Below, piece by piece: positions 1 to 64,000 of a DNA stretch of 64,000 nucleotides. The stretch lies in NCBI GenBank assembly GCA_002753505.1, contig PEAG01000008.1, forward strand, positions 1-64,000, given 5' to 3'. Numbering within the stretch: the first letter of the stretch is position 1; each line of letters opens with the position of its first letter. A program made the translations under genes and the position numbers. The notes below the pieces were generated by a model that had not been told where the DNA came from, did no database searches, and saw only the letters and a list, made by a program, of their open reading frames with translations. The stretch is from Magnetococcales bacterium HCHbin5 (GTDB lineage Bacteria; Pseudomonadota; Magnetococcia; Magnetococcales; Magnetaquicoccaceae).

Positions 1-120
1 TGTGCGCATGCTGACGAAAGAAGATGGTCGGAGAGCCGTGTACGGGAAAACCGTACGCACGGTTCGATGAGGGGGTACTGGAAACGGGGCGAAAGCCACC
101 GCGCCTGCACTCTACTCTAC
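1..120 (+). mobile_element. Group II intron, 3' end only (domains V and VI)
   Basis: Positions 33-65 fold as group II intron domain V. GAGCCGTG pairs with CACGGTTC, a two-base CG bulge follows, then TACGG pairs with CCGTA around a GAAAA loop. The downstream sequence to about 120 is consistent with domain VI and ends in CTAC, fitting the usual AY 3' end. The catalytic core and any reverse-transcriptase gene would lie left of the window. The sequence right after the presumed splice site is a structured repeat rather than a gene, so the intron sits in intergenic DNA. The loop is five bases instead of the usual GNRA four, and the exact 3' boundary is inferred. Confidence 0.75.
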
Positions 121-121
121 C

Positions 122-232
122 AGAGCCCCTGCATGAACTGCGCGTTTTCCCAAAGCAAATTTTCGCAGAAAATTTGCGCAACGCGCACAAAACCGCCCCG
201 CAGGGGCGACCTTGGGAGGGCGGCAGCCCGAC
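122..232 (-). repeat. Structured intergenic repeat, copy A (inverted)
   Basis: The reverse complement aligns along its whole length with 489-602 as an imperfect inverted copy. Both begin GTCGGGCTGCCGCCCTCC, contain the palindrome GCCCCTGCGGGGC and end near CATGCAGGGGCT. This copy can fold with an outer stem TGCGCGTT/AACGCGCA and an inner stem GCAAATTTT/AAAATTTGC. The other copy has the same architecture with different paired bases. No coding potential is evident. It starts two bases after the presumed end of the group II intron. Confidence 0.75.
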
Positions 233-281
233 TCGCACGGTTATATTAAGGAAGATTTTTGGATAAGAAACCAGAAGCTTC

Positions 282-423
282 GGATGTTCAGTTTTCATGG
301 ATAGGATGTTAAGTTTTCATGGATAGGATGTTCAGTTTTCATGGATAGGATGTTCAGTTTTCATGGATAGGATGTTCAGTTTTCATGGATAGGATGTTAA
401 GTTTTCATGGATAGGATGTTCAG
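282..423 (+). repeat. Tandem array of a 22-bp unit (six copies plus a partial)
   Basis: Six consecutive 22-bp units run from 282 to 413, followed by a 10-base partial unit. Each contains TTTTCATGGATAGGATGTT. Units 2 and 6 carry TTAAG where the others have TTCAG; otherwise they are identical. There are no spacers, so this is not a CRISPR array. The length matches two helical turns, as in plasmid iterons or clustered protein-binding sites, but no rep gene is nearby. The array is AT-rich in a GC-rich setting and lies between the two arms of the structured inverted repeat. Confidence 0.95.
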
Positions 424-488
424 CTTTTTTTGATATAAGGCCAGGAACGGTTTTTTTTCCAAACCCTCCCAGACTTGGCCAGCTCTCG

Positions 489-602
489 GTCGGGCTGCCG
501 CCCTCCAGGAGTGCCCCTGCGGGGCGTTTTGGGCGCGCTGCGCCCATTTGCTGCGCAAATGGGCTTCTGTGAAAGCGCGCCCGTTACATGCAGGGGCTTT
601 GC
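489..602 (+). repeat. Structured intergenic repeat, copy B
   Basis: This is the inverted partner of 122-232. It folds with an outer stem GGGCGCGCT/AGCGCGCCC and an inner stem GCCCATTTG/CAAATGGGC around a CTGCG loop. Compared with copy A both stems have changed sequence on both sides and remain fully paired, which is compensatory change. Its 3' end runs into a nine-base-pair hairpin at 589-609 (TGCAGGGGC, TTT loop, GCCCCTGCA). The role is unknown; it could be RNA or a DNA cruciform. Confidence 0.75.
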
Positions 603-614
603 CCCTGCACCCCA

Positions 615-637
615 CCGGGGACCGTGACGGTCCCCGG
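615..637. terminator. Perfect GC hairpin before the liv genes
   Basis: CCGGGGACCG and CGGTCCCCGG form a perfect ten-base-pair stem around TGA. No T-run follows directly, so it is not a canonical Rho-independent terminator. It may insulate the livG-livF unit from the repeat region. The following ACCCCTGCAATTGTT also occurs at 40718-40732 in another intergenic gap. Confidence 0.4.
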
Positions 638-693
638 ACCCCTGCAATTGTTTTAAAAGATTAATGATGGAACGCTTGACGGAGGGGTGCCCC

Positions 694-1566
694 ATGCGGA
701 ATCTGTTGACGGTTGAAGGGTTGACCATGCGCTTTGGCGGCGTAACCGCCCTGCAGGGGGTCCATTTTGCGGTACAACAGGGTACGATCACCGCCTTGAT
801 CGGCCCCAACGGAGCCGGCAAGACCACCGTCTTCAACTGCGTGACCGGCTTCTACAAAGCGACCGCCGGTACCATACGACTGCATGGCCCCAGCGGTGGC
901 GTTGGCGGGGTCGATCTGCTGGCCATGCTGGGGGAACCCTTCCGCCTCAGCGACTGTTGGCAACCCAAAGCACTGGGACGGCGACTCTACTATAAACTGT
1001 TCGGCGGTCCCCACCGGGTCAATCGGGTGGGGGTGGCGCGTACCTTTCAAAACATTCGCCTTTTTAACGAGTTGACCGTACTGGAAAACCTGTTGGTGGC
1101 CCAACATGCCAAGGTACACAGCGGCTTGCTGGCGGGCCTGCTGCAAACCGCCGCCTTCAAACGCCAGGAGCAGGCCGCCATCGCCCGGGCCAGCGAATGG
1201 CTCCGCTTTTTTGACCTGGTCAAGGATGCCAATCGGTTGGCAGGAGAGCTGCCCTATGGCCACCAGCGGCGGTTGGAGATGGCCCGCGCCCTCTGTACCG
1301 AACCCCGCCTGCTCTGCCTGGATGAACCCGCCGCCGGACTCAACCCCAACGAAACCCGCGCCCTCAGCCAGCTTATTTTGGCTCTGCGGGCCAAACACGG
1401 GATCACCGTGTTGCTCATCGAACACGATATGGGACTGGTCATGGATATTTCCGATCATCTGGTGGTGCTGGATCATGGGGAGGTGATCGCCCAAGGCCGG
1501 CCAGCAGCCATCCAACAGGATCCCCGGGTGCTGGAAGCCTATCTGGGAACGGGTGGCTCCGAATGA
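694..1566 (+). CDS. livG: Branched-chain amino acid ABC transporter ATP-binding protein LivG
   Basis: One of the two ATPases that energise uptake through a LivH/LivM-type permease at the inner membrane. The sequence shows Walker A GPNGAGKT near residues 37-44, an ABC signature in YGHQRRLEMARAL near 188 and Walker B LLCLDEP near 207. At 290 residues it is longer than usual because of an insertion around residues 70-115 before the Q-loop. The start at 694 was chosen because GGAGGG lies eight bases upstream; an ATG at 664 would add ten residues without a ribosome site. It overlaps livF by four bases. The permease and binding-protein genes are not in the window, so they are either left of the intron or elsewhere. 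The substrate class is assigned from family likeness only. Confidence 0.9.
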   Translation: MRNLLTVEGLTMRFGGVTALQGVHFAVQQGTITALIGPNGAGKTTVFNCVTGFYKATAGTIRLHGPSGGVGGVDLLAMLGEPFRLSDCWQPKALGRRLYYKLFGGPHRVNRVGVARTFQNIRLFNELTVLENLLVAQHAKVHSGLLAGLLQTAAFKRQEQAAIARASEWLRFFDLVKDANRLAGELPYGHQRRLEMARALCTEPRLLCLDEPAAGLNPNETRALSQLILALRAKHGITVLLIEHDMGLVMDISDHLVVLDHGEVIAQGRPAAIQQDPRVLEAYLGTGGSE

Positions 1567-2339
1567 TCGCCTCCATCACGCCCACGCCTGCCCCGACACC
1601 CCTGTTGGCGGTGCAGGGGATGGATGCCGGTTATGGCCCCATTCAAGCCCTGCACGGGGTCTCGCTCGAGGTGTATGCCGGAGAGGTGGTGGCCCTGATC
1701 GGTGCCAACGGCGCAGGCAAATCCACCTTGCTGATGACCCTGTGCGGGAATCCACCCCCCCGGAAAGGACAGATCCTCTTCGCAGGTCAGGATATTACCC
1801 ACATACCAACCCATCACATTGCCCACCTGGGCATTGCCCACGTCCCCGAAGGGCGACGGGTCTTTGCCCGGATGACGGTGGCGGAAAATCTGGCCATGGG
1901 CACCCTGGCCGCACCGCAACAGACAGGACAGGGAGGGAAAACTGCCAACAGCAGAACCCCGACAGAAAACCTGCAACGGGTCTACCATCTGTTTCCCCGC
2001 CTGCAGGAACGGGCCCAACAGCGGGCAGGTACCCTGTCCGGGGGAGAGCAGCAGATGCTGGCCATCGGCCGCGCCCTGATGTCGCAGCCCCGGTTATTGT
2101 TGTTGGATGAACCCAGCCTGGGATTGGCTCCACAAATGGTCCATCGCATCTTTGCCACCCTGCGGGAGATTGTCCAGGAGGGGACAACCCTGTTTCTGGT
2201 TGAACAAAATGCCAATCAGGCACTACAGTTAGCAAATCGCGGTTATGTGCTGGTAAATGGTTCCATCACGTTGACAGGGGGGGGAGCGGAGTTGTTGGCC
2301 AGTCCGGAAATACGCAAAGCCTACCTGGGTGGCCATTAA
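1563..2339 (+). CDS. livF: Branched-chain amino acid ABC transporter ATP-binding protein LivF
   Basis: Second ATPase of the Liv-type importer, working as a heterodimer with LivG. Walker A GANGAGKST is near residue 46, the ABC signature LSGGEQQ near 158 and Walker B LLLLDEPSLGL near 178. The start overlaps the livG stop (ATGA), the usual translational coupling in this family. A Gln/Gly/Thr-rich insertion at about residues 119-135 makes it slightly longer than most LivF proteins. A TATAAT-like box at 2366-2371 lies downstream but has no clear -35 partner. Confidence 0.92.
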   Translation: MIASITPTPAPTPLLAVQGMDAGYGPIQALHGVSLEVYAGEVVALIGANGAGKSTLLMTLCGNPPPRKGQILFAGQDITHIPTHHIAHLGIAHVPEGRRVFARMTVAENLAMGTLAAPQQTGQGGKTANSRTPTENLQRVYHLFPRLQERAQQRAGTLSGGEQQMLAIGRALMSQPRLLLLDEPSLGLAPQMVHRIFATLREIVQEGTTLFLVEQNANQALQLANRGYVLVNGSITLTGGGAELLASPEIRKAYLGGH

Positions 2340-2388
2340 TTCAGCCAGAAACCCCTTGAAAAACTTATAATAATATGGTAACAGCGAC

Positions 2389-2856
2389 ATGCAGTCATGG
2401 TCAGATCGTCTCGCTCTGGAAATTGCCACCCTGCTGGGGGCGGGTCGGATACCCAAAGCTCCCGGTACCTGGGGTACCCTGGTCTCGCTGCCCCTCTGTT
2501 GGTTGGCTCAACAGGGAGGGGTGGGGATTCATCTGGCCCTCCTGTTCTGGGTTGTCCTGATTGGCAGTTGGGCCACAGCGGTGGCCTGTCGGTATTATGA
2601 CCGGAAAGATCCGCCCCAGGTGGTGGTGGATGAGATGGCCGGTGTTTTGTTGACCATGCTGGCAGCTCCGGAGGGCTGGCCCTGGTTGGTGGCAGGATTT
2701 GGCCTGTTTCGCCTCTTCGACATCTGGAAACCCTGGCCGGTCAGTTGGCTGGACCGTGCGTTGGCCAGTCCATGGGGGGTGATGGCGGATGATTTGGCAG
2801 CGGGTCTCTACGCGGGGGGATGTATAATGGTGCTTGCCAGGATATTTTTACCATGA
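2389..2856 (+). CDS. pgpA: Phosphatidylglycerophosphatase A
   Basis: Dephosphorylates phosphatidylglycerol phosphate to phosphatidylglycerol in the inner membrane, in anionic phospholipid synthesis. The 155-residue length, the opening region GAGRIPKAPGTWGTL and the acidic motif VVVDEMAG near residue 80 are typical of PgpA. So are the later FRLFDIWKPWP and a final ADDLAAG segment. Several hydrophobic stretches fit a small integral membrane enzyme. Its stop overlaps the start of the next gene (ATGA). Confidence 0.92.
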   Translation: MQSWSDRLALEIATLLGAGRIPKAPGTWGTLVSLPLCWLAQQGGVGIHLALLFWVVLIGSWATAVACRYYDRKDPPQVVVDEMAGVLLTMLAAPEGWPWLVAGFGLFRLFDIWKPWPVSWLDRALASPWGVMADDLAAGLYAGGCIMVLARIFLP

Positions 2857-4010
2857 AATGCTTGTTGATCATGCCACGCTGGAGTGAACAGGAGTCCCTG
2901 TTTCCTCCCTCGGGTCGGCCCTACCTGGATCTGCAACTCCAGTGTCTGGGCTTTTCGGAGATGGGCTTTTCCGAGCTGGAACCCGATGCGCCTTTCGATC
3001 CGGCCCGTATACCGGAAGAGTATCAGCTCATTCTGGTGCAGGGCACGACGGAACCCGGCAACCGCTTGCGTCGCTCTCTGCTCTCCAATCTGGGCCTCTC
3101 CCTGGGGTTGGACAGCGACGAGTCGGACCGTTTGCGGGTGATGGGTGCCCGATCCCTCTACGATGCACAGGGGGAACCCGCCGGCTTTGCCATCAAACGG
3201 CGAGGACGGATGGTGATCTACTGTGAACAGAGCGTTTGGGGCCTGCGGCGTGCGCTGGTTGATGTGGTACGAGACTATCTGGAGGAGGGGGTACACGACA
3301 TCCAGGGGGTCGTACGACGTCCCCAATACCGCTCCTGTTGGATGGTGGAAGGGGCGATAGCGGACGCGGGGTCGCTGACCTCCGAGGAGGAGAAAGATTT
3401 GGGATTGTGCCGACTGCGCGTTTTGCCCAACGGCGACACCGCCGTGTTGGTTCCGACCCAGATGGGTTCTGAATTCAAGGGACGCCTGCAGGAGCGTCTG
3501 GGCGAGCAACTCTACGCCAAGTCTCCCCGTCCGCTGGAGGTGCTGTTGGGCAAGCAGTTGCGGGAGGCCAACGTATCCATCGCGGTGGCAGAATCCTGTA
3601 CCGGTGGGTTGATCACCGCCCGCCTGTCGGCGGTGCCGGGCAGCAGTGCCTACCTCTATGTGGGGTATGTCACCTATGCCAACATGACCAAATCCCACTG
3701 TCTGGAGATCAGCCCGGTCCTGATTGAACGGTGCGGAGCCGTCAGTCCGGAGGTGGCGTTGGCCATGGCCCGCGGGGCCCTGCGCAACAGCGGGGCCGCC
3801 CTGGCGGTTTCAGCCACCGGCGTTGCCGGGCCGGACGGGGGCACGGAGGAAAAGCCGGTGGGCACCGTTTTTCTGGCAGCCGTCTCCCTCCAGGGTAATG
3901 TGCTGGAACATCGAGCCCTGTATCGGGGCAGCCGCGACCGCATCCGGTATCAAACGAGCCAGACCGCCTTGCACCTGCTGCGGCGGCTGCTGAAACAGCA
4001 GCAGCAGTAG
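2853..4010 (+). CDS. CinA-like protein with C-terminal nicotinamide-nucleotide amidase domain
   Basis: Residues about 225-385 are a CinA C-terminal (PncC) domain, which deamidates nicotinamide mononucleotide in NAD recycling. It shows AESCTGGLI near 246 and VSATGVAGPDGG near 318. The first ~220 residues replace the usual molybdopterin-binding-like CinA domain. They lack a recognisable GGxGPTxDD motif, although RMVIYCEQSVWGLRRAL resembles the end of that domain, so the N-terminal half is either strongly diverged or unrelated. The start at 2853 overlaps the pgpA stop; a longer upstream frame begins at 2820 but lies wholly inside pgpA. Co-transcription with pgpA is likely. The catalytic assignment applies only to the C-terminal half. 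Confidence 0.8.
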   Translation: MKCLLIMPRWSEQESLFPPSGRPYLDLQLQCLGFSEMGFSELEPDAPFDPARIPEEYQLILVQGTTEPGNRLRRSLLSNLGLSLGLDSDESDRLRVMGARSLYDAQGEPAGFAIKRRGRMVIYCEQSVWGLRRALVDVVRDYLEEGVHDIQGVVRRPQYRSCWMVEGAIADAGSLTSEEEKDLGLCRLRVLPNGDTAVLVPTQMGSEFKGRLQERLGEQLYAKSPRPLEVLLGKQLREANVSIAVAESCTGGLITARLSAVPGSSAYLYVGYVTYANMTKSHCLEISPVLIERCGAVSPEVALAMARGALRNSGAALAVSATGVAGPDGGTEEKPVGTVFLAAVSLQGNVLEHRALYRGSRDRIRYQTSQTALHLLRRLLKQQQQ

Positions 4011-4368
4011 GCTTTTCGTCAGATCAAGAGAAACCTGCCGCTTCCACGAGGCAAGCAGGCCCCGCAGCCGGCGGCCGCATGTCTCGTGGAAGGCACAAGT
4101 CGACTGTACAGTGGCTTTGGACCACCGGAATCCCAGCGTTGTGTTGACAGAGGTTGGCCATGCCGGGCTTGGCTGACCGCACGGTTAAGTATCGAGTTCG
4201 GAAACCGACCTTGACTACTGTTAGTGCCGGCCAGGCAGTGCGGGATGACGCTTTCCTGCTATCTCTCTCGGCTTTGCTGGTCTTGAAGATTGATCAAGCA
4301 AACGGTGTGCCGACAAACCAAAGACTGCCCCATAAATTTTATCTGTCGTTGGGAGGGATGTTTCTGTC
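4011..4368. other. Intergenic region before the efflux genes
   Basis: No convincing gene is seen; the 161-codon frame at 4154-4639 runs deep into the next gene and has no family features. CTTCCACGAG at 4041-4050 and CTCGTGGAAG at 4083-4092 are a perfect ten-base inverted repeat with a 32-base loop. It could end the CinA transcript or be part of a structured leader. No clear sigma-70 promoter was identified. Confidence 0.5.
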
Positions 4369-5544
4369 ATGTCTTTCCGGCCTGTTTTGCTGCTGCTGTT
4401 TGGTTGTATGGTCGTGGCGTATCTCTGGTTTCAGGAGTCGGTGCAAGTACAGTGGCAGCGTTTTTGGTCTGCACCCGCTGGAGCATCCGCCGGGGGGGGC
4501 AAGGGGGGCGGGGGGCCGGTTCCCGTCCGGGTGCTGCGGTTGGAGACGCGCAATTTTCCAGTGCTTTTGGAGACACTGGGGATGGTGGAGTCCACAGCGG
4601 CCGTTACCATCAAGTCCCGGGTGGATGGTCAGTTGCTGAAGGTCTGGTTTACCGAAGGGGCCATGGTACACAAGGGGGATACCCTTTTCAGCCTGGATGA
4701 TCGCACCTTTGCGGCCCAGGTGCGGCAGGCGGAGGCCAATTTGGCCAAAGATCAGGCCCAGTTGGAGAAGGCCCGGCTGGATTTGAAACGGTATGCGGAC
4801 CTGGCAAAACAGGACGTGGCCTCCAAAGGGCAGTGGGAATCCTACCAGGCGACCGTAGCCATGTTGACGGCCACCCTGGCGGCGGACCAGGCGCAACTGG
4901 ATCAAGCCCGCCTGCTGCTCAGTTTTACCACCATCGCCTCCCCGATCGACGGGCTGGCAGGGGCCGTACTGGTTCATCCCGGCAATCTTGTGAAGAATAA
5001 TGATGCAGGGTTGGTGGTGGTTCATCAGGTGCACCCCATCGATGTCAAATTTTCTGTCGCCGAAAAATATCTTTTACAGTTGCGGCAACGGCTGGCAGCT
5101 GGTGCAACGCCGGTGGAGATTCGGCTGCCCGATGCGCCACAGGTGGTGGAAGAGGCGCAGCTCTCCTTTGTCAATAATACAGTGGAGAGTTCAACCGGCA
5201 CCGTGCAGGCAAAGGCGCGGGCAGCCAACCGGGCCGGGGGGTTGTTGCCGGGTCAATATGTGCGGGTTGCCATCACCTTGCAGTCGTTGGAACAGGTGAT
5301 GGTCGTCCCCTCCGAGGCGGTACAAACGGGGCAACAGGGGCCGTTTGTCTTTGTCATTACAGCAGATGAGAGCGCAAACGCCCTGCCAGTCAAAGTGTTG
5401 GCGACCCAAAAAGGGGAGTCGGCCATTGCGGGTGCGCTCCAGGCGGGTGATCGGGTGGTGGTGGATGGTCAGGTACGGTTGACCGTTGGAGCCAAGGTCA
5501 CGATTCGTGCCACCCCGACGGCAACGGAGAAGCAAACGCCATGA
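4369..5544 (+). CDS. RND efflux periplasmic adaptor (membrane fusion protein)
   Basis: Links an inner-membrane RND pump to an outer-membrane channel. An N-terminal hydrophobic segment at residues 4-20 is a signal or anchor. A lipoyl-type half motif SRVDGQLLKVWFTEGAMVHKG lies near residues 82-102. An alpha-hairpin with repeated heptads rich in Ala, Lys and Gln covers about 115-185, followed by the second lipoyl half (TTIASPIDGLAG) and the beta-barrel/MP domain. GGGAGGGA at 4351-4358 is the ribosome site. It overlaps the pump gene by four bases. No outer-membrane channel gene is adjacent. Its substrate is unknown. Confidence 0.9.
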   Translation: MSFRPVLLLLFGCMVVAYLWFQESVQVQWQRFWSAPAGASAGGGKGGGGPVPVRVLRLETRNFPVLLETLGMVESTAAVTIKSRVDGQLLKVWFTEGAMVHKGDTLFSLDDRTFAAQVRQAEANLAKDQAQLEKARLDLKRYADLAKQDVASKGQWESYQATVAMLTATLAADQAQLDQARLLLSFTTIASPIDGLAGAVLVHPGNLVKNNDAGLVVVHQVHPIDVKFSVAEKYLLQLRQRLAAGATPVEIRLPDAPQVVEEAQLSFVNNTVESSTGTVQAKARAANRAGGLLPGQYVRVAITLQSLEQVMVVPSEAVQTGQQGPFVFVITADESANALPVKVLATQKGESAIAGALQAGDRVVVDGQVRLTVGAKVTIRATPTATEKQTP

Positions 5545-8500
5545 ACCTGCCTGAGTTGTGCATCCGTCGCCCGGTCATGACCATACTGATCATGTTGGGC
5601 CTCTTCTTTTTTGGGGCGGTGGCCTATCGGGATCTCCCCATGAGCGAACTGCCCAATGTGGATTTTCCCACCTTGCAGGTGAGTGCCAATTTTGCGGGGG
5701 CCAGCCCGGAGACCATGGCAACCGCGGTGGCGACCCCATTGGAATCCCAATTTTCCGGCATTGCCGGCCTCGATTCCATGACCTCTGTCAGTGCCCAGGG
5801 TTCCACCCGCATTACCCTGCAATTTTTGCTGGATCGGGATATTGATGCGGCGGCCCAGGATGTGCAGTCGGCCATTGCGGCCGCCATGCGCAGTCTGCCG
5901 CCGGAGATGAACTCGCCCCCCTCTTTTCGCAAGACCAATCCGGCGGATCTGCCCATTTTTTATGTGGCCCTTTACTCGTTGACCTTGCCCCTCTCCACCG
6001 TCAACGAGTTTGCCGAAACCCAGTTGGGCCAGCGTCTCTCCACCATTCCGGGGGTCGCCCAGGTGCAGGTGTTCGGGTCGCAAAAATTTGCCGTGCGCAT
6101 TCAGGCCAATCCCGACAAACTGGCCGCCATGGGGTTGACCCTGACGGATCTGCAAAAGGCGGTGCAGCAGGCCAATGTCAACCAACCGACGGGTGCCCTG
6201 GATGGGCCTGTGCGGGCCTTTCCCATTGAAGCCGATGGCAAGTTGGAAAATGCGGCGGCCTATCAACCGGTGGCGATCGGCTATCGTAACGGCTCTCCCA
6301 TCCGGCTGCGCGAGGTGGCGGAGGTGCTGGATGGGGTGGAAAATGACAAGGTGGCCGGCTGGTATCGAAACCATCGGGGGATTGTGTTGGCGATCCGGCG
6401 GCAACCCGGTTCCAATGTGGTGGCAACCGTCGATGCCATCCGTGCGGTGCTGCCGGTATTCATGAGCTCCCTGCCGCCCTCCATCCAGATGGAGGTGCTG
6501 TATGACCGCACGGTCTCCATTCGGGCCTCGGTGGCAGAGGTGCAGTTTACCCTGATTCTGGCAGCCGTCCTGGTGGTGTTGGTTATTTTTCTGTTTTTGC
6601 GCAATCTGCCGGCCACCCTGGTGCCGGGCCTGGCCATGCTGTTATCGGTGGTCGGAACCTTTGCCGCCATGAAGGGAATGGGTTTCAGCCTGAATAATCT
6701 TTCGCTGCTGGCCCTGACCCTGTCGGTGGGGTTTGTCGTCGATGATGCCATTGTCATGCTGGAAAATATCACCCGCCACCTGGAACAGGGGGAGGGGGCC
6801 TGGGAAGCGGCCCTCAAGGGTTCCCGGGAGATCGGTTTTACCATTCTTTCCATGACCCTCTCCCTGGTCGCCGTCTTTATCCCGCTGCTGTTCATGGGTG
6901 GCATTATGGGGCGACTGTTGCATGAGTTTGCGGTGACCATCTGTGTGGCCATCCTGGTGTCAGGTTTTGTCTCTTTGACGTTGACGCCCATGTTGTGCAG
7001 TCGCATTTTGCGCCCGCAGCCGGTGGCTTCCGCGACCGCGGGGTCGGAGCTGCGTCCGGGCAGCCTGTTGTTTGCCCGGTTGGAGCGAGGGTTTGCGGTT
7101 TTACTGGCTGGCTATCAGCGCAGCCTGTTCTTTGCCCTGGGACATCGGCGTTGGGTGCTGGCCTCGCTGCTGTTGACCCTGCTGGGTACCCTTCTGCTCT
7201 ACACCGTGCTGCCGAGAGATTTTATTCCCACCGGCGATACCGGGCAGATTATCATTTTTACCGAGGGACCACAGGATGCCTCTTTTGCCGCCATGGTGGC
7301 GTATCAACAGGAGGTTGCGGCCATTGTGGAGCAGGAGCCGGCCATGCAATCCTACATGTCCTTTGTCGGGCCGGGCGGTCCCAAGTCCACCAGCAATTCC
7401 GGTCGTCTTTTTATCCGATTGAAACCGCCGGGGGAGCGGGCGGAGAGTGCCGATACCATCATGCGGGGGTTGCGGAAAAAATTGATGGCGGTCACCGGGA
7501 TCAAATCCTTTTTGCAGATTCCTCCGCCCATTCGCATCGGCGGTCAGTTGACGTCGGCCCAGTATCAATATGCGTTGCAGCACAGTGACCTGGAAGAGTT
7601 GTACAGCTGGACCGACCGCTGGGTGGAGCAGTTGAAAAAACAGCCGGGGGTGCAGGATGTCACCAGCAATTTGACGCTTGACAATCCCACCCTGATGGTG
7701 CGGATCGACCGGGACAAGTGTACCGCGTTGGGGGTAAGCGTGGCCCAGGTGGAGGAGACCTTGGGGGCGGCTTTTGGTGCCAAGCAGATCTCCACCATTT
7801 ATGCGGCGGCCAACCAGTATGCGGTCATTCTGGAGGTGGGCAGAGAGTTCCAAAACAATCCTGAAGATATTGACCGTCTTTATGTGCGGGGGAGCGGGGC
7901 GACCTTGATTCCGCTGTCGACGTTGGTCAAGATCGAGCAGAGACAGACGGCTCTGACCATCAACCATCTGGGGCAGATGCCCTCTGCCACCCTCTCTTTC
8001 AATCTGGCACCGGGTTATGCCCTCAGCCACGCGGTGTCGTTCATCCAGCAGGCCCATGAGGCGTTGCAGCCTCCCATCGGTCTGGTGGGCAGTTTGCAGG
8101 GAGCTGCGCAGGCGTTTCAATCCTCCTGGCAGGGGATGGGTCAGCTGCTGCTGATCGCCCTGGTGGTGGTCTATATTGTCCTGGGGGTTCTCTATGAAAG
8201 TTTTCGCCATCCGCTGACCATTTTGTCCGGGCTGCCGTCGGCGGGGGTGGGAGCCCTGCTTACCTTGTGGATTTTCAAGGTGGATTTAAGTTTCTATGCC
8301 TTTGTGGGTGTCATCATGCTGGTGGGGATTGTCAAGAAAAACGCCATCATGATGATCGATTTTGCGTTGGATTTGCAGCGAGAGCAGGGGGCGAGTGCCG
8401 AGGTGGCCATTGTGCAAGCCTGTATTGTCCGGTTCAGACCGATCATGATGACCACCATGGCGGCTCTGATGGGTACGTTGCCCATTGCCATTGGCACCGG

Positions 8501-8642
8501 GGTCGGATCGGAGTCCCGGCAGCCGTTGGGTTTGGCGGTGGTGGGTGGGCTGCTGCTGTCGCAATTTCTCACCCTCTATTTGACGCCGGTCATCTACCTG
8601 TACCTGGAAAAGTGGCGCGGTTCCGACGCCAGGGGTGACTGA
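5541..8642 (+). CDS. RND family multidrug-type efflux transporter
   Basis: A 1033-residue proton-driven inner-membrane pump of the hydrophobe/amphiphile efflux family (AcrB/MdtB type). It has TM1 at 12-30, a large periplasmic loop, the TM4 motif GFVVDDAIVMLENI with its Asp pair near residues 401-402, and a second periplasmic loop. The TM10 lysine motif VGIVKKNAIMMIDFA lies near 925-940. These are the proton-relay residues of active RND pumps. N-terminal LCIRRPVMTILIML is typical. It is translationally coupled to its adaptor. No regulator or outer-membrane channel gene flanks it, so it probably recruits a TolC-like protein encoded elsewhere. The substrate cannot be read from sequence. Confidence 0.93.
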   Translation: MNLPELCIRRPVMTILIMLGLFFFGAVAYRDLPMSELPNVDFPTLQVSANFAGASPETMATAVATPLESQFSGIAGLDSMTSVSAQGSTRITLQFLLDRDIDAAAQDVQSAIAAAMRSLPPEMNSPPSFRKTNPADLPIFYVALYSLTLPLSTVNEFAETQLGQRLSTIPGVAQVQVFGSQKFAVRIQANPDKLAAMGLTLTDLQKAVQQANVNQPTGALDGPVRAFPIEADGKLENAAAYQPVAIGYRNGSPIRLREVAEVLDGVENDKVAGWYRNHRGIVLAIRRQPGSNVVATVDAIRAVLPVFMSSLPPSIQMEVLYDRTVSIRASVAEVQFTLILAAVLVVLVIFLFLRNLPATLVPGLAMLLSVVGTFAAMKGMGFSLNNLSLLALTLSVGFVVDDAIVMLENITRHLEQGEGAWEAALKGSREIGFTILSMTLSLVAVFIPLLFMGGIMGRLLHEFAVTICVAILVSGFVSLTLTPMLCSRILRPQPVASATAGSELRPGSLLFARLERGFAVLLAGYQRSLFFALGHRRWVLASLLLTLLGTLLLYTVLPRDFIPTGDTGQIIIFTEGPQDASFAAMVAYQQEVAAIVEQEPAMQSYMSFVGPGGPKSTSNSGRLFIRLKPPGERAESADTIMRGLRKKLMAVTGIKSFLQIPPPIRIGGQLTSAQYQYALQHSDLEELYSWTDRWVEQLKKQPGVQDVTSNLTLDNPTLMVRIDRDKCTALGVSVAQVEETLGAAFGAKQISTIYAAANQYAVILEVGREFQNNPEDIDRLYVRGSGATLIPLSTLVKIEQRQTALTINHLGQMPSATLSFNLAPGYALSHAVSFIQQAHEALQPPIGLVGSLQGAAQAFQSSWQGMGQLLLIALVVVYIVLGVLYESFRHPLTILSGLPSAGVGALLTLWIFKVDLSFYAFVGVIMLVGIVKKNAIMMIDFALDLQREQGASAEVAIVQACIVRFRPIMMTTMAALMGTLPIAIGTGVGSESRQPLGLAVVGGLLLSQFLTLYLTPVIYLYLEKWRGSDARGD

Positions 8643-8668
8643 CGCATCGCTGTGTACAAGGGAGCGGA

Positions 8669-10270
8669 TCAGGAGCCGTTTCTGCGCGGCCGACCCCGAT
8701 AATATCGCCGTGGGGGGGGCGGTTTGGCGGCTGGCGGTTTGGGGGGGGCGGTTTGGCGCAGCAGCTTGCTGATGTCGCGGTTGATCTCTTTGCGGCGGTG
8801 TTCTGCCAGGGTCAATTCGGGGAATTGGTCGGGAAAGCGAAAATGGAGCCAGCAATACAGGTCCACCACCCGGGTGGCGGTTTCCAGCAGATCCAGCGAG
8901 ATGGGCAGATGGGTGTCAAAAGGGGGCACCACCTCTTCCAGCAACAGGACATGATTCTGGGCGACGGTTCGCACCATGCGTTCAAAGGCCAGGACTGCGG
9001 CCAGGGCCCGCAACGGGACCGGGGCGTTGGCGAGGGCGAAGCGTATCTCCATCTCCAGGACGGGATAGCGATCGGTGATCTGGGCCAGAAAAATCTGGTC
9101 TTCCAGGGCGGTGACCTCATAGACGGCGGGATCGGGCTTGACGGCGCGGGCAAACAGGGTCAGCAGTCGGGCGAGCGAGCGTTTTTTCCCCCCTTCCAGT
9201 TGGGAGAGTGCCAACAGGTGGTCCAGATTGGGGGCCAGATGGGCCCGCTGGATTGAGCTGGGCGGGGTCTGCAGGGCGGCAACAATATGGTCATCGGGAA
9301 TGCGGAAGGTGCCGACGAAGCCAATCTCATTCTTGCCATAGCGGCCTGCGCGGCCAGCAATCTGCCGCACCTCCATGGGGGTCAGGGGGTGCTTGCGACG
9401 GTTGATAAATTTATGGTCCTGGGCAAAGAGGAGGGTGCGGATTGGCAGGTTCAACCCCATGCCGATGGCATCGGTGGCCACCAGATAGGGGGCCTCCCCG
9501 GAGGCGAAAAGTTCGGCCTGTTGCCGTCGCACTTCGGGTGGCAGTGCGCCGTAGAGGACTGCCACGCGGGCGTTGGTGCGCTGTTCCACCGCCTCTTTCA
9601 GTCCCAGGACGGCGGCGCGGGAGAAGGCGACCAGGGCGGTGCCCGGTTCCAGGGCGTGAAAGCGGGTGATCGGCTCTGGCAGCGGTTGCAGGGGTGCGAG
9701 CCGTTCCAGGTTGATCACCTCAAAGGGTTCGTCGGTCAGGCGCAACAATTTTTCAATGGCGGGTCGTGATTCCGGGGCACCGATGATGCAGACCCGTTCG
9801 GCGCGCACGCCCAGGATGGCCTGGGTCCAGGCCCAGCCCCGGTCCGCATCGCCCAGCATTTGGGCCTCGTCGATGACGCAGACCTCTTGCCGCAGGTGGG
9901 TGGAGAGCATTTCGATGGTGCGGGCACTGTGCGATGCGCCATCCACTTCGATCCGTTCTTCTCCGGTAATCATATGGCATGGGACGCCCCAGGCGTTCAG
10001 GGTATCGGCCACCTCCAACGCCAGCAGGCGCAGGGGGGCCAGGTAGCTGCCGGAGCGGGCATCTGCCAATATTTTCAGGGCCTGGAAGGTTTTGCCGGAG
10101 TTGGTCGGTCCCAGGAACAGGGTAAAATGGCGGCGGCGTTCACGGGCCGGGAAGAGGGTATGAAACTCCAGGATGCGGGTGGCATCGGCCAACTTTTTTT
10201 GCAGCCGTGTTGACCGGTGCGGGGCCGTTTGCCGATGGCCTGTGCGATGAGACGATGGGTCGAAGAGCAT
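8669..10270 (-). CDS. Suv3-like DExH-box RNA helicase
   Basis: Resembles the bacterial homologues of the mitochondrial degradosome helicase Suv3, an ATP-dependent RNA (or RNA/DNA) unwinding enzyme. Walker A GPTNSGKT is at residues 54-61, the DEAQ box at 134-137 and motif VI QIAGRAGR at 303-310. A helical C-terminal region follows, and the tail is rich in Pro, Lys and Arg (PPPPRRYYRGRPRR), which could contact nucleic acid. The ATG at 10270 is used here; a TTG at 10294 would add eight residues, and neither has a clear ribosome site. It converges on the RND pump gene with only 26 bases between the two stops. Such helicases are common in Alphaproteobacteria and patchy elsewhere; the cellular role is unproven. 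Confidence 0.88.
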   Translation of the reverse strand: MLFDPSSHRTGHRQTAPHRSTRLQKKLADATRILEFHTLFPARERRRHFTLFLGPTNSGKTFQALKILADARSGSYLAPLRLLALEVADTLNAWGVPCHMITGEERIEVDGASHSARTIEMLSTHLRQEVCVIDEAQMLGDADRGWAWTQAILGVRAERVCIIGAPESRPAIEKLLRLTDEPFEVINLERLAPLQPLPEPITRFHALEPGTALVAFSRAAVLGLKEAVEQRTNARVAVLYGALPPEVRRQQAELFASGEAPYLVATDAIGMGLNLPIRTLLFAQDHKFINRRKHPLTPMEVRQIAGRAGRYGKNEIGFVGTFRIPDDHIVAALQTPPSSIQRAHLAPNLDHLLALSQLEGGKKRSLARLLTLFARAVKPDPAVYEVTALEDQIFLAQITDRYPVLEMEIRFALANAPVPLRALAAVLAFERMVRTVAQNHVLLLEEVVPPFDTHLPISLDLLETATRVVDLYCWLHFRFPDQFPELTLAEHRRKEINRDISKLLRQTAPPKPPAAKPPPPRRYYRGRPRRNGS

Positions 10271-10431
10271 GGTGTGGCGCGTGCCTGCGTTCAATAGGTG
10301 ATGTGTCCGCGAACCGATCAGGATGGAACGGTGAACAATACCCTGTTATCCTTGCTTTGTCATGGGATCAATCATGCCCGTGCCGGGATCTGTCGTGCAG
10401 CCGCTCTCCTTTAATCGGTTTGGAGCAGATG

Positions 10432-11346
10432 ATGCGTATTGGAATTGATTTGGGTGGCAGCAAAATTGAGGCGGTGTTGCTGGACAGCCAGGGCCAGATA
10501 TGCCATCGTCTCCGGGTGCCTACCCCCCAGGGCCGCTATGAGGAGACCATCCAAAGCATCGTTTACCTGGTCAAGACGATGGAGTCGCATCCAACGGTTG
10601 CCCGGCCCGGGGTATCGGTGGGGGTGGGTATTCCGGGTGCCCTCTCCACCCGGACCGGCCTGGTCAAAAATGCCAATTCGGTCTGCCTGATTGGCCATGA
10701 TCTGAGGGGGGATTTGTCCCGTGCCCTGGCCAGACCGGTGCGTCTGGCCAATGATGCGGACTGTTTTACCCTTTCCGAGGCGACCGATGGGGCGGCCGCA
10801 GGGGAGAGAGTGGTGTTCGGGGTCATTCTGGGTACCGGCGTCGGCGGCGGTATTGCGGCGGCAGGGCAACTGCTGCAGGGAGCCAACGCCATCACCGGCG
10901 AGTGGGGTCATAACCCTCTGCCGTGGCCGACCGCGACCGAATGGCCGGGTACCCCCTGTTACTGCGGCCGGTTGGGCTGTATCGAAACCTTTCTGTCCGG
11001 TCCCGCTCTGAGTCGGCAGGATTTTTTGCTGAGCGGTCAGCAACGGAGTGCCGCCGAAATTGTCGCCGCCGCCGCCCGGGGAGAGACGACAGCCGAACAG
11101 TCACTGGCCTGCTACGAGGATCGCCTGGCCCGGGGGTTGGCCAGTGTGATCAATCTGCTGGATCCGGATGTGGTGGTATTGGGGGGGGGACTGGCCAACG
11201 TGGAGCGGTTGTATATCAACGTTCCCGCCCTGTGGGGACGCTACGTTTTTTCCGATTGGGTGGCAACCCGATTGGTAAAGGCACAACATGGAGATTCCAG
11301 CGGGGTGCGGGGTGCCGCATGGCTCTGGCCGGAACAATCCTCTTGA
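10432..11346 (+). CDS. ROK family sugar kinase
   Basis: A cytosolic ATP-dependent sugar kinase of the ROK family (glucokinase, fructokinase, N-acetylhexosamine kinase). The N-terminal phosphate-binding loop is IDLGGSKIEAVLLD at residues 4-17. GVGIPGALS is near 64 and GTGVGGGIAAAG near 138. The zinc motif CxCGxxGCxE appears as CYCGRLGCIE near 177-186. The sugar cannot be settled by eye. GGAG lies upstream of the ATG at 10432 (another ATG is at 10429); longer frames back to 10207 overlap the divergent helicase gene and lack family sequence. An MBL hydrolase gene follows 20 bases downstream and is probably co-transcribed. Confidence 0.9.
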   Translation: MRIGIDLGGSKIEAVLLDSQGQICHRLRVPTPQGRYEETIQSIVYLVKTMESHPTVARPGVSVGVGIPGALSTRTGLVKNANSVCLIGHDLRGDLSRALARPVRLANDADCFTLSEATDGAAAGERVVFGVILGTGVGGGIAAAGQLLQGANAITGEWGHNPLPWPTATEWPGTPCYCGRLGCIETFLSGPALSRQDFLLSGQQRSAAEIVAAAARGETTAEQSLACYEDRLARGLASVINLLDPDVVVLGGGLANVERLYINVPALWGRYVFSDWVATRLVKAQHGDSSGVRGAAWLWPEQSS

Positions 11347-11366
11347 TCACGATTAGGGAGAACAGC

Positions 11367-12116
11367 ATGCACGGGACAATTCTTGGCAGTGGTACGGGTA
11401 TCCCTTTACTGAATCGGCAGGCTCCAGGCTATCTGTTGGAGGTGGCTGGCGGCCGCTGGCTGGTGGATTGTGGCAGTGGCACACTCTTGCAACTGGAACG
11501 GCTGCAAAAAAGCTTTCTGGAGCTGGACGGGGCATTCATTACCCATACCCATGTGGACCATATTGGTGATTTGATGTCGTTGATTCATGCCTTTCGCATC
11601 CTGGGCCGGGAACGGCAAAGCCCCTTCCATCTGTTCGGACCGGCCGGCTTTGCGGATTTTTTTGCACGCACCGTGGTACCGGTGGTCGAGCCGCCCGACA
11701 GCTTTCCCTTCCACGTGGCAGAAATTCCCCCCACCCTCTCCCTGGCCGGCATGACCGTTCGTACCCAGCCAACCATCCATTCAGACCGGATAGCCAGCGT
11801 GGCCTATCGCTTTGAACAGGGGGGAAAAAGCATCGTTTTTTCCGGCGATTGTGACTATGATCCCCGTCTGGTCCCCTTTGCCCGGCAGGCCGACCTGCTG
11901 CTGCTGGACTGCTCCACCCTGGATGCCAACAAGGTAAAGGGCCATCTTTCAGCCGGATTGGCGGGGTTTATCGCGGCCCAGGCTGAGGTGCGTCGCCTGA
12001 TCCCCACCCATTTCTACCCGATCGAAGCCGCCGACAGCCGACGGTTGGAAGAGTGCCGCATCCACTTTACCGGTCCCATCGAACTGGCCGAGGATCTGAT
12101 GCCCTTTCAGGTTTGA
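11367..12116 (+). CDS. MBL-fold metal-dependent hydrolase (RNase Z-like)
   Basis: A 249-residue metallo-beta-lactamase fold enzyme. The metal motif THTHVDHIGD gives His60, His62, Asp64 and His65. SGDCDYD near residue 160, the later LLDCS region and a final PTHFYPIE histidine supply the other ligands. The opening MHGTILGSGTGIPLLNRQAPGYLLEV is like RNase Z and related phosphodiesterases. It lacks an obvious RNase Z exosite arm, so the substrate is uncertain. TAGGGAG at 11354-11360 is the ribosome site. The frame extends upstream to 10923 inside the ROK gene but that part is not credible. Confidence 0.85.
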   Translation: MHGTILGSGTGIPLLNRQAPGYLLEVAGGRWLVDCGSGTLLQLERLQKSFLELDGAFITHTHVDHIGDLMSLIHAFRILGRERQSPFHLFGPAGFADFFARTVVPVVEPPDSFPFHVAEIPPTLSLAGMTVRTQPTIHSDRIASVAYRFEQGGKSIVFSGDCDYDPRLVPFARQADLLLLDCSTLDANKVKGHLSAGLAGFIAAQAEVRRLIPTHFYPIEAADSRRLEECRIHFTGPIELAEDLMPFQV

Positions 12117-12134
12117 AACGGCGACAGAAGGCGG

Positions 12135-12434
12135 TTACTCGGGAAACACCTTTTTGAAAGGTTTGATGGTCACCTGCGCATAAACGCCGGCCGCCACATA
12201 GGGGTCGGCGTTGGCCCAGTGTTGGCAGGCCTCCAGGGAGTCAAAATCGGCGACAATCAAGCTGCCGCTGAAGGTGGTGGGTGCGGTGTTCTCCTGCAAG
12301 ACGGGAAAAGGACCGGCCAGCAACAGCCGCCCCTCGCTGTTCAGGGTCTCCAGCCGTTGCAGGTGTGCGGGTCGCACGGCAAGGCGCAGGGGGAGACTGT
12401 CTGCCACGTCCTCGCCTATGATGGCAAAATACAT
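12135..12434 (-). CDS. YciI-like protein
   Basis: A 99-residue YciI-family protein (dimeric alpha-beta barrel, ferredoxin-like). The start MYFAIIGEDVADSLPLR and the end region with ADFDSLEACQHWANADPY, followed by Val-Tyr-Ala and IKPFKKV, match the family. A conserved His (RPAHLQRL) lies near residue 24. Family members have been linked to small-molecule dehalogenation-like chemistry, but the function of most is unknown. It is convergent with the MBL gene (18 bases apart) and is transcribed in the same direction as the next upstream gene, 23 bases away, so the two may share an mRNA. Confidence 0.85.
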   Translation of the reverse strand: MYFAIIGEDVADSLPLRLAVRPAHLQRLETLNSEGRLLLAGPFPVLQENTAPTTFSGSLIVADFDSLEACQHWANADPYVAAGVYAQVTIKPFKKVFPE

Positions 12435-12457
12435 AATAAAAACACCTTTTTTAGCCG

Positions 12458-12913
12458 TTACATCCGAACGCGCAGCCGCTCAGTGGTTTTGTTGAGACGT
12501 TCGATCAGTTTTTCAATGATCTGGTCTTTGATCTTTTCGCGAATATCCGCACTGAGTCGCTTCATCAAATCCTGGTCGACCTGCAGGGCCACGACGGCAT
12601 CGTCAACGGCCAACACCGAGGTGTTGCGGGGTTCATTGGTCAGGAAGGCCATTTCGCCAAAAAATTCCCCCATGCCCAGGTTGATGATGGTGGCTCCTTG
12701 CTTGACCACGCTGACTGTGCCGGCCAGAATGATGAAAAAGGAGGTATCGGTGTCTCCTTCCTTGATAATTTTTGCACCCGCTCGATAGGATTTAAAGGCG
12801 GTGTCGTTGCCGGCAACCCTCTTTTTTTCATAGGAGGAAAATGCCTTGAAAAATGGGATTTTATCAATCATTTCAAGGAGTTTTTCCGGTGCCATGCCAG
12901 TGGCTTGTGCCAT
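12458..12913 (-). CDS. Cyclic-nucleotide-binding domain protein
   Basis: A 151-residue protein that is mostly one cAMP/cGMP-binding (CNB) domain at about residues 20-120. AGAKIIKEGDTDTSFFIILAG and the phosphate-binding cassette-like MGEFFGEMAFLTNEPRNTSV show this. The cassette Arg after NEP is present. A charged, amphipathic helix of about 30 residues follows (KIKDQIIEKLIERLNK). No DNA-binding helix-turn-helix is present, so it is not a CRP-type regulator; it may be a stand-alone nucleotide or lipid-associated sensor. The ATG at 12913 has AAGGAA seven bases upstream and is preferred to an upstream start at 12934. It is divergent from prfB. Confidence 0.85.
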   Translation of the reverse strand: MAQATGMAPEKLLEMIDKIPFFKAFSSYEKKRVAGNDTAFKSYRAGAKIIKEGDTDTSFFIILAGTVSVVKQGATIINLGMGEFFGEMAFLTNEPRNTSVLAVDDAVVALQVDQDLMKRLSADIREKIKDQIIEKLIERLNKTTERLRVRM

Positions 12914-12990
12914 GTGTTGATTCCTTCGGTTCAAGGGTAATTATCGCATCAACGGGCTGTGGGGGCCGCAGGTTGACCCGCGGAGAGCCA

Positions 12991-13019
12991 GTGACTCGAT
13001 CAGACAGGAGTGTTATAAT
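12991..13019 (+). promoter_or_regulatory. Sigma-70 type promoter for prfB (extended -10)
   Basis: GTGACT at 12991-12996 and TATAAT at 13014-13019 are separated by 17 bases. The -10 is preceded by TGT, giving an extended -10. It lies about 40 bases before the prfB start in the divergent gap, which fits a promoter for that gene. Confidence 0.65.
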
Positions 13020-13056
13020 TACCTCAAATGGGTACACATATTCAAGCGAATCGGTG

Positions 13057-14164
13057 ATGGGAATGGATGAAAATACACAAAAAATTTTTTCTGCGATCCA
13101 GGAGAAGCTGACTCTCCTGAGGGGGCATCTTTGACTACGACCAGGGCAAGAGTCGTTTACTGGAGGTGACTGCGCTGAGTGAAGACCCCGTATTGTGGAC
13201 CAAGCCGGTGGAGGCCAAACGGTTGATGCGGGAAAAGCGTGAGTTGGAAAAGACCATTGGGGAGTGGGAGTCCCTGGGGCGTGAGTTGCAAGAGGGGCGC
13301 GATCTTTACCAAATGGCGGAGGAGGAGGGGGATGCGGCGGTAACCGAGGAGATCGCCCAGCAGGCGACTGTGCTGTTGCAGCGGGTGGATGCCCTGGAGT
13401 TGCAGCGCATGTTGTCTGGTGAGGCGGACATCAACAACGCCTTCCTGGAGATTCATCCGGGGGCAGGGGGTACGGAGTCCCAGGATTGGGCGGAAATGTT
13501 GTTGCGCATGTACTCCCGTTGGTGTGATGCCCATGGCTACAAGGCGGAGATCACCGACTATCAGCCGGGAGATGAGGCGGGGTGCAAATCGGTCAGTCTG
13601 CGTATTGAGGGGGAGTTTGCCTACGGTTATCTCAAGACGGAGGGGGGGGTTCATCGGTTGGTGCGCATCAGTCCATTTGACTCTGCGGCCCGTCGTCACA
13701 CCTCCTTTGCCTCTGTCTATGTCTATCCGGAGGTGGATGAGACCATCCAGGTGGAGATCGAAGAGAAAGATTTGCGCATTGACACCTTTCGGGCTTCGGG
13801 GGCGGGTGGACAGCATGTCAACAAGACCAGTTCTGCCATTCGTATCACCCATTTTCCCACCGGCATTGTGGTACAGTGTCAAAGTGGCCGCTCGCAGCAT
13901 CGCAACAAGGATGAGGCGATGAATATGCTGAAATCCCGTCTGTTCCAGTTGGAGTTGGACAAGCGGGCCGAGGAGAGTCAGGCGGTCAATGATGCCAAGT
14001 CGGATATTGGTTGGGGGCATCAAATCCGCTCTTACGTGTTGCATCCCTATCGGATGGTCAAGGATCTGCGCACGGGGGTGGAAAAGGGCAATGCGGATGC
14101 GGTGTTGGATGGGGATTTGGATGATTTTTTGCGTGCCGCACTGGCCCGGCGCATTGTCGGGTAG
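13057..14164 (+). CDS. prfB: Peptide chain release factor 2 (with programmed +1 frameshift)
   Basis: Releases nascent peptides at UGA and UAA codons. The gene is read as 13057-13131, then a +1 shift skipping base 13132, then 13133-14164, giving 368 residues, close to the E. coli length. The stop-codon recognition tripeptide SPF lies at about residues 205-207 and the catalytic GGQ is in GAGGQHVNKTSSA near 249, both at the family's usual positions. The first open frame ends at an in-frame TGA after 25 codons, so low RF2 activity raises its own synthesis. The ATG at 13057 was chosen; ATG 13063 is a close alternative. A frame starting at 13166 lacks the N terminus and is a by-product of ignoring the shift. 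Confidence 0.95.
13120..13135 (+). promoter_or_regulatory. prfB programmed +1 frameshift site
   Basis: AGGGGG at 13120-13125, a three-base spacer, then CTTTGAC at 13129-13135. The internal Shine-Dalgarno-like stretch sits at the same distance from the CTT-TGA slip codon as in the classic E. coli site. Reading shifts at CTT so that GAC is decoded next. Confidence 0.95.
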
Positions 14165-14184
14165 TGGTTTGGCACTCCTTTTTT

Positions 14185-14226
14185 CAAACGGTTGCAGAGG
14201 GTTCCCCAACCCCCTGCAACCGTTTG
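14185..14226. terminator. Long hairpin between prfB and dctM
   Basis: CAAACGGTTGCAG at 14185-14197 pairs perfectly with CTGCAACCGTTTG at 14214-14226. The interior GGGTT/AACCC extends the stem. It lies between two converging genes, so it could stop transcripts from both sides. A T-run precedes rather than follows it on the plus strand, so it is not a textbook terminator. The same sequence core recurs in the hairpin at 44933. Confidence 0.6.
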
Positions 14227-14239
14227 CAAGCCTGCTGGT

Positions 14240-15526
14240 CTACGGCATCATGCCCAGCATTCGGGGCAGCCACAGCGTCAGCGGAGGCCAGTAGGTGACC
14301 AGGGTCAGAAACAGCAGCATGGTGGCCATCCAGGGCAGGGATGCCAGGGTGACATCGGTCAACCCCCGTTCCGTCAGACCACTCATGACATAAAGGTTTA
14401 AACCCACAGGGGGCGTTACCATGCCCACCTCCATGTTGACCGTGATCAAAATACCAAAATGGATGGGATCAATACCCAACCGGGTCGCAATGGGGAACAG
14501 GATGGGGGCCATGATGAGAACGATGGAAGAGGGCTCCATGAAATCCCCGGCCAACAATAAAATCAGATTGACAATCAATAAAAAGCTGACCGCGTTCAAC
14601 CCCTGCTGCAACATCCACAAGGCCATCTGCTGGGGAATATTTTCATGGGTGAGCAAAAAGGAAAACAGCATGGCGTTGGTGATAATGTACAGCAGCATGG
14701 CACTCATGTTGGCCGAAGCCAACAGCACCTGGGGCACCTTGCGCAGCGGCAGATCCCGATAGATGACAACGGCAACCACAAACGCATACACCGCACTCAC
14801 CGCAGCCGCTTCGGTGGGGGTGAACGCGCCGGAATAGATGCCGCCCAGCACCAGAAAAATGAGCGAAAGCCCCCAGATGGATTGCTGAAAAGCGGTCCGG
14901 ATCTCCCGCAGGCTGGCTTTCGGTTGACAGGGATAGTTGTTTTTCTTGGCCTGATACCAAGTGGTCAAAGCCAACATGAACGCCAGCACCACCCCCGGCA
15001 CAATACCGGCCATGAAAAGGGTGCCCACCGAGCTGTTGGTGGAGACCGCATACATGACCAGTACAATCGAAGGGGGAATCAGAATGCCCAAAGCTCCCGC
15101 CGTGGCGATGGTACCGGCACCAAACTGCCAGGGAAAACCGGCTTTTGACATGGCCGGCAGCAGGATGGTGCCAATGGCCACCACCGTGGCCGGGGAAGAG
15201 CCGGAGATGGCGGCAAACAGCGCGCAGGCGATGACGCTGGCAATACCCAGGCCGCCATGAAAATGGCCGACCAGGGCGGTGGCCAGACGGATCAACCGTT
15301 GGGCCACTCCCCCATGGGTCAGGAAATTGCCTGCCAGGATAAAAAAGGGAATCGCCATGATTTCAAATTTTTCGATCCCTGTGAACAGTTTCATGGCCAC
15401 CGCTTCCAGGGGCACATGGGTCAGGGCGAACAAAAAAACCAATACCGTCATGCCCAGGGCGATTGAAATGGGCATGCCGGTCAACAGCAGCAGAGTCAAC
15501 AGGGCAAAAATAACCACCCCACTCAT
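14240..15526 (-). CDS. dctM: TRAP transporter large permease subunit
   Basis: The 12-TM ion-coupled subunit of a tripartite ATP-independent periplasmic transporter. Very hydrophobic throughout, 428 residues. It has typical DctM segments such as AIPFFILAGNFLTHGGVAQRL near residues 57-77, SGSSPATVVAIG and, near the C terminus, TPPVGLNLYVMSGL. It overlaps dctQ by four bases and is the last gene of dctP-dctQ-dctM. The substrate is set by DctP and cannot be read directly; organic acids are the usual cargo of this family. Confidence 0.93.
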   Translation of the reverse strand: MSGVVIFALLTLLLLTGMPISIALGMTVLVFLFALTHVPLEAVAMKLFTGIEKFEIMAIPFFILAGNFLTHGGVAQRLIRLATALVGHFHGGLGIASVIACALFAAISGSSPATVVAIGTILLPAMSKAGFPWQFGAGTIATAGALGILIPPSIVLVMYAVSTNSSVGTLFMAGIVPGVVLAFMLALTTWYQAKKNNYPCQPKASLREIRTAFQQSIWGLSLIFLVLGGIYSGAFTPTEAAAVSAVYAFVVAVVIYRDLPLRKVPQVLLASANMSAMLLYIITNAMLFSFLLTHENIPQQMALWMLQQGLNAVSFLLIVNLILLLAGDFMEPSSIVLIMAPILFPIATRLGIDPIHFGILITVNMEVGMVTPPVGLNLYVMSGLTERGLTDVTLASLPWMATMLLFLTLVTYWPPLTLWLPRMLGMMP

Positions 15527-16104
15527 TGGGGGGATTCCTGCGGGTTCGCGCCATCCGGGGTAGGCAACTGCATGGGTTTGCTGGCCACCGCCAACGGATC
15601 ATAATGAGGCAGGCGGCCCGTCTGCCAAAAGGTGTGTCCCACCTGGAAAAATCGGAAACTCATCAGATAGGAGCCCAGAGGAATGCATAGATAGACGATC
15701 CACATGGGCATTTCCAGATCGGCAGAGGTTTGTTGGGTGTGACCGATTTTCCAGACCATATAGGCTCCCAACGAGCCGACGACCGCCGTGAACACAATAC
15801 CACAACCCAGACCCAGTAAAATGATTTGACGCTGATAGGAAGGGGCCAGCTTGCGAACCAGCAGGTCCACCCCTACATGGATGCCGGTACGGACCCCGTA
15901 GGCGGCACCAAATTTGGCCATCCAGACAAACAGGAAAATGCACAGCTCCTGTGCCCAGGAGCTGTCCAGCCGGGAGAGGTAGGGGTAGAGGAGTGGTACG
16001 CCCGAGGCATAGCGATGCAAAACCGCCAGAAAAATAATCAGCGTGGCAGCCCCCATCAACAGGGTGATCAACCACTCCTCCAGGTGATCCAGCCCTTTAA
16101 GCAT
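15523..16104 (-). CDS. dctQ: TRAP transporter small permease subunit
   Basis: A 193-residue, four-TM protein that pairs with DctM. The start MLKGLDHLEEWLITLLMGAA is typical of DctQ. QELCIFLFVWMAKFGAAYGVR near the middle is the family's most recognisable stretch. A longer frame to 16224 would overlap dctP and is not credible. It begins 11 bases after the dctP stop and overlaps dctM, as expected for one operon. Confidence 0.9.
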   Translation of the reverse strand: MLKGLDHLEEWLITLLMGAATLIIFLAVLHRYASGVPLLYPYLSRLDSSWAQELCIFLFVWMAKFGAAYGVRTGIHVGVDLLVRKLAPSYQRQIILLGLGCGIVFTAVVGSLGAYMVWKIGHTQQTSADLEMPMWIVYLCIPLGSYLMSFRFFQVGHTFWQTGRLPHYDPLAVASKPMQLPTPDGANPQESPQ

Positions 16105-16115
16105 GGGTGTGCCGT

Positions 16116-17126
16116 TCAGGGTTGTCGTGGGTTGAAGCCGGTGGCCTGATAGACGGCGGCAATCAACTCTTTGCCAATCCGTGCCTCCATTTGGCCATGC
16201 ACAGCCTGCATTTTTTGCTGCCAAGCCTGTTGCTGTTCCGCTGTCAGGGTGATCAACTCCGTTTTGCCACTCGCCTTGACCGCCTCCAGTGCCTGCTCAT
16301 TTTCCTGTTTGGCAATCTGGTTGGCGAAAAGGGTGGCCTCGGCCATGGCCTTCTCCAGCTGTGCGCGGATGTCAGTCGGCAGACCATCCCAGAACGGTTT
16401 GTTGACGATGACGGCATAACCCAGATAGCCATGGTTGGAGAGGGTCAAATATTTTTGCACCTCGTGCATTTTCTGGGTATAAAAGTTGGAGGGGGGGTTC
16501 TCGGTGCCATCCACGACACCGGTCTGCAACGCCTGGTATACCTCGGAAAAGGCCATGGTTTGCGGCATGGCTCCCATGGCGCGCATCTGTGCATCCAACA
16601 CCTTGGAGGATTGAATGCGCATTTTTAACCCTTGAAAATCCTCCGGGTTGCGCAGAGGCGTGTTGGCACTCATCTGTTTGAAGCCATTGTCCCAGTAGGC
16701 CAGGCCGGTGATGCCCTTGTTGGCCAACCTTTGCAGCAGGCCGGCCCCCACCGGGCCCTGGGTGACTGTGTGCAGGGCAGCATAGTCTTTGAAGATGAAG
16801 GGCAGATCGAAGAGTTCAAACTCTTTTGCCCCCAGAGGTCCAAACTTGGCCAATGAGGGTGCCAGCATCTGCACGGCTCCCATTTGCAACGCCTCCAACT
16901 CCTCCTTGTCTTTGTAGAGTTGGCTGTTGGGGTAAAGTTCAACCTTGACCCGGTTCTGGGTGTAGGCTGCTGCCAGATCGCGAAATTTTTCAGCAGCTTT
17001 GCCTTTGGGGGTATCCACCGCCACCACGTGACTGAACTTGATCAGAATCGGCTCCTCTGCCAACGCAGGTGTGAGACCGCAACAGCCCACTACGACCACC
17101 AATAACCGTGTCAGCCAACGATTCAT
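16116..17126 (-). CDS. dctP: TRAP transporter substrate-binding protein
   Basis: Periplasmic solute receptor of the TRAP system, 336 residues. A Sec signal peptide ends near ALA-EEP at residue 24. The mature protein opens with ILIKFSHVVAVDTPKG. It also has the DctP-type region GLKMRIQSSKVLDAQMRAMGA with the conserved Arg near residue 170 that usually binds a carboxylate. The later GVVDGTENPPSNFY is the other hallmark. ATTCTCC on the plus strand at 17130-17136 gives a GGAGAAT ribosome site. The 5' region abuts a 107-bp repeat that holds a promoter-like sequence pointing at this gene. Confidence 0.93.
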   Translation of the reverse strand: MNRWLTRLLVVVVGCCGLTPALAEEPILIKFSHVVAVDTPKGKAAEKFRDLAAAYTQNRVKVELYPNSQLYKDKEELEALQMGAVQMLAPSLAKFGPLGAKEFELFDLPFIFKDYAALHTVTQGPVGAGLLQRLANKGITGLAYWDNGFKQMSANTPLRNPEDFQGLKMRIQSSKVLDAQMRAMGAMPQTMAFSEVYQALQTGVVDGTENPPSNFYTQKMHEVQKYLTLSNHGYLGYAVIVNKPFWDGLPTDIRAQLEKAMAEATLFANQIAKQENEQALEAVKASGKTELITLTAEQQQAWQQKMQAVHGQMEARIGKELIAAVYQATGFNPRQP

Positions 17127-17140
17127 CTCATTCTCCTTGT

Positions 17141-17248
17141 CCGGTTGAGGCCATTCATGTCAGGTATTTATGTTGTTCGTATCTGCCTGAAAGGTCAAAC
17201 ATGCAGGCCAGCATAGTCGAGGAGCAGAGAGGGTGTAAAGGGGGGATC
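17141..17248 (+). repeat. Direct repeat, left copy, flanking the BREX island
   Basis: Begins CCGGTTGAGG and ends near GGGTGTAAAGGGGGG. It aligns along its full length with 32591-32697 in the same orientation, with scattered substitutions and one single-base gap. The most conserved part is the last 40 bases. It lies 15 bases upstream of the dctP start codon. No integrase or transposase is seen. It could be the scar of island insertion, an attachment-like site or a dispersed intergenic repeat. Confidence 0.85.
17210..17239 (-). promoter_or_regulatory. Promoter-like element inside the left repeat, toward dctP
   Basis: On the minus strand TTTACA (17239-17234), 18 bases, TATGCT (17215-17210) resembles a sigma-70 promoter. 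It reads into dctP, about 85 bases downstream. The same two boxes with the same spacing are kept in the right-hand repeat at 32659-32688, although other parts of the repeat have drifted. Confidence 0.45.
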
Positions 17249-17513
17249 GTCGGGGTACCCAGGAGCCCAGGCAGTTCTGCCCTGCGGCAGCTCCAGTCGC
17301 ATTTCCTGTGTTGACTTCCCGCGCCAACCACTCCATACCATGACGCTGGGTGGCGTTTGCTGCCATTGGATCGCATTGAGCGGGAACCAACATGAATAAG
17401 ACTCTGGAATTTTTTGGAAATATAAAATATCATGACGGACGGTTGGTGAGGCGGCCTGGTTGTCTTCGGTTATCAGTCGACCAGGTTTCGTGTTGCTCTC
17501 CAGTGAGATTGCC
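17249..17513. other. Leader region of the BREX operon
   Basis: No gene is seen. An AT-rich TATAAAATAT at 17421-17430 could be a -10 for the operon, without a good -35. TTGACT at 17311 also lacks a convincing -10 partner. No BrxR-type WYL regulator is encoded here, unlike many BREX loci. Confidence 0.4.
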
Positions 17514-18326
17514 ATGGTGACACGGAACGAACCGTCGCATATGCCCGATCCGGACGCTGTGTGGATGCGCTTTGGGTTGCGCTTGTCTGGGCGGTGCGGT
17601 GTACATACCGCCCGCACGGTAATGCTGGAGGAACTGGCCAGGCTGTTCGACCATGTTGCTGACCCCGGTGCCGACCGTGCGGCCTATGTCCGCGCCATTG
17701 AGCAGGAAAACTGTTTGGGCAAGCGGTCGGACCGCTCCCGGAAATTGACCCGAGAGCATCTGGTTACCCTGTACGGGTTGGATCCCAATATACCGCTCTT
17801 TCGGGTGCTTCGCCATCTCTGGCAACGCGATCCGGCAGGCCGCCCTCTGTTGGCCACCGTTTGCGCCTTCGCAAGGGATGCCCTGTTGCGGCAAAGTGCG
17901 CCGTACATCCTGGGGTTGCAGCCAGAAGAGCCATTCAACCGCTCGGCTTTGGAGGCGTTTTTGGATGAGCACAATCCGGGACGTTTCAGCCAAAGCACGC
18001 TGACTTCCGTGACCAGTAATCTGGCCGCCAGTTGGACCAAAGCAGGGCTTTTGCGTGGCAGTGTCAACAAATATCGCGCCACTGCCCACGCCACACCGGG
18101 AGCAACCGCCTATGCCCTGTTTCTCGGACATCTACAGGGCGCAAGAGGGGACGCGCTCTTTACCGCCGATCCGGTCAGGATCCTGGATTGTCCAGTGGAT
18201 GGTCTCTTCGCCTTGACCGAGGAGGCCAGCAGGCGCGGCTGGATGGTGTTCAATCGGGTCGGAAAGGTTGCGGAGGTCGCCTTTCCCGCTTTCCTGCAAC
18301 CCTGGGAACAGGAGTGGCTGTCATGA
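17514..18326 (+). CDS. brxA: BREX protein BrxA-like
   Basis: First gene of the BREX operon, 270 residues. BrxA proteins are small, helical and DNA-binding, and are needed for phage defence in studied type 1 systems. The assignment rests mainly on position directly before brxB and brxC. The middle, with an evenly helical stretch including SQSTLTSVTSNLAASWTKAGLL near residues 162-183, fits a winged-helix-like fold. It is longer than the roughly 200 residues of the E. coli protein. The ATG at 17514 was chosen; TTG 17460 and ATG 17541 are alternatives. It overlaps brxB by four bases. Confidence 0.65.
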   Translation: MVTRNEPSHMPDPDAVWMRFGLRLSGRCGVHTARTVMLEELARLFDHVADPGADRAAYVRAIEQENCLGKRSDRSRKLTREHLVTLYGLDPNIPLFRVLRHLWQRDPAGRPLLATVCAFARDALLRQSAPYILGLQPEEPFNRSALEAFLDEHNPGRFSQSTLTSVTSNLAASWTKAGLLRGSVNKYRATAHATPGATAYALFLGHLQGARGDALFTADPVRILDCPVDGLFALTEEASRRGWMVFNRVGKVAEVAFPAFLQPWEQEWLS

Positions 18327-18874
18327 ACCGGATCAAACGGCTGGCGGACTCTTACAACCGGCACATCATCGTCCCCTGGCGGGCGGATGCCGCCTCCCCT
18401 CAACGGGTCATCTTCTGTGTCTACCACCAGGCCGATGAACGGGCCTTGCGGGCCGGAATCGGCGAATTTGAGATCGCCACCCGCCATGCTGGCCACAATT
18501 GGTCGCTCATCAATTTGACCCATACCTTTGCCGAATGGCTCTCCGGGCAGCGGTATGCACAAAAATATTTTCAGCAACCCCACCTGCTGTCCAACCTGCT
18601 GCCACGCTACCAGGACCATATTGTGGCGCAATGCACGGCCTTCCTGAATGGTGGCGGTGGGGATCCCCATGGGGTCGTGGCGGTGTATGGCGTTGGTTCC
18701 CTGTTTGGTCTCCTGAAGGTCAAAGCGGTGGTGGACCGGTTGGCTCCCCTGGTGGCGGGGCGTCTGCTGCTTTTTTTCCCAGGAAGCCATGAAAACAACA
18801 ATTTCCGTCTGTTGGATGGTTACGATGGATGGAATTATCTGGCGGTCTGCATAACAGCCGACAAGGATGGATGA
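18323..18874 (+). CDS. brxB: BREX protein BrxB (DUF1788)
   Basis: A 183-residue DUF1788 protein, a constant member of type 1 BREX. The C-terminal stretch GRLLLFFPGSHENNNFRLLD followed by GYDGWNYLAVCI is the family's signature. VRVIF-like QRVIFCVYHQADERAL near residue 28 is also typical. It is translationally coupled to brxA and lies six bases before brxC. The biochemical role is not established; a structural part in the BREX complex is likely. Confidence 0.9.
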   Translation: MNRIKRLADSYNRHIIVPWRADAASPQRVIFCVYHQADERALRAGIGEFEIATRHAGHNWSLINLTHTFAEWLSGQRYAQKYFQQPHLLSNLLPRYQDHIVAQCTAFLNGGGGDPHGVVAVYGVGSLFGLLKVKAVVDRLAPLVAGRLLLFFPGSHENNNFRLLDGYDGWNYLAVCITADKDG

Positions 18875-18880
18875 GACAAA

Positions 18881-21800
18881 ATGCCCATGATTAACCGCGA
18901 CATTTATCTGCAAGATCCCTCGCAAAGAAAGTTGGTCAACGAAGGGGTGGCCAACGTCAACGACGACCAGACAGGCCATGCGCTGGCCGTCTTGCGCTAC
19001 GAACTGGAAACCTTTGTCTGCGAAGGTCAGTATGGCCGGGGTTTGGGCCATATTCTGGATACCTATCTGCGCAATCTCGGTCAGGCCCAGCAACCGGGGG
19101 TATGGGTCAGCGGTTTTTATGGTTCGGGCAAATCTCACTTGGTCAAAATGTTGCGGGCATTGTGGGTTGATACCCGCTTCCCGGACGGGGCCACCGCCCG
19201 TGGCATTGCCAGCCATCTCCCCTATGAGATCCTGGACCGCTTGCGAGAGCTGACCACCCAGGCCAAGCGTCTGGGTGGGCTGCATGCCGCTTCCGGGACA
19301 CTGGGGGCCGGGGCAGAAGGCAGCGTCCGTCTGGCCCTGCTGGGCATCATTTTTAAATCGGTCGGCTTGCCAGAACGCTATCCCCTGGCCCGTTTTGTCT
19401 TGTGGCTGCGCAAGGAGGGTATCTTTGACGCCGTGCGGGAACGGGTGGAACAACAGGGAGCCGACTGGCTGGAAGAGTTGGACAATCTCTATGTATCGGA
19501 CCTGCTCTATACCGCTTTGATGCAGGTCAAGCCCGGTCTGTTTGACTCTCTGGCCACCTGTGCGAATGCCATCAATAATCTGTTTCCCAGTGTGCAGGAT
19601 GTCAGCAACGATGAAATGCTCAAGGCCGTGCAGCTTGCCCTGACCCAGGGCAAACAATTCCCCTTGACACTCATCGTTCTGGATGAGGTGCAGCAGTATG
19701 TGGATGATGGCACCCGCTCCCTGGAGGTACAAGAGGTCGTGGAAACCTGTTGCAAGGGGATTGGCAGCAAGCTGCTGTTTATTGCCACGGGACAGACGGC
19801 GGTGACGGGTACCGCCAACCTCAGAAAACTGGAGGGACGGTTTACAGTCCGGGTAGAGTTGTCGGATGCGGATGTTCATGCTGTGGTGCGTCAGGTGGTT
19901 CTGGACAAAAAACTGGAGGCCCGCTCTGCCATCGATCACGTTCTGAAGGCCAACATGGGTGAAATTTCCCGCCATCTGGTGGGTTCGGGTATTGCCCATC
20001 GCCGGGAAGATATTCAACGACTGATTGCCGATTATCCCATTTTGCCGGTGCGTTGGCGTTTTTGGGAACGAACGCTGCGGGTGCTGGATCAGACCGGCAC
20101 CAAGAGCCAATTGCGCAATCAGTTGGGCATGATTCACAAAGTGATCCAGGATAACCTGGACGAACCCATCGGCCATGTCATTCCCGGTGATGCCCTCTAT
20201 TTTGATCTGGCGGCCACCCTGTTGCAGCACCGCATTCTCCCCCGCAAGGTACATGATGAGACCATGACCTGGTTCCGGGGAGGGGATTGGGAAAAACGGT
20301 TGACCGCCCGGGCCTGCGGGCTGGTTTTTCTGATCAATCGACTGTCGGGAGGCAACGAAGAGACCGGGGTCCGCGCCACCATGGAGACCATTGCCGATCT
20401 GTTGGTGGAAAATCTGGCGGATGGCAGCACTGCCCTGCGCGCCATCCTGCCCAGACTGCTGGGTCAGTGCGAATTGCTCATGCAGGTGGGCGATGAATAT
20501 CGCATTCGTACCGAAGAGAGCACGGCCTGGAACGATGAATTTTTGCGCCACTGTAGCGAATTGGCCAGCGAATCCTACCGTATTGATGCCGAACGGGGCG
20601 ACCGTTTGCGTCGCCGCCTGGGTGAACGGATCAAAAAGCTCTCCGTGCTGCACGGTGATTCCAAGGTTGAACGCAAGATTCAGCTGTTGTTTGATGCACG
20701 CCGACCAGAGGAAGAGGATCTGTTTTTGTGGGTACAAGAGGGGTGGGCGACGGACGAGGCCTCGGTACGGGCCGAGGCACGGGCTGCGGGCAATGGTTCG
20801 CCGATCCTGTTTGCCTTTGTCCCCAAACGCTCTGCGGATGATTTGCGACGTTGCCTGATCGATTACAAAGCGGCTGTGACTACCCTGGAACGGCGCGGTT
20901 TGCCCAACACTGCCGAAGGCATGGAGGCCCATGCGGCCATGGAGACGACCCGACATCAGGCCGATACCCGCATTCGTGCCCTGTTGGATGAGGCTCTGTC
21001 GGGGATGCGGATTTTTCAGGGGGGCGGCAATGAGGTGGTGGGTGAAGAGATTCAGGATGCGGTGCTGGAGGCGGCAGAACATGCGATACATCGTCTGTAT
21101 ACCCAATTTCCGGTGGGTGATCATCCCGGCTGGGGCAAGGTCTATGACAAGGCCAAAGCGGGTGCGCCTGATGCCCTGAGATCGATTGGTCATGAGGGGG
21201 AGGCGACTGGTCATGGGGTATGCAAAGCCATGCTGGTCTATCTGGGCGGTGCCAAATCGGGCAAAGAGATACGCAGCCATTTTGAAGGCAAGCCCTATGG
21301 ATGGCCCCGTGATGCCGTGGACGGGGGGTTGCAGGTGTTATTGACAGCCGGACTGGTGCGGGCTTCCGACGAATATGGCAAACCCATTCCCGCCAACCAC
21401 CTGGAACGCAATGCGATGGGCAAGACCCAGTTCCGGACGGAAGCGGTCACGGTCACCACGGCGCAACGCATCCAGGTACGTCGTTTGCTGCAAAAGGTGG
21501 GCTGTCCGGCCAAACAGGGCGAAGAATCGCTGGCTGTTCCCGCATTTCTGCAACGCTTGCAGGAGCTGGCGAACCGGGCTGGGGGCGATCCCCCCAAGCC
21601 GCCGCCTCCCGATACGACAACCTTGGCTGAGGTACGCGCCGCTTCCGACAACGCTCAGTTGATGATCCTCTACACCCATCGGGAGGAGTTGGAACACTCG
21701 GTGACCACCTGGACCGGTCTGGCAGAAAAAATGGCTCTTCGCTGGCCCGCCTGGGAAGCGGTCAAAAAGCTGTTGCACCATGCCGAGGCGTTGAAAGGTG

Positions 21801-22321
21801 TGGGGCACTACCAGATCCAGGCGGACGAGATCGCTCGTCAACGTTTGCTCTTGGAGGAACCGGATGCGGTGGCCCCTTTGGTGGCCGGGTTGAGTCAGTT
21901 GTTGCGGGAAGAGGCCAATGGACTCCTGGCCCAGCACGAAGCCCGGCATGAAGAGGGGATGGCGCGGTTGCGGCAGGATGCCCATTGGGAGCGGTTGGAG
22001 CCAAAACAGCGTCATGCCCTGCTGGCGGAGGCCAAGTTGACGGAGGCCGAACGCCCAACCCTGGATGTAGGCAGTACGGAGACGCTGCTGGCCTCTTTGG
22101 AACGCCTCCCTCTTCCCATGCTTTCGGATCGGGTGGCGGCCATGTCGCGCCGATTTGATGAGGTGCTGGAGGGGGCAGCGGGTCTGCTGGAACCGAAAGC
22201 CCATACGGTCATGCTGCCCAGAACCACCTTGACAAACGAGGCGGAACTGGAACAGTGGCTGGAACAGGTGCGTGTGCAACTCAAAACGGCCCTGGTCCAG
22301 GGACCGGTCATGATTCGCTGA
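18881..22321 (+). CDS. brxC: BREX protein BrxC (large P-loop ATPase)
   Basis: An 1146-residue ATPase, the largest conserved BREX component. Walker A is GFYGSGKS at residues 78-85 and Walker B-like LIVLDEVQQYV is near 264-274. The opening INRDIYLQDPSQRKLVNEGVA is typical of BrxC. The second half is helical, with charged stretches suggesting coiled coils. It is required for defence and host-DNA methylation control in studied systems. A long antisense frame covers it almost entirely but shows no family features. The next gene, hicB, starts 29 bases downstream. Confidence 0.93.
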   Translation: MPMINRDIYLQDPSQRKLVNEGVANVNDDQTGHALAVLRYELETFVCEGQYGRGLGHILDTYLRNLGQAQQPGVWVSGFYGSGKSHLVKMLRALWVDTRFPDGATARGIASHLPYEILDRLRELTTQAKRLGGLHAASGTLGAGAEGSVRLALLGIIFKSVGLPERYPLARFVLWLRKEGIFDAVRERVEQQGADWLEELDNLYVSDLLYTALMQVKPGLFDSLATCANAINNLFPSVQDVSNDEMLKAVQLALTQGKQFPLTLIVLDEVQQYVDDGTRSLEVQEVVETCCKGIGSKLLFIATGQTAVTGTANLRKLEGRFTVRVELSDADVHAVVRQVVLDKKLEARSAIDHVLKANMGEISRHLVGSGIAHRREDIQRLIADYPILPVRWRFWERTLRVLDQTGTKSQLRNQLGMIHKVIQDNLDEPIGHVIPGDALYFDLAATLLQHRILPRKVHDETMTWFRGGDWEKRLTARACGLVFLINRLSGGNEETGVRATMETIADLLVENLADGSTALRAILPRLLGQCELLMQVGDEYRIRTEESTAWNDEFLRHCSELASESYRIDAERGDRLRRRLGERIKKLSVLHGDSKVERKIQLLFDARRPEEEDLFLWVQEGWATDEASVRAEARAAGNGSPILFAFVPKRSADDLRRCLIDYKAAVTTLERRGLPNTAEGMEAHAAMETTRHQADTRIRALLDEALSGMRIFQGGGNEVVGEEIQDAVLEAAEHAIHRLYTQFPVGDHPGWGKVYDKAKAGAPDALRSIGHEGEATGHGVCKAMLVYLGGAKSGKEIRSHFEGKPYGWPRDAVDGGLQVLLTAGLVRASDEYGKPIPANHLERNAMGKTQFRTEAVTVTTAQRIQVRRLLQKVGCPAKQGEESLAVPAFLQRLQELANRAGGDPPKPPPPDTTTLAEVRAASDNAQLMILYTHREELEHSVTTWTGLAEKMALRWPAWEAVKKLLHHAEALKGVGHYQIQADEIARQRLLLEEPDAVAPLVAGLSQLLREEANGLLAQHEARHEEGMARLRQDAHWERLEPKQRHALLAEAKLTEAERPTLDVGSTETLLASLERLPLPMLSDRVAAMSRRFDEVLEGAAGLLEPKAHTVMLPRTTLTNEAELEQWLEQVRVQLKTALVQGPVMIR

Positions 22322-22350
22322 AGAGAAAAACAAAAGGAAAGGATGAAGAG

Positions 22351-22596
22351 ATGAATGATGTCATTCAGGTAACCGCCATCTGGGATGAAGAGGCTCGTGT
22401 GTGGGTTGCAGAGAGCGAGGATGTCCCAGGCTTGATCACCGAGGCTGGCACACTTGAACAGCTTGTCTCGAAGCTGGAGTCCATGGTGCCAGAGTTGCTG
22501 GAGTTGAACGGAATTTCTCTGGGACAGCAGGAGACCGTGCCCTTGCGGATTCTTTCCGAACGGGTCATTTCTCTTGCACATGGCCATCCGGCCTGA
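22351..22596 (+). CDS. HicB-like antitoxin (DUF1902)
   Basis: An 81-residue protein of the HicB-like/DUF1902 group. It has the partial RNase H-like fold opening with VTAIWDEEARVWVAESEDVP then GLITEAGTLEQLVSKL. It should bind and silence the HicA-like toxin encoded eight bases downstream. There is no C-terminal DNA-binding domain, so it probably does not repress its own promoter by itself. AGGAAAGGA at 22335-22343 is the ribosome site; a longer frame from 22255 runs inside brxC. It is inserted between brxC and pglX. Confidence 0.85.
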   Translation: MNDVIQVTAIWDEEARVWVAESEDVPGLITEAGTLEQLVSKLESMVPELLELNGISLGQQETVPLRILSERVISLAHGHPA

Positions 22597-22604
22597 CTCC
22601 TGGC

Positions 22605-22799
22605 ATGTCCGATTATGCCAGAGCCCTTAAGGAACTGTTGCGCCAAGCCGGGTGTGAGTTTCATCGTCCCGGCAAGGGAGATCACGAGATCTGGTTCAGT
22701 CCCATGACCCATCGTTATTTTCCAGTTGACCACAAAATTTTATCCAGACATACGGCGAATGGTGTGTTGAAGCAGGCAGGATTACCGAAAGTCTTTTGA
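22605..22799 (+). CDS. HicA-like mRNA interferase toxin
   Basis: A 64-residue HicA/YcfA-type protein with a double-stranded-RNA-binding-like fold. GKGDHEIW places the catalytic His at residue 27, and KILSRHTANGVLKQAGL is the family's C-terminal half. Active HicA toxins cut mRNA. The order is antitoxin first, toxin second. It ends 25 bases before pglX, so the pair is likely transcribed with the BREX genes and could act as an addiction module or a back-up abortive response. Confidence 0.88.
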   Translation: MSDYARALKELLRQAGCEFHRPGKGDHEIWFSPMTHRYFPVDHKILSRHTANGVLKQAGLPKVF

Positions 22800-22824
22800 T
22801 GCATGGGCAGGGAGCGTGTGGTAG

Positions 22825-25800
22825 ATGTTTGCACTGGACAGGACATGGCGCGGCAAGTTGGAACGGACGGTGAGGGAGGCTCGGCAACTGGCCGAATCTG
22901 CCGCCCGTGTCGCTCTGGGCTATCTGGGAGTGGCTGACCCGGAGGCCCCGCCGCATCTCTCCGACCATGACCGGGTGCTGCGCCGTCGGTTACGCGCCCA
23001 TGGTCGCCAATTGGGAGACGCCCTCGCAACGGCTCAGGAGATCGACCGCCTGACGGAAGAGGTGGCCTATGAGCATTGGCATCGGATGCTTTTTGCCCGT
23101 TTTCTGGCCGAAAATTCGTTGTTGATGATGCCCGACCCCCAACATCCGGTGGCGGTGACGTTGGCAGAGTGCGAGGATCTGGCCGCCGACGAAGGATTGC
23201 GCAACGGCTGGGAGGTGGCGGCCCGCTTTGCCTCCCGGATGTTGCCCCAAATATTCCGGCCCGACTCACCCATCTTCTCCCTCGATTTTCCGCCAGAATA
23301 TCAACAAAAGCTGGAACGGCTGGTGGCGGAACTTCCGCAAGAGATTTTTACGGCCTCCGATGCCTTGGGATGGGTCTATCAGTTTTGGCAGGCACAGCGG
23401 AAAGAGGCGGTCAATGCCTCCGAAATCAAGATTGGGACACGGGAGTTGCCCGCCGTGACCCAGTTGTTTACCGAAGCCTACATGGTTGCCTTTCTGCTGG
23501 ACAACAGCCTGGGGGCGTGGTGGGCCATGCGCCGGTTGACCGAACAGGATTGGAACACGGCACAGGATGAGGCGGCACTGCGTGACAAGCTGGCCCTGCC
23601 CGGCATTTCTCTGGACTATTTGCGGTTTGTGCGGGGAGAAAATGGCCGATGGCAGCCCGCCGCCGGCGCGTTTGCAAGCTGGCCAAACGCGCTGAACAAA
23701 CTCAAGATCTTGGACCCCTGTTGCGGTTCCGGCCATTTTTTGGTGGCGGTGTTTTTGATGCTGGTACCCATGCGCATGGTGTTGGAAAATCTGTCGGCCC
23801 AACAGGCCGCAGACGCGGTGCTGCGGGAGAATCTCCACGGACTGGAGATTGATGGCCGTTGTGTGGAACTGGCTGTTTTTGCCCTGGCCTTGACCGCCTG
23901 GCGGTATCCCGACGCAGGGGGCTATCGGGACTTGCCGGAGTTGCAGGTGGCCTGTTCGGGATTGTCCGTCGGGGCCTCCAGGGAGGAGTGGAAGTCGCTG
24001 GCCAATGGCAATCACAATCTGCGCATTGCCCTGGATTGGCTGCACGGAGAGTTCCAGGATGCCCCCACGTTGGGCAGTCTGCTGAACCCGGCCAAGAGCA
24101 AAACAACCCGTTTAGTGGCCTGGGATGCCTTGTCCACCGCCATGGACCAAGCCCTTGCCAAAGATCGATCCGACGAAGAACGGGAGGCCGGGATAGCCGC
24201 CCAGGGTCTTGCCAGAGCGGCACAGCTCTTGGATGGCCAATATCATTGGGTAGTGACCAATGTCCCCTACCTGACGCGGGGCAAGCAGGATGAAACCCTG
24301 CGTACCTATTGCGAACGCCACCATTCGGCGGCTAAAAATGATCTGGCCACCGTTTTTCTGGACCGTTGTCTGACATTTTGTCGGGCACAGGGAACGCTCA
24401 GCGTGGTTTTGCCTCAGAATTGGCTGTTTTTGACCTCTTATCGGAAATTCCGTGAAAAGCTGTTGAAGGATGATCAATGGCGGTTGCTGGCGCGGTTGGG
24501 ACCGGGAGCTTTCGAGACCATCAGCGGCGAGGTAGTCAAGGCCATTCTGCTTGTTCTCGATCAGGGAACAACCTATGCAGATGAACTGATGACAATGGCA
24601 GTAGCCAACACGTTTTCCGGCGTGGATGTTTCCCAGGCTCGCAATGCTATTGAGAAGGCAGAGATGTTAAGGGTTGCGAGCATTATGCGGGTGGATCAGG
24701 GGGGACAGTTGGAAAATCCAGATGCGCGGGTGGCATTGGATGTGGAAAAGATCGGAGAATTGTTAAACACCTTCTCCCATAGTCATCATGGTTTAGTTTG
24801 TGGTGATAGACTGCGAATGTGTGTCAAGTATTGGGAAATCGAAACTCGGTCAGGTATTTGGATTCCTTATTGCGGCACCGTTACTGCTAATTTACACTTC
24901 GGTGGAAAAGACACCTACCTACGCTGGTGCGATGGAACCGGCGCGATAAAAGAATTAAAGGGAGCTACTAATCTTGAAACACACGCTTGGGATAGAAAGG
25001 GATTCGTTGTCAGCGCAATGCAGGAGCTACCTGTAACTCTTTATACCGGTATGGCCTTTGACAACAACACATCTGTAATTACCGCAAACAACCCCTCCCA
25101 TCTCCCAGCCATCTGGTGCTTTTGCTCTTCAACGGAATATAATGCAGCAGTGCGGCGAATCGACCAGAAACTGAATGTTACCAACGCCACCCTGGTCAAA
25201 ATTCCATTTGACATTGATCACTGGACCCAAATCGCCCAGGAAAAATACCCCCACGGTCTACCCAAACCCTACACCGACGACCCCACCCAGTGGATTTTCC
25301 ACGGTCATCCTTGCGGTTCGGTGGTCTGGAACGAAGAGACCAAACGACTGGAAACCCCTTCCCAATGGCGGATGGATGCCCATGTCTTGCAGGTGGCGGT
25401 GGCTCGCCTGCTGGGCTATCGCTGGCCCGCCGAACGGGATCCGGCCATGGAACTGGCAGAAGAGCAACGGGCATGGGTGGAACGGTGTACCCCTCTCCTC
25501 TCTCACGCTGATGAGGATGGCATTGTTTGCATTCCAGCGGTACGCGAAAAACCGCCCGCCGAGGAGCGGTTGGTCAAACTGTTGGCCGCCGCTTATGGTG
25601 CTGATTGGAGCAACGCCCGACTCACCGAACTGCTGGCCGCTGCCGGGTGTGCGGGCAAAAGCCTGGAATCCTGGTTGCGGGAGCTCTTTTTTCTCCAGCA
25701 TTGCAAGCTGTTTCACCACCGGCCATTCGTCTGGCACATCTGGGACGGTCTGCCGGAGGGTTTTGCCGCCCTGGTCAACTATCATCAACTGGATCGCAAA

Positions 25801-26247
25801 AAACTGGAGCTGCTCACCTACAGTTATCTGGGGGATTGGCTGGACCGCCAAAGGCAGGCCGTGGCCCAACAGGTGGACGGCGCGGAAGAAAAGCTGGCTG
25901 CTGCCCTCGACCTGCAAAAACGTCTGGAAGCCATTCTGGCCGGGGAGGTTCCCCTGGATATTTTTGTTCGCTGGAAACCCATCGAACAACAGCCCATCGG
26001 CTGGGAGCCGGACCTGAACGACGGTGTGCGCCTCAACATTCGCCCCTTCATAACCGCCCAGGTGTTGCGTTTTAACAAAAAACCTCAGATCAACATTGCC
26101 TGGGAAAAAGACCGGGGCAAAGATGTGGCCTCCGCCCCCTGGTATCACCGATTCCAGGGCGACCGTATCAATGATCATCATCTGACCCTGGCCGAGAAAC
26201 AGGCCGCACGGTTGGAAAAAGGAAACTTGCCATGCTCAAACAATTGA
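22825..26247 (+). CDS. pglX: BREX adenine-specific DNA methyltransferase PglX
   Basis: Marks host DNA by N6-adenine methylation at a BREX site and is needed for self/non-self discrimination. It is 1140 residues long. The AdoMet motif I is DPCCGSGHFL from residue 297. The catalytic motif IV appears as NVPY at 479-482, where NPPY is the usual form. Residues about 590-765, the likely target-recognition region, are encoded by clearly more AT-rich DNA (about 24.59-25.12 kb) than the flanks. This suggests that the specificity segment was exchanged. The start follows hicA by 25 bases; the 3' end overlaps the ATPase gene by 16 bases. Confidence 0.92.
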   Translation: MFALDRTWRGKLERTVREARQLAESAARVALGYLGVADPEAPPHLSDHDRVLRRRLRAHGRQLGDALATAQEIDRLTEEVAYEHWHRMLFARFLAENSLLMMPDPQHPVAVTLAECEDLAADEGLRNGWEVAARFASRMLPQIFRPDSPIFSLDFPPEYQQKLERLVAELPQEIFTASDALGWVYQFWQAQRKEAVNASEIKIGTRELPAVTQLFTEAYMVAFLLDNSLGAWWAMRRLTEQDWNTAQDEAALRDKLALPGISLDYLRFVRGENGRWQPAAGAFASWPNALNKLKILDPCCGSGHFLVAVFLMLVPMRMVLENLSAQQAADAVLRENLHGLEIDGRCVELAVFALALTAWRYPDAGGYRDLPELQVACSGLSVGASREEWKSLANGNHNLRIALDWLHGEFQDAPTLGSLLNPAKSKTTRLVAWDALSTAMDQALAKDRSDEEREAGIAAQGLARAAQLLDGQYHWVVTNVPYLTRGKQDETLRTYCERHHSAAKNDLATVFLDRCLTFCRAQGTLSVVLPQNWLFLTSYRKFREKLLKDDQWRLLARLGPGAFETISGEVVKAILLVLDQGTTYADELMTMAVANTFSGVDVSQARNAIEKAEMLRVASIMRVDQGGQLENPDARVALDVEKIGELLNTFSHSHHGLVCGDRLRMCVKYWEIETRSGIWIPYCGTVTANLHFGGKDTYLRWCDGTGAIKELKGATNLETHAWDRKGFVVSAMQELPVTLYTGMAFDNNTSVITANNPSHLPAIWCFCSSTEYNAAVRRIDQKLNVTNATLVKIPFDIDHWTQIAQEKYPHGLPKPYTDDPTQWIFHGHPCGSVVWNEETKRLETPSQWRMDAHVLQVAVARLLGYRWPAERDPAMELAEEQRAWVERCTPLLSHADEDGIVCIPAVREKPPAEERLVKLLAAAYGADWSNARLTELLAAAGCAGKSLESWLRELFFLQHCKLFHHRPFVWHIWDGLPEGFAALVNYHQLDRKKLELLTYSYLGDWLDRQRQAVAQQVDGAEEKLAAALDLQKRLEAILAGEVPLDIFVRWKPIEQQPIGWEPDLNDGVRLNIRPFITAQVLRFNKKPQINIAWEKDRGKDVASAPWYHRFQGDRINDHHLTLAEKQAARLEKGNLPCSNN

Positions 26248-27551
26248 ACATACAAAACGTGGGACCGGCCCAGGCCATGGAACTTCAGTTCGGCGACCGG
26301 TTGAATCTATTGACCGGGGATAATGGATTGGGCAAGAGCTTTCTATTGGATATTGCTTGGTGGGCATTGACTAGAAGTTGGCCAGCAGAAGTAAACAACA
26401 AGTTGTCTACAGGCATGACAGCCAAGCCTCATGGCAATGAAAGGCAAAGGTCGGGTATAGAATTTTCTTTTTTAAGCAATGATGAGCCAGTCAAAGGCGA
26501 TTACCACTTTGACCATACAAGCTGGTACTGGGAGAGTGAGCACTACGTACAATTTCCAGGTATAGTCATCTACGCCCAGGCGGATGGAAGCATGGCAATA
26601 TGGGATCAGGTCAGAAATATTTATCGTCATCCAAATGCCATGTGGCGTGGAGTGGATCCCCACAATCGTCCTCCTGCATACGTGTTCAGTCCCGATGAAA
26701 TCTGGAATGGTTTGGATGACAATACAGGTAAACCATTGTGCAATGGTTTGATTGCCGACTGGGCAGGATGGCAAAAGGAACGAGGTTCAACAATCAAGGC
26801 GTTTGAAGAAATTCTTGCCATTCTTTCCCCTTCAAAAGATGAAGAAGTCAAAATAGGCGATTTAACCCGCATCAGATTGACCGATGTTCGGGATATACCC
26901 ACTTTGAAGATGCCGTATGGGCAAGAGGTGCCAATCATGCACGCATCTTCTGGGATTCGGCGTATTCTATCTCTCTGTTATCTGCTGGTCTGGGTATGGC
27001 AGGAACATGCCCAGGCATGCAAACTTCTCGGAACCCCCAAGGCAACTCAACTCGTCTTCCTGATTGATGAGGTTGAGGCCCATTTGCACCCGAAATGGCA
27101 ACGCAGCATTCTTCGTTCTCTATTCAGCATGGCCAAGGAGATTGGAAGATGGCTTCCCGACTCTCAAGTACAATTCATTGTATCAACCCACTCTCCTCTG
27201 ATTCTTGCGTCAATGGAGCCTCTTTTTGATCCCGATCGTGACAAATGGTTTGATATTGACTTGATTCCCGGCAACCATCACAATCCTTTGGTACAACTGA
27301 CAGACCAACCCTTCACGCGCAGAGGAGATGCCTCCAACTGGCTGACCAGCAAAGCCTTTGATTTGAAAAGTGGCGGTTCCCTGGAAGCCGAACAGGTTTT
27401 GGAAGAGGCCTCCATACGGATGAACGAAGGTCTGATTGATGCCGATCAAGTGAGAGCAATTGAACAAAAGTTGCGCTCGGTGTTGGGCGATACCGATCCG
27501 TTCTGGATTCGCTGGCGTTATATCCTGGAGAAAAAGGGGTTGCAACCATGA
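26232..27551 (+). CDS. ABC/RecF-type ATPase, Septu PtuA-like, nested in BREX
   Basis: A 439-residue SMC/RecF/OLD-like ATPase. Walker A GDNGLGKS is at residues 29-36, the signature-like segment HASSGIRRILSL is near 237, Walker B LVFLIDEVEAHLHP is near 275-288 and STHSPLIL is near 318. The next gene, overlapping by four bases, encodes an HNH nuclease, which is the PtuA/PtuB arrangement of Septu defence. It starts inside pglX, so it is firmly part of the operon. The coding DNA is more AT-rich than brxC or pglZ, which suggests separate acquisition. Naming it PtuA is inference from pairing and domain type; it could also be a related retron- or OLD-associated effector. Confidence 0.75.
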   Translation: MLKQLNIQNVGPAQAMELQFGDRLNLLTGDNGLGKSFLLDIAWWALTRSWPAEVNNKLSTGMTAKPHGNERQRSGIEFSFLSNDEPVKGDYHFDHTSWYWESEHYVQFPGIVIYAQADGSMAIWDQVRNIYRHPNAMWRGVDPHNRPPAYVFSPDEIWNGLDDNTGKPLCNGLIADWAGWQKERGSTIKAFEEILAILSPSKDEEVKIGDLTRIRLTDVRDIPTLKMPYGQEVPIMHASSGIRRILSLCYLLVWVWQEHAQACKLLGTPKATQLVFLIDEVEAHLHPKWQRSILRSLFSMAKEIGRWLPDSQVQFIVSTHSPLILASMEPLFDPDRDKWFDIDLIPGNHHNPLVQLTDQPFTRRGDASNWLTSKAFDLKSGGSLEAEQVLEEASIRMNEGLIDADQVRAIEQKLRSVLGDTDPFWIRWRYILEKKGLQP

Positions 27552-28150
27552 TCCCCGTCTCCCCTCAACCCGAACCGGCACAGTTTAATTCTGATGTACG
27601 GCAAAAAGGTTTGGCCCACTTGGCCAAAAAAGGGTTGGCATTGGATCAACCACTTCCAAGTGGAACAAAAATCCAATCCTACTGGCGGAACTGCCTGGAT
27701 GACCTCTACACATCATACCAAAGCACCTGCGCCTATTTGGCTGTCTATTTTGAACGAGGCACAGGGGCCGCATCGGTGGATCACTTTGTCGCCAAATCCC
27801 GGTTGGCAGGGTTGACTTACGAATGGAGCAACTACCGGTTGGCTTGTCTGGGAATGAACCGCTGTAAAAACAATTTTGATGACGTATTGGATCCCTTCAC
27901 TTTGCAAGGCGGTTGGTTTCATTTGGATCTACTGGTAGACGGGCGCATCTTTCCCAATCCGGCTCTTTCCCCGGCAGACCAAGGTCAAGTGACCAATACC
28001 ATCCATCGGCTGGGGCTGAATGATCCGGTACACAAAAAAATGCGTATGCGACATTTTCAGGAATACATTCAGCATCACTTTACGGCTGATTATTTCAAAA
28101 AAATATCTCCCTTTGTCTGGCTCGAAGCAGACCGCCAGGGCTTGTTATGA
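27548..28150 (+). CDS. HNH endonuclease, Septu PtuB-like, nested in BREX
   Basis: A 200-residue HNH nuclease. The motif begins SVDHF (Asp78, His79), continues with YEWSNYRLAC (Asn95) and MNRCKNNF (Asn104, Lys107) and ends at DDVLDPF. This matches the HNH domain found next to ATPases in Septu and similar systems. It overlaps the ATPase gene (ATGA), so the products are probably made in fixed ratio as a complex that cuts nucleic acid when the ATPase senses infection. There are 48 bases before pglZ. Specificity is unknown. Confidence 0.8.
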   Translation: MIPVSPQPEPAQFNSDVRQKGLAHLAKKGLALDQPLPSGTKIQSYWRNCLDDLYTSYQSTCAYLAVYFERGTGAASVDHFVAKSRLAGLTYEWSNYRLACLGMNRCKNNFDDVLDPFTLQGGWFHLDLLVDGRIFPNPALSPADQGQVTNTIHRLGLNDPVHKKMRMRHFQEYIQHHFTADYFKKISPFVWLEADRQGLL

Positions 28151-28198
28151 GAGGCTGCCTGATATGTGCGTGATGGGCCTTTTTTGCCGGAGGAAGAG

Positions 28199-30538
28199 AT
28201 GCGGATCCTTGACCGTTTGATCCAGACCATCCGTTCCGCTGCAACCCATAACCCGGACGCCACCGTGCCACCGGACTGCATCCTTTGGCCGGACAAGGAT
28301 CGGCAATGGGAACCCATCATACCCCGCCTTCTGACAGAGATGCCCGAACTGCTGGTCCTGGGCATGTACGAACCGGAGAGGCGTACCGGTCCCGCCATTT
28401 GGTTGCGCTGCGCCATGGCTGGCAAAGGGATCGAATCCCCCCTCCCCGGCGAGGCCATTCCCGTTCTCTACCTGCCCGGCTTTGGACGGCAAGATCTGCG
28501 CGCCGTGGAAGAGTGCCCGGAGCTCATCAAACCCCTGGCAGAACTGCAATACCGGGGCACCCTCTGGTCTCAGGTCAACGCCAAGGACTGGACCATTCGG
28601 GCCTTTCTCAAAGCGGATCGGGGTGGACTGGGTCTGGATGTGGCCATGGATCAGGGCAGCGGCAACGCCATGCAAATGGCCCTCTATCGCCTGCTGGATG
28701 AAGAGATCCAGCCGCTTGCAGGCCGACGACTGGATCAGGCGTTTTTCAATACCCTGCTGGCTGGGGATGATCCCATCCGCGACATTCTGCAGTGGCTCGA
28801 CCGGGGCGAGTTATTCCGGGAAGAGCGGGACAAAAACAGCTGGAGCGGGTTTGTGGCGGTCTGCACGCTGCGTCTGGGATTTGACCCGGACAACGATGGC
28901 CCGTTGATCGGAGCCGCACGCATGGCAGCCCATGAGGGGGCGTGGCGCGCCGTGTGGGACCGCTTTTGCGAGGCTCCCAAGCGGTATCCCCATATTCCCG
29001 CCCTGATCCGCAAGACCGCCACGCCGAGGGTGCCCTTTGCCGACTTGAGCGGTTGGCCACAACACAATGACCAGGAGGAACGCTCCCTGCGGGGTGATCT
29101 CCTGCCACTCGAATCATGCCCCCCACACACAATCCGGCACCGCCTCCAGGCACTCGAAACACGGCATGGAGAACGGCGGGCCTGGGTCTGGGCAGAACTC
29201 GGAGAATCCCCGCTGGCCCTCGCCCTGGCCCATCTGCATGACCTGGCCGAGGCAACCAGCCGATCCCTGGCCGTGGGAACCATCGAAGAGATGACCGCCT
29301 CCTACTGCAACCAGGAATGGCAAGCCGATGACGCCGCACTGCGGGCCTTATCCACCATTCAAACCGATGAGGCGTTGACGGCGGTACGGGGCGTTGTGCG
29401 CGCCCTCTATCTGCCCTGGCTGGAAGAGGCGGCCCGCCACCTGCAAAAGATGGTACACACGTCGGGCTATCCCGCCCTGGACCTGGGCAAAGAACCGCCC
29501 CCCACGCCTCCGGGTGACTGCATTCTGTTTGTGGATGGTCTGCGGCTGGATACGGCACGGCGTTTGGCCCAAAAACTGGTGGATCGTGGCTTTTCCGTGG
29601 CAGAGCTTCCGCGCTGGTCTGCCCTGCCCAGTGTGACCGCCACCGGCAAGCCAGCCGTGACACCCGTGCGCCACCTCTTGGCTGGCCAGGCCGATCAGGA
29701 AGCGTTTGAGCCGTGTGTCGCTGCCACCGGCCAGTCGCTCAAAGGAGGATATGCCCTGCGCAAAGTGCTGGAAACAGCCGGTTGGCAGGTGCTCGATGCA
29801 GTGGGCACAGGAAATCCCTTAGGTCAGGCATGGTGTACCGTTGGCAACCTGGACCATGAAGGCCACGAACGCGGCTGGAAGCTGGCCCATCATCTGGAGA
29901 CCCTGCTGGACGATATCGCCCACCGGGTCTCTCAGTTGCTCAAGGCCGGGTGGCGACGCATTCGGATTCGGACAGATCATGGATGGTTGTGGATGCCGGG
30001 GGGATTGCCAAAGCGGGAACTGGCCGCCTCATTGTCGGAAACCCGATGGGGACGGTGTGCCGTCATCAAACCGGGGGCCAGAACCGATGCACCCCTGTTC
30101 CCCTGGTCGTGGAATCCCCATCTGTCGGTTGCCCTGGCTGACGGGGTCTGTTGTTATCGTGCGGGCATGGAATATGCGCATGGGGGTCTCAGTTTGCAAG
30201 AGTGCCTGACGCTGGATCTGACCATTGCAGCCACCGACACAGACGAGCCAAACAGCCCCATCACCCTGGCATCCGTACACTGGAAAGGGATGCGTTGCAC
30301 CGTGACCATCGAGGGGGAGTCCGACGAACTCCTGCTGGATATACGCACCCACCCAGGCAACCCGGCCACCAGTGTGGTCAGGCAAATCCGACCCTTTGCG
30401 CCAAAGAAGGGAGGGTGTTCCGTGGTGGTGGAAGATGATGGACTGGAAGGGAGCGAGGCGACGGTTGTCATTCTGAGCGACAGGCAGCAACTGATGGCAC
30501 AACAATCCACTGTAATCGGCGGCGGAGAGAAGAGATGA
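28199..30538 (+). CDS. pglZ: BREX PglZ (alkaline-phosphatase superfamily), type B
   Basis: A 779-residue PglZ protein. The N-terminal part, with DCILWPDKDRQWEPIIPRLL near residue 21 and GPAIWLRCAMA, resembles the BREX-1 'PglZ type B' group, not the E. coli-like type A. The PglZ domain starts near residue 440 with CILFVDGLRLDTARRL, where the Asp residues fit metal ligands, and RTDHGWLWMP near 590 supplies a further Asp-His pair. Some PglZ proteins have metal-dependent nuclease activity. ATG 28199 has GGAGGA five bases upstream and is preferred to GTG 28166. It overlaps brxL by four bases. Confidence 0.9.
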   Translation: MRILDRLIQTIRSAATHNPDATVPPDCILWPDKDRQWEPIIPRLLTEMPELLVLGMYEPERRTGPAIWLRCAMAGKGIESPLPGEAIPVLYLPGFGRQDLRAVEECPELIKPLAELQYRGTLWSQVNAKDWTIRAFLKADRGGLGLDVAMDQGSGNAMQMALYRLLDEEIQPLAGRRLDQAFFNTLLAGDDPIRDILQWLDRGELFREERDKNSWSGFVAVCTLRLGFDPDNDGPLIGAARMAAHEGAWRAVWDRFCEAPKRYPHIPALIRKTATPRVPFADLSGWPQHNDQEERSLRGDLLPLESCPPHTIRHRLQALETRHGERRAWVWAELGESPLALALAHLHDLAEATSRSLAVGTIEEMTASYCNQEWQADDAALRALSTIQTDEALTAVRGVVRALYLPWLEEAARHLQKMVHTSGYPALDLGKEPPPTPPGDCILFVDGLRLDTARRLAQKLVDRGFSVAELPRWSALPSVTATGKPAVTPVRHLLAGQADQEAFEPCVAATGQSLKGGYALRKVLETAGWQVLDAVGTGNPLGQAWCTVGNLDHEGHERGWKLAHHLETLLDDIAHRVSQLLKAGWRRIRIRTDHGWLWMPGGLPKRELAASLSETRWGRCAVIKPGARTDAPLFPWSWNPHLSVALADGVCCYRAGMEYAHGGLSLQECLTLDLTIAATDTDEPNSPITLASVHWKGMRCTVTIEGESDELLLDIRTHPGNPATSVVRQIRPFAPKKGGCSVVVEDDGLEGSEATVVILSDRQQLMAQQSTVIGGGEKR

Positions 30539-32583
30539 TGGAACTGGATGCCGTAGATCGTCTGGCCGCCTCTCTTCTGGACGGTTATTTGGTACGCAAA
30601 GATCTGGTGCGCACCTTCAGTCGCCAGTTTCCGGTCCCCACCTATGTGGTTGAATTTTTGCTCGGTCGCTACTGTGCCAGCATCGATCAGGAAGAGATTG
30701 ACGAAGGGTTGGAGATTGTCCAACGGCAACTGGCATCCAAGACGGTCAAGGCAGGCCAGGAGGAGTTGTTCAAGGCCCGTGCCAGAGAAAATGGCGAGGT
30801 CAAAATCATCGACCTGATCAGCGTGCGCCTGGATGCCAAGAGCGATGCCTATCTGGCCACATTGCCCTCGTTGCGCCTCACCGATGTGCGCATCAGCCCG
30901 ACGTTGGTGGCCGAGCATGAACGCATGTTGACCGGCGGTTTTTACGCCGAAGTCACGTTGACCTATGATGCGCCCATTGCCCAGGAGAAAAATGGCCGTC
31001 CCTTTGGTGTGGAGAATCTGCGCGCCATCCAGTTATCCAAACGGGAGGTGTTGGAACCGTTGGCCGAGGCGAGACGGGCATTCTCCACGGTGGACTGGAA
31101 AACGTTGCTCTTGCGCAGTGTGGGCATTGAGCCTGCGCCATTGTCGGAGCGGAGCAAAAATGCCTTGTTGCTGCGGATGGTTCCTTTTGTGGAGCGCAAC
31201 CATAACCTGGTGGAGCTGGGGCCACGAGGTACCGGCAAGAGCCATCTGTTTCAGCAGGTTTCACCGTATGCCCACCTGATTTCGGGCGGAAAAGCCACCG
31301 TGGCACGGATGTTTGTCAACAATGCCAGCGGTCAACGGGGATTGGTTTGCCAATATGATGTGGTCTGTTTTGATGAGATCTCCGGCATCTCCTTTGACCA
31401 GAAGGATGGCGTCAACATCATGAAGGGTTACATGGAGTCTGGAGAGTTCAGCCGGGGCAAGGAGAGCATTCGGGCAGACGGCAGTCTGGTGCTGGTGGGC
31501 AACTTTGAGGTAGATGTAACGCATCAGCAGCGCATTGGCCATCTTTTCGGTCCCCTGCCCCCGGAGATGCGGGACGACACCGCCTTCATGGATCGCATTC
31601 ACGCCTTTCTGCCCGGCTGGGATGTGCCGAAGATAGACCGGACGTTGCTGACCAACCATTTTGGCATGGTCAGCGATTTTTTAGCGGAATGCTTCAGCCA
31701 ACTGCGCACCCAAAGCCGTGTTCCGGCCATGCAAAATCGTCTCTCTTTTGGGGGTGCCCTGAGTGGTCGTGACACCAATGCGGTCCACAAGACGGTCAGC
31801 GGATTGCTGAAACTGCTCTATCCCTCCGCCGATCTTCCGATTCCCGATGCGGATCTGGAGTGGGCGGTCCGTGTGGCCCTGGAGGCCAGAAGAAGGGTCA
31901 AGGAGCAGCAAAAGCGCATCGGAACAGCCGAATTCCGCAACACCCATTTCAGCTATGTGATGGGCGAGGATGGGATCGAAAAATTTGTTGCCACGCCAGA
32001 ACTGCAAAGCGAGGGCGGCATTGGGGGAGATCCCTTGGAACCGGGACAGATTTGGACCCTCAGTCCGGGAGGACAGGAGGAACCGCCTGGACTGTACCGC
32101 ATTGAGGTCAACGAAGGACCGGGCAGCGGTGTCAAGCTCCTCAACAAGCCGGTTCCCTCCGGTTTCAAGGAGTCCATTGGCTTTGCGGAACAAAATTTTT
32201 ATGCCCGTTCGTCTCAGTTGGTGGGCGACAGAAATCCCAGGCAACATGAGTTCACGGTGCAGTTGCGGGCATTCGATGCCGCCAAGTCCGGATCCAAGAT
32301 CGGCATGGCCGCCCTGATCGCCCTGTGTACCGCTCTGCTCAAGAAAAGTGTGCGGGGCGGACTGATCGTGGCGGGTGAGATCAATCTGGGGGGCTCCATT
32401 GAACCGATCCACAACGCCGTGATGCTGGCCGAGATCGCGGTCGAAAAAGGGGCCACGGCCCTGCTTATGCCGGTCTCCTGCCGACGGCCATTGATCGATT
32501 TGTCGGATGAGATGGCCACCAGGGTGGATATTCAATTTTATGCCGATGCCCGTGATGCCCTGCTCAAGTCCATCATGGATTGA
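30535..32583 (+). CDS. brxL: BREX protein BrxL (Lon-related AAA+ protein)
   Basis: Defining gene of type 1 BREX, 682 residues. It has an N-terminal region, an AAA+ core with Walker A GPRGTGKSH near residue 231 and Walker B VVCFDEISG near 277, and a C-terminal Lon-protease-like domain from about 560. In that domain a Ser is present (SGSKIG). The segment that should carry the Lon catalytic Lys reads GSIEPIHNAVMLAE, without a Lys at the aligned position. Proteolysis is therefore doubtful, and a DNA-linked motor role is more likely. It is the last gene of the operon; its stop is eight bases before the right-hand direct repeat. Confidence 0.93.
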   Translation: MMELDAVDRLAASLLDGYLVRKDLVRTFSRQFPVPTYVVEFLLGRYCASIDQEEIDEGLEIVQRQLASKTVKAGQEELFKARARENGEVKIIDLISVRLDAKSDAYLATLPSLRLTDVRISPTLVAEHERMLTGGFYAEVTLTYDAPIAQEKNGRPFGVENLRAIQLSKREVLEPLAEARRAFSTVDWKTLLLRSVGIEPAPLSERSKNALLLRMVPFVERNHNLVELGPRGTGKSHLFQQVSPYAHLISGGKATVARMFVNNASGQRGLVCQYDVVCFDEISGISFDQKDGVNIMKGYMESGEFSRGKESIRADGSLVLVGNFEVDVTHQQRIGHLFGPLPPEMRDDTAFMDRIHAFLPGWDVPKIDRTLLTNHFGMVSDFLAECFSQLRTQSRVPAMQNRLSFGGALSGRDTNAVHKTVSGLLKLLYPSADLPIPDADLEWAVRVALEARRRVKEQQKRIGTAEFRNTHFSYVMGEDGIEKFVATPELQSEGGIGGDPLEPGQIWTLSPGGQEEPPGLYRIEVNEGPGSGVKLLNKPVPSGFKESIGFAEQNFYARSSQLVGDRNPRQHEFTVQLRAFDAAKSGSKIGMAALIALCTALLKKSVRGGLIVAGEINLGGSIEPIHNAVMLAEIAVEKGATALLMPVSCRRPLIDLSDEMATRVDIQFYADARDALLKSIMD

Positions 32584-32590
32584 AGGTTCC

Positions 32591-32697
32591 CCGGTTGAGG
32601 CTGTTCATATCAGGTGTTTATGTTATCCATGTCTGCCTGAAAAATGCAAACGCGGGCCAGCATAGTCGAGGGGAAGAGAGGGTGTAAAGGGGGGAGA
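32591..32697 (+). repeat. Direct repeat, right copy, flanking the BREX island
   Basis: Same orientation as 17141-17248, beginning CCGGTTGAGG and ending GGGTGTAAAGGGGGG. The promoter-like boxes on the minus strand (TTTACA at 32688-32683, TATGCT at 32664-32659) are kept with the same 18-base spacing, but here they point back into brxL. The copy sits directly after the last BREX gene, so the two copies bracket the island and little else. Confidence 0.85.
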
Positions 32698-32897
32698 GGA
32701 TGGCATCTGCTCTTCTTGCAAGGATTTTGCGGGGTGGTAGCGGATAGAGTTCCTTTCACCCGTTCTCCGGGTAGAGTATCATGCACGCAGATTGTCGTTG
32801 GAGCATGTCGGGCCAACCGGTTCGCAGCCAGACACTCACCCTCCAGATGGTGATTTGTCTAAAAGGGATTTAAATTCAATCTGGTGTTGTCAAGACA
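32698..32897. other. Gap between the island and the diguanylate cyclase gene
   Basis: No gene, RNA or strong promoter could be identified. A short inverted repeat ACCCGTTCTCCGGGT lies at 32759-32773. The gene downstream has no clear ribosome site. Confidence 0.35.
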
Positions 32898-34583
32898 ATG
32901 ATCAATACATCTCCATGGTACCACCGGTTTTACGGGCCGTTTGGCAGAGTGGCCGACATTTTCCGTGCGCGCTTTTTGCGGAAAAGTTTTCTGTTGACCC
33001 TCGTCCTGGTCATCCTGTTGCCGATACATGCCTTCCAGGTCACCTACCCCTCCTTTCGCAACCTGCTGACCCGCTTCACAGAAGAAAATGCCATCCGGGT
33101 GGCCAACCATATGGCCTCCTCGGTAGTGACAAGGGTGCAAAATGAGGCTGGCTCCGCCCATGCGTTGGTGGTGACCGATGCGTTCAAGTCCGCCATGGCC
33201 CATGTTGCCGAGGCGTTTCATCTGTACAAGTACCGATTGTTTGATGCATCAGGACGCATCCTGCACTCCTCTGTTCAACGAGAGGTGGGTACGCTCAATG
33301 AACATGCCTATTTCCATGACGTGGTTGCCAAAGGCCAACCGCTCAGCATGACGGTCCAGAAAGACCATCGGACGATGGAGAACGAAACATTCAAATTGGA
33401 TGTGGTGGAGACCTATGTTCCCATTATGCAAGAGGGGCAGTTTCTCGGGGCTTTTGAGATTTATTTCGATATCACCCCGTGGCGCAAACAGGTGGACTGG
33501 GTGGTCACCCTCTCCTCCCTGGTGCTGTTTGCCATGGTTGCCCTCTTTTTCCTGGTGGTTCTGACTACCCGTTTCCATGTCGTGCGACGGGTTGGTGAAT
33601 TCATGCAATCGATCACCGAGGCCGCCCGGGGAGATTTTCATCGGCAAATCAAGGTCGCCGGTCGGGATGAATTGACGGACATGGCCGTCTGTTTCAATGC
33701 GATGGGCAAAGAGTTGCTCGGTCTGCATAAGGGATTGCAGGATGAACACAACAAGTTGACGACCATCATTCTGAGTGCCCGCGAGGGCATCGTGGTGACC
33801 GATTGGCAGGGCAAAGTGGTACTGATCAACCCGGCGGCAGAAAGATTGCTGCAAAAAAGTGCCGAACAGATTGTGCAGGAAGGGTTTTTGAACCTTCTGG
33901 ACGATCCGGTCTATCTGCAGGTTTATCTGGAAAAATCCGGTATCGATGTGCCGACGACGGTGGTACATCACAACCGGGTGTTGAATGTGCATGCCAACAC
34001 CATTCACACCCCCGACGGCCTCCTGATCGGCTCGGCGGCCCTGTTCCGGGATGTGACCGAGGAGAAGCGGCTGGAAAAACAGCTGAGAATCATGTCAAAC
34101 ACAGACTCTTTGACCGGTCTCTACAACAGGCGTTTCCTGGATGAGACCTTGTGTGACGAGTTCAGTCGCTCCAAGCGTTACCACCAAAGTCTGGCCGTCC
34201 TGATGCTGGATATCGACCATTTCAAGCGTTTCAACGATGAACATGGCCATGACCAGGGGGATCGGATATTGCAGGCGGTGGCGGGCGTGCTGCAGCACTC
34301 TTGCCGGGATGTGGATTTCCCTTGTCGCTACGGGGGCGAAGAGTTCTGCCTGATTTTGCCCAATACCGCCTTGGAGGGGGCCAAGCAGATGGCGGAACGG
34401 TTGCGCGTGGGTGTGGAACGGATGCGGGTGGATGACCTGCAGGTGACAATCAGCCTGGGCGTGGCTGTCTATCCCCTGGTTGGCGATTGTCCGGTAGAGT
34501 TGCAAAAGGCTGCGGATGAAGCCCTGTACCAGGCCAAACGGGCCGGGCGCAACCGGTACTGTGTCGTCGAGTCGGATGTGTGA
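32898..34583 (+). CDS. Membrane-bound diguanylate cyclase (sensor-HAMP-PAS-GGDEF)
   Basis: Makes cyclic di-GMP from two GTP in response to a periplasmic signal. It has TM1 at about residues 32-50, a periplasmic sensor to about 200, TM2 at about 205-228, a HAMP region with VAGRDELTDMAVCFNAMG near 253, and a PAS domain at 285-395 (REGIVVTDWQGKVVLINPAAE). The GGDEF domain runs from about 400. Its active-site motif is GGEEF near residue 477, a functional variant. The product-inhibition site RxxD is present as RDVD five residues before it. The ribosome site is weak. It stands alone, outside the right-hand repeat, and faces the convergent STAS gene. Confidence 0.92.
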   Translation: MINTSPWYHRFYGPFGRVADIFRARFLRKSFLLTLVLVILLPIHAFQVTYPSFRNLLTRFTEENAIRVANHMASSVVTRVQNEAGSAHALVVTDAFKSAMAHVAEAFHLYKYRLFDASGRILHSSVQREVGTLNEHAYFHDVVAKGQPLSMTVQKDHRTMENETFKLDVVETYVPIMQEGQFLGAFEIYFDITPWRKQVDWVVTLSSLVLFAMVALFFLVVLTTRFHVVRRVGEFMQSITEAARGDFHRQIKVAGRDELTDMAVCFNAMGKELLGLHKGLQDEHNKLTTIILSAREGIVVTDWQGKVVLINPAAERLLQKSAEQIVQEGFLNLLDDPVYLQVYLEKSGIDVPTTVVHHNRVLNVHANTIHTPDGLLIGSAALFRDVTEEKRLEKQLRIMSNTDSLTGLYNRRFLDETLCDEFSRSKRYHQSLAVLMLDIDHFKRFNDEHGHDQGDRILQAVAGVLQHSCRDVDFPCRYGGEEFCLILPNTALEGAKQMAERLRVGVERMRVDDLQVTISLGVAVYPLVGDCPVELQKAADEALYQAKRAGRNRYCVVESDV

Positions 34584-34614
34584 TCCGCGCCCGTTCCCGC
34601 CAGCTTGACACGTT

Positions 34615-35334
34615 TCAAGAGGGTGGCATGTTTTTTGGGCTGGTCGACACGTTGAGACCCTTGAGCAGAGGCGGGCTGTTGTCGGTTGCCAGAGGCTGGG
34701 GTGCAACCAGGTCGCAGGCATCCAATGAGCCGCGAACAGGGCAGTGCTGGCACTCATTCGCATCCAGGCGCGAAAAAATACCCTGTATGGCCTTCTCCTT
34801 GGTAGAAAATATGTTTTCCCGGCCAATCTCATTCATCACACCGGTCTGCTCCAGCACATGCAGCACGCCTGTGTTGGCCTGGACCAGATAGAACCCCCCT
34901 TTGCGGGATTGAAATTGTTGAGCCTCACGGGCCATCATGGTGGCGAAGGCAGGATCCATGGACTCCACCCCTTCCGCGATGAGAGCCAAATGTTTTCGCC
35001 GGGGGCGCGCGGCGGAATGGCGGGCGATAATTTCCCGGATCGGGCTCGTGACCCCGGAGTCCAGAACACCATGGATGCGCAACATTTTAAGTTGAGGACA
35101 CTCCGTCAGCACGGATTTTCGGCGGCGCACAGCGGAAAAAGCCGTTCCGCGACTCCTGCTCCACCACAGGGTAAACAATAAAACGACGACCAGCCCCTCA
35201 ACACTCAAGGTGGGGTTGTTCGGGTGCAGGGCCCCAAACAGAATCTCGCTGCCATCTCCCAGGTTTGAAGAGGCAAGGGCGACCGCAAACAGCAATCCGA
35301 AGAGCAGCAACAGAAGGATCTTTGCATGGTGCAT
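34615..35334 (-). CDS. Membrane-anchored STAS-like protein with Cys-rich tail
   Basis: A 239-residue protein with two N-terminal TM segments (about 5-22 and 45-58) and a cytosolic STAS-like domain. The domain is read from LKMLRIHGVLDSG through GFYLVQANTGVLHVLEQTG. Its end, IFSRLDANECQHCPVRGSLDAC, closely parallels the end of the neighbouring SulP permease (FRKLDHARCAKCPLYLFQEC). ATG 35334 has GGAG seven bases upstream and is preferred to 35391. STAS domains often bind partners or nucleotides to control transport. Here it may be a stand-alone regulator of the permease, which is inference from sequence likeness and proximity. Confidence 0.75.
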   Translation of the reverse strand: MHHAKILLLLLFGLLFAVALASSNLGDGSEILFGALHPNNPTLSVEGLVVVLLFTLWWSRSRGTAFSAVRRRKSVLTECPQLKMLRIHGVLDSGVTSPIREIIARHSAARPRRKHLALIAEGVESMDPAFATMMAREAQQFQSRKGGFYLVQANTGVLHVLEQTGVMNEIGRENIFSTKEKAIQGIFSRLDANECQHCPVRGSLDACDLVAPQPLATDNSPPLLKGLNVSTSPKNMPPS

Positions 35335-35471
35335 GCGTTTTCTCCATTCATCCCATTGACCGTCGACGGGGATCACAGGGGGAATTCCCATTCAGACTCC
35401 CCGTCGGCGGGTTAAAATTATTTCCGATTCATCCAGCCATTGACCGCAGCCTCCGGCTGTCATCCCTGCAC

Positions 35472-37310
35472 TCAGGCCGCCTGGTTGGCGAGCCGGGGGA
35501 TCGGCCTGGGCTGGTCGCTCTTGGCGACGCTGGCACACTCCTGAAAGAGATAGAGCGGGCACTTGGCGCACCTGGCGTGGTCCAGCTTGCGAAAGACGGC
35601 TGCAATCGCCTCATACTTCGATGCAAAGAGGTTCTCTTTTCCTATGGTTTCCAGATAACCGCCCCGTTCCAGCAGCACATAGGGTCTCTCCTTGAGACGG
35701 ACCAGATAGAGGCCGGCCCCGGCGGCGCGGCGTTTACTGGCCTCCAGGGCCAGAAACTCTGCTCCAGACAGATCGACAAAGTTGATCCCCGATGCCACGA
35801 CGATCAGATGGGTTTGCGGCGATGCCATCTGTTCAAAATGTTCCTGAATGGTGCTGATGGCTGCAAAAAAGAGGGAACCATCCACCCGGACCAGGCGAAC
35901 CTGGGGACACTCCGGCGTGTCAATCGGGGTAAAAAAGCGGCGATGGGGATGGCTGGGATCGGGTACACGGGGAATCACGATGGGGTGAGAGGTGCGTGCC
36001 AGATAAATGCCCAGAGAGAGCATGACCCCGAACAAAATGGCAATCTCCAGGTTGAGAAACAGGGTCGACAAAAAGGTGGCAACCATGATGATCGTCTCTG
36101 AACGACTGGTGTGCAGGGTCCGATGGATATGGTGCCAATCAATCAAGCCCCAGGCCACCAGGAAGAGCACCCCGGCCATGGCTGCATTGGGCAGGTAAGC
36201 CGCCAGGGGTGCAACCATGGTGACCAGAACAATCAGCATCAGACCAGAGCTGGCGGCGGCGATGGGGGTTTTGGCTCCGCACTCATAGTTGAGACCGCTG
36301 CGGTTAAAGGAGCCGGTGGCTACATAGGCCGAAAAAAAGCTGCCCACCAGATTGGAAAGCCCCTGGGCAACAAACTCCTGATCGGAGTCGATGGTCTGTC
36401 CACTGCGCAATGCCAGGGCACGGGCAATGGAAATGGCCTCTGTCAGAGCCAGCAGGGTGACCGCGATCACACCCGGTGCCAACGTGCGGAGAGTGGAAAG
36501 CGAAAAATCCGGCATGGAGAGGGGGGGCAAGCTGCCTGACAAGGCACTGACCCGGGTGATACCAGAGGGTACGCTGATCAGGGAGTCGATGAGCAACGCC
36601 AAAAACGTGCCCGCTGCCAGGGCGGCAATCATGTAGGGGATGCGGGGAAACCAGGTTCGGAACATGATGCCCACCACCAAGGTGATGAGGCTGACCGCCA
36701 GTATGTAGGGATTGATTTGATCCAACTGCTGAAAGAGGGCCACCAGGGTTTGGGTAAAGTCGGTGCCTCTGGGAATGTGGATACCAAAAAAATTGTGGAG
36801 CTGGTTGGTGGCGATCAACAGGGCTGCCCCGGAGGTAAAGCCGATCACCACCGAATGGGAGATAAAATTGACCAGGGTGCCCATGCGGATCAAACCCAGT
36901 CCGAGTTGGGTCAGGCCCACCAGAAAGGTCATGGTCAGTGCCAGTTGTACATAGGCCGCACTGCCGGGTTCGGCATGGACACTGAGCAGGGAAAAGAGGA
37001 CAATGGAGGCGGCTGTTGTCGGGCCGGAGACCAGGTGCCAGGAGGAGCCAAACAGGGCGGCAACGATGGCGGGAACCATGCCGGCGTAGAGCCCATAGAC
37101 CGGTGGCATGCCAGCAATCGCCGCAAAGGCGATTCCCTGCGGCAATACCACGATGGCTCCGGTCAAGCCGGCAATGAGGTCTGCCCTGAGTGTGGCCGGG
37201 GTGACCCGATCCCACCACTGCAACGACGGCAAAAAGGCGCGCCAACGAACGGAGGACGATAACTGGGTGTGCATAGAGTTGTTTTGTTTCCCTTGTTGAA
37301 TGGTATCCAT
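35472..37310 (-). CDS. SulP family anion permease with STAS domain
   Basis: An inner-membrane anion transporter of the SulP/SLC26 family. The membrane part starts with LRADLIAGLTGAIVVLPQGIAFAAIAGMPP and has the family's SGPTTAAS stretch and 10-14 TM helices. The C-terminal STAS domain covers the last ~150 residues (FVDLSGAEFLALEASKRRAAG). A tail with CAKCPLYLFQEC resembles that of the next gene. The substrate may be sulfate, bicarbonate or another anion. Starts at 37310 and 37274 are both possible; the N terminus is uncertain. A sigma-54-type promoter match lies upstream at 37404-37418. Confidence 0.88.
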   Translation of the reverse strand: MDTIQQGKQNNSMHTQLSSSVRWRAFLPSLQWWDRVTPATLRADLIAGLTGAIVVLPQGIAFAAIAGMPPVYGLYAGMVPAIVAALFGSSWHLVSGPTTAASIVLFSLLSVHAEPGSAAYVQLALTMTFLVGLTQLGLGLIRMGTLVNFISHSVVIGFTSGAALLIATNQLHNFFGIHIPRGTDFTQTLVALFQQLDQINPYILAVSLITLVVGIMFRTWFPRIPYMIAALAAGTFLALLIDSLISVPSGITRVSALSGSLPPLSMPDFSLSTLRTLAPGVIAVTLLALTEAISIARALALRSGQTIDSDQEFVAQGLSNLVGSFFSAYVATGSFNRSGLNYECGAKTPIAAASSGLMLIVLVTMVAPLAAYLPNAAMAGVLFLVAWGLIDWHHIHRTLHTSRSETIIMVATFLSTLFLNLEIAILFGVMLSLGIYLARTSHPIVIPRVPDPSHPHRRFFTPIDTPECPQVRLVRVDGSLFFAAISTIQEHFEQMASPQTHLIVVASGINFVDLSGAEFLALEASKRRAAGAGLYLVRLKERPYVLLERGGYLETIGKENLFASKYEAIAAVFRKLDHARCAKCPLYLFQECASVAKSDQPRPIPRLANQAA

Positions 37311-37403
37311 ACAGAAGCAACAACAGACCACGTGGAGGCACGCGCCTGCCGTGGCTGTTTTCCATGATTGCAATAGTCCTCCCCCTCATCTTACAGGCTG
37401 AAC

Positions 37404-37418
37404 GCAAGAGGGATACCA
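37404..37418 (-). promoter_or_regulatory. Sigma-54 (-24/-12) promoter candidate for sulP
   Basis: On the minus strand TGGT, seven bases, TTGC gives the GG-N10-GC spacing of sigma-54 promoters. It deviates from TGGC at one base. It lies about 95-130 bases before the possible sulP starts. An NtrC-type activator is encoded in the divergent operon. Confidence 0.4.
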
Positions 37419-37431
37419 TGTGATATGTTTA

Positions 37432-37452
37432 TTTATAACAATAAGTTATAAA
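37432..37452. promoter_or_regulatory. Inverted repeat (operator-like) between sulP and the sensor kinase
   Basis: TTTATAAC, five bases, GTTATAAA: a perfect 8-5-8 inverted repeat in the divergent gap, 14 bases behind the sigma-54-like box of sulP. It could be a binding site for a dimeric regulator acting on either gene. Confidence 0.5.
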
Positions 37453-37510
37453 TTTGTTTCCCGCGCTTTTCACGGGTTGGAATACACCGTGTTTTGGAGG
37501 AACCTCCGTA

Positions 37511-39244
37511 ATGTGTAGTGGTTTTTCTTTCTTTGTGATAAACCGGGTGCAACGCAAAGTGCTGAAGGTGATCCTGGTGATCATGGTGGTACCCATGCTG
37601 ATCGCCAGTCTTGTTTCGGCGGCCTGGATTGCCAATCGCATGAGCGTTTCCATTGAGCATTGGATTCGGGAGGCCGCGCAGGTCAACCAAAACTGGCTGG
37701 AAAGCCTGCAGGCCAGTGCAGTGACTTTTGTTGATCTCTATGAGGAGATTGTCGACAACTGTACGGAAATGAAGCTCAACCGGACGCTGATTTCAGATAA
37801 AATGACCAATATTGCCGGTAAATTGGGACTGAATTTAATCCAGATTTATGACATGCAGGGCCGACTGCGCTATTCATCCCAGCCTGTCACGATGGAGTTG
37901 CCCCCCGCAGCCGGGAAATCCATGGCAGTGGTGCGGGCCAGGCATGACGAGACAGAACTGTTGGCTGCAGTCCGGCTGGAACCCTTTCCGCGTCAGGAGA
38001 CGGCCTGCTTTCAACTGGTGGTGGGTACCCTGTTTGACAAGAGTGCCCTGCTGCGATTGAACAGGATGAGCGGGTTGCGAACCCGCATCTTCTACCCGGA
38101 GATGGGAACATTCACCAAGGCATTCTCCACGGATCGTCCCGCGCTCAAGCTGCGTTTGCCAGCCGAGGCGTTTGCCGATTTGATGAACAGGCAAGAGTAT
38201 TACAGCGAACATGCAGAGGATGGCCGCTTTTGGGGTTTGTACACGCCTGTGGTTGATGGCAATGGCAAGGTTGAGGCGGTGATCTTCACCGGACTGGAAC
38301 ATCGGGGGGAAAACCTGTTGCTTGACAGGGTGACGCTGACCTTGACCATCACCCTGATGGGGACACTGTTGGCTCTGATCACCGGCTTGTTGCTCAGTCG
38401 TGTCCTTGTGCGACCGGTGGCCTATCTGCGGGATGCGGTCATGCAGGTTGCGGCGCAGGATTTTCGGGCGACAGTGCCGATCCATTCCGATGACGAAATT
38501 GGTGACCTGGCGCGAACCTTCAATGCCATGGCCCTCTCCCTGAAGGAGGCCCGGGACGAGCAGTTGCGGACATTCCAGCATGACAAGATCACCGCCCTGG
38601 GCGAGTTGTCCATGGCTCTGGCCCATGAAATCCGCAATCCTATCGGCGTGATACGTACTGCTTCCGGTCTGTTGGAGACAACGACCGATCCAGAGCGACA
38701 GCGATTGCTGCGAAGCATGATCCGCGACGAGACACAGACCATGGACCGTTTGCTGCAGGATTTTCAGCAACTTGCCCGTTATCGACAGCCGGAATTTGCT
38801 CTCATTGATCCGCTGCAACCACTGGAAAAGGCACTGCGGGTTGTGCTGGCCGGCCGAGATAATATTACGTTAACGCGCGTTGTGCCAGCAGAACAGTTGT
38901 GGGTGCGGGCGGATGCCGACTTGTTGCATCAGGTTTGGGTCAATTTGCTGAACAATGCATTGGAAGCCATGGGAGAGCAGGCCGGGGAGATCAAGGTTGA
39001 GGTGCGCCTGGAGGGTGGGAAGGTGGAAATTTATTTGCAAGACAGTGGGCCCGGCCTGGCTCTGGAGCAGATTCCCCGGCTGTTTGAGCCCTTTTATACC
39101 ACCAAACCGCAGGGTTCCGGTTTGGGTTTGACCATAGCCAGCGAATTGGTGCAGGCCAATGGTGGCTGGTTGTCCCTGGCCCCCGATATTGGCCCTGGCA
39201 CCTGTTTTGTGATGCGTTTACCCAAAGCAGATGAGGTGCTGTGA
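37511..39244 (+). CDS. Sensor histidine kinase (HAMP, HisKA, HATPase)
   Basis: Membrane kinase of a two-component pair, 577 residues. It has TM1 at about 17-35, a periplasmic sensor of roughly 230 residues, TM2 at about 275-297 and HAMP at about 298-350 (SDDEIGDLARTFNAMA). The phospho-acceptor His is in LAHEIRNPIGVIRTA, near residue 371. The N box NLLNNALEAMG, G1 DSGPGL and G2 GSGLGL follow. This is the NtrB/ZraS type that usually partners with sigma-54 activators, as here. GGAGG at 37496-37500 precedes the ATG but can pair with CCTCC at 37503-37507, which might limit translation. The signal is unknown. Confidence 0.92.
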   Translation: MCSGFSFFVINRVQRKVLKVILVIMVVPMLIASLVSAAWIANRMSVSIEHWIREAAQVNQNWLESLQASAVTFVDLYEEIVDNCTEMKLNRTLISDKMTNIAGKLGLNLIQIYDMQGRLRYSSQPVTMELPPAAGKSMAVVRARHDETELLAAVRLEPFPRQETACFQLVVGTLFDKSALLRLNRMSGLRTRIFYPEMGTFTKAFSTDRPALKLRLPAEAFADLMNRQEYYSEHAEDGRFWGLYTPVVDGNGKVEAVIFTGLEHRGENLLLDRVTLTLTITLMGTLLALITGLLLSRVLVRPVAYLRDAVMQVAAQDFRATVPIHSDDEIGDLARTFNAMALSLKEARDEQLRTFQHDKITALGELSMALAHEIRNPIGVIRTASGLLETTTDPERQRLLRSMIRDETQTMDRLLQDFQQLARYRQPEFALIDPLQPLEKALRVVLAGRDNITLTRVVPAEQLWVRADADLLHQVWVNLLNNALEAMGEQAGEIKVEVRLEGGKVEIYLQDSGPGLALEQIPRLFEPFYTTKPQGSGLGLTIASELVQANGGWLSLAPDIGPGTCFVMRLPKADEVL

Positions 39245-40650
39245 TGCAACGCACGATATTGATCGTTGATGACAATCCCAACATGCTCCAGGTCATGCGA
39301 ATGACCCTGGAGGATGCAAACCATCATGTTCTGATTGCCAGCAGTGGAGATGCTGCCTTGGCTTTGGTGCAGAATCCCGATCTGGAGTTGATCCTCACCG
39401 ATCTTAAAATGCCCGGTCTGTCGGGGGAGGCGTTCATTGCCCTTGTGCGGGAGCAGCGGCCGGAGATTCCGATCATCGTGGTGACGGCGTTTGGTTCGAT
39501 TCGTTCGGCCATTGAGTGTGTCAAAGTGGGGGCTACCGATTATCTGACCAAACCCTTTGAACCGGAAGCGTTGCAATTCACCGTCAACAGTGCCTTGAGA
39601 TTGTTGGATTTAACCAGGAAAAACAGCCGGCTGGAGGCGGTGATCCATGCGGTTCAACCGTATCGCAGGCTGGTTGGACAGAGTCAGGCGATGATCCGCC
39701 TGCGGGAGCAGATTGCCCAGGTGGCACCCTACTGCTCCAACGTATTGATCACCGGGGAGAGTGGAACCGGCAAGGAGGCGGTTGCCCGCACCATTCATGA
39801 GGAGGGCTCGCGTTCCGACCAACCCTGGGTGGCGGTCAACTGTTCGGCGATTCCCCATGAACTGATGGAAAGTGAACTGTTTGGGCATGTGCGTGGCGCG
39901 TTTACCGGGGCCACCCGCAGTCGGATGGGATTTCTGGAACAGGCCGATGGTGGCACCCTGTTTCTGGATGAAATCGGGGATATGGAGCTCAGCCTGCAAG
40001 CCAAGCTGTTGCGTGTGCTACAGGAGCGTGAATTTTCGCCGTTGGGGGGGGGGCTGTTGCGGCGAGTAGATGTGCAGGTGATTGCGGCAACCAATCATGA
40101 TCTGAAACAACGGGTCAGGGAGGGGTTGTTTCGGGAGGATTTGATGTATCGGCTGGATGTCTATCCCATCCGGGTTCCGCCTTTGCGGGAGCGGGAAGGG
40201 GACGCGCTTTTGTTGGCGGAATTTTTCCTGGCGGAGTTGCGGGCCAAGATGGATAAACGGATACTCCGCTTTGACCCGGAGGCCGAGGAGGCCATGGCGC
40301 ACTACAGTTGGCCTGGCAATGTCCGGGAGTTGCGCAATGCGGTGGAGCGGGCCCTGCTGTCTTGCAAGGGGGAGAGCATCACCTTGATGGATCTGCCCAA
40401 TCGCATCCTGGCCCAGTCGCCGACGTCGAATCGGGAAAACAGCCCTACCTTGGGGAGTTTGGGAGGGCAAGACCTGGAATCGTGGTTGGAGCAGGCGGAA
40501 CGTCGGTTGATCAAAGAGGCCCTGGCCCAGAGCAACGGGGTACAGGCCCAGGCGGCCCGACTGTTGGGGATCAGTGACCGCAGTATCTGGCACCGACTGA
40601 AAAAACTGGGCATTCAGGTCTCCCGCACGGCCCAGCAGAAGGGGGTATGA
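39244..40650 (+). CDS. NtrC-type sigma-54-dependent response regulator
   Basis: 468 residues in three domains. The receiver is 1-120, with the acidic pocket VDDNP at 8-12 and phospho-Asp53 in TDLKMPG. The AAA+ sigma-54 activation domain is about 140-375, with Walker A GESGTGKE near 171 and the sigma-54-contacting GAFTGA loop near 219. The C-terminal Fis-type helix-turn-helix has [19 protein letters not shown]. It overlaps the kinase stop (TGATG), so the two are one unit. The targets are not known; the divergent sulP gene has a sigma-54-like promoter and is a candidate. Confidence 0.93.
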
Positions 40651-40747
40651 ATGTGCGTGATGCCAGCGCAATCCTGTTGCGGTTGAATGGGTGCTGGATG
40701 AACTATAACGACACTTGACCCCTGCAATTGTTGAGACGATGGGCACT

Positions 40748-41626
40748 CTACAGTCCATTCAACAGGTTGGCAGGCGAATACTGGTCCGTCAGCAGTCTTG
40801 TATGGGGTGGCCATTGCACATCAGTCGCAAAGAGCGGCAACAGCCAATCCTTGCCGGTTGAAAACGGGCGCAGTTGATTTTCCACCTGCTGCGCATGGAT
40901 CTCTACCTGCCGACGGTCTGGCAGACCATCCAGTTTTGTCAACAACACCCGATTGTTTTTTTGCAAATTGTAGAACGTTCCAAAAACAGCCGCATAGGTC
41001 GCAGACTCCGAGTCATGCAAGCGACCACTCGAAAAAGTGTTGGCTGCCAGTACGCCATCCGGTTTCAGCAATCCTCTGATTTCGAGCAAAAACTCCCTGG
41101 TCGTCATGTGTTCCGGGACGGATATGTTGTCGAATGCGTCCAGCACCACCAAATCATACTTGCGGTTTTGCAACAGGAGTCGCTTGACAAAGACCCGGCC
41201 ATCTTCCGTGGAGACATGGATATTTTTGTTCGGCGCAAAGTTGAAAAACAGTTGGGCAACCCGAACGACCGCCGGATCAATTTCGACACAATCGATCTGA
41301 ATTGTCGGATACATTTTGTTAAGGGTAACGGCGACAGTACCTCCACCCAACCCGATGACCAATACCCGCTCTGGTTTCGGTTTTAAATAGAGGGCACCCA
41401 GCAACATTTTGGGAGGATTGAAGACCAGGGCGTCCGGATCGCTGAGAGAGATGCAGGTCTGCCGACCGGAGTCATGCCGCCCAAACTTCATGCAACGCAG
41501 TCCGTTCTCTTCATACACCAACACGTTACGATACAGGGATTTTTCGTGGTGAATCTCGACGGCGGAGGCTGTGGCGGGCAGCAGGCAGCACCAGAGCGCA
41601 AACAGGACATATTTGCTAACACTCAC
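40748..41626 (-). CDS. Spermidine-synthase-like methyltransferase-fold protein, exported
   Basis: A Rossmann-fold protein of the spermidine synthase family. The nucleotide-binding motif is VLVIGLGGGTVAVTL, the acidic residue is in IDCVEIDPAVV and the later motif is YDLVVLDAFDN. The first ~25 residues form a hydrophobic signal or TM segment ending near SAVEIHH, so the domain probably lies in the periplasm or is anchored there, unlike true cytosolic SpeE. Start GTG 41626 has GGGAG seven bases upstream; GTG 41650 is possible. It overlaps the preceding membrane-protein gene. Together they look like a split form of the fused MFS/spermidine-synthase proteins. The substrate is unknown. Confidence 0.8.
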   Translation of the reverse strand: MSVSKYVLFALWCCLLPATASAVEIHHEKSLYRNVLVYEENGLRCMKFGRHDSGRQTCISLSDPDALVFNPPKMLLGALYLKPKPERVLVIGLGGGTVAVTLNKMYPTIQIDCVEIDPAVVRVAQLFFNFAPNKNIHVSTEDGRVFVKRLLLQNRKYDLVVLDAFDNISVPEHMTTREFLLEIRGLLKPDGVLAANTFSSGRLHDSESATYAAVFGTFYNLQKNNRVLLTKLDGLPDRRQVEIHAQQVENQLRPFSTGKDWLLPLFATDVQWPPHTRLLTDQYSPANLLNGL

Positions 41627-42233
41627 TGGCTTGCTCCCGAAGTGTACCACCCGTCAGAAGGCCGATGAGGGAACAGGCAAAAGAGATGGCCATCATGCCG
41701 TAAAAGAGCTGATCCAATTCAAAAATCAACACCAGGTAGAACGAGGTCAACAGGGTTCCGGCGGTACTGCCAAAGGTGGAGACAAAAAAGACCCGTCCAG
41801 CCACCTGTCCCGATGAGCCCAGGCCATCCACCAGCAGTCGGATGGCATAGGGTGAAATGGCCCCCGAAATGGTAATGGGCAGGAAAAAGAGTAGAATGGA
41901 GGCCAACAGAGCCCCGTAGCGTGGATCAGACACCGCCTCGAAAACCTGTTCCAGGATAAAATTGGAGCCGGCAGCACAAGGGATGGCGGCGATCGTGGCG
42001 AGGCCGAGAATGGTACTCAACTTGCGCAGCGTGGGGCGATAGGCGGAAAAGTGCCCACCCAACAAATATCCAATGGAGAGGGAGAGCATAAAGAGGGTGA
42101 TAATGGCACCCCAGACATAGATTCCAGTGCCAAAAAATGGGGCAAGGGAACGACCTCCCAGCAACTCAAGGGCCATCACAAAATAACCGGACCAGCCGGC
42201 TATCAAGTAAATGACCATATTCTGTTTTGCCAT
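41616..42233 (-). CDS. Multi-TM protein of the fused-MFS/spermidine synthase type
   Basis: A 205-residue protein with about six hydrophobic helices. The start MVIYLIAGWSGYFVMALELLGGRSLAPFFGTGIYVWG contains the ELLGGRxLAPxFG signature of the membrane half of 'fused MFS/spermidine synthase' proteins. The stop overlaps the next gene, which encodes the synthase-like half. AGGA lies upstream of ATG 42233; the frame extends to 42662 but that part lacks family features. The transported or modified compound is not known. Confidence 0.82.
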   Translation of the reverse strand: MAKQNMVIYLIAGWSGYFVMALELLGGRSLAPFFGTGIYVWGAIITLFMLSLSIGYLLGGHFSAYRPTLRKLSTILGLATIAAIPCAAGSNFILEQVFEAVSDPRYGALLASILLFFLPITISGAISPYAIRLLVDGLGSSGQVAGRVFFVSTFGSTAGTLLTSFYLVLIFELDQLFYGMMAISFACSLIGLLTGGTLREQASEC

Positions 42234-42645
42234 GCACGTGTTCCTGATTTGAGAGGTGACAAAGGGAGAGAAAAGATGGCAGACCCATGACCGTACATCG
42301 GGGAAACCATCAACAAGCCACACCATGATCACCGCAGGGCCGGAAAGCAACGGGGGAAAAAAACCGAACCCAAGCAGGCCGTACCCATTTGTGGGGGGCA
42401 TGGCAGGGTGGAGCGTGAGACCAAGATCCATAGGGGTTGACAGGGTTGCGACGTCTTCCGCACCGGGCCTGCATCCTACCAAAGGGAAGCCCTTTCTGTA
42501 AAAGGGGAAAAATGACCATTTCCCAATTGCCAAACCGGCGCGACATCGGTATCCCGCAGAACGACCACAGAGACCGACCGTATTTGTTTGTTCCCGTTCC
42601 CATGGTATGCACTCCCCCAGGGTTTCCCCATGCAGCACTTGCCAC

Positions 42646-42661
42646 TGTGTGATTTCACACA
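42646..42661. promoter_or_regulatory. Inverted repeat, candidate activator site upstream of oprC
   Basis: TGTGTGA, TT, TCACACA: seven-base arms around a two-base centre. It sits 86-101 bases upstream of the -24 element of the sigma-54 promoter match, the usual distance for enhancer sites of sigma-54 activators. A further half site lies at 42675-42683. The regulator encoded at 47698 is the natural candidate to bind here. Confidence 0.5.
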
Positions 42662-42746
42662 ACGGATGGCCTCATTTCACACAGACTGCTCTCCCCTGGT
42701 CTCTTGTTTGCAAATCAACCAATTGATTTATAACAAAATATATTAA

Positions 42747-42761
42747 TGGCGTAGCAATTGC
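42747..42761 (+). promoter_or_regulatory. Sigma-54 (-24/-12) promoter of the copper receptor gene
   Basis: TGGC, seven bases, TTGC matches both conserved elements with the exact GG-N10-GC spacing. Transcription would start near 42773, about 53 bases before the start codon. The locus encodes its own sigma-54 activator, which supports the call. Confidence 0.6.
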
Positions 42762-42825
42762 CTTATCAAGGGTTCCACGCGGACGATCAGGGACGGACTT
42801 AAACCACTTGTGTAGGGAGAGAAGA

Positions 42826-44913
42826 ATGGAGCGTCGCTGCAAGCAAAAATTATTGCCCCTCCTGTTGGGCGGGAGTGGGATGCTGTTCTCGACCCTGACC
42901 GCACAGGCGGAACAGCCGGTGAAAACGGTGGAGCTGCTGGATGAGGTTGTAGTCACCGCCCCCATGAGTGATGAGCCGTTGACCGTACGGAACAATCCCA
43001 AGGCTCCCCGCCAGCCCATTCCGGCCCATGACGGCTCAGAATACCTGAAAGGTGTGCCCGGATTTTCACAAATCCGCAAGGGCGGAACCGATGGCGACCC
43101 CGTGTTGAGGGGCATGTCCGGTTCTCGCATCAATATTTTGTTGGACGGGCAGCAGATCTATGGGGGCTGCGGCAATCGCATGGATCCACCAACGGCCTAT
43201 GTTTTTCCGGAGACCTATGACCAGGTCACGGTGATCAAAGGTCCGCAGTCGGTGATCAATGGAGCCGGCAGCTCGGCCGGAGCGGTCTTGTTTGAGAGAA
43301 AAGATAAATCTTTCGGGCAAAATGGCTGGAAAGGCTATGGCAGCTTGACCATTGGCAGCGCGGGTCGTTCGGATCAGGTGGGCAATGTGACGGCAGGATC
43401 GCAGGAGGGCTACGTCGAAGTGGGTGGCACCCGAACCCAGGCGAATGATTACAAGGATGGCAGCGGCCAGTCGGTACACTCGGAGTATACTCGCTGGAGT
43501 ACCCACGGTGCAGTAGGTTTGACGCCAAACAGCGATACCCTGCTGGAACTCTCTGCCATTCGCAGCGATGGCAAGGCCGCCTATGCGGACCGCAGCATGG
43601 ATGGCAGCATGTTTGAGCGGGAAAATCTGGCCCTTAAGCTCATACGCAAAAATATTTCACCTTTGGTTAAAAAGCTGGATGCGCAGGTTTATTACAACTA
43701 TGTAGACCATGTCATGGACAACTTTACGTTGCGTCAATCCCCTGAGATGCGGATGGCCAACAACCCGGACCGGCAGACCGTCGGGGCCCACTTGAAATCC
43801 ACCTTGGCGGTGGCGGAAAATGCCAATCTGGTGCTGGGAGTGGATGCCAAACAGGATGTGCATACCCTGCGCAGTGGGTCCAGCATGATGTCCGCCACAG
43901 CAGCCGAATCAGCGATGTTGGCCGCTCCCCGCATGGAGGATGCATCGTTTGAGCAGTATGGCCTCTTTGCCGAGTGGAATTATCTGCTTTCGTCGGGGGA
44001 TATGGTGATTTCCGGTGCCCGTTTGGATCGCCATCTGGCAGAGGACAGACGGGCCTGTCTCTCTCGGGATACCGACGGTACCTGTCTGCAAACGGCAGGG
44101 AACAACAGCCTGGGTGCGGTGGACCGCTCGTTGTTGCCCAGTGGCTTTGTGCGTTATGAGGGGCAGTTGGGAGGTCATGGAATTTGGTACGCAGGGCTGG
44201 GGCATGCGGAGCGGACGGCAGACTATTGGGAGCGGATGAAATTTTCGCCCACTACCGTCGATGAGACCACCGGAACCAGCGCATTCATCACGACGGATCC
44301 AGAAAAGACCACCCAGTTGGATCTGGGACTGAATTGGAAACGGGATGGCTGGCAAGGCTCCGTCTCCGGATTTTATGCCAAGGTGGAGGATTATATTCTT
44401 TTGCGTTGGTTCCCTGCGCCGACTTTGACGCGCAACATAGAGGCCACCATTATGGGTGGGGAGGCGGATCTGGCCTATCGGGCGACGGACAGGGTGACGT
44501 TGCGCTCCTCGTTGGCCTATGTGCGGGGAGAGAATGAGACCGACAACAAACCGCTGGCCCAGCAACCCCCGTTGGAGTTCCGTTTGGCTGCCGATTATGA
44601 CGACCAGACCTTTTCTGCGGGTCTCTTGTGGCGTCTGGTGGCTGAACAGACGCGGGTGGATGTCGGGTCAGGCAACATTGTCTTCGGCGGGGCCGATATT
44701 GGGGAGAGTCGTGGATTTGGTGTGTTATCCGTCAACGCCGGCTATCGTACCAGCAAAGAGACAAAACTGACTTTCGGTATTGACAACCTGTTGGATCAGA
44801 CCTACGCGGAACACCTGTCCAACGATGGTTCCGTGGGGTTGGGATATCCGGCGGATACCCGTATTCATGAGCCGGGCCGTACCATCTGGGCCAAATTCAC
44901 GGTCAACATGTAG
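42826..44913 (+). CDS. oprC: TonB-dependent copper receptor, OprC type
   Basis: Outer-membrane beta-barrel, 695 residues, that takes up copper using TonB energy. Signal peptide 1-27; TonB box within KTVELLDEVVVTAP near 32-45; plug domain with the family stretch LLDGQQIYGGCGNRMDPPTAY. The OprC copper ligands are present: Cys115 and Met119 in CGNRM, and His295 and Met297 in HVM. They are separated by 180 residues, the same distance as between Cys143 and His323 of Pseudomonas OprC. The C terminus FTVNM-like WAKFTVNM ends the barrel. AGGGAGA precedes ATG 42826. It is followed by tonB-exbB-exbD. Confidence 0.93.
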   Translation: MERRCKQKLLPLLLGGSGMLFSTLTAQAEQPVKTVELLDEVVVTAPMSDEPLTVRNNPKAPRQPIPAHDGSEYLKGVPGFSQIRKGGTDGDPVLRGMSGSRINILLDGQQIYGGCGNRMDPPTAYVFPETYDQVTVIKGPQSVINGAGSSAGAVLFERKDKSFGQNGWKGYGSLTIGSAGRSDQVGNVTAGSQEGYVEVGGTRTQANDYKDGSGQSVHSEYTRWSTHGAVGLTPNSDTLLELSAIRSDGKAAYADRSMDGSMFERENLALKLIRKNISPLVKKLDAQVYYNYVDHVMDNFTLRQSPEMRMANNPDRQTVGAHLKSTLAVAENANLVLGVDAKQDVHTLRSGSSMMSATAAESAMLAAPRMEDASFEQYGLFAEWNYLLSSGDMVISGARLDRHLAEDRRACLSRDTDGTCLQTAGNNSLGAVDRSLLPSGFVRYEGQLGGHGIWYAGLGHAERTADYWERMKFSPTTVDETTGTSAFITTDPEKTTQLDLGLNWKRDGWQGSVSGFYAKVEDYILLRWFPAPTLTRNIEATIMGGEADLAYRATDRVTLRSSLAYVRGENETDNKPLAQQPPLEFRLAADYDDQTFSAGLLWRLVAEQTRVDVGSGNIVFGGADIGESRGFGVLSVNAGYRTSKETKLTFGIDNLLDQTYAEHLSNDGSVGLGYPADTRIHEPGRTIWAKFTVNM

Positions 44914-44932
44914 CAATACGATCTGAACGGTT

Positions 44933-44969
44933 GCAGGGGTTGGGGAGCGTAACGCTCTCCAACCCCCTG
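44933..44969. terminator. Hairpin terminator between oprC and tonB
   Basis: GCAGGGGTTGGGGAGCGT pairs with ACGCTCTCCAACCCCCTGC with very few mismatches. It follows the oprC stop by 20 bases. No strong T-run follows, so it may stop, slow or partly protect the receptor message. Its core ACGGTTGCAGGGG(G)TTGGGGA is shared with the hairpin at 14185. Confidence 0.55.
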
Positions 44970-44981
44970 CGATACAGGAAT

Positions 44982-45815
44982 ATGGGAATCCATGGTTTTG
45001 GCGTCGGTGTGTCATTCATGATGTGCAATGGAAATATACGGAAGGCACTGGCTCTCTCCCTGTCGCTGCATCTGCTGACGGTGTTGGGATTGGCGCAAGG
45101 CAACAGGCCCGCACTGCTTGCTGCCTCGCACGCTTTCGTACAGTTTGAAATGGTCGCCTCTCCCATGCCCACACACACCTCCCCGGCACCGCTCTCCTCT
45201 TCCGCCCCAACCGATCCACCTTCCGATCCACCTTCCCAGGAGCGGGAGACACCGCAGGATGCCGATGAGAAAGCAGACCCTGCGATGGCACAGGCGGAAA
45301 GGCCGGTACCCCCGGCAGAGACAAAAGAACAGGCCGTTCCAAGCCCGGTAAAATCGCATAAACCACCGAAAAAACCGCCAACCGTCGCGCAAAAGGCCAA
45401 CAAAACAGCCAAGCCTCCCGCACCAAGGCCAGCACAGGTACGTGAAACCCATGAGGCAGCCTCACCCGTTACCAGCCAGGATGGCATGCAGTCTGACTCG
45501 GCATCCGCCTCACTCGGATCGGAAAACAACGACCGTCCGCCTGACCTGCAAGCTGCCTATACCCATAATCCCAAGCCCGGCTATCCCTCCGCCGCACAGC
45601 GCATGGGACATGAAGGAACAGTGCTGCTGTCCGTCAGCATTACCAAAACCGGCGATGTGGAACAGGTGTCCGTTCAGAGCAGTTCCGGTTATGAGTCGTT
45701 GGATCGTGCAGCCCTGACAGCAGTCAGCGGGTGGAAATTTATACCCGCCCGGCGCAACGGCTTGGCGGCAGCGGCGCGCGTCGCGCTGCCCATTCGTTTT
45801 TATTTGCAAAAGTGA
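44982..45815 (+). CDS. tonB: TonB energy-transducing protein
   Basis: 277 residues. One N-terminal TM helix (about 22-40) is followed by a long Pro/Lys-rich linker spanning the periplasm (PPSQERETPQ, KPPKKPP, KPPAPRPAQ). The C-terminal TonB domain starts near NPKPGYPSAAQRMGHEGTVLL and ends IRFYLQK. It should contact the TonB box of the upstream receptor. ATG 44982 was chosen; ATGs at 45018 and 45021 are also possible. The placement within the copper locus suggests a dedicated system. Confidence 0.88.
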   Translation: MGIHGFGVGVSFMMCNGNIRKALALSLSLHLLTVLGLAQGNRPALLAASHAFVQFEMVASPMPTHTSPAPLSSSAPTDPPSDPPSQERETPQDADEKADPAMAQAERPVPPAETKEQAVPSPVKSHKPPKKPPTVAQKANKTAKPPAPRPAQVRETHEAASPVTSQDGMQSDSASASLGSENNDRPPDLQAAYTHNPKPGYPSAAQRMGHEGTVLLSVSITKTGDVEQVSVQSSSGYESLDRAALTAVSGWKFIPARRNGLAAAARVALPIRFYLQK

Positions 45816-45851
45816 GCATACTTTTTTCAACGGTGTTGCAGGGAGAAAACA

Positions 45852-46457
45852 ATGGACAGTTCCATGACCTGGATGAACTGGTGGGCCGGTGCAGACGGGG
45901 TCGTGCGCGCCATTCTGTTGACCCTGATTGTGCTGTCCGTGGTCGGCTGGAGTGTCATTTTATACAAGTTTTACTGTTTCAATGGCTTGTTGCGGCAAGA
46001 ACAGCGTATGCGTACCGCGTTGACGCAGCGGAAAGGGTGGGACGCACTCACAACACTGCTGGGGGAGTCCCTGCATCTGTTGGCTGAGCCTCGCGGGGCC
46101 CACTGGGAGGCCCAGGTTGCCCATGCCATCCGGGAAAAACGGGTCTACCTGGAAAACGGATTGAGCTTTTTGGCCTCTATCGGCGTATCGACCCCCTTTA
46201 TCGGTCTGTTGGGAACCGTGTGGGGCATTATGCACGCACTGGCCGGTTTGAATCATCAGACCGCACTCTCACTGGATCTGGTGGCCGGGCCGGTGGCCGA
46301 AGCCCTGGTGGCGACCGCGGCGGGACTGTTCGCGGCCATACCGGCTGCGGTCGGATACAACCTGCTGATTCGTCGCCTGCGTTGCCTCATGACCCTGGCC
46401 GAAGGCAATCTGTTGCACCTGTTGGCGGTAACCCAGGGAGAGCGTCATGGCCGGTAG
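45852..46457 (+). CDS. exbB: ExbB-like proton channel subunit
   Basis: A 201-residue MotA/TolQ/ExbB family protein with three TM helices. The family core near the middle is SFLASIGVSTPFIGLLGTVWG followed by IMHALAGL, and the third TM is VAEALVATAAGLFAAIPAAVGYN. With ExbD it forms the proton-driven motor for TonB. AGGGAGAAAACA directly before the ATG is the ribosome site. It overlaps exbD by 11 bases. Confidence 0.92.
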   Translation: MDSSMTWMNWWAGADGVVRAILLTLIVLSVVGWSVILYKFYCFNGLLRQEQRMRTALTQRKGWDALTTLLGESLHLLAEPRGAHWEAQVAHAIREKRVYLENGLSFLASIGVSTPFIGLLGTVWGIMHALAGLNHQTALSLDLVAGPVAEALVATAAGLFAAIPAAVGYNLLIRRLRCLMTLAEGNLLHLLAVTQGERHGR

Positions 46458-46857
46458 TCTGCTGGATTCAGAGTCGGAAGACCGCCCCCTGGCGGAAATC
46501 AACGTCACGCCCCTGGTGGATGTGATGTTGGTTTTGCTGGTTATTTTTATTGTGTTGGCACCTGCCATCACCCAGTCCCTGCAAATCAATCTGCCTCGCG
46601 CAGTGGGCACAAGCAGTCCGTCCACTCCCCCCGTAACCGTTCAATTGCACGCGGACGGCTCCATTTCGATCGACCAAAAAACCGTGGACCCCTCCGCTCT
46701 GGCCGAATATTTGCGGGCAGCCGTTGGGCAAAATCCTGACATGGTTTTGCGCATAGATGGGGATGGGGCCACCTCCTACCAACAGCTTGCCCAACTGCTT
46801 TCCACTGCCCAAAACAACGGTATCCATAAGATTGCCTTGACGACACAGGCCCCTTGA
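46447..46857 (+). CDS. exbD: ExbD-like proton channel subunit
   Basis: 136 residues with one N-terminal TM helix. The conserved Asp that carries protons is in INVTPLVDVMLVLLVIFIV, at residue 26. A periplasmic domain follows with LRIDGDGATSYQQLAQLL, typical of ExbD/TolR. It is translationally coupled to exbB. Confidence 0.93.
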   Translation: MAGSLLDSESEDRPLAEINVTPLVDVMLVLLVIFIVLAPAITQSLQINLPRAVGTSSPSTPPVTVQLHADGSISIDQKTVDPSALAEYLRAAVGQNPDMVLRIDGDGATSYQQLAQLLSTAQNNGIHKIALTTQAP

Positions 46858-46912
46858 TGGCATGGTCTTGCGCGGTGGCATGTTGAACCTTTGGCGCAAG
46901 CGAAGGCCAGAA

Positions 46913-46932
46913 TATGTGACACCCATCACATA
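46913..46932. promoter_or_regulatory. CRP/FNR-type palindrome before the SafE-like gene
   Basis: TATGTGA, six bases (CACCCA), TCACATA is a perfect inverted repeat with the TGTGA-N6-TCACA layout of CRP family sites. It lies 29 bases before the next start codon. Its half site also resembles the arms at 42646, so the same regulator is another option. Confidence 0.5.
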
Positions 46933-46960
46933 AAAACAACATCGATACCGGCCGATCTCG

Positions 46961-47701
46961 TTGGAAACTTTTTCTTTATTCATTCCCCTGCTGCTGGCCT
47001 TTTCCAGCGGGTTGCACTGTCTGGGCATGTGCGGCGGCATTGTCGGCGCAATGACCTTCCGGGTCTCCTCCGTCCCCGTGGCGCAACGCAAGAGGGTGTG
47101 GCTGCTTTCGTTGGCGGCCAACATGGGCCGTCTGGTCAGCTATGCCATTGCCGGCGCATTGGTCACCCTGTTTGGGCACGCACTTTTCACCACCTTGTCA
47201 CCGGGTTATGGACATCTGTTGCTGCAGGGGCTGGCGGGCATCATTCTGGTGGGGAACGGGCTGTTTTTGATCGGACGTTTTCCCCACATGCACATGATTG
47301 AACAATTGGGCAGCCATCTTTGGCTGCTGCTGGAGCCGTTTGCCAAACGGTTCATGACCCCTCAAACGCTGTTGCAGGCTTTTGTTTTTGGTCTGGTGTG
47401 GGGCTGGTTTCCCTGCTCTCTGGTCTATGGCACCTTGCTGTGGAGCAGTGGCTCCTGTTCGGTCCTCTCAGGGGCGGTGGTGATGTTGCTGTTTGGAGCG
47501 GGAACCTTGCCGGTCATGCTCTCAGCCGGGTGGCTGGTGGGATATGTTGTCCATTTGGGTGGCCTTTCCCGCGTTGGACACTTTACCGCCTGGATCCTGC
47601 TGGCCATCGGCATTTTAAACTTGATTTTATTGGGCTGGACGGCACATAATTCACGGCTACACGAACTCTCTCAAACGGTGAATTGTTTGATTCCGCCATG
47701 A
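46961..47701 (+). CDS. TauE/SafE-like (DsbD-type) membrane protein
   Basis: A 246-residue protein with about six TM helices. [15 protein letters not shown] near residue 19 and [16 protein letters not shown] near 145 place Cys residues in TM helices, as in the 'sulfite exporter TauE/SafE' group of DsbD-like transporters. Such proteins are often found beside copper-handling and cytochrome oxidase assembly genes, which suits this locus. Transport of copper or of reductant is a reasonable guess but not proven. The start is TTG, with no ATG alternative before the first motif. Its stop overlaps the regulator start. Confidence 0.75.
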
Positions 47702-48678
47702 ACAGCGCAACACAGCTCAAAATGATGGGCTCTTCCCCGGCATTCCTTTCCGTCCTGCGGGCATCACGGTTGGTAGCGGTGACGGGAGCCACCGTACTGA
47801 TCCAGGGTGAATCCGGCGTCGGCAAGGAGTTGTTGGCTGAATCCATCCACGAAGCCAGCAGGCAGGCCGACGGCCCGTTTGTCGCGGTCAATTGTGCGGC
47901 CTTGTCTGAAACCCTGGTGGAGAGTGAACTCTTTGGTCACGCCAAAGGGGCCTACACGGGTGCCGTTGCCAAACGAATCGGTCGTATTGCAGCGGCACAC
48001 AAAGGTACGCTGTTTCTGGATGAGATCGGCGACATGCCCCTGTCCATCCAGGCAAAAATGCTTCGTTTCCTCGAGAATGGCGAGTGCCAGCCCCTGGGCG
48101 TGGAGCAACCCGCCCGGGTGGAGGTGCGTGTCGTGGCAGCCACCAACCGGGATTTGGCTGCACTGGTTGCGGCGGGTCAATTCCGCCAGGATCTGTACCA
48201 TCGTCTGCATGTAGTGCCTCTCCTGCTGCCGCCCTTGCGGGAGCGAGGCCAGGATGTGGCCTTGTTGGCCAACGCCTTCTTGGCCTCTTTTGCTACCCGG
48301 CACGGAGTGGCTCTCCCCGCTTTTTCCCGCTCTGCGCTGGAGTTGCTGCGTAGCCATACATGGCCGGGTAATGTGCGGGAGTTGCGCAATCTCTGTGAAC
48401 GTCTGGTCATTTTTCAAGCCGGACAGGAGATCAGCGACACCTGCATCCGGGGTCAACTTTTTCCGCACGCCGCCTGTGGCACAAACAAGGCAGATTTCAC
48501 CCCTGCTTTGGCACCTTTCTCCCTGCCCAGCGACGGGTTGAGTCTGGAGTGGGTGGAGCGCAACCTGATCCTCGCCGCCCTGGAGCGTACACATGGCAAC
48601 CGAACGCATGCGGCCAAGCTGCTGGACTTGAGCCGGGATACCCTGCTGTATCGCATGAGAAAGTATGCGCTGCGTTGA
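47698..48678 (+). CDS. Receiver-less sigma-54-dependent activator
   Basis: 326 residues: an AAA+ sigma-54 activation domain from about residue 8 and a C-terminal Fis-type helix-turn-helix ([22 protein letters not shown]). Walker A GESGVGKE is near residue 38 and the sigma-54 contact loop GAYTGA near 85. No N-terminal sensor or receiver domain is present, as in PspF, so control must come from a partner protein or expression level. ATG 47698 overlaps the SafE-like stop; TTG 47683 is less likely. It is the best candidate to activate the sigma-54 promoter before oprC in the same locus. Confidence 0.9.
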
Positions 48679-48754
48679 TTGATTTCTCTCCCCCTTGCCG
48701 TTTTATAAACAATGGCGGGGCGTGTTGTCGTGCCTTGTGGTCTGCTGCGGACAC

Positions 48755-48788
48755 AAAAAAGCCCGCAAACGGGTGATTTGCAGGCTTT
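48755..48788 (-). terminator. Rho-independent terminator of tRNA-Glu
   Basis: On the minus strand AAAGCCTGCAAA, seven bases, TTTGCGGGCTTT then a T-run: a strong stem followed by at least six T. It lies ten bases after the tRNA 3' end. Confidence 0.85.
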
Positions 48789-48798
48789 TCCATAAAGA

Positions 48799-48874
48799 TG
48801 GCGTCCCGTACGGGAATCGAACCCGTGTTACCGGCGTGAAAGGCCGATGTCCTAGGCCACTAGACGAACAGGAC
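48799..48874 (-). tRNA. tRNA-Glu (anticodon TTC)
   Basis: A 76-base tRNA. Acceptor stem GTCCTGT pairs with ACGGGAC, the anticodon loop is CTTTCAC with TTC, the T loop reads GGTTCGAATCC and CCA is encoded. It is close to the E. coli tRNA-Glu. A terminator follows. Confidence 0.97.
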
Positions 48875-49003
48875 ATAATGAGCAGAAGAGGCTATAACAG
48901 ATGCCACCATTTGGCAAGTTTTTTTTACGGGTGTTCTTTTTTTTTCGCAGGGGGCCAGGAGAGGAGTGCTGTGCGTGGCAATAAATATGATGGGCAAGAA
49001 AAG

Positions 49004-49810
49004 ATGAACAACATCCCGACCCCAACCCACCATCCGGTAGCCGCCCCGGCAACCGCCCTGGTGGTTATCCGTCCAGCCGAAGGGCAGCATCTGATCGGTC
49101 GTGCGGTGGCTGCGCTGCCTCAGGTACAGGCCCGCACCCGGTCGGGACGCATGGTCATCGTGGGCGGCAGCACCACCCGCCATGTCGTCTGGGCCCTGAC
49201 CGGTAGCGACCCAGGGCTGGAGAGCTTTGCTGTCGGCTGGGTCCGGGACGGTGTTTTGGGGGAGACTCCGGCGGCCGGACGCGGTCCCGGGCCGCTGCTC
49301 TTTGAAGAGGGGGTCCAAACCCGAGGCTGGCCGGCTCCCCTGCTGGACCGTTTCACCGCCGGTGATGTCTACATAAAGGGGGCCAACGCCATTGATGCCC
49401 AAGGCAACGCCGCTGTCCTGATCGGATCGCCCACCGGAGGCACCATCGGGGCGGCCTTGGCGATTCTGCTGGCCAGAGGTGGCCAGTTGATCCTCCCCGT
49501 CTCTCTGGGCAAAACCATCCCCTCCGTTCCCGCAGCCTGTGGCCTGCTGGGACAGGGGCGGCTGGAACGGGTGATGGGTACCCCGGTGGGTTATATACCC
49601 ATCATGGCCGGCTGCGCCACCCTGATAACGGAGATCGATGCCTTGCGCCTGCTCTGCGGCGTAGAGGCCACCCTGGTGGCTGCCGGTGGCGTGGCAGATT
49701 GCACCGGAGCCATCATCCTGCACCTGCAAGGGCAACCAGAACAGCTGGATAATGCCTGGAATCTGCTGTCAGCCATCCGCGAGGGGAGAGGGGCAACCGT
49801 CTCCGCCTGA
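49004..49810 (+). CDS. Unrecognised Gly-rich alpha/beta protein
   Basis: 268 residues, no family recognised. It is rich in Gly, Ala and short hydrophobic strands: VIVGGSTTRHVVWALTG near residue 47, then GDVYIKGANAIDAQGNAAVLIG and SPTGGTIGAALAILLARGGQLILPV. The pattern suggests a Rossmann-like or NagB/CoA-transferase-like fold, but no catalytic motif could be assigned. There is no signal peptide. The frame has clear protein-like structure and a ribosome-like AAGAAAAG before ATG 49004; an overlapping minus-strand frame at 48860-49735 looks like a shadow. It sits between tRNA-Glu and rpsB. Confidence 0.7.
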   Translation: MNNIPTPTHHPVAAPATALVVIRPAEGQHLIGRAVAALPQVQARTRSGRMVIVGGSTTRHVVWALTGSDPGLESFAVGWVRDGVLGETPAAGRGPGPLLFEEGVQTRGWPAPLLDRFTAGDVYIKGANAIDAQGNAAVLIGSPTGGTIGAALAILLARGGQLILPVSLGKTIPSVPAACGLLGQGRLERVMGTPVGYIPIMAGCATLITEIDALRLLCGVEATLVAAGGVADCTGAIILHLQGQPEQLDNAWNLLSAIREGRGATVSA

Positions 49811-49874
49811 GCCCGCCCGCCCGCCAGGGCCGATGCGTGCGTCCACTTTTTGTGCGAAAGGATCGTTCGGAAAC

Positions 49875-49903
49875 TTGCAAACGACAGGCTGACCGGGTAG
49901 AAT
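49875..49903 (+). promoter_or_regulatory. Promoter candidate for rpsB-tsf
   Basis: TTGCAA and TAGAAT are separated by exactly 17 bases. The start codon of rpsB is about 126 bases downstream, leaving room for a regulated leader; no specific leader structure was confirmed. Confidence 0.5.
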
Positions 49904-50029
49904 CAGCCGATTGACTTTATTTTGCTAATCTTTCACGCCGATTGTTGGCGGTCCCGGTGCCTCGCGAGAGTTTGTGGGCCGCATGCAGACAACAACGGCG
50001 GCTGAACAACCAAAACAACAGGAGTAACG

Positions 50030-50806
50030 ATGGCTAAGTTTTCTATCCGCGAGTTGCTGGACGCGGGCTTCCACTTTGGACACCAAACCAAACGCTGGAA
50101 CCCCAAAATGGGCCGCTTCATCTTTACGGCGCGTAATGGTACCCATATCCTGAACTTGCAAAAGACCGTAGTGATGTTGCGGGATGCCTACAGCTTTTTG
50201 CGGGGCCGGGCCGGCAATAACGGGGTGGTGCTTTTTGTCGGAACAAAACGACAGGTTGTCGACATGGTGGAAGAGGAGGCGCAACGCACCGGCCAATACT
50301 ATGTCAGCCACCGCTGGCTGGGTGGTACGCTGACCAACTGGAAAACCATCCAGGGCTCGATCCGGCGTCTGAAAGATATTGAAAAGATGAAAACCAACGG
50401 TCTCTACGAGGCAAGAACCAAGAAAGAGGTGCAAAAGCTGGAGCGGGAACGGGAAAAGATGGAGCGTTCCCTGGGTGGCATCAAAAACATGAGCCGTCTG
50501 CCCGATGTGATCGTGGTGGTGGATACCAATCGGGAGTCGCTGGCCGTCAAAGAGGCCAACAAGCTGGGTATTCCGGTGGTTGCCCTGGTGGACTCCAATT
50601 GCGACCCGGATCCCATCGATTGGGTGGTGCCTGGCAACGACGATGCCATCCGTTCCCTGAAGCTGTTCCTGAATAAAATGGGGGATGCCATCCTGGAGGG
50701 CAGGGCCCTGGCCGGTGTGGATGCCAATGCAGGCCAAAAAATAGAGGCTCCGGAAGGGGCTGTGGTGGAGACCGGGATGGAAGAGATGGTGATCGAGAGC
50801 AACTAG
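50030..50806 (+). CDS. rpsB: 30S ribosomal protein S2
   Basis: 258 residues. [25 protein letters not shown] at the N terminus, FVGTKRQV near 66 and [13 protein letters not shown] near 98 are textbook S2. AGGAG six bases upstream of the ATG is the ribosome site. It starts the conserved rpsB-tsf-pyrH-frr order. Confidence 0.98.
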
Positions 50807-50882
50807 GCTTCCTGCCAGCGGGGAGGGTTGTCTGCAGAGCCAATCTGGCTTGTCTGTCATATTTAGCAAGGATACGAGAGCA

Positions 50883-51794
50883 ATGGTAGTTAGCGCGAAA
50901 ATGGTCAAAGACCTGCGGGAGCAGACGGGTGCCGGCATGATGGATTGCAAAAAGGCACTGGGAGAGACCGACGGTGATATGGAAGCAGCGGTGGATTGGC
51001 TGCGCAAGAAGGGTTTGTCCGCTGCCTCCAAAAAGGCGGGGCGGGTGGCGGCCGATGGTAAAGTGGTCGCGGTGGTGGACGGGGCCCAGGGGCTGTTGCT
51101 GGAAGTGAACACCGAAACAGATTTTACCTCCAAAAATGAGAACTTCGTTGCCTTTTCCGAAACAGCGGCCCGGGTGGCTCTTCAGTCTGGTGCCGCCGAC
51201 GTCGAACAGTTGAAACCCATGAGTTACCCGGAGACGGGGCGTTCTGTGGAAGAGGAGTTGACCCACAAAATTGCCACCATCGGCGAAAACATGAGCCTGC
51301 GCCGCTTGGCGCGCCTGAGCGTGCCTCAGGGGTTGGTGGTCTCCTACATCCATATGGATGGCAAGATCGGGGTGTTGGTAGGGGTCTCCTCCGCCTCTGC
51401 GGATACGGCCGCTTTGGCCGATCTGGGCAAAAAATTGGCCATGCATGTGGCGGCCTCTGCACCGCCCTGGTTGGACCGGACCGCTGTGCCTGCCGATGCC
51501 CTGGAGCGGGAACGCAATGTGTTGGCGGAACAGGCCCGCAGCTCCGGCAAGCCGGAAAATATTATCGAAAAAATGGTGCTCGGTCGGTTGGACAAGTTTT
51601 ACGGCGAGAGTTGCCTGCTGGAGCAGCCCTTTGTGATGGATCCTGATCAAAAGGTGACCGACGTCGTGGCGGCCAAGGCCAAAGAGTTGGCATCCCCTGT
51701 TCAGATAACCGGTTTTGTCCGCTATGTGCTGGGAGAAGGGATCCAAAAAAAAGAGGAGGATTTTGCTGCCGAGGTGGCGAAAGTGGCTGGTTAA
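50883..51794 (+). CDS. tsf: Elongation factor Ts
   Basis: 303 residues; recycles EF-Tu by GDP/GTP exchange. The N-terminal UBA-like part has [19 protein letters not shown] and the core begins with [13 protein letters not shown]. The C terminus [14 protein letters not shown] is typical. ATG 50883 starts the canonical protein; an upstream frame adds 11 unrelated residues. It lies 76 bases after rpsB. Confidence 0.97.
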
Positions 51795-51811
51795 GCAGAG
51801 GAATCATAGGG

Positions 51812-52537
51812 ATGGAACAACCAACATTTTCCAGCGGGCGGCGGGTTTTGCTCAAAATTTCGGGCGAGGCGTTGATGGGGGATGGCGTCGCCATAGACTC
51901 CCGTTTTCTGGATCGATTGGCGGCCGAGTTGAAAGAGGTCCACGATCAGGGGGTGCAGTTGGCTCTGGTGGTGGGTGGGGGCAACATTTTTCGAGGCGTC
52001 TCCAGTGGTGCCTTGGGAATGGAACGCTCCAGTGCCGACCATATGGGCATGCTGGCCACGGTGATCAATGCCTTGGCCTTGCAGAATGCGCTGGAAAAGA
52101 TTGGTTTGACGGTACGGGTTCAGTCCGCCATCACCATGCCACAGGTGGCTGAACCCTTTATCCATCGTCGGGCGGTGCGGCATCTGGAAAAAGGCCGGGT
52201 GGTCATTTTTGCGGCGGGAACGGGTAATCCTTTTTTTACGACAGATACGGCGGCCAGCTTGCGGGCCGCAGAAATTCATGCGGACATGTTGCTTAAAGGG
52301 ACCAAGGTGGATGGTGTCTACAGCGCGGATCCCAAACAGGATGCCCAGGCCAAGCGGTATGACCGGCTCTCTTTTGACGAGGTGTTGGCCAAGGGTTTAA
52401 AGGTGATGGACCTGACAGCGATCACCTTGTGTCGGGATAATCGTATCCCCATTTTGGTCTTTTCCATCCTGGAACCGGGTGCGTTGGCGGCTGTCATTCG
52501 GGGTGAAAATCGCGGTACACAGATAGGAGTGGAGTGA
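51812..52537 (+). CDS. pyrH: UMP kinase
   Basis: 241 residues; phosphorylates UMP to UDP in pyrimidine nucleotide synthesis. [11 protein letters not shown] near residue 13, [10 protein letters not shown] near 53 and the later [17 protein letters not shown] are typical of bacterial UMP kinase. The stop overlaps the frr start. Confidence 0.97.
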
Positions 52538-53094
52538 TGGCAGAAGCACTCTTTGCACTGCTGGAAGATCGGATGAAAAAATGTTTGGGAGCCCTGCGGG
52601 AGGAGTTGACTACCGTCCGCACCGGGCGGGCTTCCGCCTCCATTCTGGACCATATCATGGTGGAGGTGTATGGTTCGCCCATGCCCCTCAATCAACTGGC
52701 CTCCATCAATGTACCGGAAAGTCGCATGCTCACCGTGCAGCCCTGGGACAAAAAGAGCCTGAAAGCGATTGAAAAGGCCATCCGGGAGTCTGATCTGGGC
52801 TTTAATCCCCTGAGTGATGGTGCCCTGTTGCGCATTCCACTGCCTGAGTTGACAGAAGAGCGGCGCAAATCCCTGGTCAAGCTGGTCCACAAATATGGCG
52901 AACAGGCCAAGGTCGCCCTGCGCAACGTGCGTCGGGATGTGTTGGAACAGATGAAAAAGATGGAGAAAAACAAGGAGCTCTCCAAGGACGATCTGCATAT
53001 ATGGGAAAAAAAGGTCCAGGAACAGACCGACCTTTACACCAAGGAGGTGGATGAAATTCTGGCACATAAAGAGGCCGATATTTTGCAGATATGA
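52537..53094 (+). CDS. frr: Ribosome recycling factor
   Basis: 185 residues; splits post-termination ribosomes together with [22 protein letters not shown] near residue 28 and the helical end with EEKxx-like [22 protein letters not shown] are typical. ATG 52537 overlaps the pyrH stop (TGATG); GTG 52534 is an alternative. AGGAG is upstream. Confidence 0.96.
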
Positions 53095-53115
53095 TTTTAT
53101 TTATCTGGTTGTTAC

Positions 53116-53841
53116 ATGTCTGATCCATCGCATTCCCTTCAAAGGTTGCCACGTCATATCGCTATTGTCATGGATGGCAATCGGCGTTGGGCGCGTGCGC
53201 GCTTTTTGCCCGGGGTAGAGGGCCACAGGCAGGGCGTTCGGGCGGTTCGACGCACGGTTGATGCCTGCATCGCCTTCAATATACCGGCCTTGACGCTCTA
53301 TACTTTCTCCTCGGAAAACTGGAAACGTCCCAAAGAAGAGGTCTCTTCCTTGATGAATCTGCTGGCCTATCATTTGCGCGACGAGATGGAGTCGCTGGTG
53401 GCTGACCAGGTCTGCTTTCGGGCCTTGGGGCGGGTCCATGAGCTGCCGGATGTCATTCAGCAACAGGTACATGCATTGGAGGAGCGAACCCGGCACAATA
53501 CAAAGCTGCAGTTCAATATTGCCGTCAACTATGGGGGGCGGCAGGAGTTGGTGGATGCTGCACGCAGCTTGGTGCGGGAGGCCATGGCAGGTACCCTCTC
53601 CCCGGAGGATGTAACAGAAACATTGATTTCACAACGATTGACCACCGCCGGATTGGATGATCCCGATCTGTTGATTCGGACCGGGGGCGAGCAACGCATC
53701 AGCAACTTTTTGCTTTGGCAAATGGCATATACGGAACTTGTCTTTCTACCTGTTTTCTGGCCCGATTTTAACGCCGATCACCTGCGCCAAGCCATCGAGG
53801 AGTTTGGTGGTCGGGAGCGGCGTTTTGGTGCGGCTGTTTGA
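53116..53841 (+). CDS. uppS: Undecaprenyl diphosphate synthase
   Basis: 241 residues; condenses isopentenyl units onto farnesyl diphosphate to make the lipid carrier for peptidoglycan and other envelope polymers. HIAIVMDGNRRWARAR near residue 14 contains the catalytic Asp, and YTFSSENWKRP near 68 and DLLIRTGGEQRISNFLLWQ near 186 are cis-prenyltransferase signatures. The stop overlaps the cdsA start. Confidence 0.97.
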   Translation: MSDPSHSLQRLPRHIAIVMDGNRRWARARFLPGVEGHRQGVRAVRRTVDACIAFNIPALTLYTFSSENWKRPKEEVSSLMNLLAYHLRDEMESLVADQVCFRALGRVHELPDVIQQQVHALEERTRHNTKLQFNIAVNYGGRQELVDAARSLVREAMAGTLSPEDVTETLISQRLTTAGLDDPDLLIRTGGEQRISNFLLWQMAYTELVFLPVFWPDFNADHLRQAIEEFGGRERRFGAAV

Positions 53842-54734
53842 GTCGCCTCTTGAACGCTCCTCTCCTTGCCCGAACCCTTTCCGCCCTGCTGCTGGCACCG
53901 CCTCTGCTGTTCATGCTGCTGTTCGGCTCGACCTTTCATCTGTTTCTGTTGTTGGTTCCCGTTGCGACGGTGTTGATCTACGAATGGTATCGTATGAGGG
54001 AACCCTTTGTCTGGCGACGATTTATTCCATTAACGTTTGGGGTGTGGTCTGTGTTGTGGGCGGGGATGCCGGGCATGGGTCCGGCGGTGCAGACGGCACC
54101 CCCCGGGATGGTTCCGGTGGGAGGTTTGCCGGTTTTCGTGGTTAGTACATTGTTATTGTTGATCTTTTTTTCTGAAGGATTGCTGCGTCATCGTCCCGGC
54201 ATGACAGTGTTGGATGATGTGGGTTGGCGATTTTTGGGGGTTCTCTACTGCGCCCTGCCGCTGGTTTTGTTGTTGGAGATTCATCGGGCGGAACGGGGGG
54301 GATGGTTGATCTGTTTCCTGCTGTTGACGATATGGGCCACGGATGTGGGGGCCTATTTTGTGGGTCGTCGTTGGGGCTCTCGCAAGTTGGCTCCCCATAT
54401 CAGTCCCGGCAAGACTGTTGCCGGTTTTTGGGGCGGGATGGCATTGGCCAGCGTGGTGGGTGGGGTGATGGCACATGTGGTATCGCTCCCTTACAGTTGG
54501 GGAGAGGCCATCCTGTTGGCGGCCCTGTTGTCGGTGGTCGGGCAGTTGGGGGATTTGGCAGAGTCACTGCTTAAGCGGGAGGCCGGCGTAAAGGATTCCG
54601 GCCAACTCATTCCCGGTCACGGGGGCATGCTGGACCGACTGGACAGTTTGCTTTTTGCGACTCCGGTTTATTATCTGTTTTTGTGGAGTACCACCCTTGT
54701 TCCCGCCAAAGGTTTGGTGACGCTTGTTGGTTAA
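53838..54734 (+). CDS. cdsA: Phosphatidate cytidylyltransferase
   Basis: 298 residues, about eight TM helices; makes CDP-diacylglycerol from phosphatidate and CTP. The family signature near the C terminus is PGHGGMLDRLDSLLFATPVYY. The start appears to be TTG 53838, overlapping the uppS stop. Its last ten bases overlap dxr. Confidence 0.93.
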   Translation: MSRLLNAPLLARTLSALLLAPPLLFMLLFGSTFHLFLLLVPVATVLIYEWYRMREPFVWRRFIPLTFGVWSVLWAGMPGMGPAVQTAPPGMVPVGGLPVFVVSTLLLLIFFSEGLLRHRPGMTVLDDVGWRFLGVLYCALPLVLLLEIHRAERGGWLICFLLLTIWATDVGAYFVGRRWGSRKLAPHISPGKTVAGFWGGMALASVVGGVMAHVVSLPYSWGEAILLAALLSVVGQLGDLAESLLKREAGVKDSGQLIPGHGGMLDRLDSLLFATPVYYLFLWSTTLVPAKGLVTLVG

Positions 54735-55938
54735 GAACATTGCCCTTTTAGGCTCGACCGGCTCCATCGGGGTCAATACGTTGCGTGTTATTGCCGACCA
54801 TCCGGACCGATTCCGGGTGGTTGCGCTGGTGGCCGGTCATAACGGGGCACAACTGATTGAGCAGGCGTTGCGCTTTCGACCAGAGGTGGTGGCCATTTAT
54901 CAAGCGGAGCAGGCGGACCTGGTGCGGCAAGGCTTGGCGGGAACGGCCATTCAGGTGCTGGCGGGGCCGGCAGGGGTGGTTGAGGCGGCCCGTTGGGCTT
55001 CAGCGACCATGGTGGTTTCCGCCATTGTGGGGGCGGCTGGTTTGGAACCCACCCTGGCAGCGATTCGGGCAGGCAAGGATATTGCCCTGGCCAATAAAGA
55101 GTGCCTTGTCATGGCGGGTTCCCTTTTTATGGCAGAGGTGGCGCGTCAGGGGGTATGCCTGATCCCCGTTGACTCGGAGCATAGCGCAATTTTTCAAGTT
55201 TTATCCAATGGTTGTCAGGAGAGGCAGCCCGGCGGGGTCTGTCCCCTGCCGGGTCGGATGCTGGACAGACTGATTTTGACGGCCTCCGGCGGGCCGTTTC
55301 GCGGTTGGTCCCGTGCCCAGTTGCAAGGGGTGACGCCCGCCATGGCGTTATCGCACCCCAGTTGGCAGATGGGTCAAAAAATCAGCATTGATTCTGCCAC
55401 CTTGATGAATAAGGGGTTGGAGGTCATCGAGGCATTTTATCTGTTTGGGGTGGCCGCGGATCAGATTCAGGTGGTGGTGCATCCCGAAAGTATTGTGCAC
55501 TCCCTGGTGGCTTATCGGGATGGATCGTTGTTGGCCCAGTTGGGTCAACCGGATATGCGAACGCCGATTGCGGTGGCGTTGGCATGGCCGGAGCGGATTG
55601 CCACCCCGGTGCCGGTGTTGGATTTGGCCCAACTGCAACGGCTGAATTTTTTTGCCGCGCCGGCGGCGGCGGACTTTCCCTGTTTGGCACTGGCCTACGA
55701 GGCATTGCGTCGGGGTGGGTTGGCAACCACGGTGCTGAATGCAGCCAATGAGGTGGCTGTGGCAGCCTTCCTGGCAGGAAAGATTCACTTTTTGGATATT
55801 GCCCGCGTGGTGGAGTGGACCATGGAGCAACGATCCGTTTATGGTTCCGAATCGACGGTTATCGGGTCGATGGAGGATATTGTGCAAACAGACCATGCAT
55901 CCCGTCGCCAGGCGGAGGCGTGGGTTGCTCGGCATTGA
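54724..55938 (+). CDS. dxr: 1-deoxy-D-xylulose 5-phosphate reductoisomerase
   Basis: 404 residues; second step of the MEP isoprenoid pathway, supplying precursors for UppS. The NADPH-binding GSTGSIGVNTL is near residue 10, LANKECLVMAG near 122 and the metal-binding PVDSEHSAIFQ near 148. The start is TTG at 54724 or 54727, inside the end of cdsA; no ATG is available early. Confidence 0.95.
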   Translation: MLVKNIALLGSTGSIGVNTLRVIADHPDRFRVVALVAGHNGAQLIEQALRFRPEVVAIYQAEQADLVRQGLAGTAIQVLAGPAGVVEAARWASATMVVSAIVGAAGLEPTLAAIRAGKDIALANKECLVMAGSLFMAEVARQGVCLIPVDSEHSAIFQVLSNGCQERQPGGVCPLPGRMLDRLILTASGGPFRGWSRAQLQGVTPAMALSHPSWQMGQKISIDSATLMNKGLEVIEAFYLFGVAADQIQVVVHPESIVHSLVAYRDGSLLAQLGQPDMRTPIAVALAWPERIATPVPVLDLAQLQRLNFFAAPAAADFPCLALAYEALRRGGLATTVLNAANEVAVAAFLAGKIHFLDIARVVEWTMEQRSVYGSESTVIGSMEDIVQTDHASRRQAEAWVARH

Positions 55939-55958
55939 TCATTTTGGACTAGGTCATC

Positions 55959-57035
55959 ATGTTTCATACCGTATTTTGGGCAATTATTGTGTTGGGCGTG
56001 CTGATTTTTGTCCATGAATTGGGCCATTTTTTGTTGGCGCGCTTCCATGGGGTGCGGGTGCAGGTTTTTTCGTTGGGCTTTGGTCCTCGTCTCTACAGTT
56101 GGCAGGATAAGAGCAGCGGTACCGAGTATCGGCTCTCTGCCATTCCCCTGGGGGGGTATGTCAAAATGTTGGGTGAGTCTGACGAGGATCCCATCGCCTC
56201 GGAGGATTTGCCCCATGCCTTTTATGCCAAAAAGGTTGGTCCGCGCATGATGATTGTCTTTGCCGGGCCTGCGTTTAACTTTTTGTTTGCTTTTGTCGCA
56301 TTGACAGGGGCCTATCTCACCGGGGTGAGCGAATTGTTGCCGGTGGTTGGTTCCGTTTCTGCCGGGATGCCTGCGGAGGCGGCGGGTGTGCAGGTGGGAG
56401 ACCGTATCACCTATGTGGGGGATCAGCCCGTGGCCCGTTGGGTGGCCTTCAGTCAGATGATCAAGGCCTCTGAGGGGCGTGTCCTCACTTTGACGGTGGA
56501 GCGGTCGGGTGAGCCGCTGCTGATCAAGGTGACGCCTCAATTGAAGGAGACCAAAAATCTGTTCGGTGAGAGTGTCCATTTGCCACTGATTGGGGTGGGG
56601 CCGGGGAGTGCCGTGGAGACGGTTGCCTATGCGCCGCTGGATGCCATGGCCAAAGGTTGGGAACAGACCTGGTCCATGACCCTGTTGACGTTGACCAGTA
56701 CCTGGAAGTTGATCACCCAGGTGGTTTCAGCCGATCAGATTGGCGGGCCGCTGATGATTGCCGATCTGGCCGGCAAGGCGGCGGAGCAGGGAGCGAGCAA
56801 TTTGCTGTTTTTCATGGCATTGATTTCGGTCAATCTGGCCATTCTGAATCTGTTGCCGGTACCGATTCTGGATGGCGGTCATCTGATGTTTTTTTCCATT
56901 GAGGCCCTCAGGGGGCAACCGGTAGGGGAGGCGGTTCAGCAGTTGGCCAATCGGGTAGGCATGGCGTTGCTGCTCTTGTTGATGTTATGGGCCCTGAAAA
57001 ATGACTTGACACGATTTTTCCCCATGAGCCACTAA
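55959..57035 (+). CDS. rseP: Site-2 protease RseP (M50)
   Basis: 358 residues, inner-membrane zinc protease that cuts transmembrane substrates such as anti-sigma factors and signal peptides. HELGH at residues 19-23 supplies two zinc ligands and the catalytic Glu. A single PDZ domain is seen at about 110-200, and NLLPVPILDGGH near 294 supplies the third ligand. TM helices lie at both ends. It is placed directly before bamA, as in many Proteobacteria. Confidence 0.96.
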   Translation: MFHTVFWAIIVLGVLIFVHELGHFLLARFHGVRVQVFSLGFGPRLYSWQDKSSGTEYRLSAIPLGGYVKMLGESDEDPIASEDLPHAFYAKKVGPRMMIVFAGPAFNFLFAFVALTGAYLTGVSELLPVVGSVSAGMPAEAAGVQVGDRITYVGDQPVARWVAFSQMIKASEGRVLTLTVERSGEPLLIKVTPQLKETKNLFGESVHLPLIGVGPGSAVETVAYAPLDAMAKGWEQTWSMTLLTLTSTWKLITQVVSADQIGGPLMIADLAGKAAEQGASNLLFFMALISVNLAILNLLPVPILDGGHLMFFSIEALRGQPVGEAVQQLANRVGMALLLLLMLWALKNDLTRFFPMSH

Positions 57036-57227
57036 TGGTCCAACCCTCCTGATTTGAACAGCAGCCCGTTTCCGCGCCAATCGGTTTCTTGCAATCAGCC
57101 AGAACGGTCAAAAATACAGCCCGGCATTACCAAGGAACGGCTTGAAATTTGAGTGTTCACGCCACTGGATGGGAGTTGTGGTCAGGCTGGATGGTCGTAC
57201 AAAAATTTGGCAGACGTGCGGCGTCTC

Positions 57228-57256
57228 TTGCTGATAAAATTGGAAATTTGTATACT
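57228..57256 (+). promoter_or_regulatory. Promoter candidate for bamA
   Basis: TTGCTG and TATACT are separated by 17 bases in the 278-base rseP-bamA gap, 58 bases before the bamA start. It suggests that bamA and the genes after it also have their own promoter. No sigma-E type box was seen. Confidence 0.5.
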
Positions 57257-57313
57257 GCTTAATGTGAGCGATCTCTTGGCTCATCTCCAGTGGGCGTATC
57301 CGGTAGAGTGAAC

Positions 57314-59611
57314 ATGAATTTAAAACGCAATTTTCTATTATGGGCCGTAGGATTGACCGCCCTTTGGGGTGTGGGGGCGTTTTTTGTGCCTGTTGTCATG
57401 GCGGGTTCCGGCACCATCGGCGATATTCGGGTGGAGGGATCTCAGCGTATTGAACCGGATACGGTACGGAGCTACCTGAAGTTGGATGTGGGGGACGCTT
57501 TCAGTCCGGTAGCCACCCGCAACAGCCTGAATGCCCTGTTTGCAACCGGCTTTTTCAAGGATGTTACGCTGGATCAGGAGGGAGACACCCTGGTGGTTCG
57601 GGTGGTAGAGAATCCCATGATCCGCGAGGTTACCTTTGAGGGTAACGACGCTTTCAGTGCGGATGATTTGAAAAAAATAGTCACCGTCAAGGCCCGGGCC
57701 ATTTATGACCGGGCCAAGACCGAGCGGGATCTGACCGCCTTGCGCCAGGCTTATCGTGTCAAAGGGCTGTTTTTGGCAAAAATCGATCTCAAAGTGGCAG
57801 AGTTGGACAGTAATCAGGTGGATCTTGTCTACCGGATCAAGGAGGGTGCAAAATCCAAAGTTCAGGAGGTGCGGATTATTGGCAACCATGGCCTCTCTGA
57901 TAAACAACTGATCAAGAAGCTCCTGATTCAACCCTCGGATTGGCTCTCCTGGTATACGGATACCGATACCTATGACCGGGAAAAGTTGATGTATGATCAG
58001 ACCCAACTCCGCAATGTCTATCTGGACAACGGCTATGCCCGGGTGCAGGTGGACTCTTCTGTGGCCGAGTTGACCCCGGATCGGCAGGCTTTTCTGGTCA
58101 CCCATACGGTTCATGAAGGAAATCGCTATAAATTTGGCCCACTGCAGATTGTGGGTGACTTTGACGAACTGCCGGAGGCCGACCTCTACAACGCCCTGAA
58201 AATGGCGGAAGGGGATTGGTATTCCCAGCAAAAGTTGCGCGAGTCGGTGGAAAAGTTGACCGACCTCATCGGCGATTTTGGTTACGCCTTCCTGGACATC
58301 AAGCCGGAACGCATCATCAATGATGAGGCGGGTGTGGTGGCGGTCAAGCTTGTGGTAAACAAGGGAAGAAGGGTCTATCTCAATCGCATCGAGGTCTCCG
58401 GCAACACCCGTACCCAGGATAATGTGATCCGCAGAGAGATATCGTTGGTGGAGGGGGATCGCTTTTCCGCCTCCAAGCTGCGTACTGCCAAGGCCAAGCT
58501 GCAATCATTAAACTTCTTCGAGAATATAGAGATCTCCACTCCGCCTGCCGGGGATTCGGAGTTGGTGGATGTCAAGATCAAGGTTGGAGAGAAACCGACC
58601 GGAACCTTTACCCTGGGGGCCGGTTATTCCAGTCAGGAGTCTTTCCTGGGCACCGCCAGCATCAGCCAGAACAATTTTCTTGGCAAGGGGCAGCGTGCGG
58701 TTTTTTCGCTGGCTCACTCTGGTCTGAAAACGGAGTATAATATTGGTTTTACCGAGCCCTATTTCATGGGCAAGAAGCTGAGTGCCGGTTTTGACCTCTT
58801 CAAGCGGGATCTGGACCAGACCCGCTTCTCCTCCATCAAGGAGAAGACATCCGGGGGATCCTTAAGCTTGGGCTTTCCCATCGCCGACCATCTGTCCGAC
58901 TCGATCTCCTACCGCCTTTCCAACACCGAGATCCATTACAATGGGGGGGGCACCCCTTCCCGGATTTTGCAGGTGCAGGAGGCGTTGAGTCCCTATCTGC
59001 AGTCCATGGTGAGCAATACATTGGCCTGGGAGGATGTGGATAACCGTCTTACCCCGACCAAGGGGAGAATTCACCGTTTAACCACGGATCTTTCCGGCCT
59101 GGGTGGGGATGTCAAGTTTGCCCGTTTGGTTGCGGATAACCATCTGTACCACCCGTTTGATGGGGAAGGGGAGTGGGTGGGTCACTTGCGCGGTCGCGTG
59201 GGGATGGAGGATGGCTTGGGTCAAGATATTCCTATCTTTGAGCGGTTTTTCCTGGGTGGGAGCAACTCGGTGCGTGGTTTCAGCTCTGCCGGGGTTGGTC
59301 CGCGGACCGCCGAAGGGGATGCATACGGGGGAACCCATTTTGAGCAGTTGAACGCAGAGCTGTTTTTCCCCATGTTGGGCCTGGCCGAGAAGGGGGTGCG
59401 GGGGTTGGCTTTCGTGGATACCGGTTACTTGGGCGACAACGATCTGCCGTCCGATGTGAACGGGTCGGGTGGCGTGCGTATGTCGACGGGGGTGGGGATC
59501 CACTGGAATTCGCCGTTCGGGCCGTTGCGTTTTACCCTGAGTTCCCCCCTCATGAAGGAGTCCAATGACAAGACTCGGGTCTTTGATTTTTCCATCGGCT
59601 CCACGTTATGA
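57314..59611 (+). CDS. bamA: Outer membrane protein assembly factor BamA
   Basis: 765 residues. Signal peptide ends near VVMAGSG; five POTRA domains follow to about residue 415 (GTIGDIRVEGSQRIEPDTVRSYL is the first). A 16-strand Omp85 barrel follows with the VRGF lid motif in FFLGGSNSVRGFSSAGVGPR near 660. It ends in FDFSIGSTL. It folds and inserts beta-barrel proteins such as OprC. ATG 57314 starts a good signal peptide; GTG 57290 would extend it by eight residues. Confidence 0.97.
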   Translation: MNLKRNFLLWAVGLTALWGVGAFFVPVVMAGSGTIGDIRVEGSQRIEPDTVRSYLKLDVGDAFSPVATRNSLNALFATGFFKDVTLDQEGDTLVVRVVENPMIREVTFEGNDAFSADDLKKIVTVKARAIYDRAKTERDLTALRQAYRVKGLFLAKIDLKVAELDSNQVDLVYRIKEGAKSKVQEVRIIGNHGLSDKQLIKKLLIQPSDWLSWYTDTDTYDREKLMYDQTQLRNVYLDNGYARVQVDSSVAELTPDRQAFLVTHTVHEGNRYKFGPLQIVGDFDELPEADLYNALKMAEGDWYSQQKLRESVEKLTDLIGDFGYAFLDIKPERIINDEAGVVAVKLVVNKGRRVYLNRIEVSGNTRTQDNVIRREISLVEGDRFSASKLRTAKAKLQSLNFFENIEISTPPAGDSELVDVKIKVGEKPTGTFTLGAGYSSQESFLGTASISQNNFLGKGQRAVFSLAHSGLKTEYNIGFTEPYFMGKKLSAGFDLFKRDLDQTRFSSIKEKTSGGSLSLGFPIADHLSDSISYRLSNTEIHYNGGGTPSRILQVQEALSPYLQSMVSNTLAWEDVDNRLTPTKGRIHRLTTDLSGLGGDVKFARLVADNHLYHPFDGEGEWVGHLRGRVGMEDGLGQDIPIFERFFLGGSNSVRGFSSAGVGPRTAEGDAYGGTHFEQLNAELFFPMLGLAEKGVRGLAFVDTGYLGDNDLPSDVNGSGGVRMSTGVGIHWNSPFGPLRFTLSSPLMKESNDKTRVFDFSIGSTL

Positions 59612-59666
59612 TATGCCTCCCAGCGTTTGGGATGCACTCTTTGCAGCCAAGAAGGTGATATGGGTC

Positions 59667-60215
59667 ATGAATCTATCGGTTAAATTTGTTTCATTGTTGC
59701 GGTCAAGTGTTGCACTGCTGATTGCTTTGTTCGTCGCGGGCAACCTGGTTGTCTGCGATACGGCCTGGGCTGAATCGTACAAGCTGGCATTTGTGGATGT
59801 TCCGCGCGCCATGGCGGCTTCGGATGCGGCCAAGCAGGCGCGGGATATTCTCCAGAAAAAGTTGGCAGCCAAGCAAAAAGAGGTCAGCAGCATGGAGTCC
59901 GAGATCAAAAAGATGAAGGCCGATGCCGAAAAGCACAAGGGGGGTGCCACGTCGGACCAGGAAGCGGAAATTCGCAGTAAATTAAGGGATTATCAACGGC
60001 TGGTTGAGGACAACCAGGCCGCCATTGATCGTGAAAACGGCCGTTGGACCAAAAAAATTACCGAAGCCTTGTTGAAGGTAATCGAGGAGATCGGTCGGGA
60101 AGAGGCGTTTACCGTGGTGTTTGGCAAGGGGCAGGTATTGTTTGCGGCAGGTTCTATTGACATCACGGATCGGGTGCTGGTCCGGTTGAACGAGCGCACG
60201 AAAAAGTGGTTCTAG
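59667..60215 (+). CDS. skp: OmpH/Skp family periplasmic chaperone
   Basis: 182 residues. Signal peptide to about residue 35 (ending TAWA-ESY), then YKLAFVDVPRAMAASDAAKQA and a long coiled-coil arm of Lys/Glu heptads. The end IDITDRVLVRLNE is typical of Skp. It carries unfolded outer-membrane proteins to BamA. A frame from 59565 runs over the bamA end and is not used. Confidence 0.92.
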   Translation: MNLSVKFVSLLRSSVALLIALFVAGNLVVCDTAWAESYKLAFVDVPRAMAASDAAKQARDILQKKLAAKQKEVSSMESEIKKMKADAEKHKGGATSDQEAEIRSKLRDYQRLVEDNQAAIDRENGRWTKKITEALLKVIEEIGREEAFTVVFGKGQVLFAAGSIDITDRVLVRLNERTKKWF

Positions 60216-60225
60216 GGGGTTGGAC

Positions 60226-60705
60226 GTGGAGTCACTGCAAGAAATTCTTAAAATTTTGCCCCACCGCTACCCGTTCTTGTTGGTGGACCGGATCGTGGAA
60301 GTGGTTCCGGGGGAGCGGTTGGTTGCCGTTAAAAATGTTTCGTTTAATGAGCCGCACTTCATGGGCCATTTTCCCGGTTATCCGGTGATGCCTGGGGTCT
60401 TGATTCTGGAGGCCATGGCGCAGGCCGGTGCCTTGTTGGCTGGGAAGACGGATCCGCTCTCTGTCTGTGGACGGCTGGTCTATTTTATGACCATCGACAA
60501 GGTCCGTTTTCGCAAGCCTGTTGTACCGGGTGATCAACTGCGGTTGGAGTTGACGCTGATCAAAAGGCGGCGGGATGTGTGGCGTTTTGCGGGCAATGCC
60601 TATGTGGGAGACTCTTTGGTGACGGAAGCAGAGCTGATGGCCATGACTCGGGATGCCGATCCATCTGCCGATGTGGCCGGTACGATAACCCCTGGTTCGG
60701 AATAA
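60226..60705 (+). CDS. fabZ: 3-hydroxyacyl-ACP dehydratase FabZ
   Basis: 159 residues; dehydrates 3-hydroxyacyl-ACP in fatty-acid elongation. LPHRYPFLLVDRI at residue 11, HFMGHFPGYPVMPGVLILEAMAQ with the catalytic His and Glu, and the later KVRFRKPVVPGDQL are diagnostic. GTG 60226 has AGGGGG six bases upstream; TTG 60220 is less well placed. It follows skp directly; lpxD, often found between them, is absent. Confidence 0.95.
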   Translation: MESLQEILKILPHRYPFLLVDRIVEVVPGERLVAVKNVSFNEPHFMGHFPGYPVMPGVLILEAMAQAGALLAGKTDPLSVCGRLVYFMTIDKVRFRKPVVPGDQLRLELTLIKRRRDVWRFAGNAYVGDSLVTEAELMAMTRDADPSADVAGTITPGSE

Positions 60706-60709
60706 TGCC

Positions 60710-61480
60710 ATGATCCATGCCACTGCCGTCGTCGACCCAGCTGCGCGGTTGGGGGATAATGTTCGGGTTGCCCCTTACGCTGTTGTGGGGCCGGATGTCG
60801 TGTTGGGGAACAATGTGGAGGTCGGCTCCCATGCGGTGATCGAGGGGCATACGGTGGTTGGGGATGGCAGCCGGATCTGCAACTTTGCCTCCATTGGCCA
60901 GGCACCGCAGGATATTCATTACGCCGATGAGCCGACGCGGGTTGAGATTGGTAACGACTGTTGGATTCGAGAGTTTGTCAGCATTCACCGGGGGACCGCC
61001 AAGGGGGGTGGGCTGACCCGTGTGGGTAACCATTGTATGATCATGGCCTATTCCCATGTTGCCCATGATTGCCGGGTGGGGGAACATGTGGTGATGGCCA
61101 ATGGGGCCACTTTGGCCGGTCATGTGGAGGTGCAGGACTATGCGGTGATTGGTGGGTTGACAGCCGTGCATCAGTTTGCCCGGATTGGGCGCAACGCCTT
61201 TATCGGTGGGGCTTCTGCCATCTCCATGGATGTGGTTCCGTTTGCATCTGCTGCGGGCAACCGGGCACAGATTACGGGTGTCAATGTGGTGGGTTTGCGT
61301 CGCAACGGTTTTTCAGAAGAGGTGATCAAACAAATTCGACAAGCGCATCGGATTGTTTTTCGTTCCCACCTGCGCCTGGAGCAGGCGATTGCCGAGGTGG
61401 AGCGGCTCTGTTCGGACTCTCCTGAGCTCCAGCATTTACTGGAATTTTTGCAAACGGGACAGAGAGGAATTTGTCGCTGA
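60710..61480 (+). CDS. lpxA: UDP-N-acetylglucosamine acyltransferase LpxA
   Basis: 256 residues; first step of lipid A synthesis. A left-handed beta-helix of hexapeptide repeats is visible (VVDPAARLGDNVRVAPYAVVG onward). The catalytic His is in AYSHVAHDC near residue 122, and a helical C-terminal domain starts near 195. Its end overlaps lpxI by ten bases. Confidence 0.97.
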   Translation: MIHATAVVDPAARLGDNVRVAPYAVVGPDVVLGNNVEVGSHAVIEGHTVVGDGSRICNFASIGQAPQDIHYADEPTRVEIGNDCWIREFVSIHRGTAKGGGLTRVGNHCMIMAYSHVAHDCRVGEHVVMANGATLAGHVEVQDYAVIGGLTAVHQFARIGRNAFIGGASAISMDVVPFASAAGNRAQITGVNVVGLRRNGFSEEVIKQIRQAHRIVFRSHLRLEQAIAEVERLCSDSPELQHLLEFLQTGQRGICR

Positions 61481-62394
61481 ATACGGAGCTGGTGGACCGC
61501 TGCATCGGTCTGATTGCCGGGAATGGTCGGTTGCCCATGATTTTTGCGCGGGCACTGCAGGGACAGAGGGTTGTTGCAATTGGACATATAGGGGAGACCG
61601 ATCCCGCTTTGGGGGAGTGGGTAGGGGAGCTGTGTTGGGTTCGGTTGGGTCAATTCCAAAAAATTCTCGATTTTTTTCTGCGTCATCAAGTCCAGTGGGT
61701 TGTCATGGCGGGTGGGATTACCAAGTCGCGCATTTGGAACGTCCGGCCCGATTTCCTTGCTTTGAAAATGGTTATGGGGTTGCTGCACCGGCACGATGAC
61801 CTGCTGCTCCGCAGTGCGGCTGCCATACTGGAAAAACATGGTCTTGTTCTCAAGTCTGTCACCGATTTTGTCCCGCAGTTGTTGGCTCCAGCCGGCGTGT
61901 TGAGCCGCCGTCAGCCCACGCCGGCCGAGTGGGAAGATATACGGTTTGGCTGGGAGGCGGCCAAGGTGTTGGGGCGGTTGGATATTGGCCAAGGTGTGGT
62001 TGTGCGTCAAAAGATGGTGGCGGCTGTCGAGGCGATGGAGGGGACCGATGCCATGATTTTGCGGGCAGGTCCGCTGATTTCAGGCAAGGGGTGGGCTGGC
62101 AGTGGGGGCGGGGTGTTGGTCAAAGTGGCCAAGCCCATGCAGGATCTGCGTCTTGATTTGCCGACCATCGGGCCGAACACGATGAAACGGTTGCATCAGG
62201 CGGGTATAGCTGTCATGGCCGTCGAAGCGGGAGCAGCGATGATACTGGATCTGGAGGAGACTTGTGCCTTGGCGGATCGATATGATTTAGTGTTGGTGGG
62301 CTGCCACGCGCAGGAGATGCAAAGGGTTGAGGGCTCTGCCGTTGTGGCGTTCCAGGCTGGGGGAGAGGGAGAGGGCCATGGATCCGCTATCTGA
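61471..62394 (+). CDS. lpxI: UDP-2,3-diacylglucosamine diphosphatase LpxI
   Basis: 307 residues (DUF1009/LpxI family). It hydrolyses UDP-2,3-diacylglucosamine to lipid X, the step done by LpxH in E. coli. IGLIAGNGRLPMIFARAL near residue 13, VVMAGGITKSRIW near 77, LLAPAGVLSRRQPT near 134 and GKGWAGSGGGVLVKVAKPMQDLRLDLPTIG near 210 are family features. The start is TTG 61471 with GAGG upstream. Use of LpxI rather than LpxH is common in Alphaproteobacteria. Confidence 0.93.
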   Translation: MSLNTELVDRCIGLIAGNGRLPMIFARALQGQRVVAIGHIGETDPALGEWVGELCWVRLGQFQKILDFFLRHQVQWVVMAGGITKSRIWNVRPDFLALKMVMGLLHRHDDLLLRSAAAILEKHGLVLKSVTDFVPQLLAPAGVLSRRQPTPAEWEDIRFGWEAAKVLGRLDIGQGVVVRQKMVAAVEAMEGTDAMILRAGPLISGKGWAGSGGGVLVKVAKPMQDLRLDLPTIGPNTMKRLHQAGIAVMAVEAGAAMILDLEETCALADRYDLVLVGCHAQEMQRVEGSAVVAFQAGGEGEGHGSAI

Positions 62395-63376
62395 GGTTGG
62401 TACGGCCGGGGGGGAGGTTTTGCTGCGTGCGGCGGTGATCGGGGTTGGGTATTTGGGACGTATCCATGCCATCAAATACCAGCAGATTCCCGGCGTACAA
62501 TTGGTAGCTGTGGTGGATGCCTACCCGGAGCAGGCGCGTCGGGTGGGGGAGGAGCTGTCTGTCCGATATTATTCGGACTTTACAGAAATTTTTTCTCAGG
62601 TCGATCTGGTCACCATAGCGACCCCGACCGCGAGCCATTTTGCCGTTGCCTCTGCCTGTTTGCGGGCGGGTTTGCATGTGTTGTTGGAAAAGCCCATGAC
62701 CACCCATTTGGAAGAGGCGGATCATCTGATCGCCTTGGCTGCGCAGCATGAACGGGTGTTGCAGGTGGGTCATCTCAAGCGGTTTCATCCGACGGTAGTC
62801 GGTCTGAAGGCGAGTGGATTGTTGATGGAACCGCGATTTATGGATGCGGCACGGTTGGCCCCGTTCAAAACCCGCTCTCTGGATTTGGATGTGGTGTTGG
62901 ATTTGATGATCCATGATGTGGATCTTGTTTTGGATTTTATGCAGTCTGAGGTGGTGGATGTGGATGCTGTGGGCATGTCGGTGGTGACCGATCAGGTGGA
63001 TGTTGCCAATGCCCGGTTGCGTTTTCAGAATGGTGGTGTGGCCAATATCACTGCCTCCCGCATTTCGCAGGAGGTCACACGGCGGCTGAAAATTTTTCAG
63101 CAGGATGGATTTTTTACCCTCAATTTTATTCAGAATCAGCTTTCCATGGTGCGTCGGGGGGCGGAAAAGGTTGTCAAGGCAGGCACGGAGCTTTCTGTGA
63201 TGGAGGAGGTGGCGTTGCCGGTGGCCTCTTATGACACGTTGGAAACGGAGGTTCGGGCTTTTTGTACGGCGGTACAGCAGGGGAGTTTTCCTGTCGTCAG
63301 TGGGTTGGATGGTCGGCGGGCTTTACAGGTGGTGACACGGATTCGTCAAGCCATTTATGCAGGAAACATAAGATGA
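62378..63376 (+). CDS. Gfo/Idh/MocA family oxidoreductase
   Basis: 332 residues; an NAD(P)-dependent sugar-type dehydrogenase. The N-terminal dinucleotide motif is AVIGVGYLGRIHAIKY and the family EKP motif is LLEKPMTTH near residue 107. The probable catalytic region is LMIHDVDLVLDFM near 178. Its place between lpxI and lpxB suggests a part in lipid A chemistry. In Acidithiobacillus a related enzyme, GnnA, lies between lpxA and lpxB and oxidises UDP-GlcNAc for 2,3-diamino lipid A, but no GnnB-like aminotransferase is in this window. The start at 62378 follows a GAGGGAGAGGG ribosome site and overlaps lpxI by 17 bases. Confidence 0.85.
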   Translation: MDPLSEVGTAGGEVLLRAAVIGVGYLGRIHAIKYQQIPGVQLVAVVDAYPEQARRVGEELSVRYYSDFTEIFSQVDLVTIATPTASHFAVASACLRAGLHVLLEKPMTTHLEEADHLIALAAQHERVLQVGHLKRFHPTVVGLKASGLLMEPRFMDAARLAPFKTRSLDLDVVLDLMIHDVDLVLDFMQSEVVDVDAVGMSVVTDQVDVANARLRFQNGGVANITASRISQEVTRRLKIFQQDGFFTLNFIQNQLSMVRRGAEKVVKAGTELSVMEEVALPVASYDTLETEVRAFCTAVQQGSFPVVSGLDGRRALQVVTRIRQAIYAGNIR

Positions 63377-63418
63377 TGGTTGCCATGGGTGTGCCCATGA
63401 GTGCTGGGGCGGGTGCCC

Positions 63419-64000
63419 ATGTTTAAGGTTATGATGGTGGCCGGGGAGTCTTCCGGTGATCTGTTGGGTGGGGAGTTGTTGTCGGCCTTGCGGGGGCGGT
63501 TTCCCCACTTGACAGCGGTGGGGGTTGGGGGGTCACGCATGCGGGCCAGTGGTCTGCAGGGGGCGTTTGACATCAATGATCTGGCTGTGGTTGGTCTGGT
63601 TGAGGTCATTCGGCGTTTTCCGCGCTTGCGGCAGGTTTTTTTGCACCTGGTGCGCCTGTTGGAGCAGGAGCGACCTCGGTTGTTGATTACTATTGATTTG
63701 CCGGACTTTAATCTGATGCTGGCCAAGCGGGCCAGGCGGTTGGGGATTCCGGTGGTTCATTATGTCAGTCCGCAGGTTTGGGCCTGGCGGCGGGGGCGTG
63801 TGGTCAAGATTGCCCGTTTGTTGGATCATTTGCTGGTTCTGTTTCCATTTGAGCCGGAAATTTATGCGCAAACTGCCTTGCCGGTGACATTTGTCGGGCA
63901 TCCTTTGACCCGCTTGGCTGTGGCAAACTCTCCGCGTCAGGTGGTGCGTCAACGGTTGGGCATGGCAGAGGACGAGAGGCTGGTGGTGCTGTTGCCGGGG
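63419..64000 (+). CDS. lpxB: Lipid-A-disaccharide synthase LpxB (5' part, cut by the window end)
   Basis: The frame opens at ATG 63419 and is still open at the window end, giving 194 residues. MVAGESSGDLLGGELLSAL, then GVGGSRMRASGL, then LLITIDLPDFNLMLAKRARR and YVSPQVWAWRRGRV are diagnostic of LpxB. It joins UDP-diacylglucosamine and lipid X. It begins 42 bases after the oxidoreductase stop. Confidence 0.95.
   Translation, partial: MFKVMMVAGESSGDLLGGELLSALRGRFPHLTAVGVGGSRMRASGLQGAFDINDLAVVGLVEVIRRFPRLRQVFLHLVRLLEQERPRLLITIDLPDFNLMLAKRARRLGIPVVHYVSPQVWAWRRGRVVKIARLLDHLLVLFPFEPEIYAQTALPVTFVGHPLTRLAVANSPRQVVRQRLGMAEDERLVVLLPG

Follow-up and report, generated by a model that had tools for sequence, protein, structure and literature searches.

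A large REP/BIME-like palindrome, probably mobile, behind genes in a Magnetococcales genome

The pair of inverted hairpin repeats near the start of the window (the whole 64,000-nt stretch of Magnetococcales bacterium HCHbin5 DNA that was analysed) belongs to a large, dispersed palindromic element. It is best read as a new, large mobile palindrome of REP/BIME-like type that lacks both the REP tags and a flanking RAYT, and to which we would assign a role behind genes. To the full account, a lineage-specific, non-autonomous mobile palindrome of oversized REP/BIME-like build whose stems are kept paired by template switching and which lies behind stop codons, we give a probability of roughly 60%. 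Covariation is regarded as the best evidence that sequence alone can give for functional RNA, and the family is a warning for RNA-discovery pipelines in that it combines strong covariation with marks of DNA-level copying; with over two hundred similar hairpins in one genome, it also offers a natural test bed for template switching versus selection. It further illustrates that a palindromic repeat far larger than REPs can settle at the 3′ ends of genes throughout a bacterial genus, and that a group II intron can use such a repeat as an insertion site.

Arms, copies and spread of the composite

A sequence-only reading of the window had pointed to two inverted copies, at 122–232 and 489–602, with stems that differ in sequence and are nevertheless paired. 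Sequence, alignment and fold confirmed this, the two copies aligning over 115 columns at 81.7% identity (blastn). Their description as two copies of one element holds in so far as they are related inverted repeats, but they are actually the non-identical left and right arms of one composite palindrome, not free copies. The composite spans about 121–660. The location given earlier was right and the extent too short: the right arm runs to about 646–664 with an extra hairpin at 615–637, and a group II intron interrupts the left arm at 120/121, splitting the left end of the composite and displacing the arm's outer part (H5 and half of H4) to another contig. No third copy was found by blastn in the 64,000-nt window, as the same reading had stated. 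Compared to dinucleotide shuffles, the fold of copy 2 is exceptional (z −4.1; hairpin alone, z −4.6), and that of copy 1 is mild (z −1.1; hairpin alone, z −1.8). The features of the locus are collected in Table 1.

Table 1. Features of the composite palindrome and its surroundings, in window positions
Feature	Position	Strand	Sequence or basis
Group II intron 3′ end (domain V and tail)	31–120	+	Rfam RF00029, 51.6 bits
Left arm	121–232	−	blastn against right arm, 81.7%; left-arm family alignments
Left-arm hairpin H3	139–187	−	loop CGCAG on + strand; sequence, fold, covariation
Copy 1 outer stem	139–146 / 180–187		TGCGCGTT / AACGCGCA; fully paired
Copy 1 inner stem	155–163 / 169–177		GCAAATTTT / AAAATTTGC; fully paired
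Spacer between arms	233–482	+	asymmetric, conserved; spacer alignment of 49 copies
Tandem array in spacer, locus-specific	282–428	+	22 bp × 6.6; Tandem Repeats Finder
Right arm	483–646	+	40 full-length matches at 98–100% in own genome
Hairpin H1	492–503	+	GGGC-TGCC-GCCC; sequence, consensus fold
Hairpin H2	513–525	+	GCCCC-TGC-GGGGC; invariant across genus alignment
Right-arm hairpin H3, asymmetric internal loop	531–582	+	fold z −4.57; genus covariation
Copy 2 outer stem	531–538 / 575–582		GGGCGCGC / GCGCGCCC; fully paired
Copy 2 inner stem	542–550 / 556–564		GCCCATTTG / CAAATGGGC; fully paired
Hairpin H4	589–609	+	TGCAGGGGC-TTT-GCCCCTGCA; hairpin type targeted by group II intron
Hairpin H5	615–637	+	CCGGGGACCG-TGA-CGGTCCCCGG
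Element right end	638–664	+	CCCCTGCAATTGTTTTAAAAGATTAA; mirror image of left ends TTTTAAACRATTGCAGGGG; boundary listing
livM–livG split	livG start about 664		livM end at L260

In the whole genome (4.19 Mb in 200 contigs), the 15-base arm motif GGGCTGCCGCCCTCC occurs at 483 places, 240 forward and 243 reverse, compared to 3 and 0 for the reversed control, which implies about 240 composites and, at about 0.5 kb each, an estimated share of roughly 3% of the genome. Directly read sequence amounting to 1.14 Mb (27% of the genome), on which the copy identity classes rest, holds 112 composites. A composite measures about 450–600 bp and consists of a five-hairpin left arm, a spacer and an inverted five-hairpin right arm, each arm being about 165 bp long. 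Almost all are minus-then-plus pairs with a standard motif-to-motif length of 157–163 bp, and wherever the sequence upstream of a right-arm match is long enough, an inverted left arm nearly always precedes it. At least 40 right-arm matches in the genome, among 629 candidates, are 98–100% identical, which points to recent spread or homogenisation. The spacer is expanded in 53 of the 112 composites, owing to tandem repeats that differ between loci; the array unit is 22 bp in the window, 8 bp (GAGCTTTC) in L016, and of the ATTACGCTTT types elsewhere, L011 and L012 being among the loci observed. In the window, too, the array makes the spacer exceed the standard length. Short microsatellites are also present at the outer ends of composites. 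The outer block of H4 and H5 is found alone or in tandem outside composites as well. At about 5150–5480 of L256, four such blocks stand head to tail behind one composite.

GC-rich hairpins are common in intergenic DNA, and the window holds a single pair, as would be expected of chance palindromes in GC-rich, low-complexity intergenic DNA or of a plain tandem duplication. This explanation is refuted by the copy counts (483 versus 3) and is further opposed by the minus-then-plus pairs with their conserved spacer and by the structure conserved throughout the family; we regard it as practically excluded. The plain tandem duplications that the sequence-only reading had named as evidence against itself are thereby rejected.

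Outside its own species, the family was found by blastn at 73–85% identity, with members in 7 of the 7 genomes of the genus and also in G015 and G030. A covariance model, which the same reading had proposed for a search of this genome and its relatives, was built from 31 arms and searched against 200 genomes. Many copies with further compensatory changes were recovered, so that the claim that structure rather than sequence is kept gains support. The model matched 7 of 7 genomes of the genus, 8 of 11 of a second genus in the family, and G018, G025 and G030 of the order, the match in G018 being weak and perhaps due to chance; among the 200 genomes it matched none outside the order. Matches numbered 110 in Ca. 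Magnetaquicoccus UR-1, one of the seven genomes of the genus carrying the family, 21 in WMHbinv6 and 8 in Umea_bin-01869, all three of which carry the family. Distant members retain the outer stem GGCGCGC/GCGCGCC and the asymmetric internal loop but have an entirely different inner stem. No plasmid matched the element, and we found no published account of such repeats in Magnetococcales in the open-access literature.

Insertion sites and placement behind genes

Three gene junctions compared between species gave both filled and empty sites, which indicates that the element inserts and is not fixed at orthologous places. In Ca. M. inordinatus UR-1 and WMHbinv6 the genes livM and livG abut or overlap, whereas here the element and the intron separate them; judged by how the genes are ordered in these relatives, contigs C106 and C69 are probably joined through the missing intron body. 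A second gene pair lies 7 nt apart in the congener G006 and is split by a composite here, and a third overlaps here (TGATG) and is split by the element in G006. The earlier suggestion of a mobile-element end thus came close, the arms being halves of a dispersed element whose presence at a given gene junction varies between species. No target-site duplication was recognised in the flanks compared, which are too diverged. In the 1.14 Mb read, neither the interior of composites nor the surroundings of truncated copies contained a transposase. An autonomous element between the arms was rejected, as unpaired arms proved to be contig ends, nested copies or truncations in the spacer. A RAYT partner was likewise rejected: the genome has only one Y1 transposase (PF01797; L042 1189–1863, 224 residues), without the element around it, and no RAYT flanked by the element occurs in the genome.

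Placement was counted in the 77 composites with a called gene on both sides, the calls coming from a simple codon-usage script and not from a standard annotator. In 72 of these (40 convergent, 32 tandem) the upstream gene reads into the left arm, so that transcription meets the left arm first; the contrary arrangements are three reversed tandem and two divergent pairs. Same-strand pairs are therefore split 32 to 3 (binomial p 4e-7 for 32 of 35), and divergent neighbours, 2 of 77, compare with 13% of background adjacent gene pairs. The first hairpin block lies a median of 36 nt behind the stop codon (minimum 6), and the right-hand neighbours of convergent pairs end equally close, mostly 6–112 nt from the element. 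Orientation in convergent pairs agrees with GC skew in only 20 of 43 cases; control by the replication strand was rejected on this ground, and orientation tracks transcription and not the skew, which served as a proxy for replication.

The bias in orientation suggests that the mRNA of the preceding gene extends through the element, which would then be tolerated or useful in this direction alone, although transcription-coupled insertion, in place of selection on orientation, may also produce it. On our preferred account, a mobile palindrome of REP/BIME-like build, the element spreads through the genome and settles a few tens of bases behind stop codons; transcribed together with the upstream gene, it could act there as a 3′ end or inter-cistron RNA structure. 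We entertain only tentatively an account in which the perfect covariation is made by the mutation process and not by RNA selection, and a mobilising enzyme inserts the element behind stop codons in a transcription-directed manner.

The same placement bears on a cis-acting structured RNA, that is, a 3′ UTR element (bidirectional terminator, mRNA stabiliser or processing site) under selection in the transcript, which we consider rather unlikely. Such an RNA would fit elements that lie tens of nucleotides from stop codons and are oriented with transcription, and convergent genes that mostly end within 6–112 nt on the other side too. It sits badly with insertion between genes that adjoin or overlap in relatives, such as livM and livG, where a strong terminator should not easily survive. 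Moreover, a long T tract immediately behind a hairpin is missing in both reading directions and no canonical terminator site occurs at the arm ends; a terminator scan within the element returned only weak sites (173–191, minus strand). Searches of Rfam by gathering threshold and by E-value gave no match of the element to a curated RNA family.

An origin as a classical MITE, arisen from a DDE transposon by deletion, bounded by long terminal inverted repeats and moved in trans via its TTTTAAACRATTGCAGGGG ends, would account for the mirror-image ends, the high copy number, the near-identical copies and the filled and empty sites. With MITEs and ERIC/RU-type repeats the element shares a non-autonomous, dispersed, intergenic nature and long inverted repeats, and differs from them in its nested hairpins and the compensatory evolution of its stems; a partner transposase and a target duplication were not found. 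Strict placement at stop codons and fixed orientation are unusual for DDE elements. Together with the lack, among the sampled copies, of a full-length relative bearing a transposase and of a recognised target-site duplication, this makes a MITE improbable.

Linkage and footprints of change in the stems

Across 105 left arms, the two variable positions of the inner stem occur as four intact haplotypes, AA/TT (56), CC/GG (33), CA/TG (10) and AC/GT (5), and the stem is broken once (CA/TT), being intact in 104 of 105. Between these states A-T and C-G pairs are exchanged, which takes two transversions and cannot pass through a G-U pair. Linkage in these arms is nearly complete across the inner stem (r2 0.96–1.0), lower between adjacent inner positions (0.47), and 0.002–0.021 from the inner stem to the outer pair about 11 bp away. 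The outer pair is broken in 12 of 105 left arms, as mismatched intermediates, and correction or selection is thus not strict everywhere. In the genus alignment the inner helix has undergone 36 double changes and no one-sided change, with one unpaired cell, and none of 500 shuffles scored as well for the whole structure.

Two arms have turned into perfect palindromes, the short side of the internal loop having been replaced by a copy of the long side (L248/C54 and L156/C38), and in three right arms the loop is inverted. Perfected palindromes and loop inversion are signatures listed for template switching (PMC8794818). Linkage and these footprints support the view that stem covariation arises by DNA template switching inside a hairpin or cruciform, as the patterns suggest: a base change on one side of a stem would be copied to the other during DNA synthesis, and the hairpins would stay perfectly paired while their sequence drifts. 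The element resembles published template-switched hairpins in its perfect double changes, in the passage from imperfect to perfect palindromes and in loop inversion; those cases, in rRNA and microRNA genes, were deduced by comparing species, and compensatory changes combined with loop inversion are described there as extremely rare, whereas here they are seen among about 200 arms within one genome (PMC8794818).

Recombination that exchanges stem blocks was judged unlikely from the linkage, since it needs breakpoints between adjacent bases on both sides of the stem simultaneously. Neighbouring positions are hard to uncouple on both sides by block exchange, but not when a change is copied across the hairpin. 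The inner states of the two arms of a composite are negatively associated (2 of 53 versus 15 of 50, p 4e-4), so correction seems to act within the hairpin and not between arms; templating of the right arm by the left was rejected, as it calls for a positive association. Among the 112 composites of the own genome, AA in both arms was observed in 2, about 9 being expected.

Covarying secondary structure, by which structured cis-regulatory RNAs are recognised, is therefore present in the element, but it is undiagnostic: template switching yields the same pattern, and covariation alone is no proof of RNA function. The structured-RNA explanation would cover fixed orientation and covariation without a special mutation mechanism, and the structure is conserved across genera despite rewritten stems. 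Against it stand the double transversions of the inner stem, almost without intermediates, and the inverted loops. Selection for RNA pairing may act in addition to template switching in keeping the stems paired.

Known repeats and the intron guest

The closest comparison is with REPs and BIMEs of the GTAG and CGTC super-families, which likewise occur in hundreds of copies and as inverted palindrome pairs (PMC3733652, PMC2817692). Like them, the element lies between unidirectional and convergent genes, beside 3′ ends, and convergent REPs are found less than 20 bp from both ORF ends (PMC3733652). In contrast to the 20–40 bp palindromes of REPs and BIMEs, its arms are about 165 bp long with five hairpins; they are non-identical, surround a conserved spacer that holds tandem arrays, and keep a fixed orientation relative to the upstream gene. 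A GTAG tag at the palindrome foot is absent, GTAG occurring in only 7 of 214 arms and, in arms interrupted by the intron, as part of the intron tail. CGTC is also absent from the foot, its one place in the window's element being the H5 loop. Its high copy number, its inverted pairs and its location behind coding regions the element shares with REPs; strict membership was rejected for want of a tag and of a flanking RAYT and because the arms are too long.

The last 120 bases of the group II intron occupy 1–120 of the window, and the intron cuts the left arm in the loop-proximal part of H4. An identical intron 3′ end (121 bases) stands at 17 contig ends (loci L183–L199), the intron body being missing from the assembly, and in nearly all cases read the 3′ exon is an H4-type hairpin. 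On the livM contig the 5′ junction reads GCAGGGG/GTGTGTCC (GCAGGGG/GTGTG). As at the target sites of group IIC introns, which are intrinsic terminators and attC sites (PMC4424553), the intron has repeatedly entered a DNA hairpin, here in 17 copies; unlike there, insertion is at the edge of the H4 stem and loop and not behind the hairpin. Two PF00078 matches were rejected as the intron's reverse transcriptase because they lie in other contexts. One, of roughly 398 residues (L280 1188–2376), is outside a group II intron of this kind, and the other (L281, C151) is near a type I restriction methylase; a role in defence is possible.
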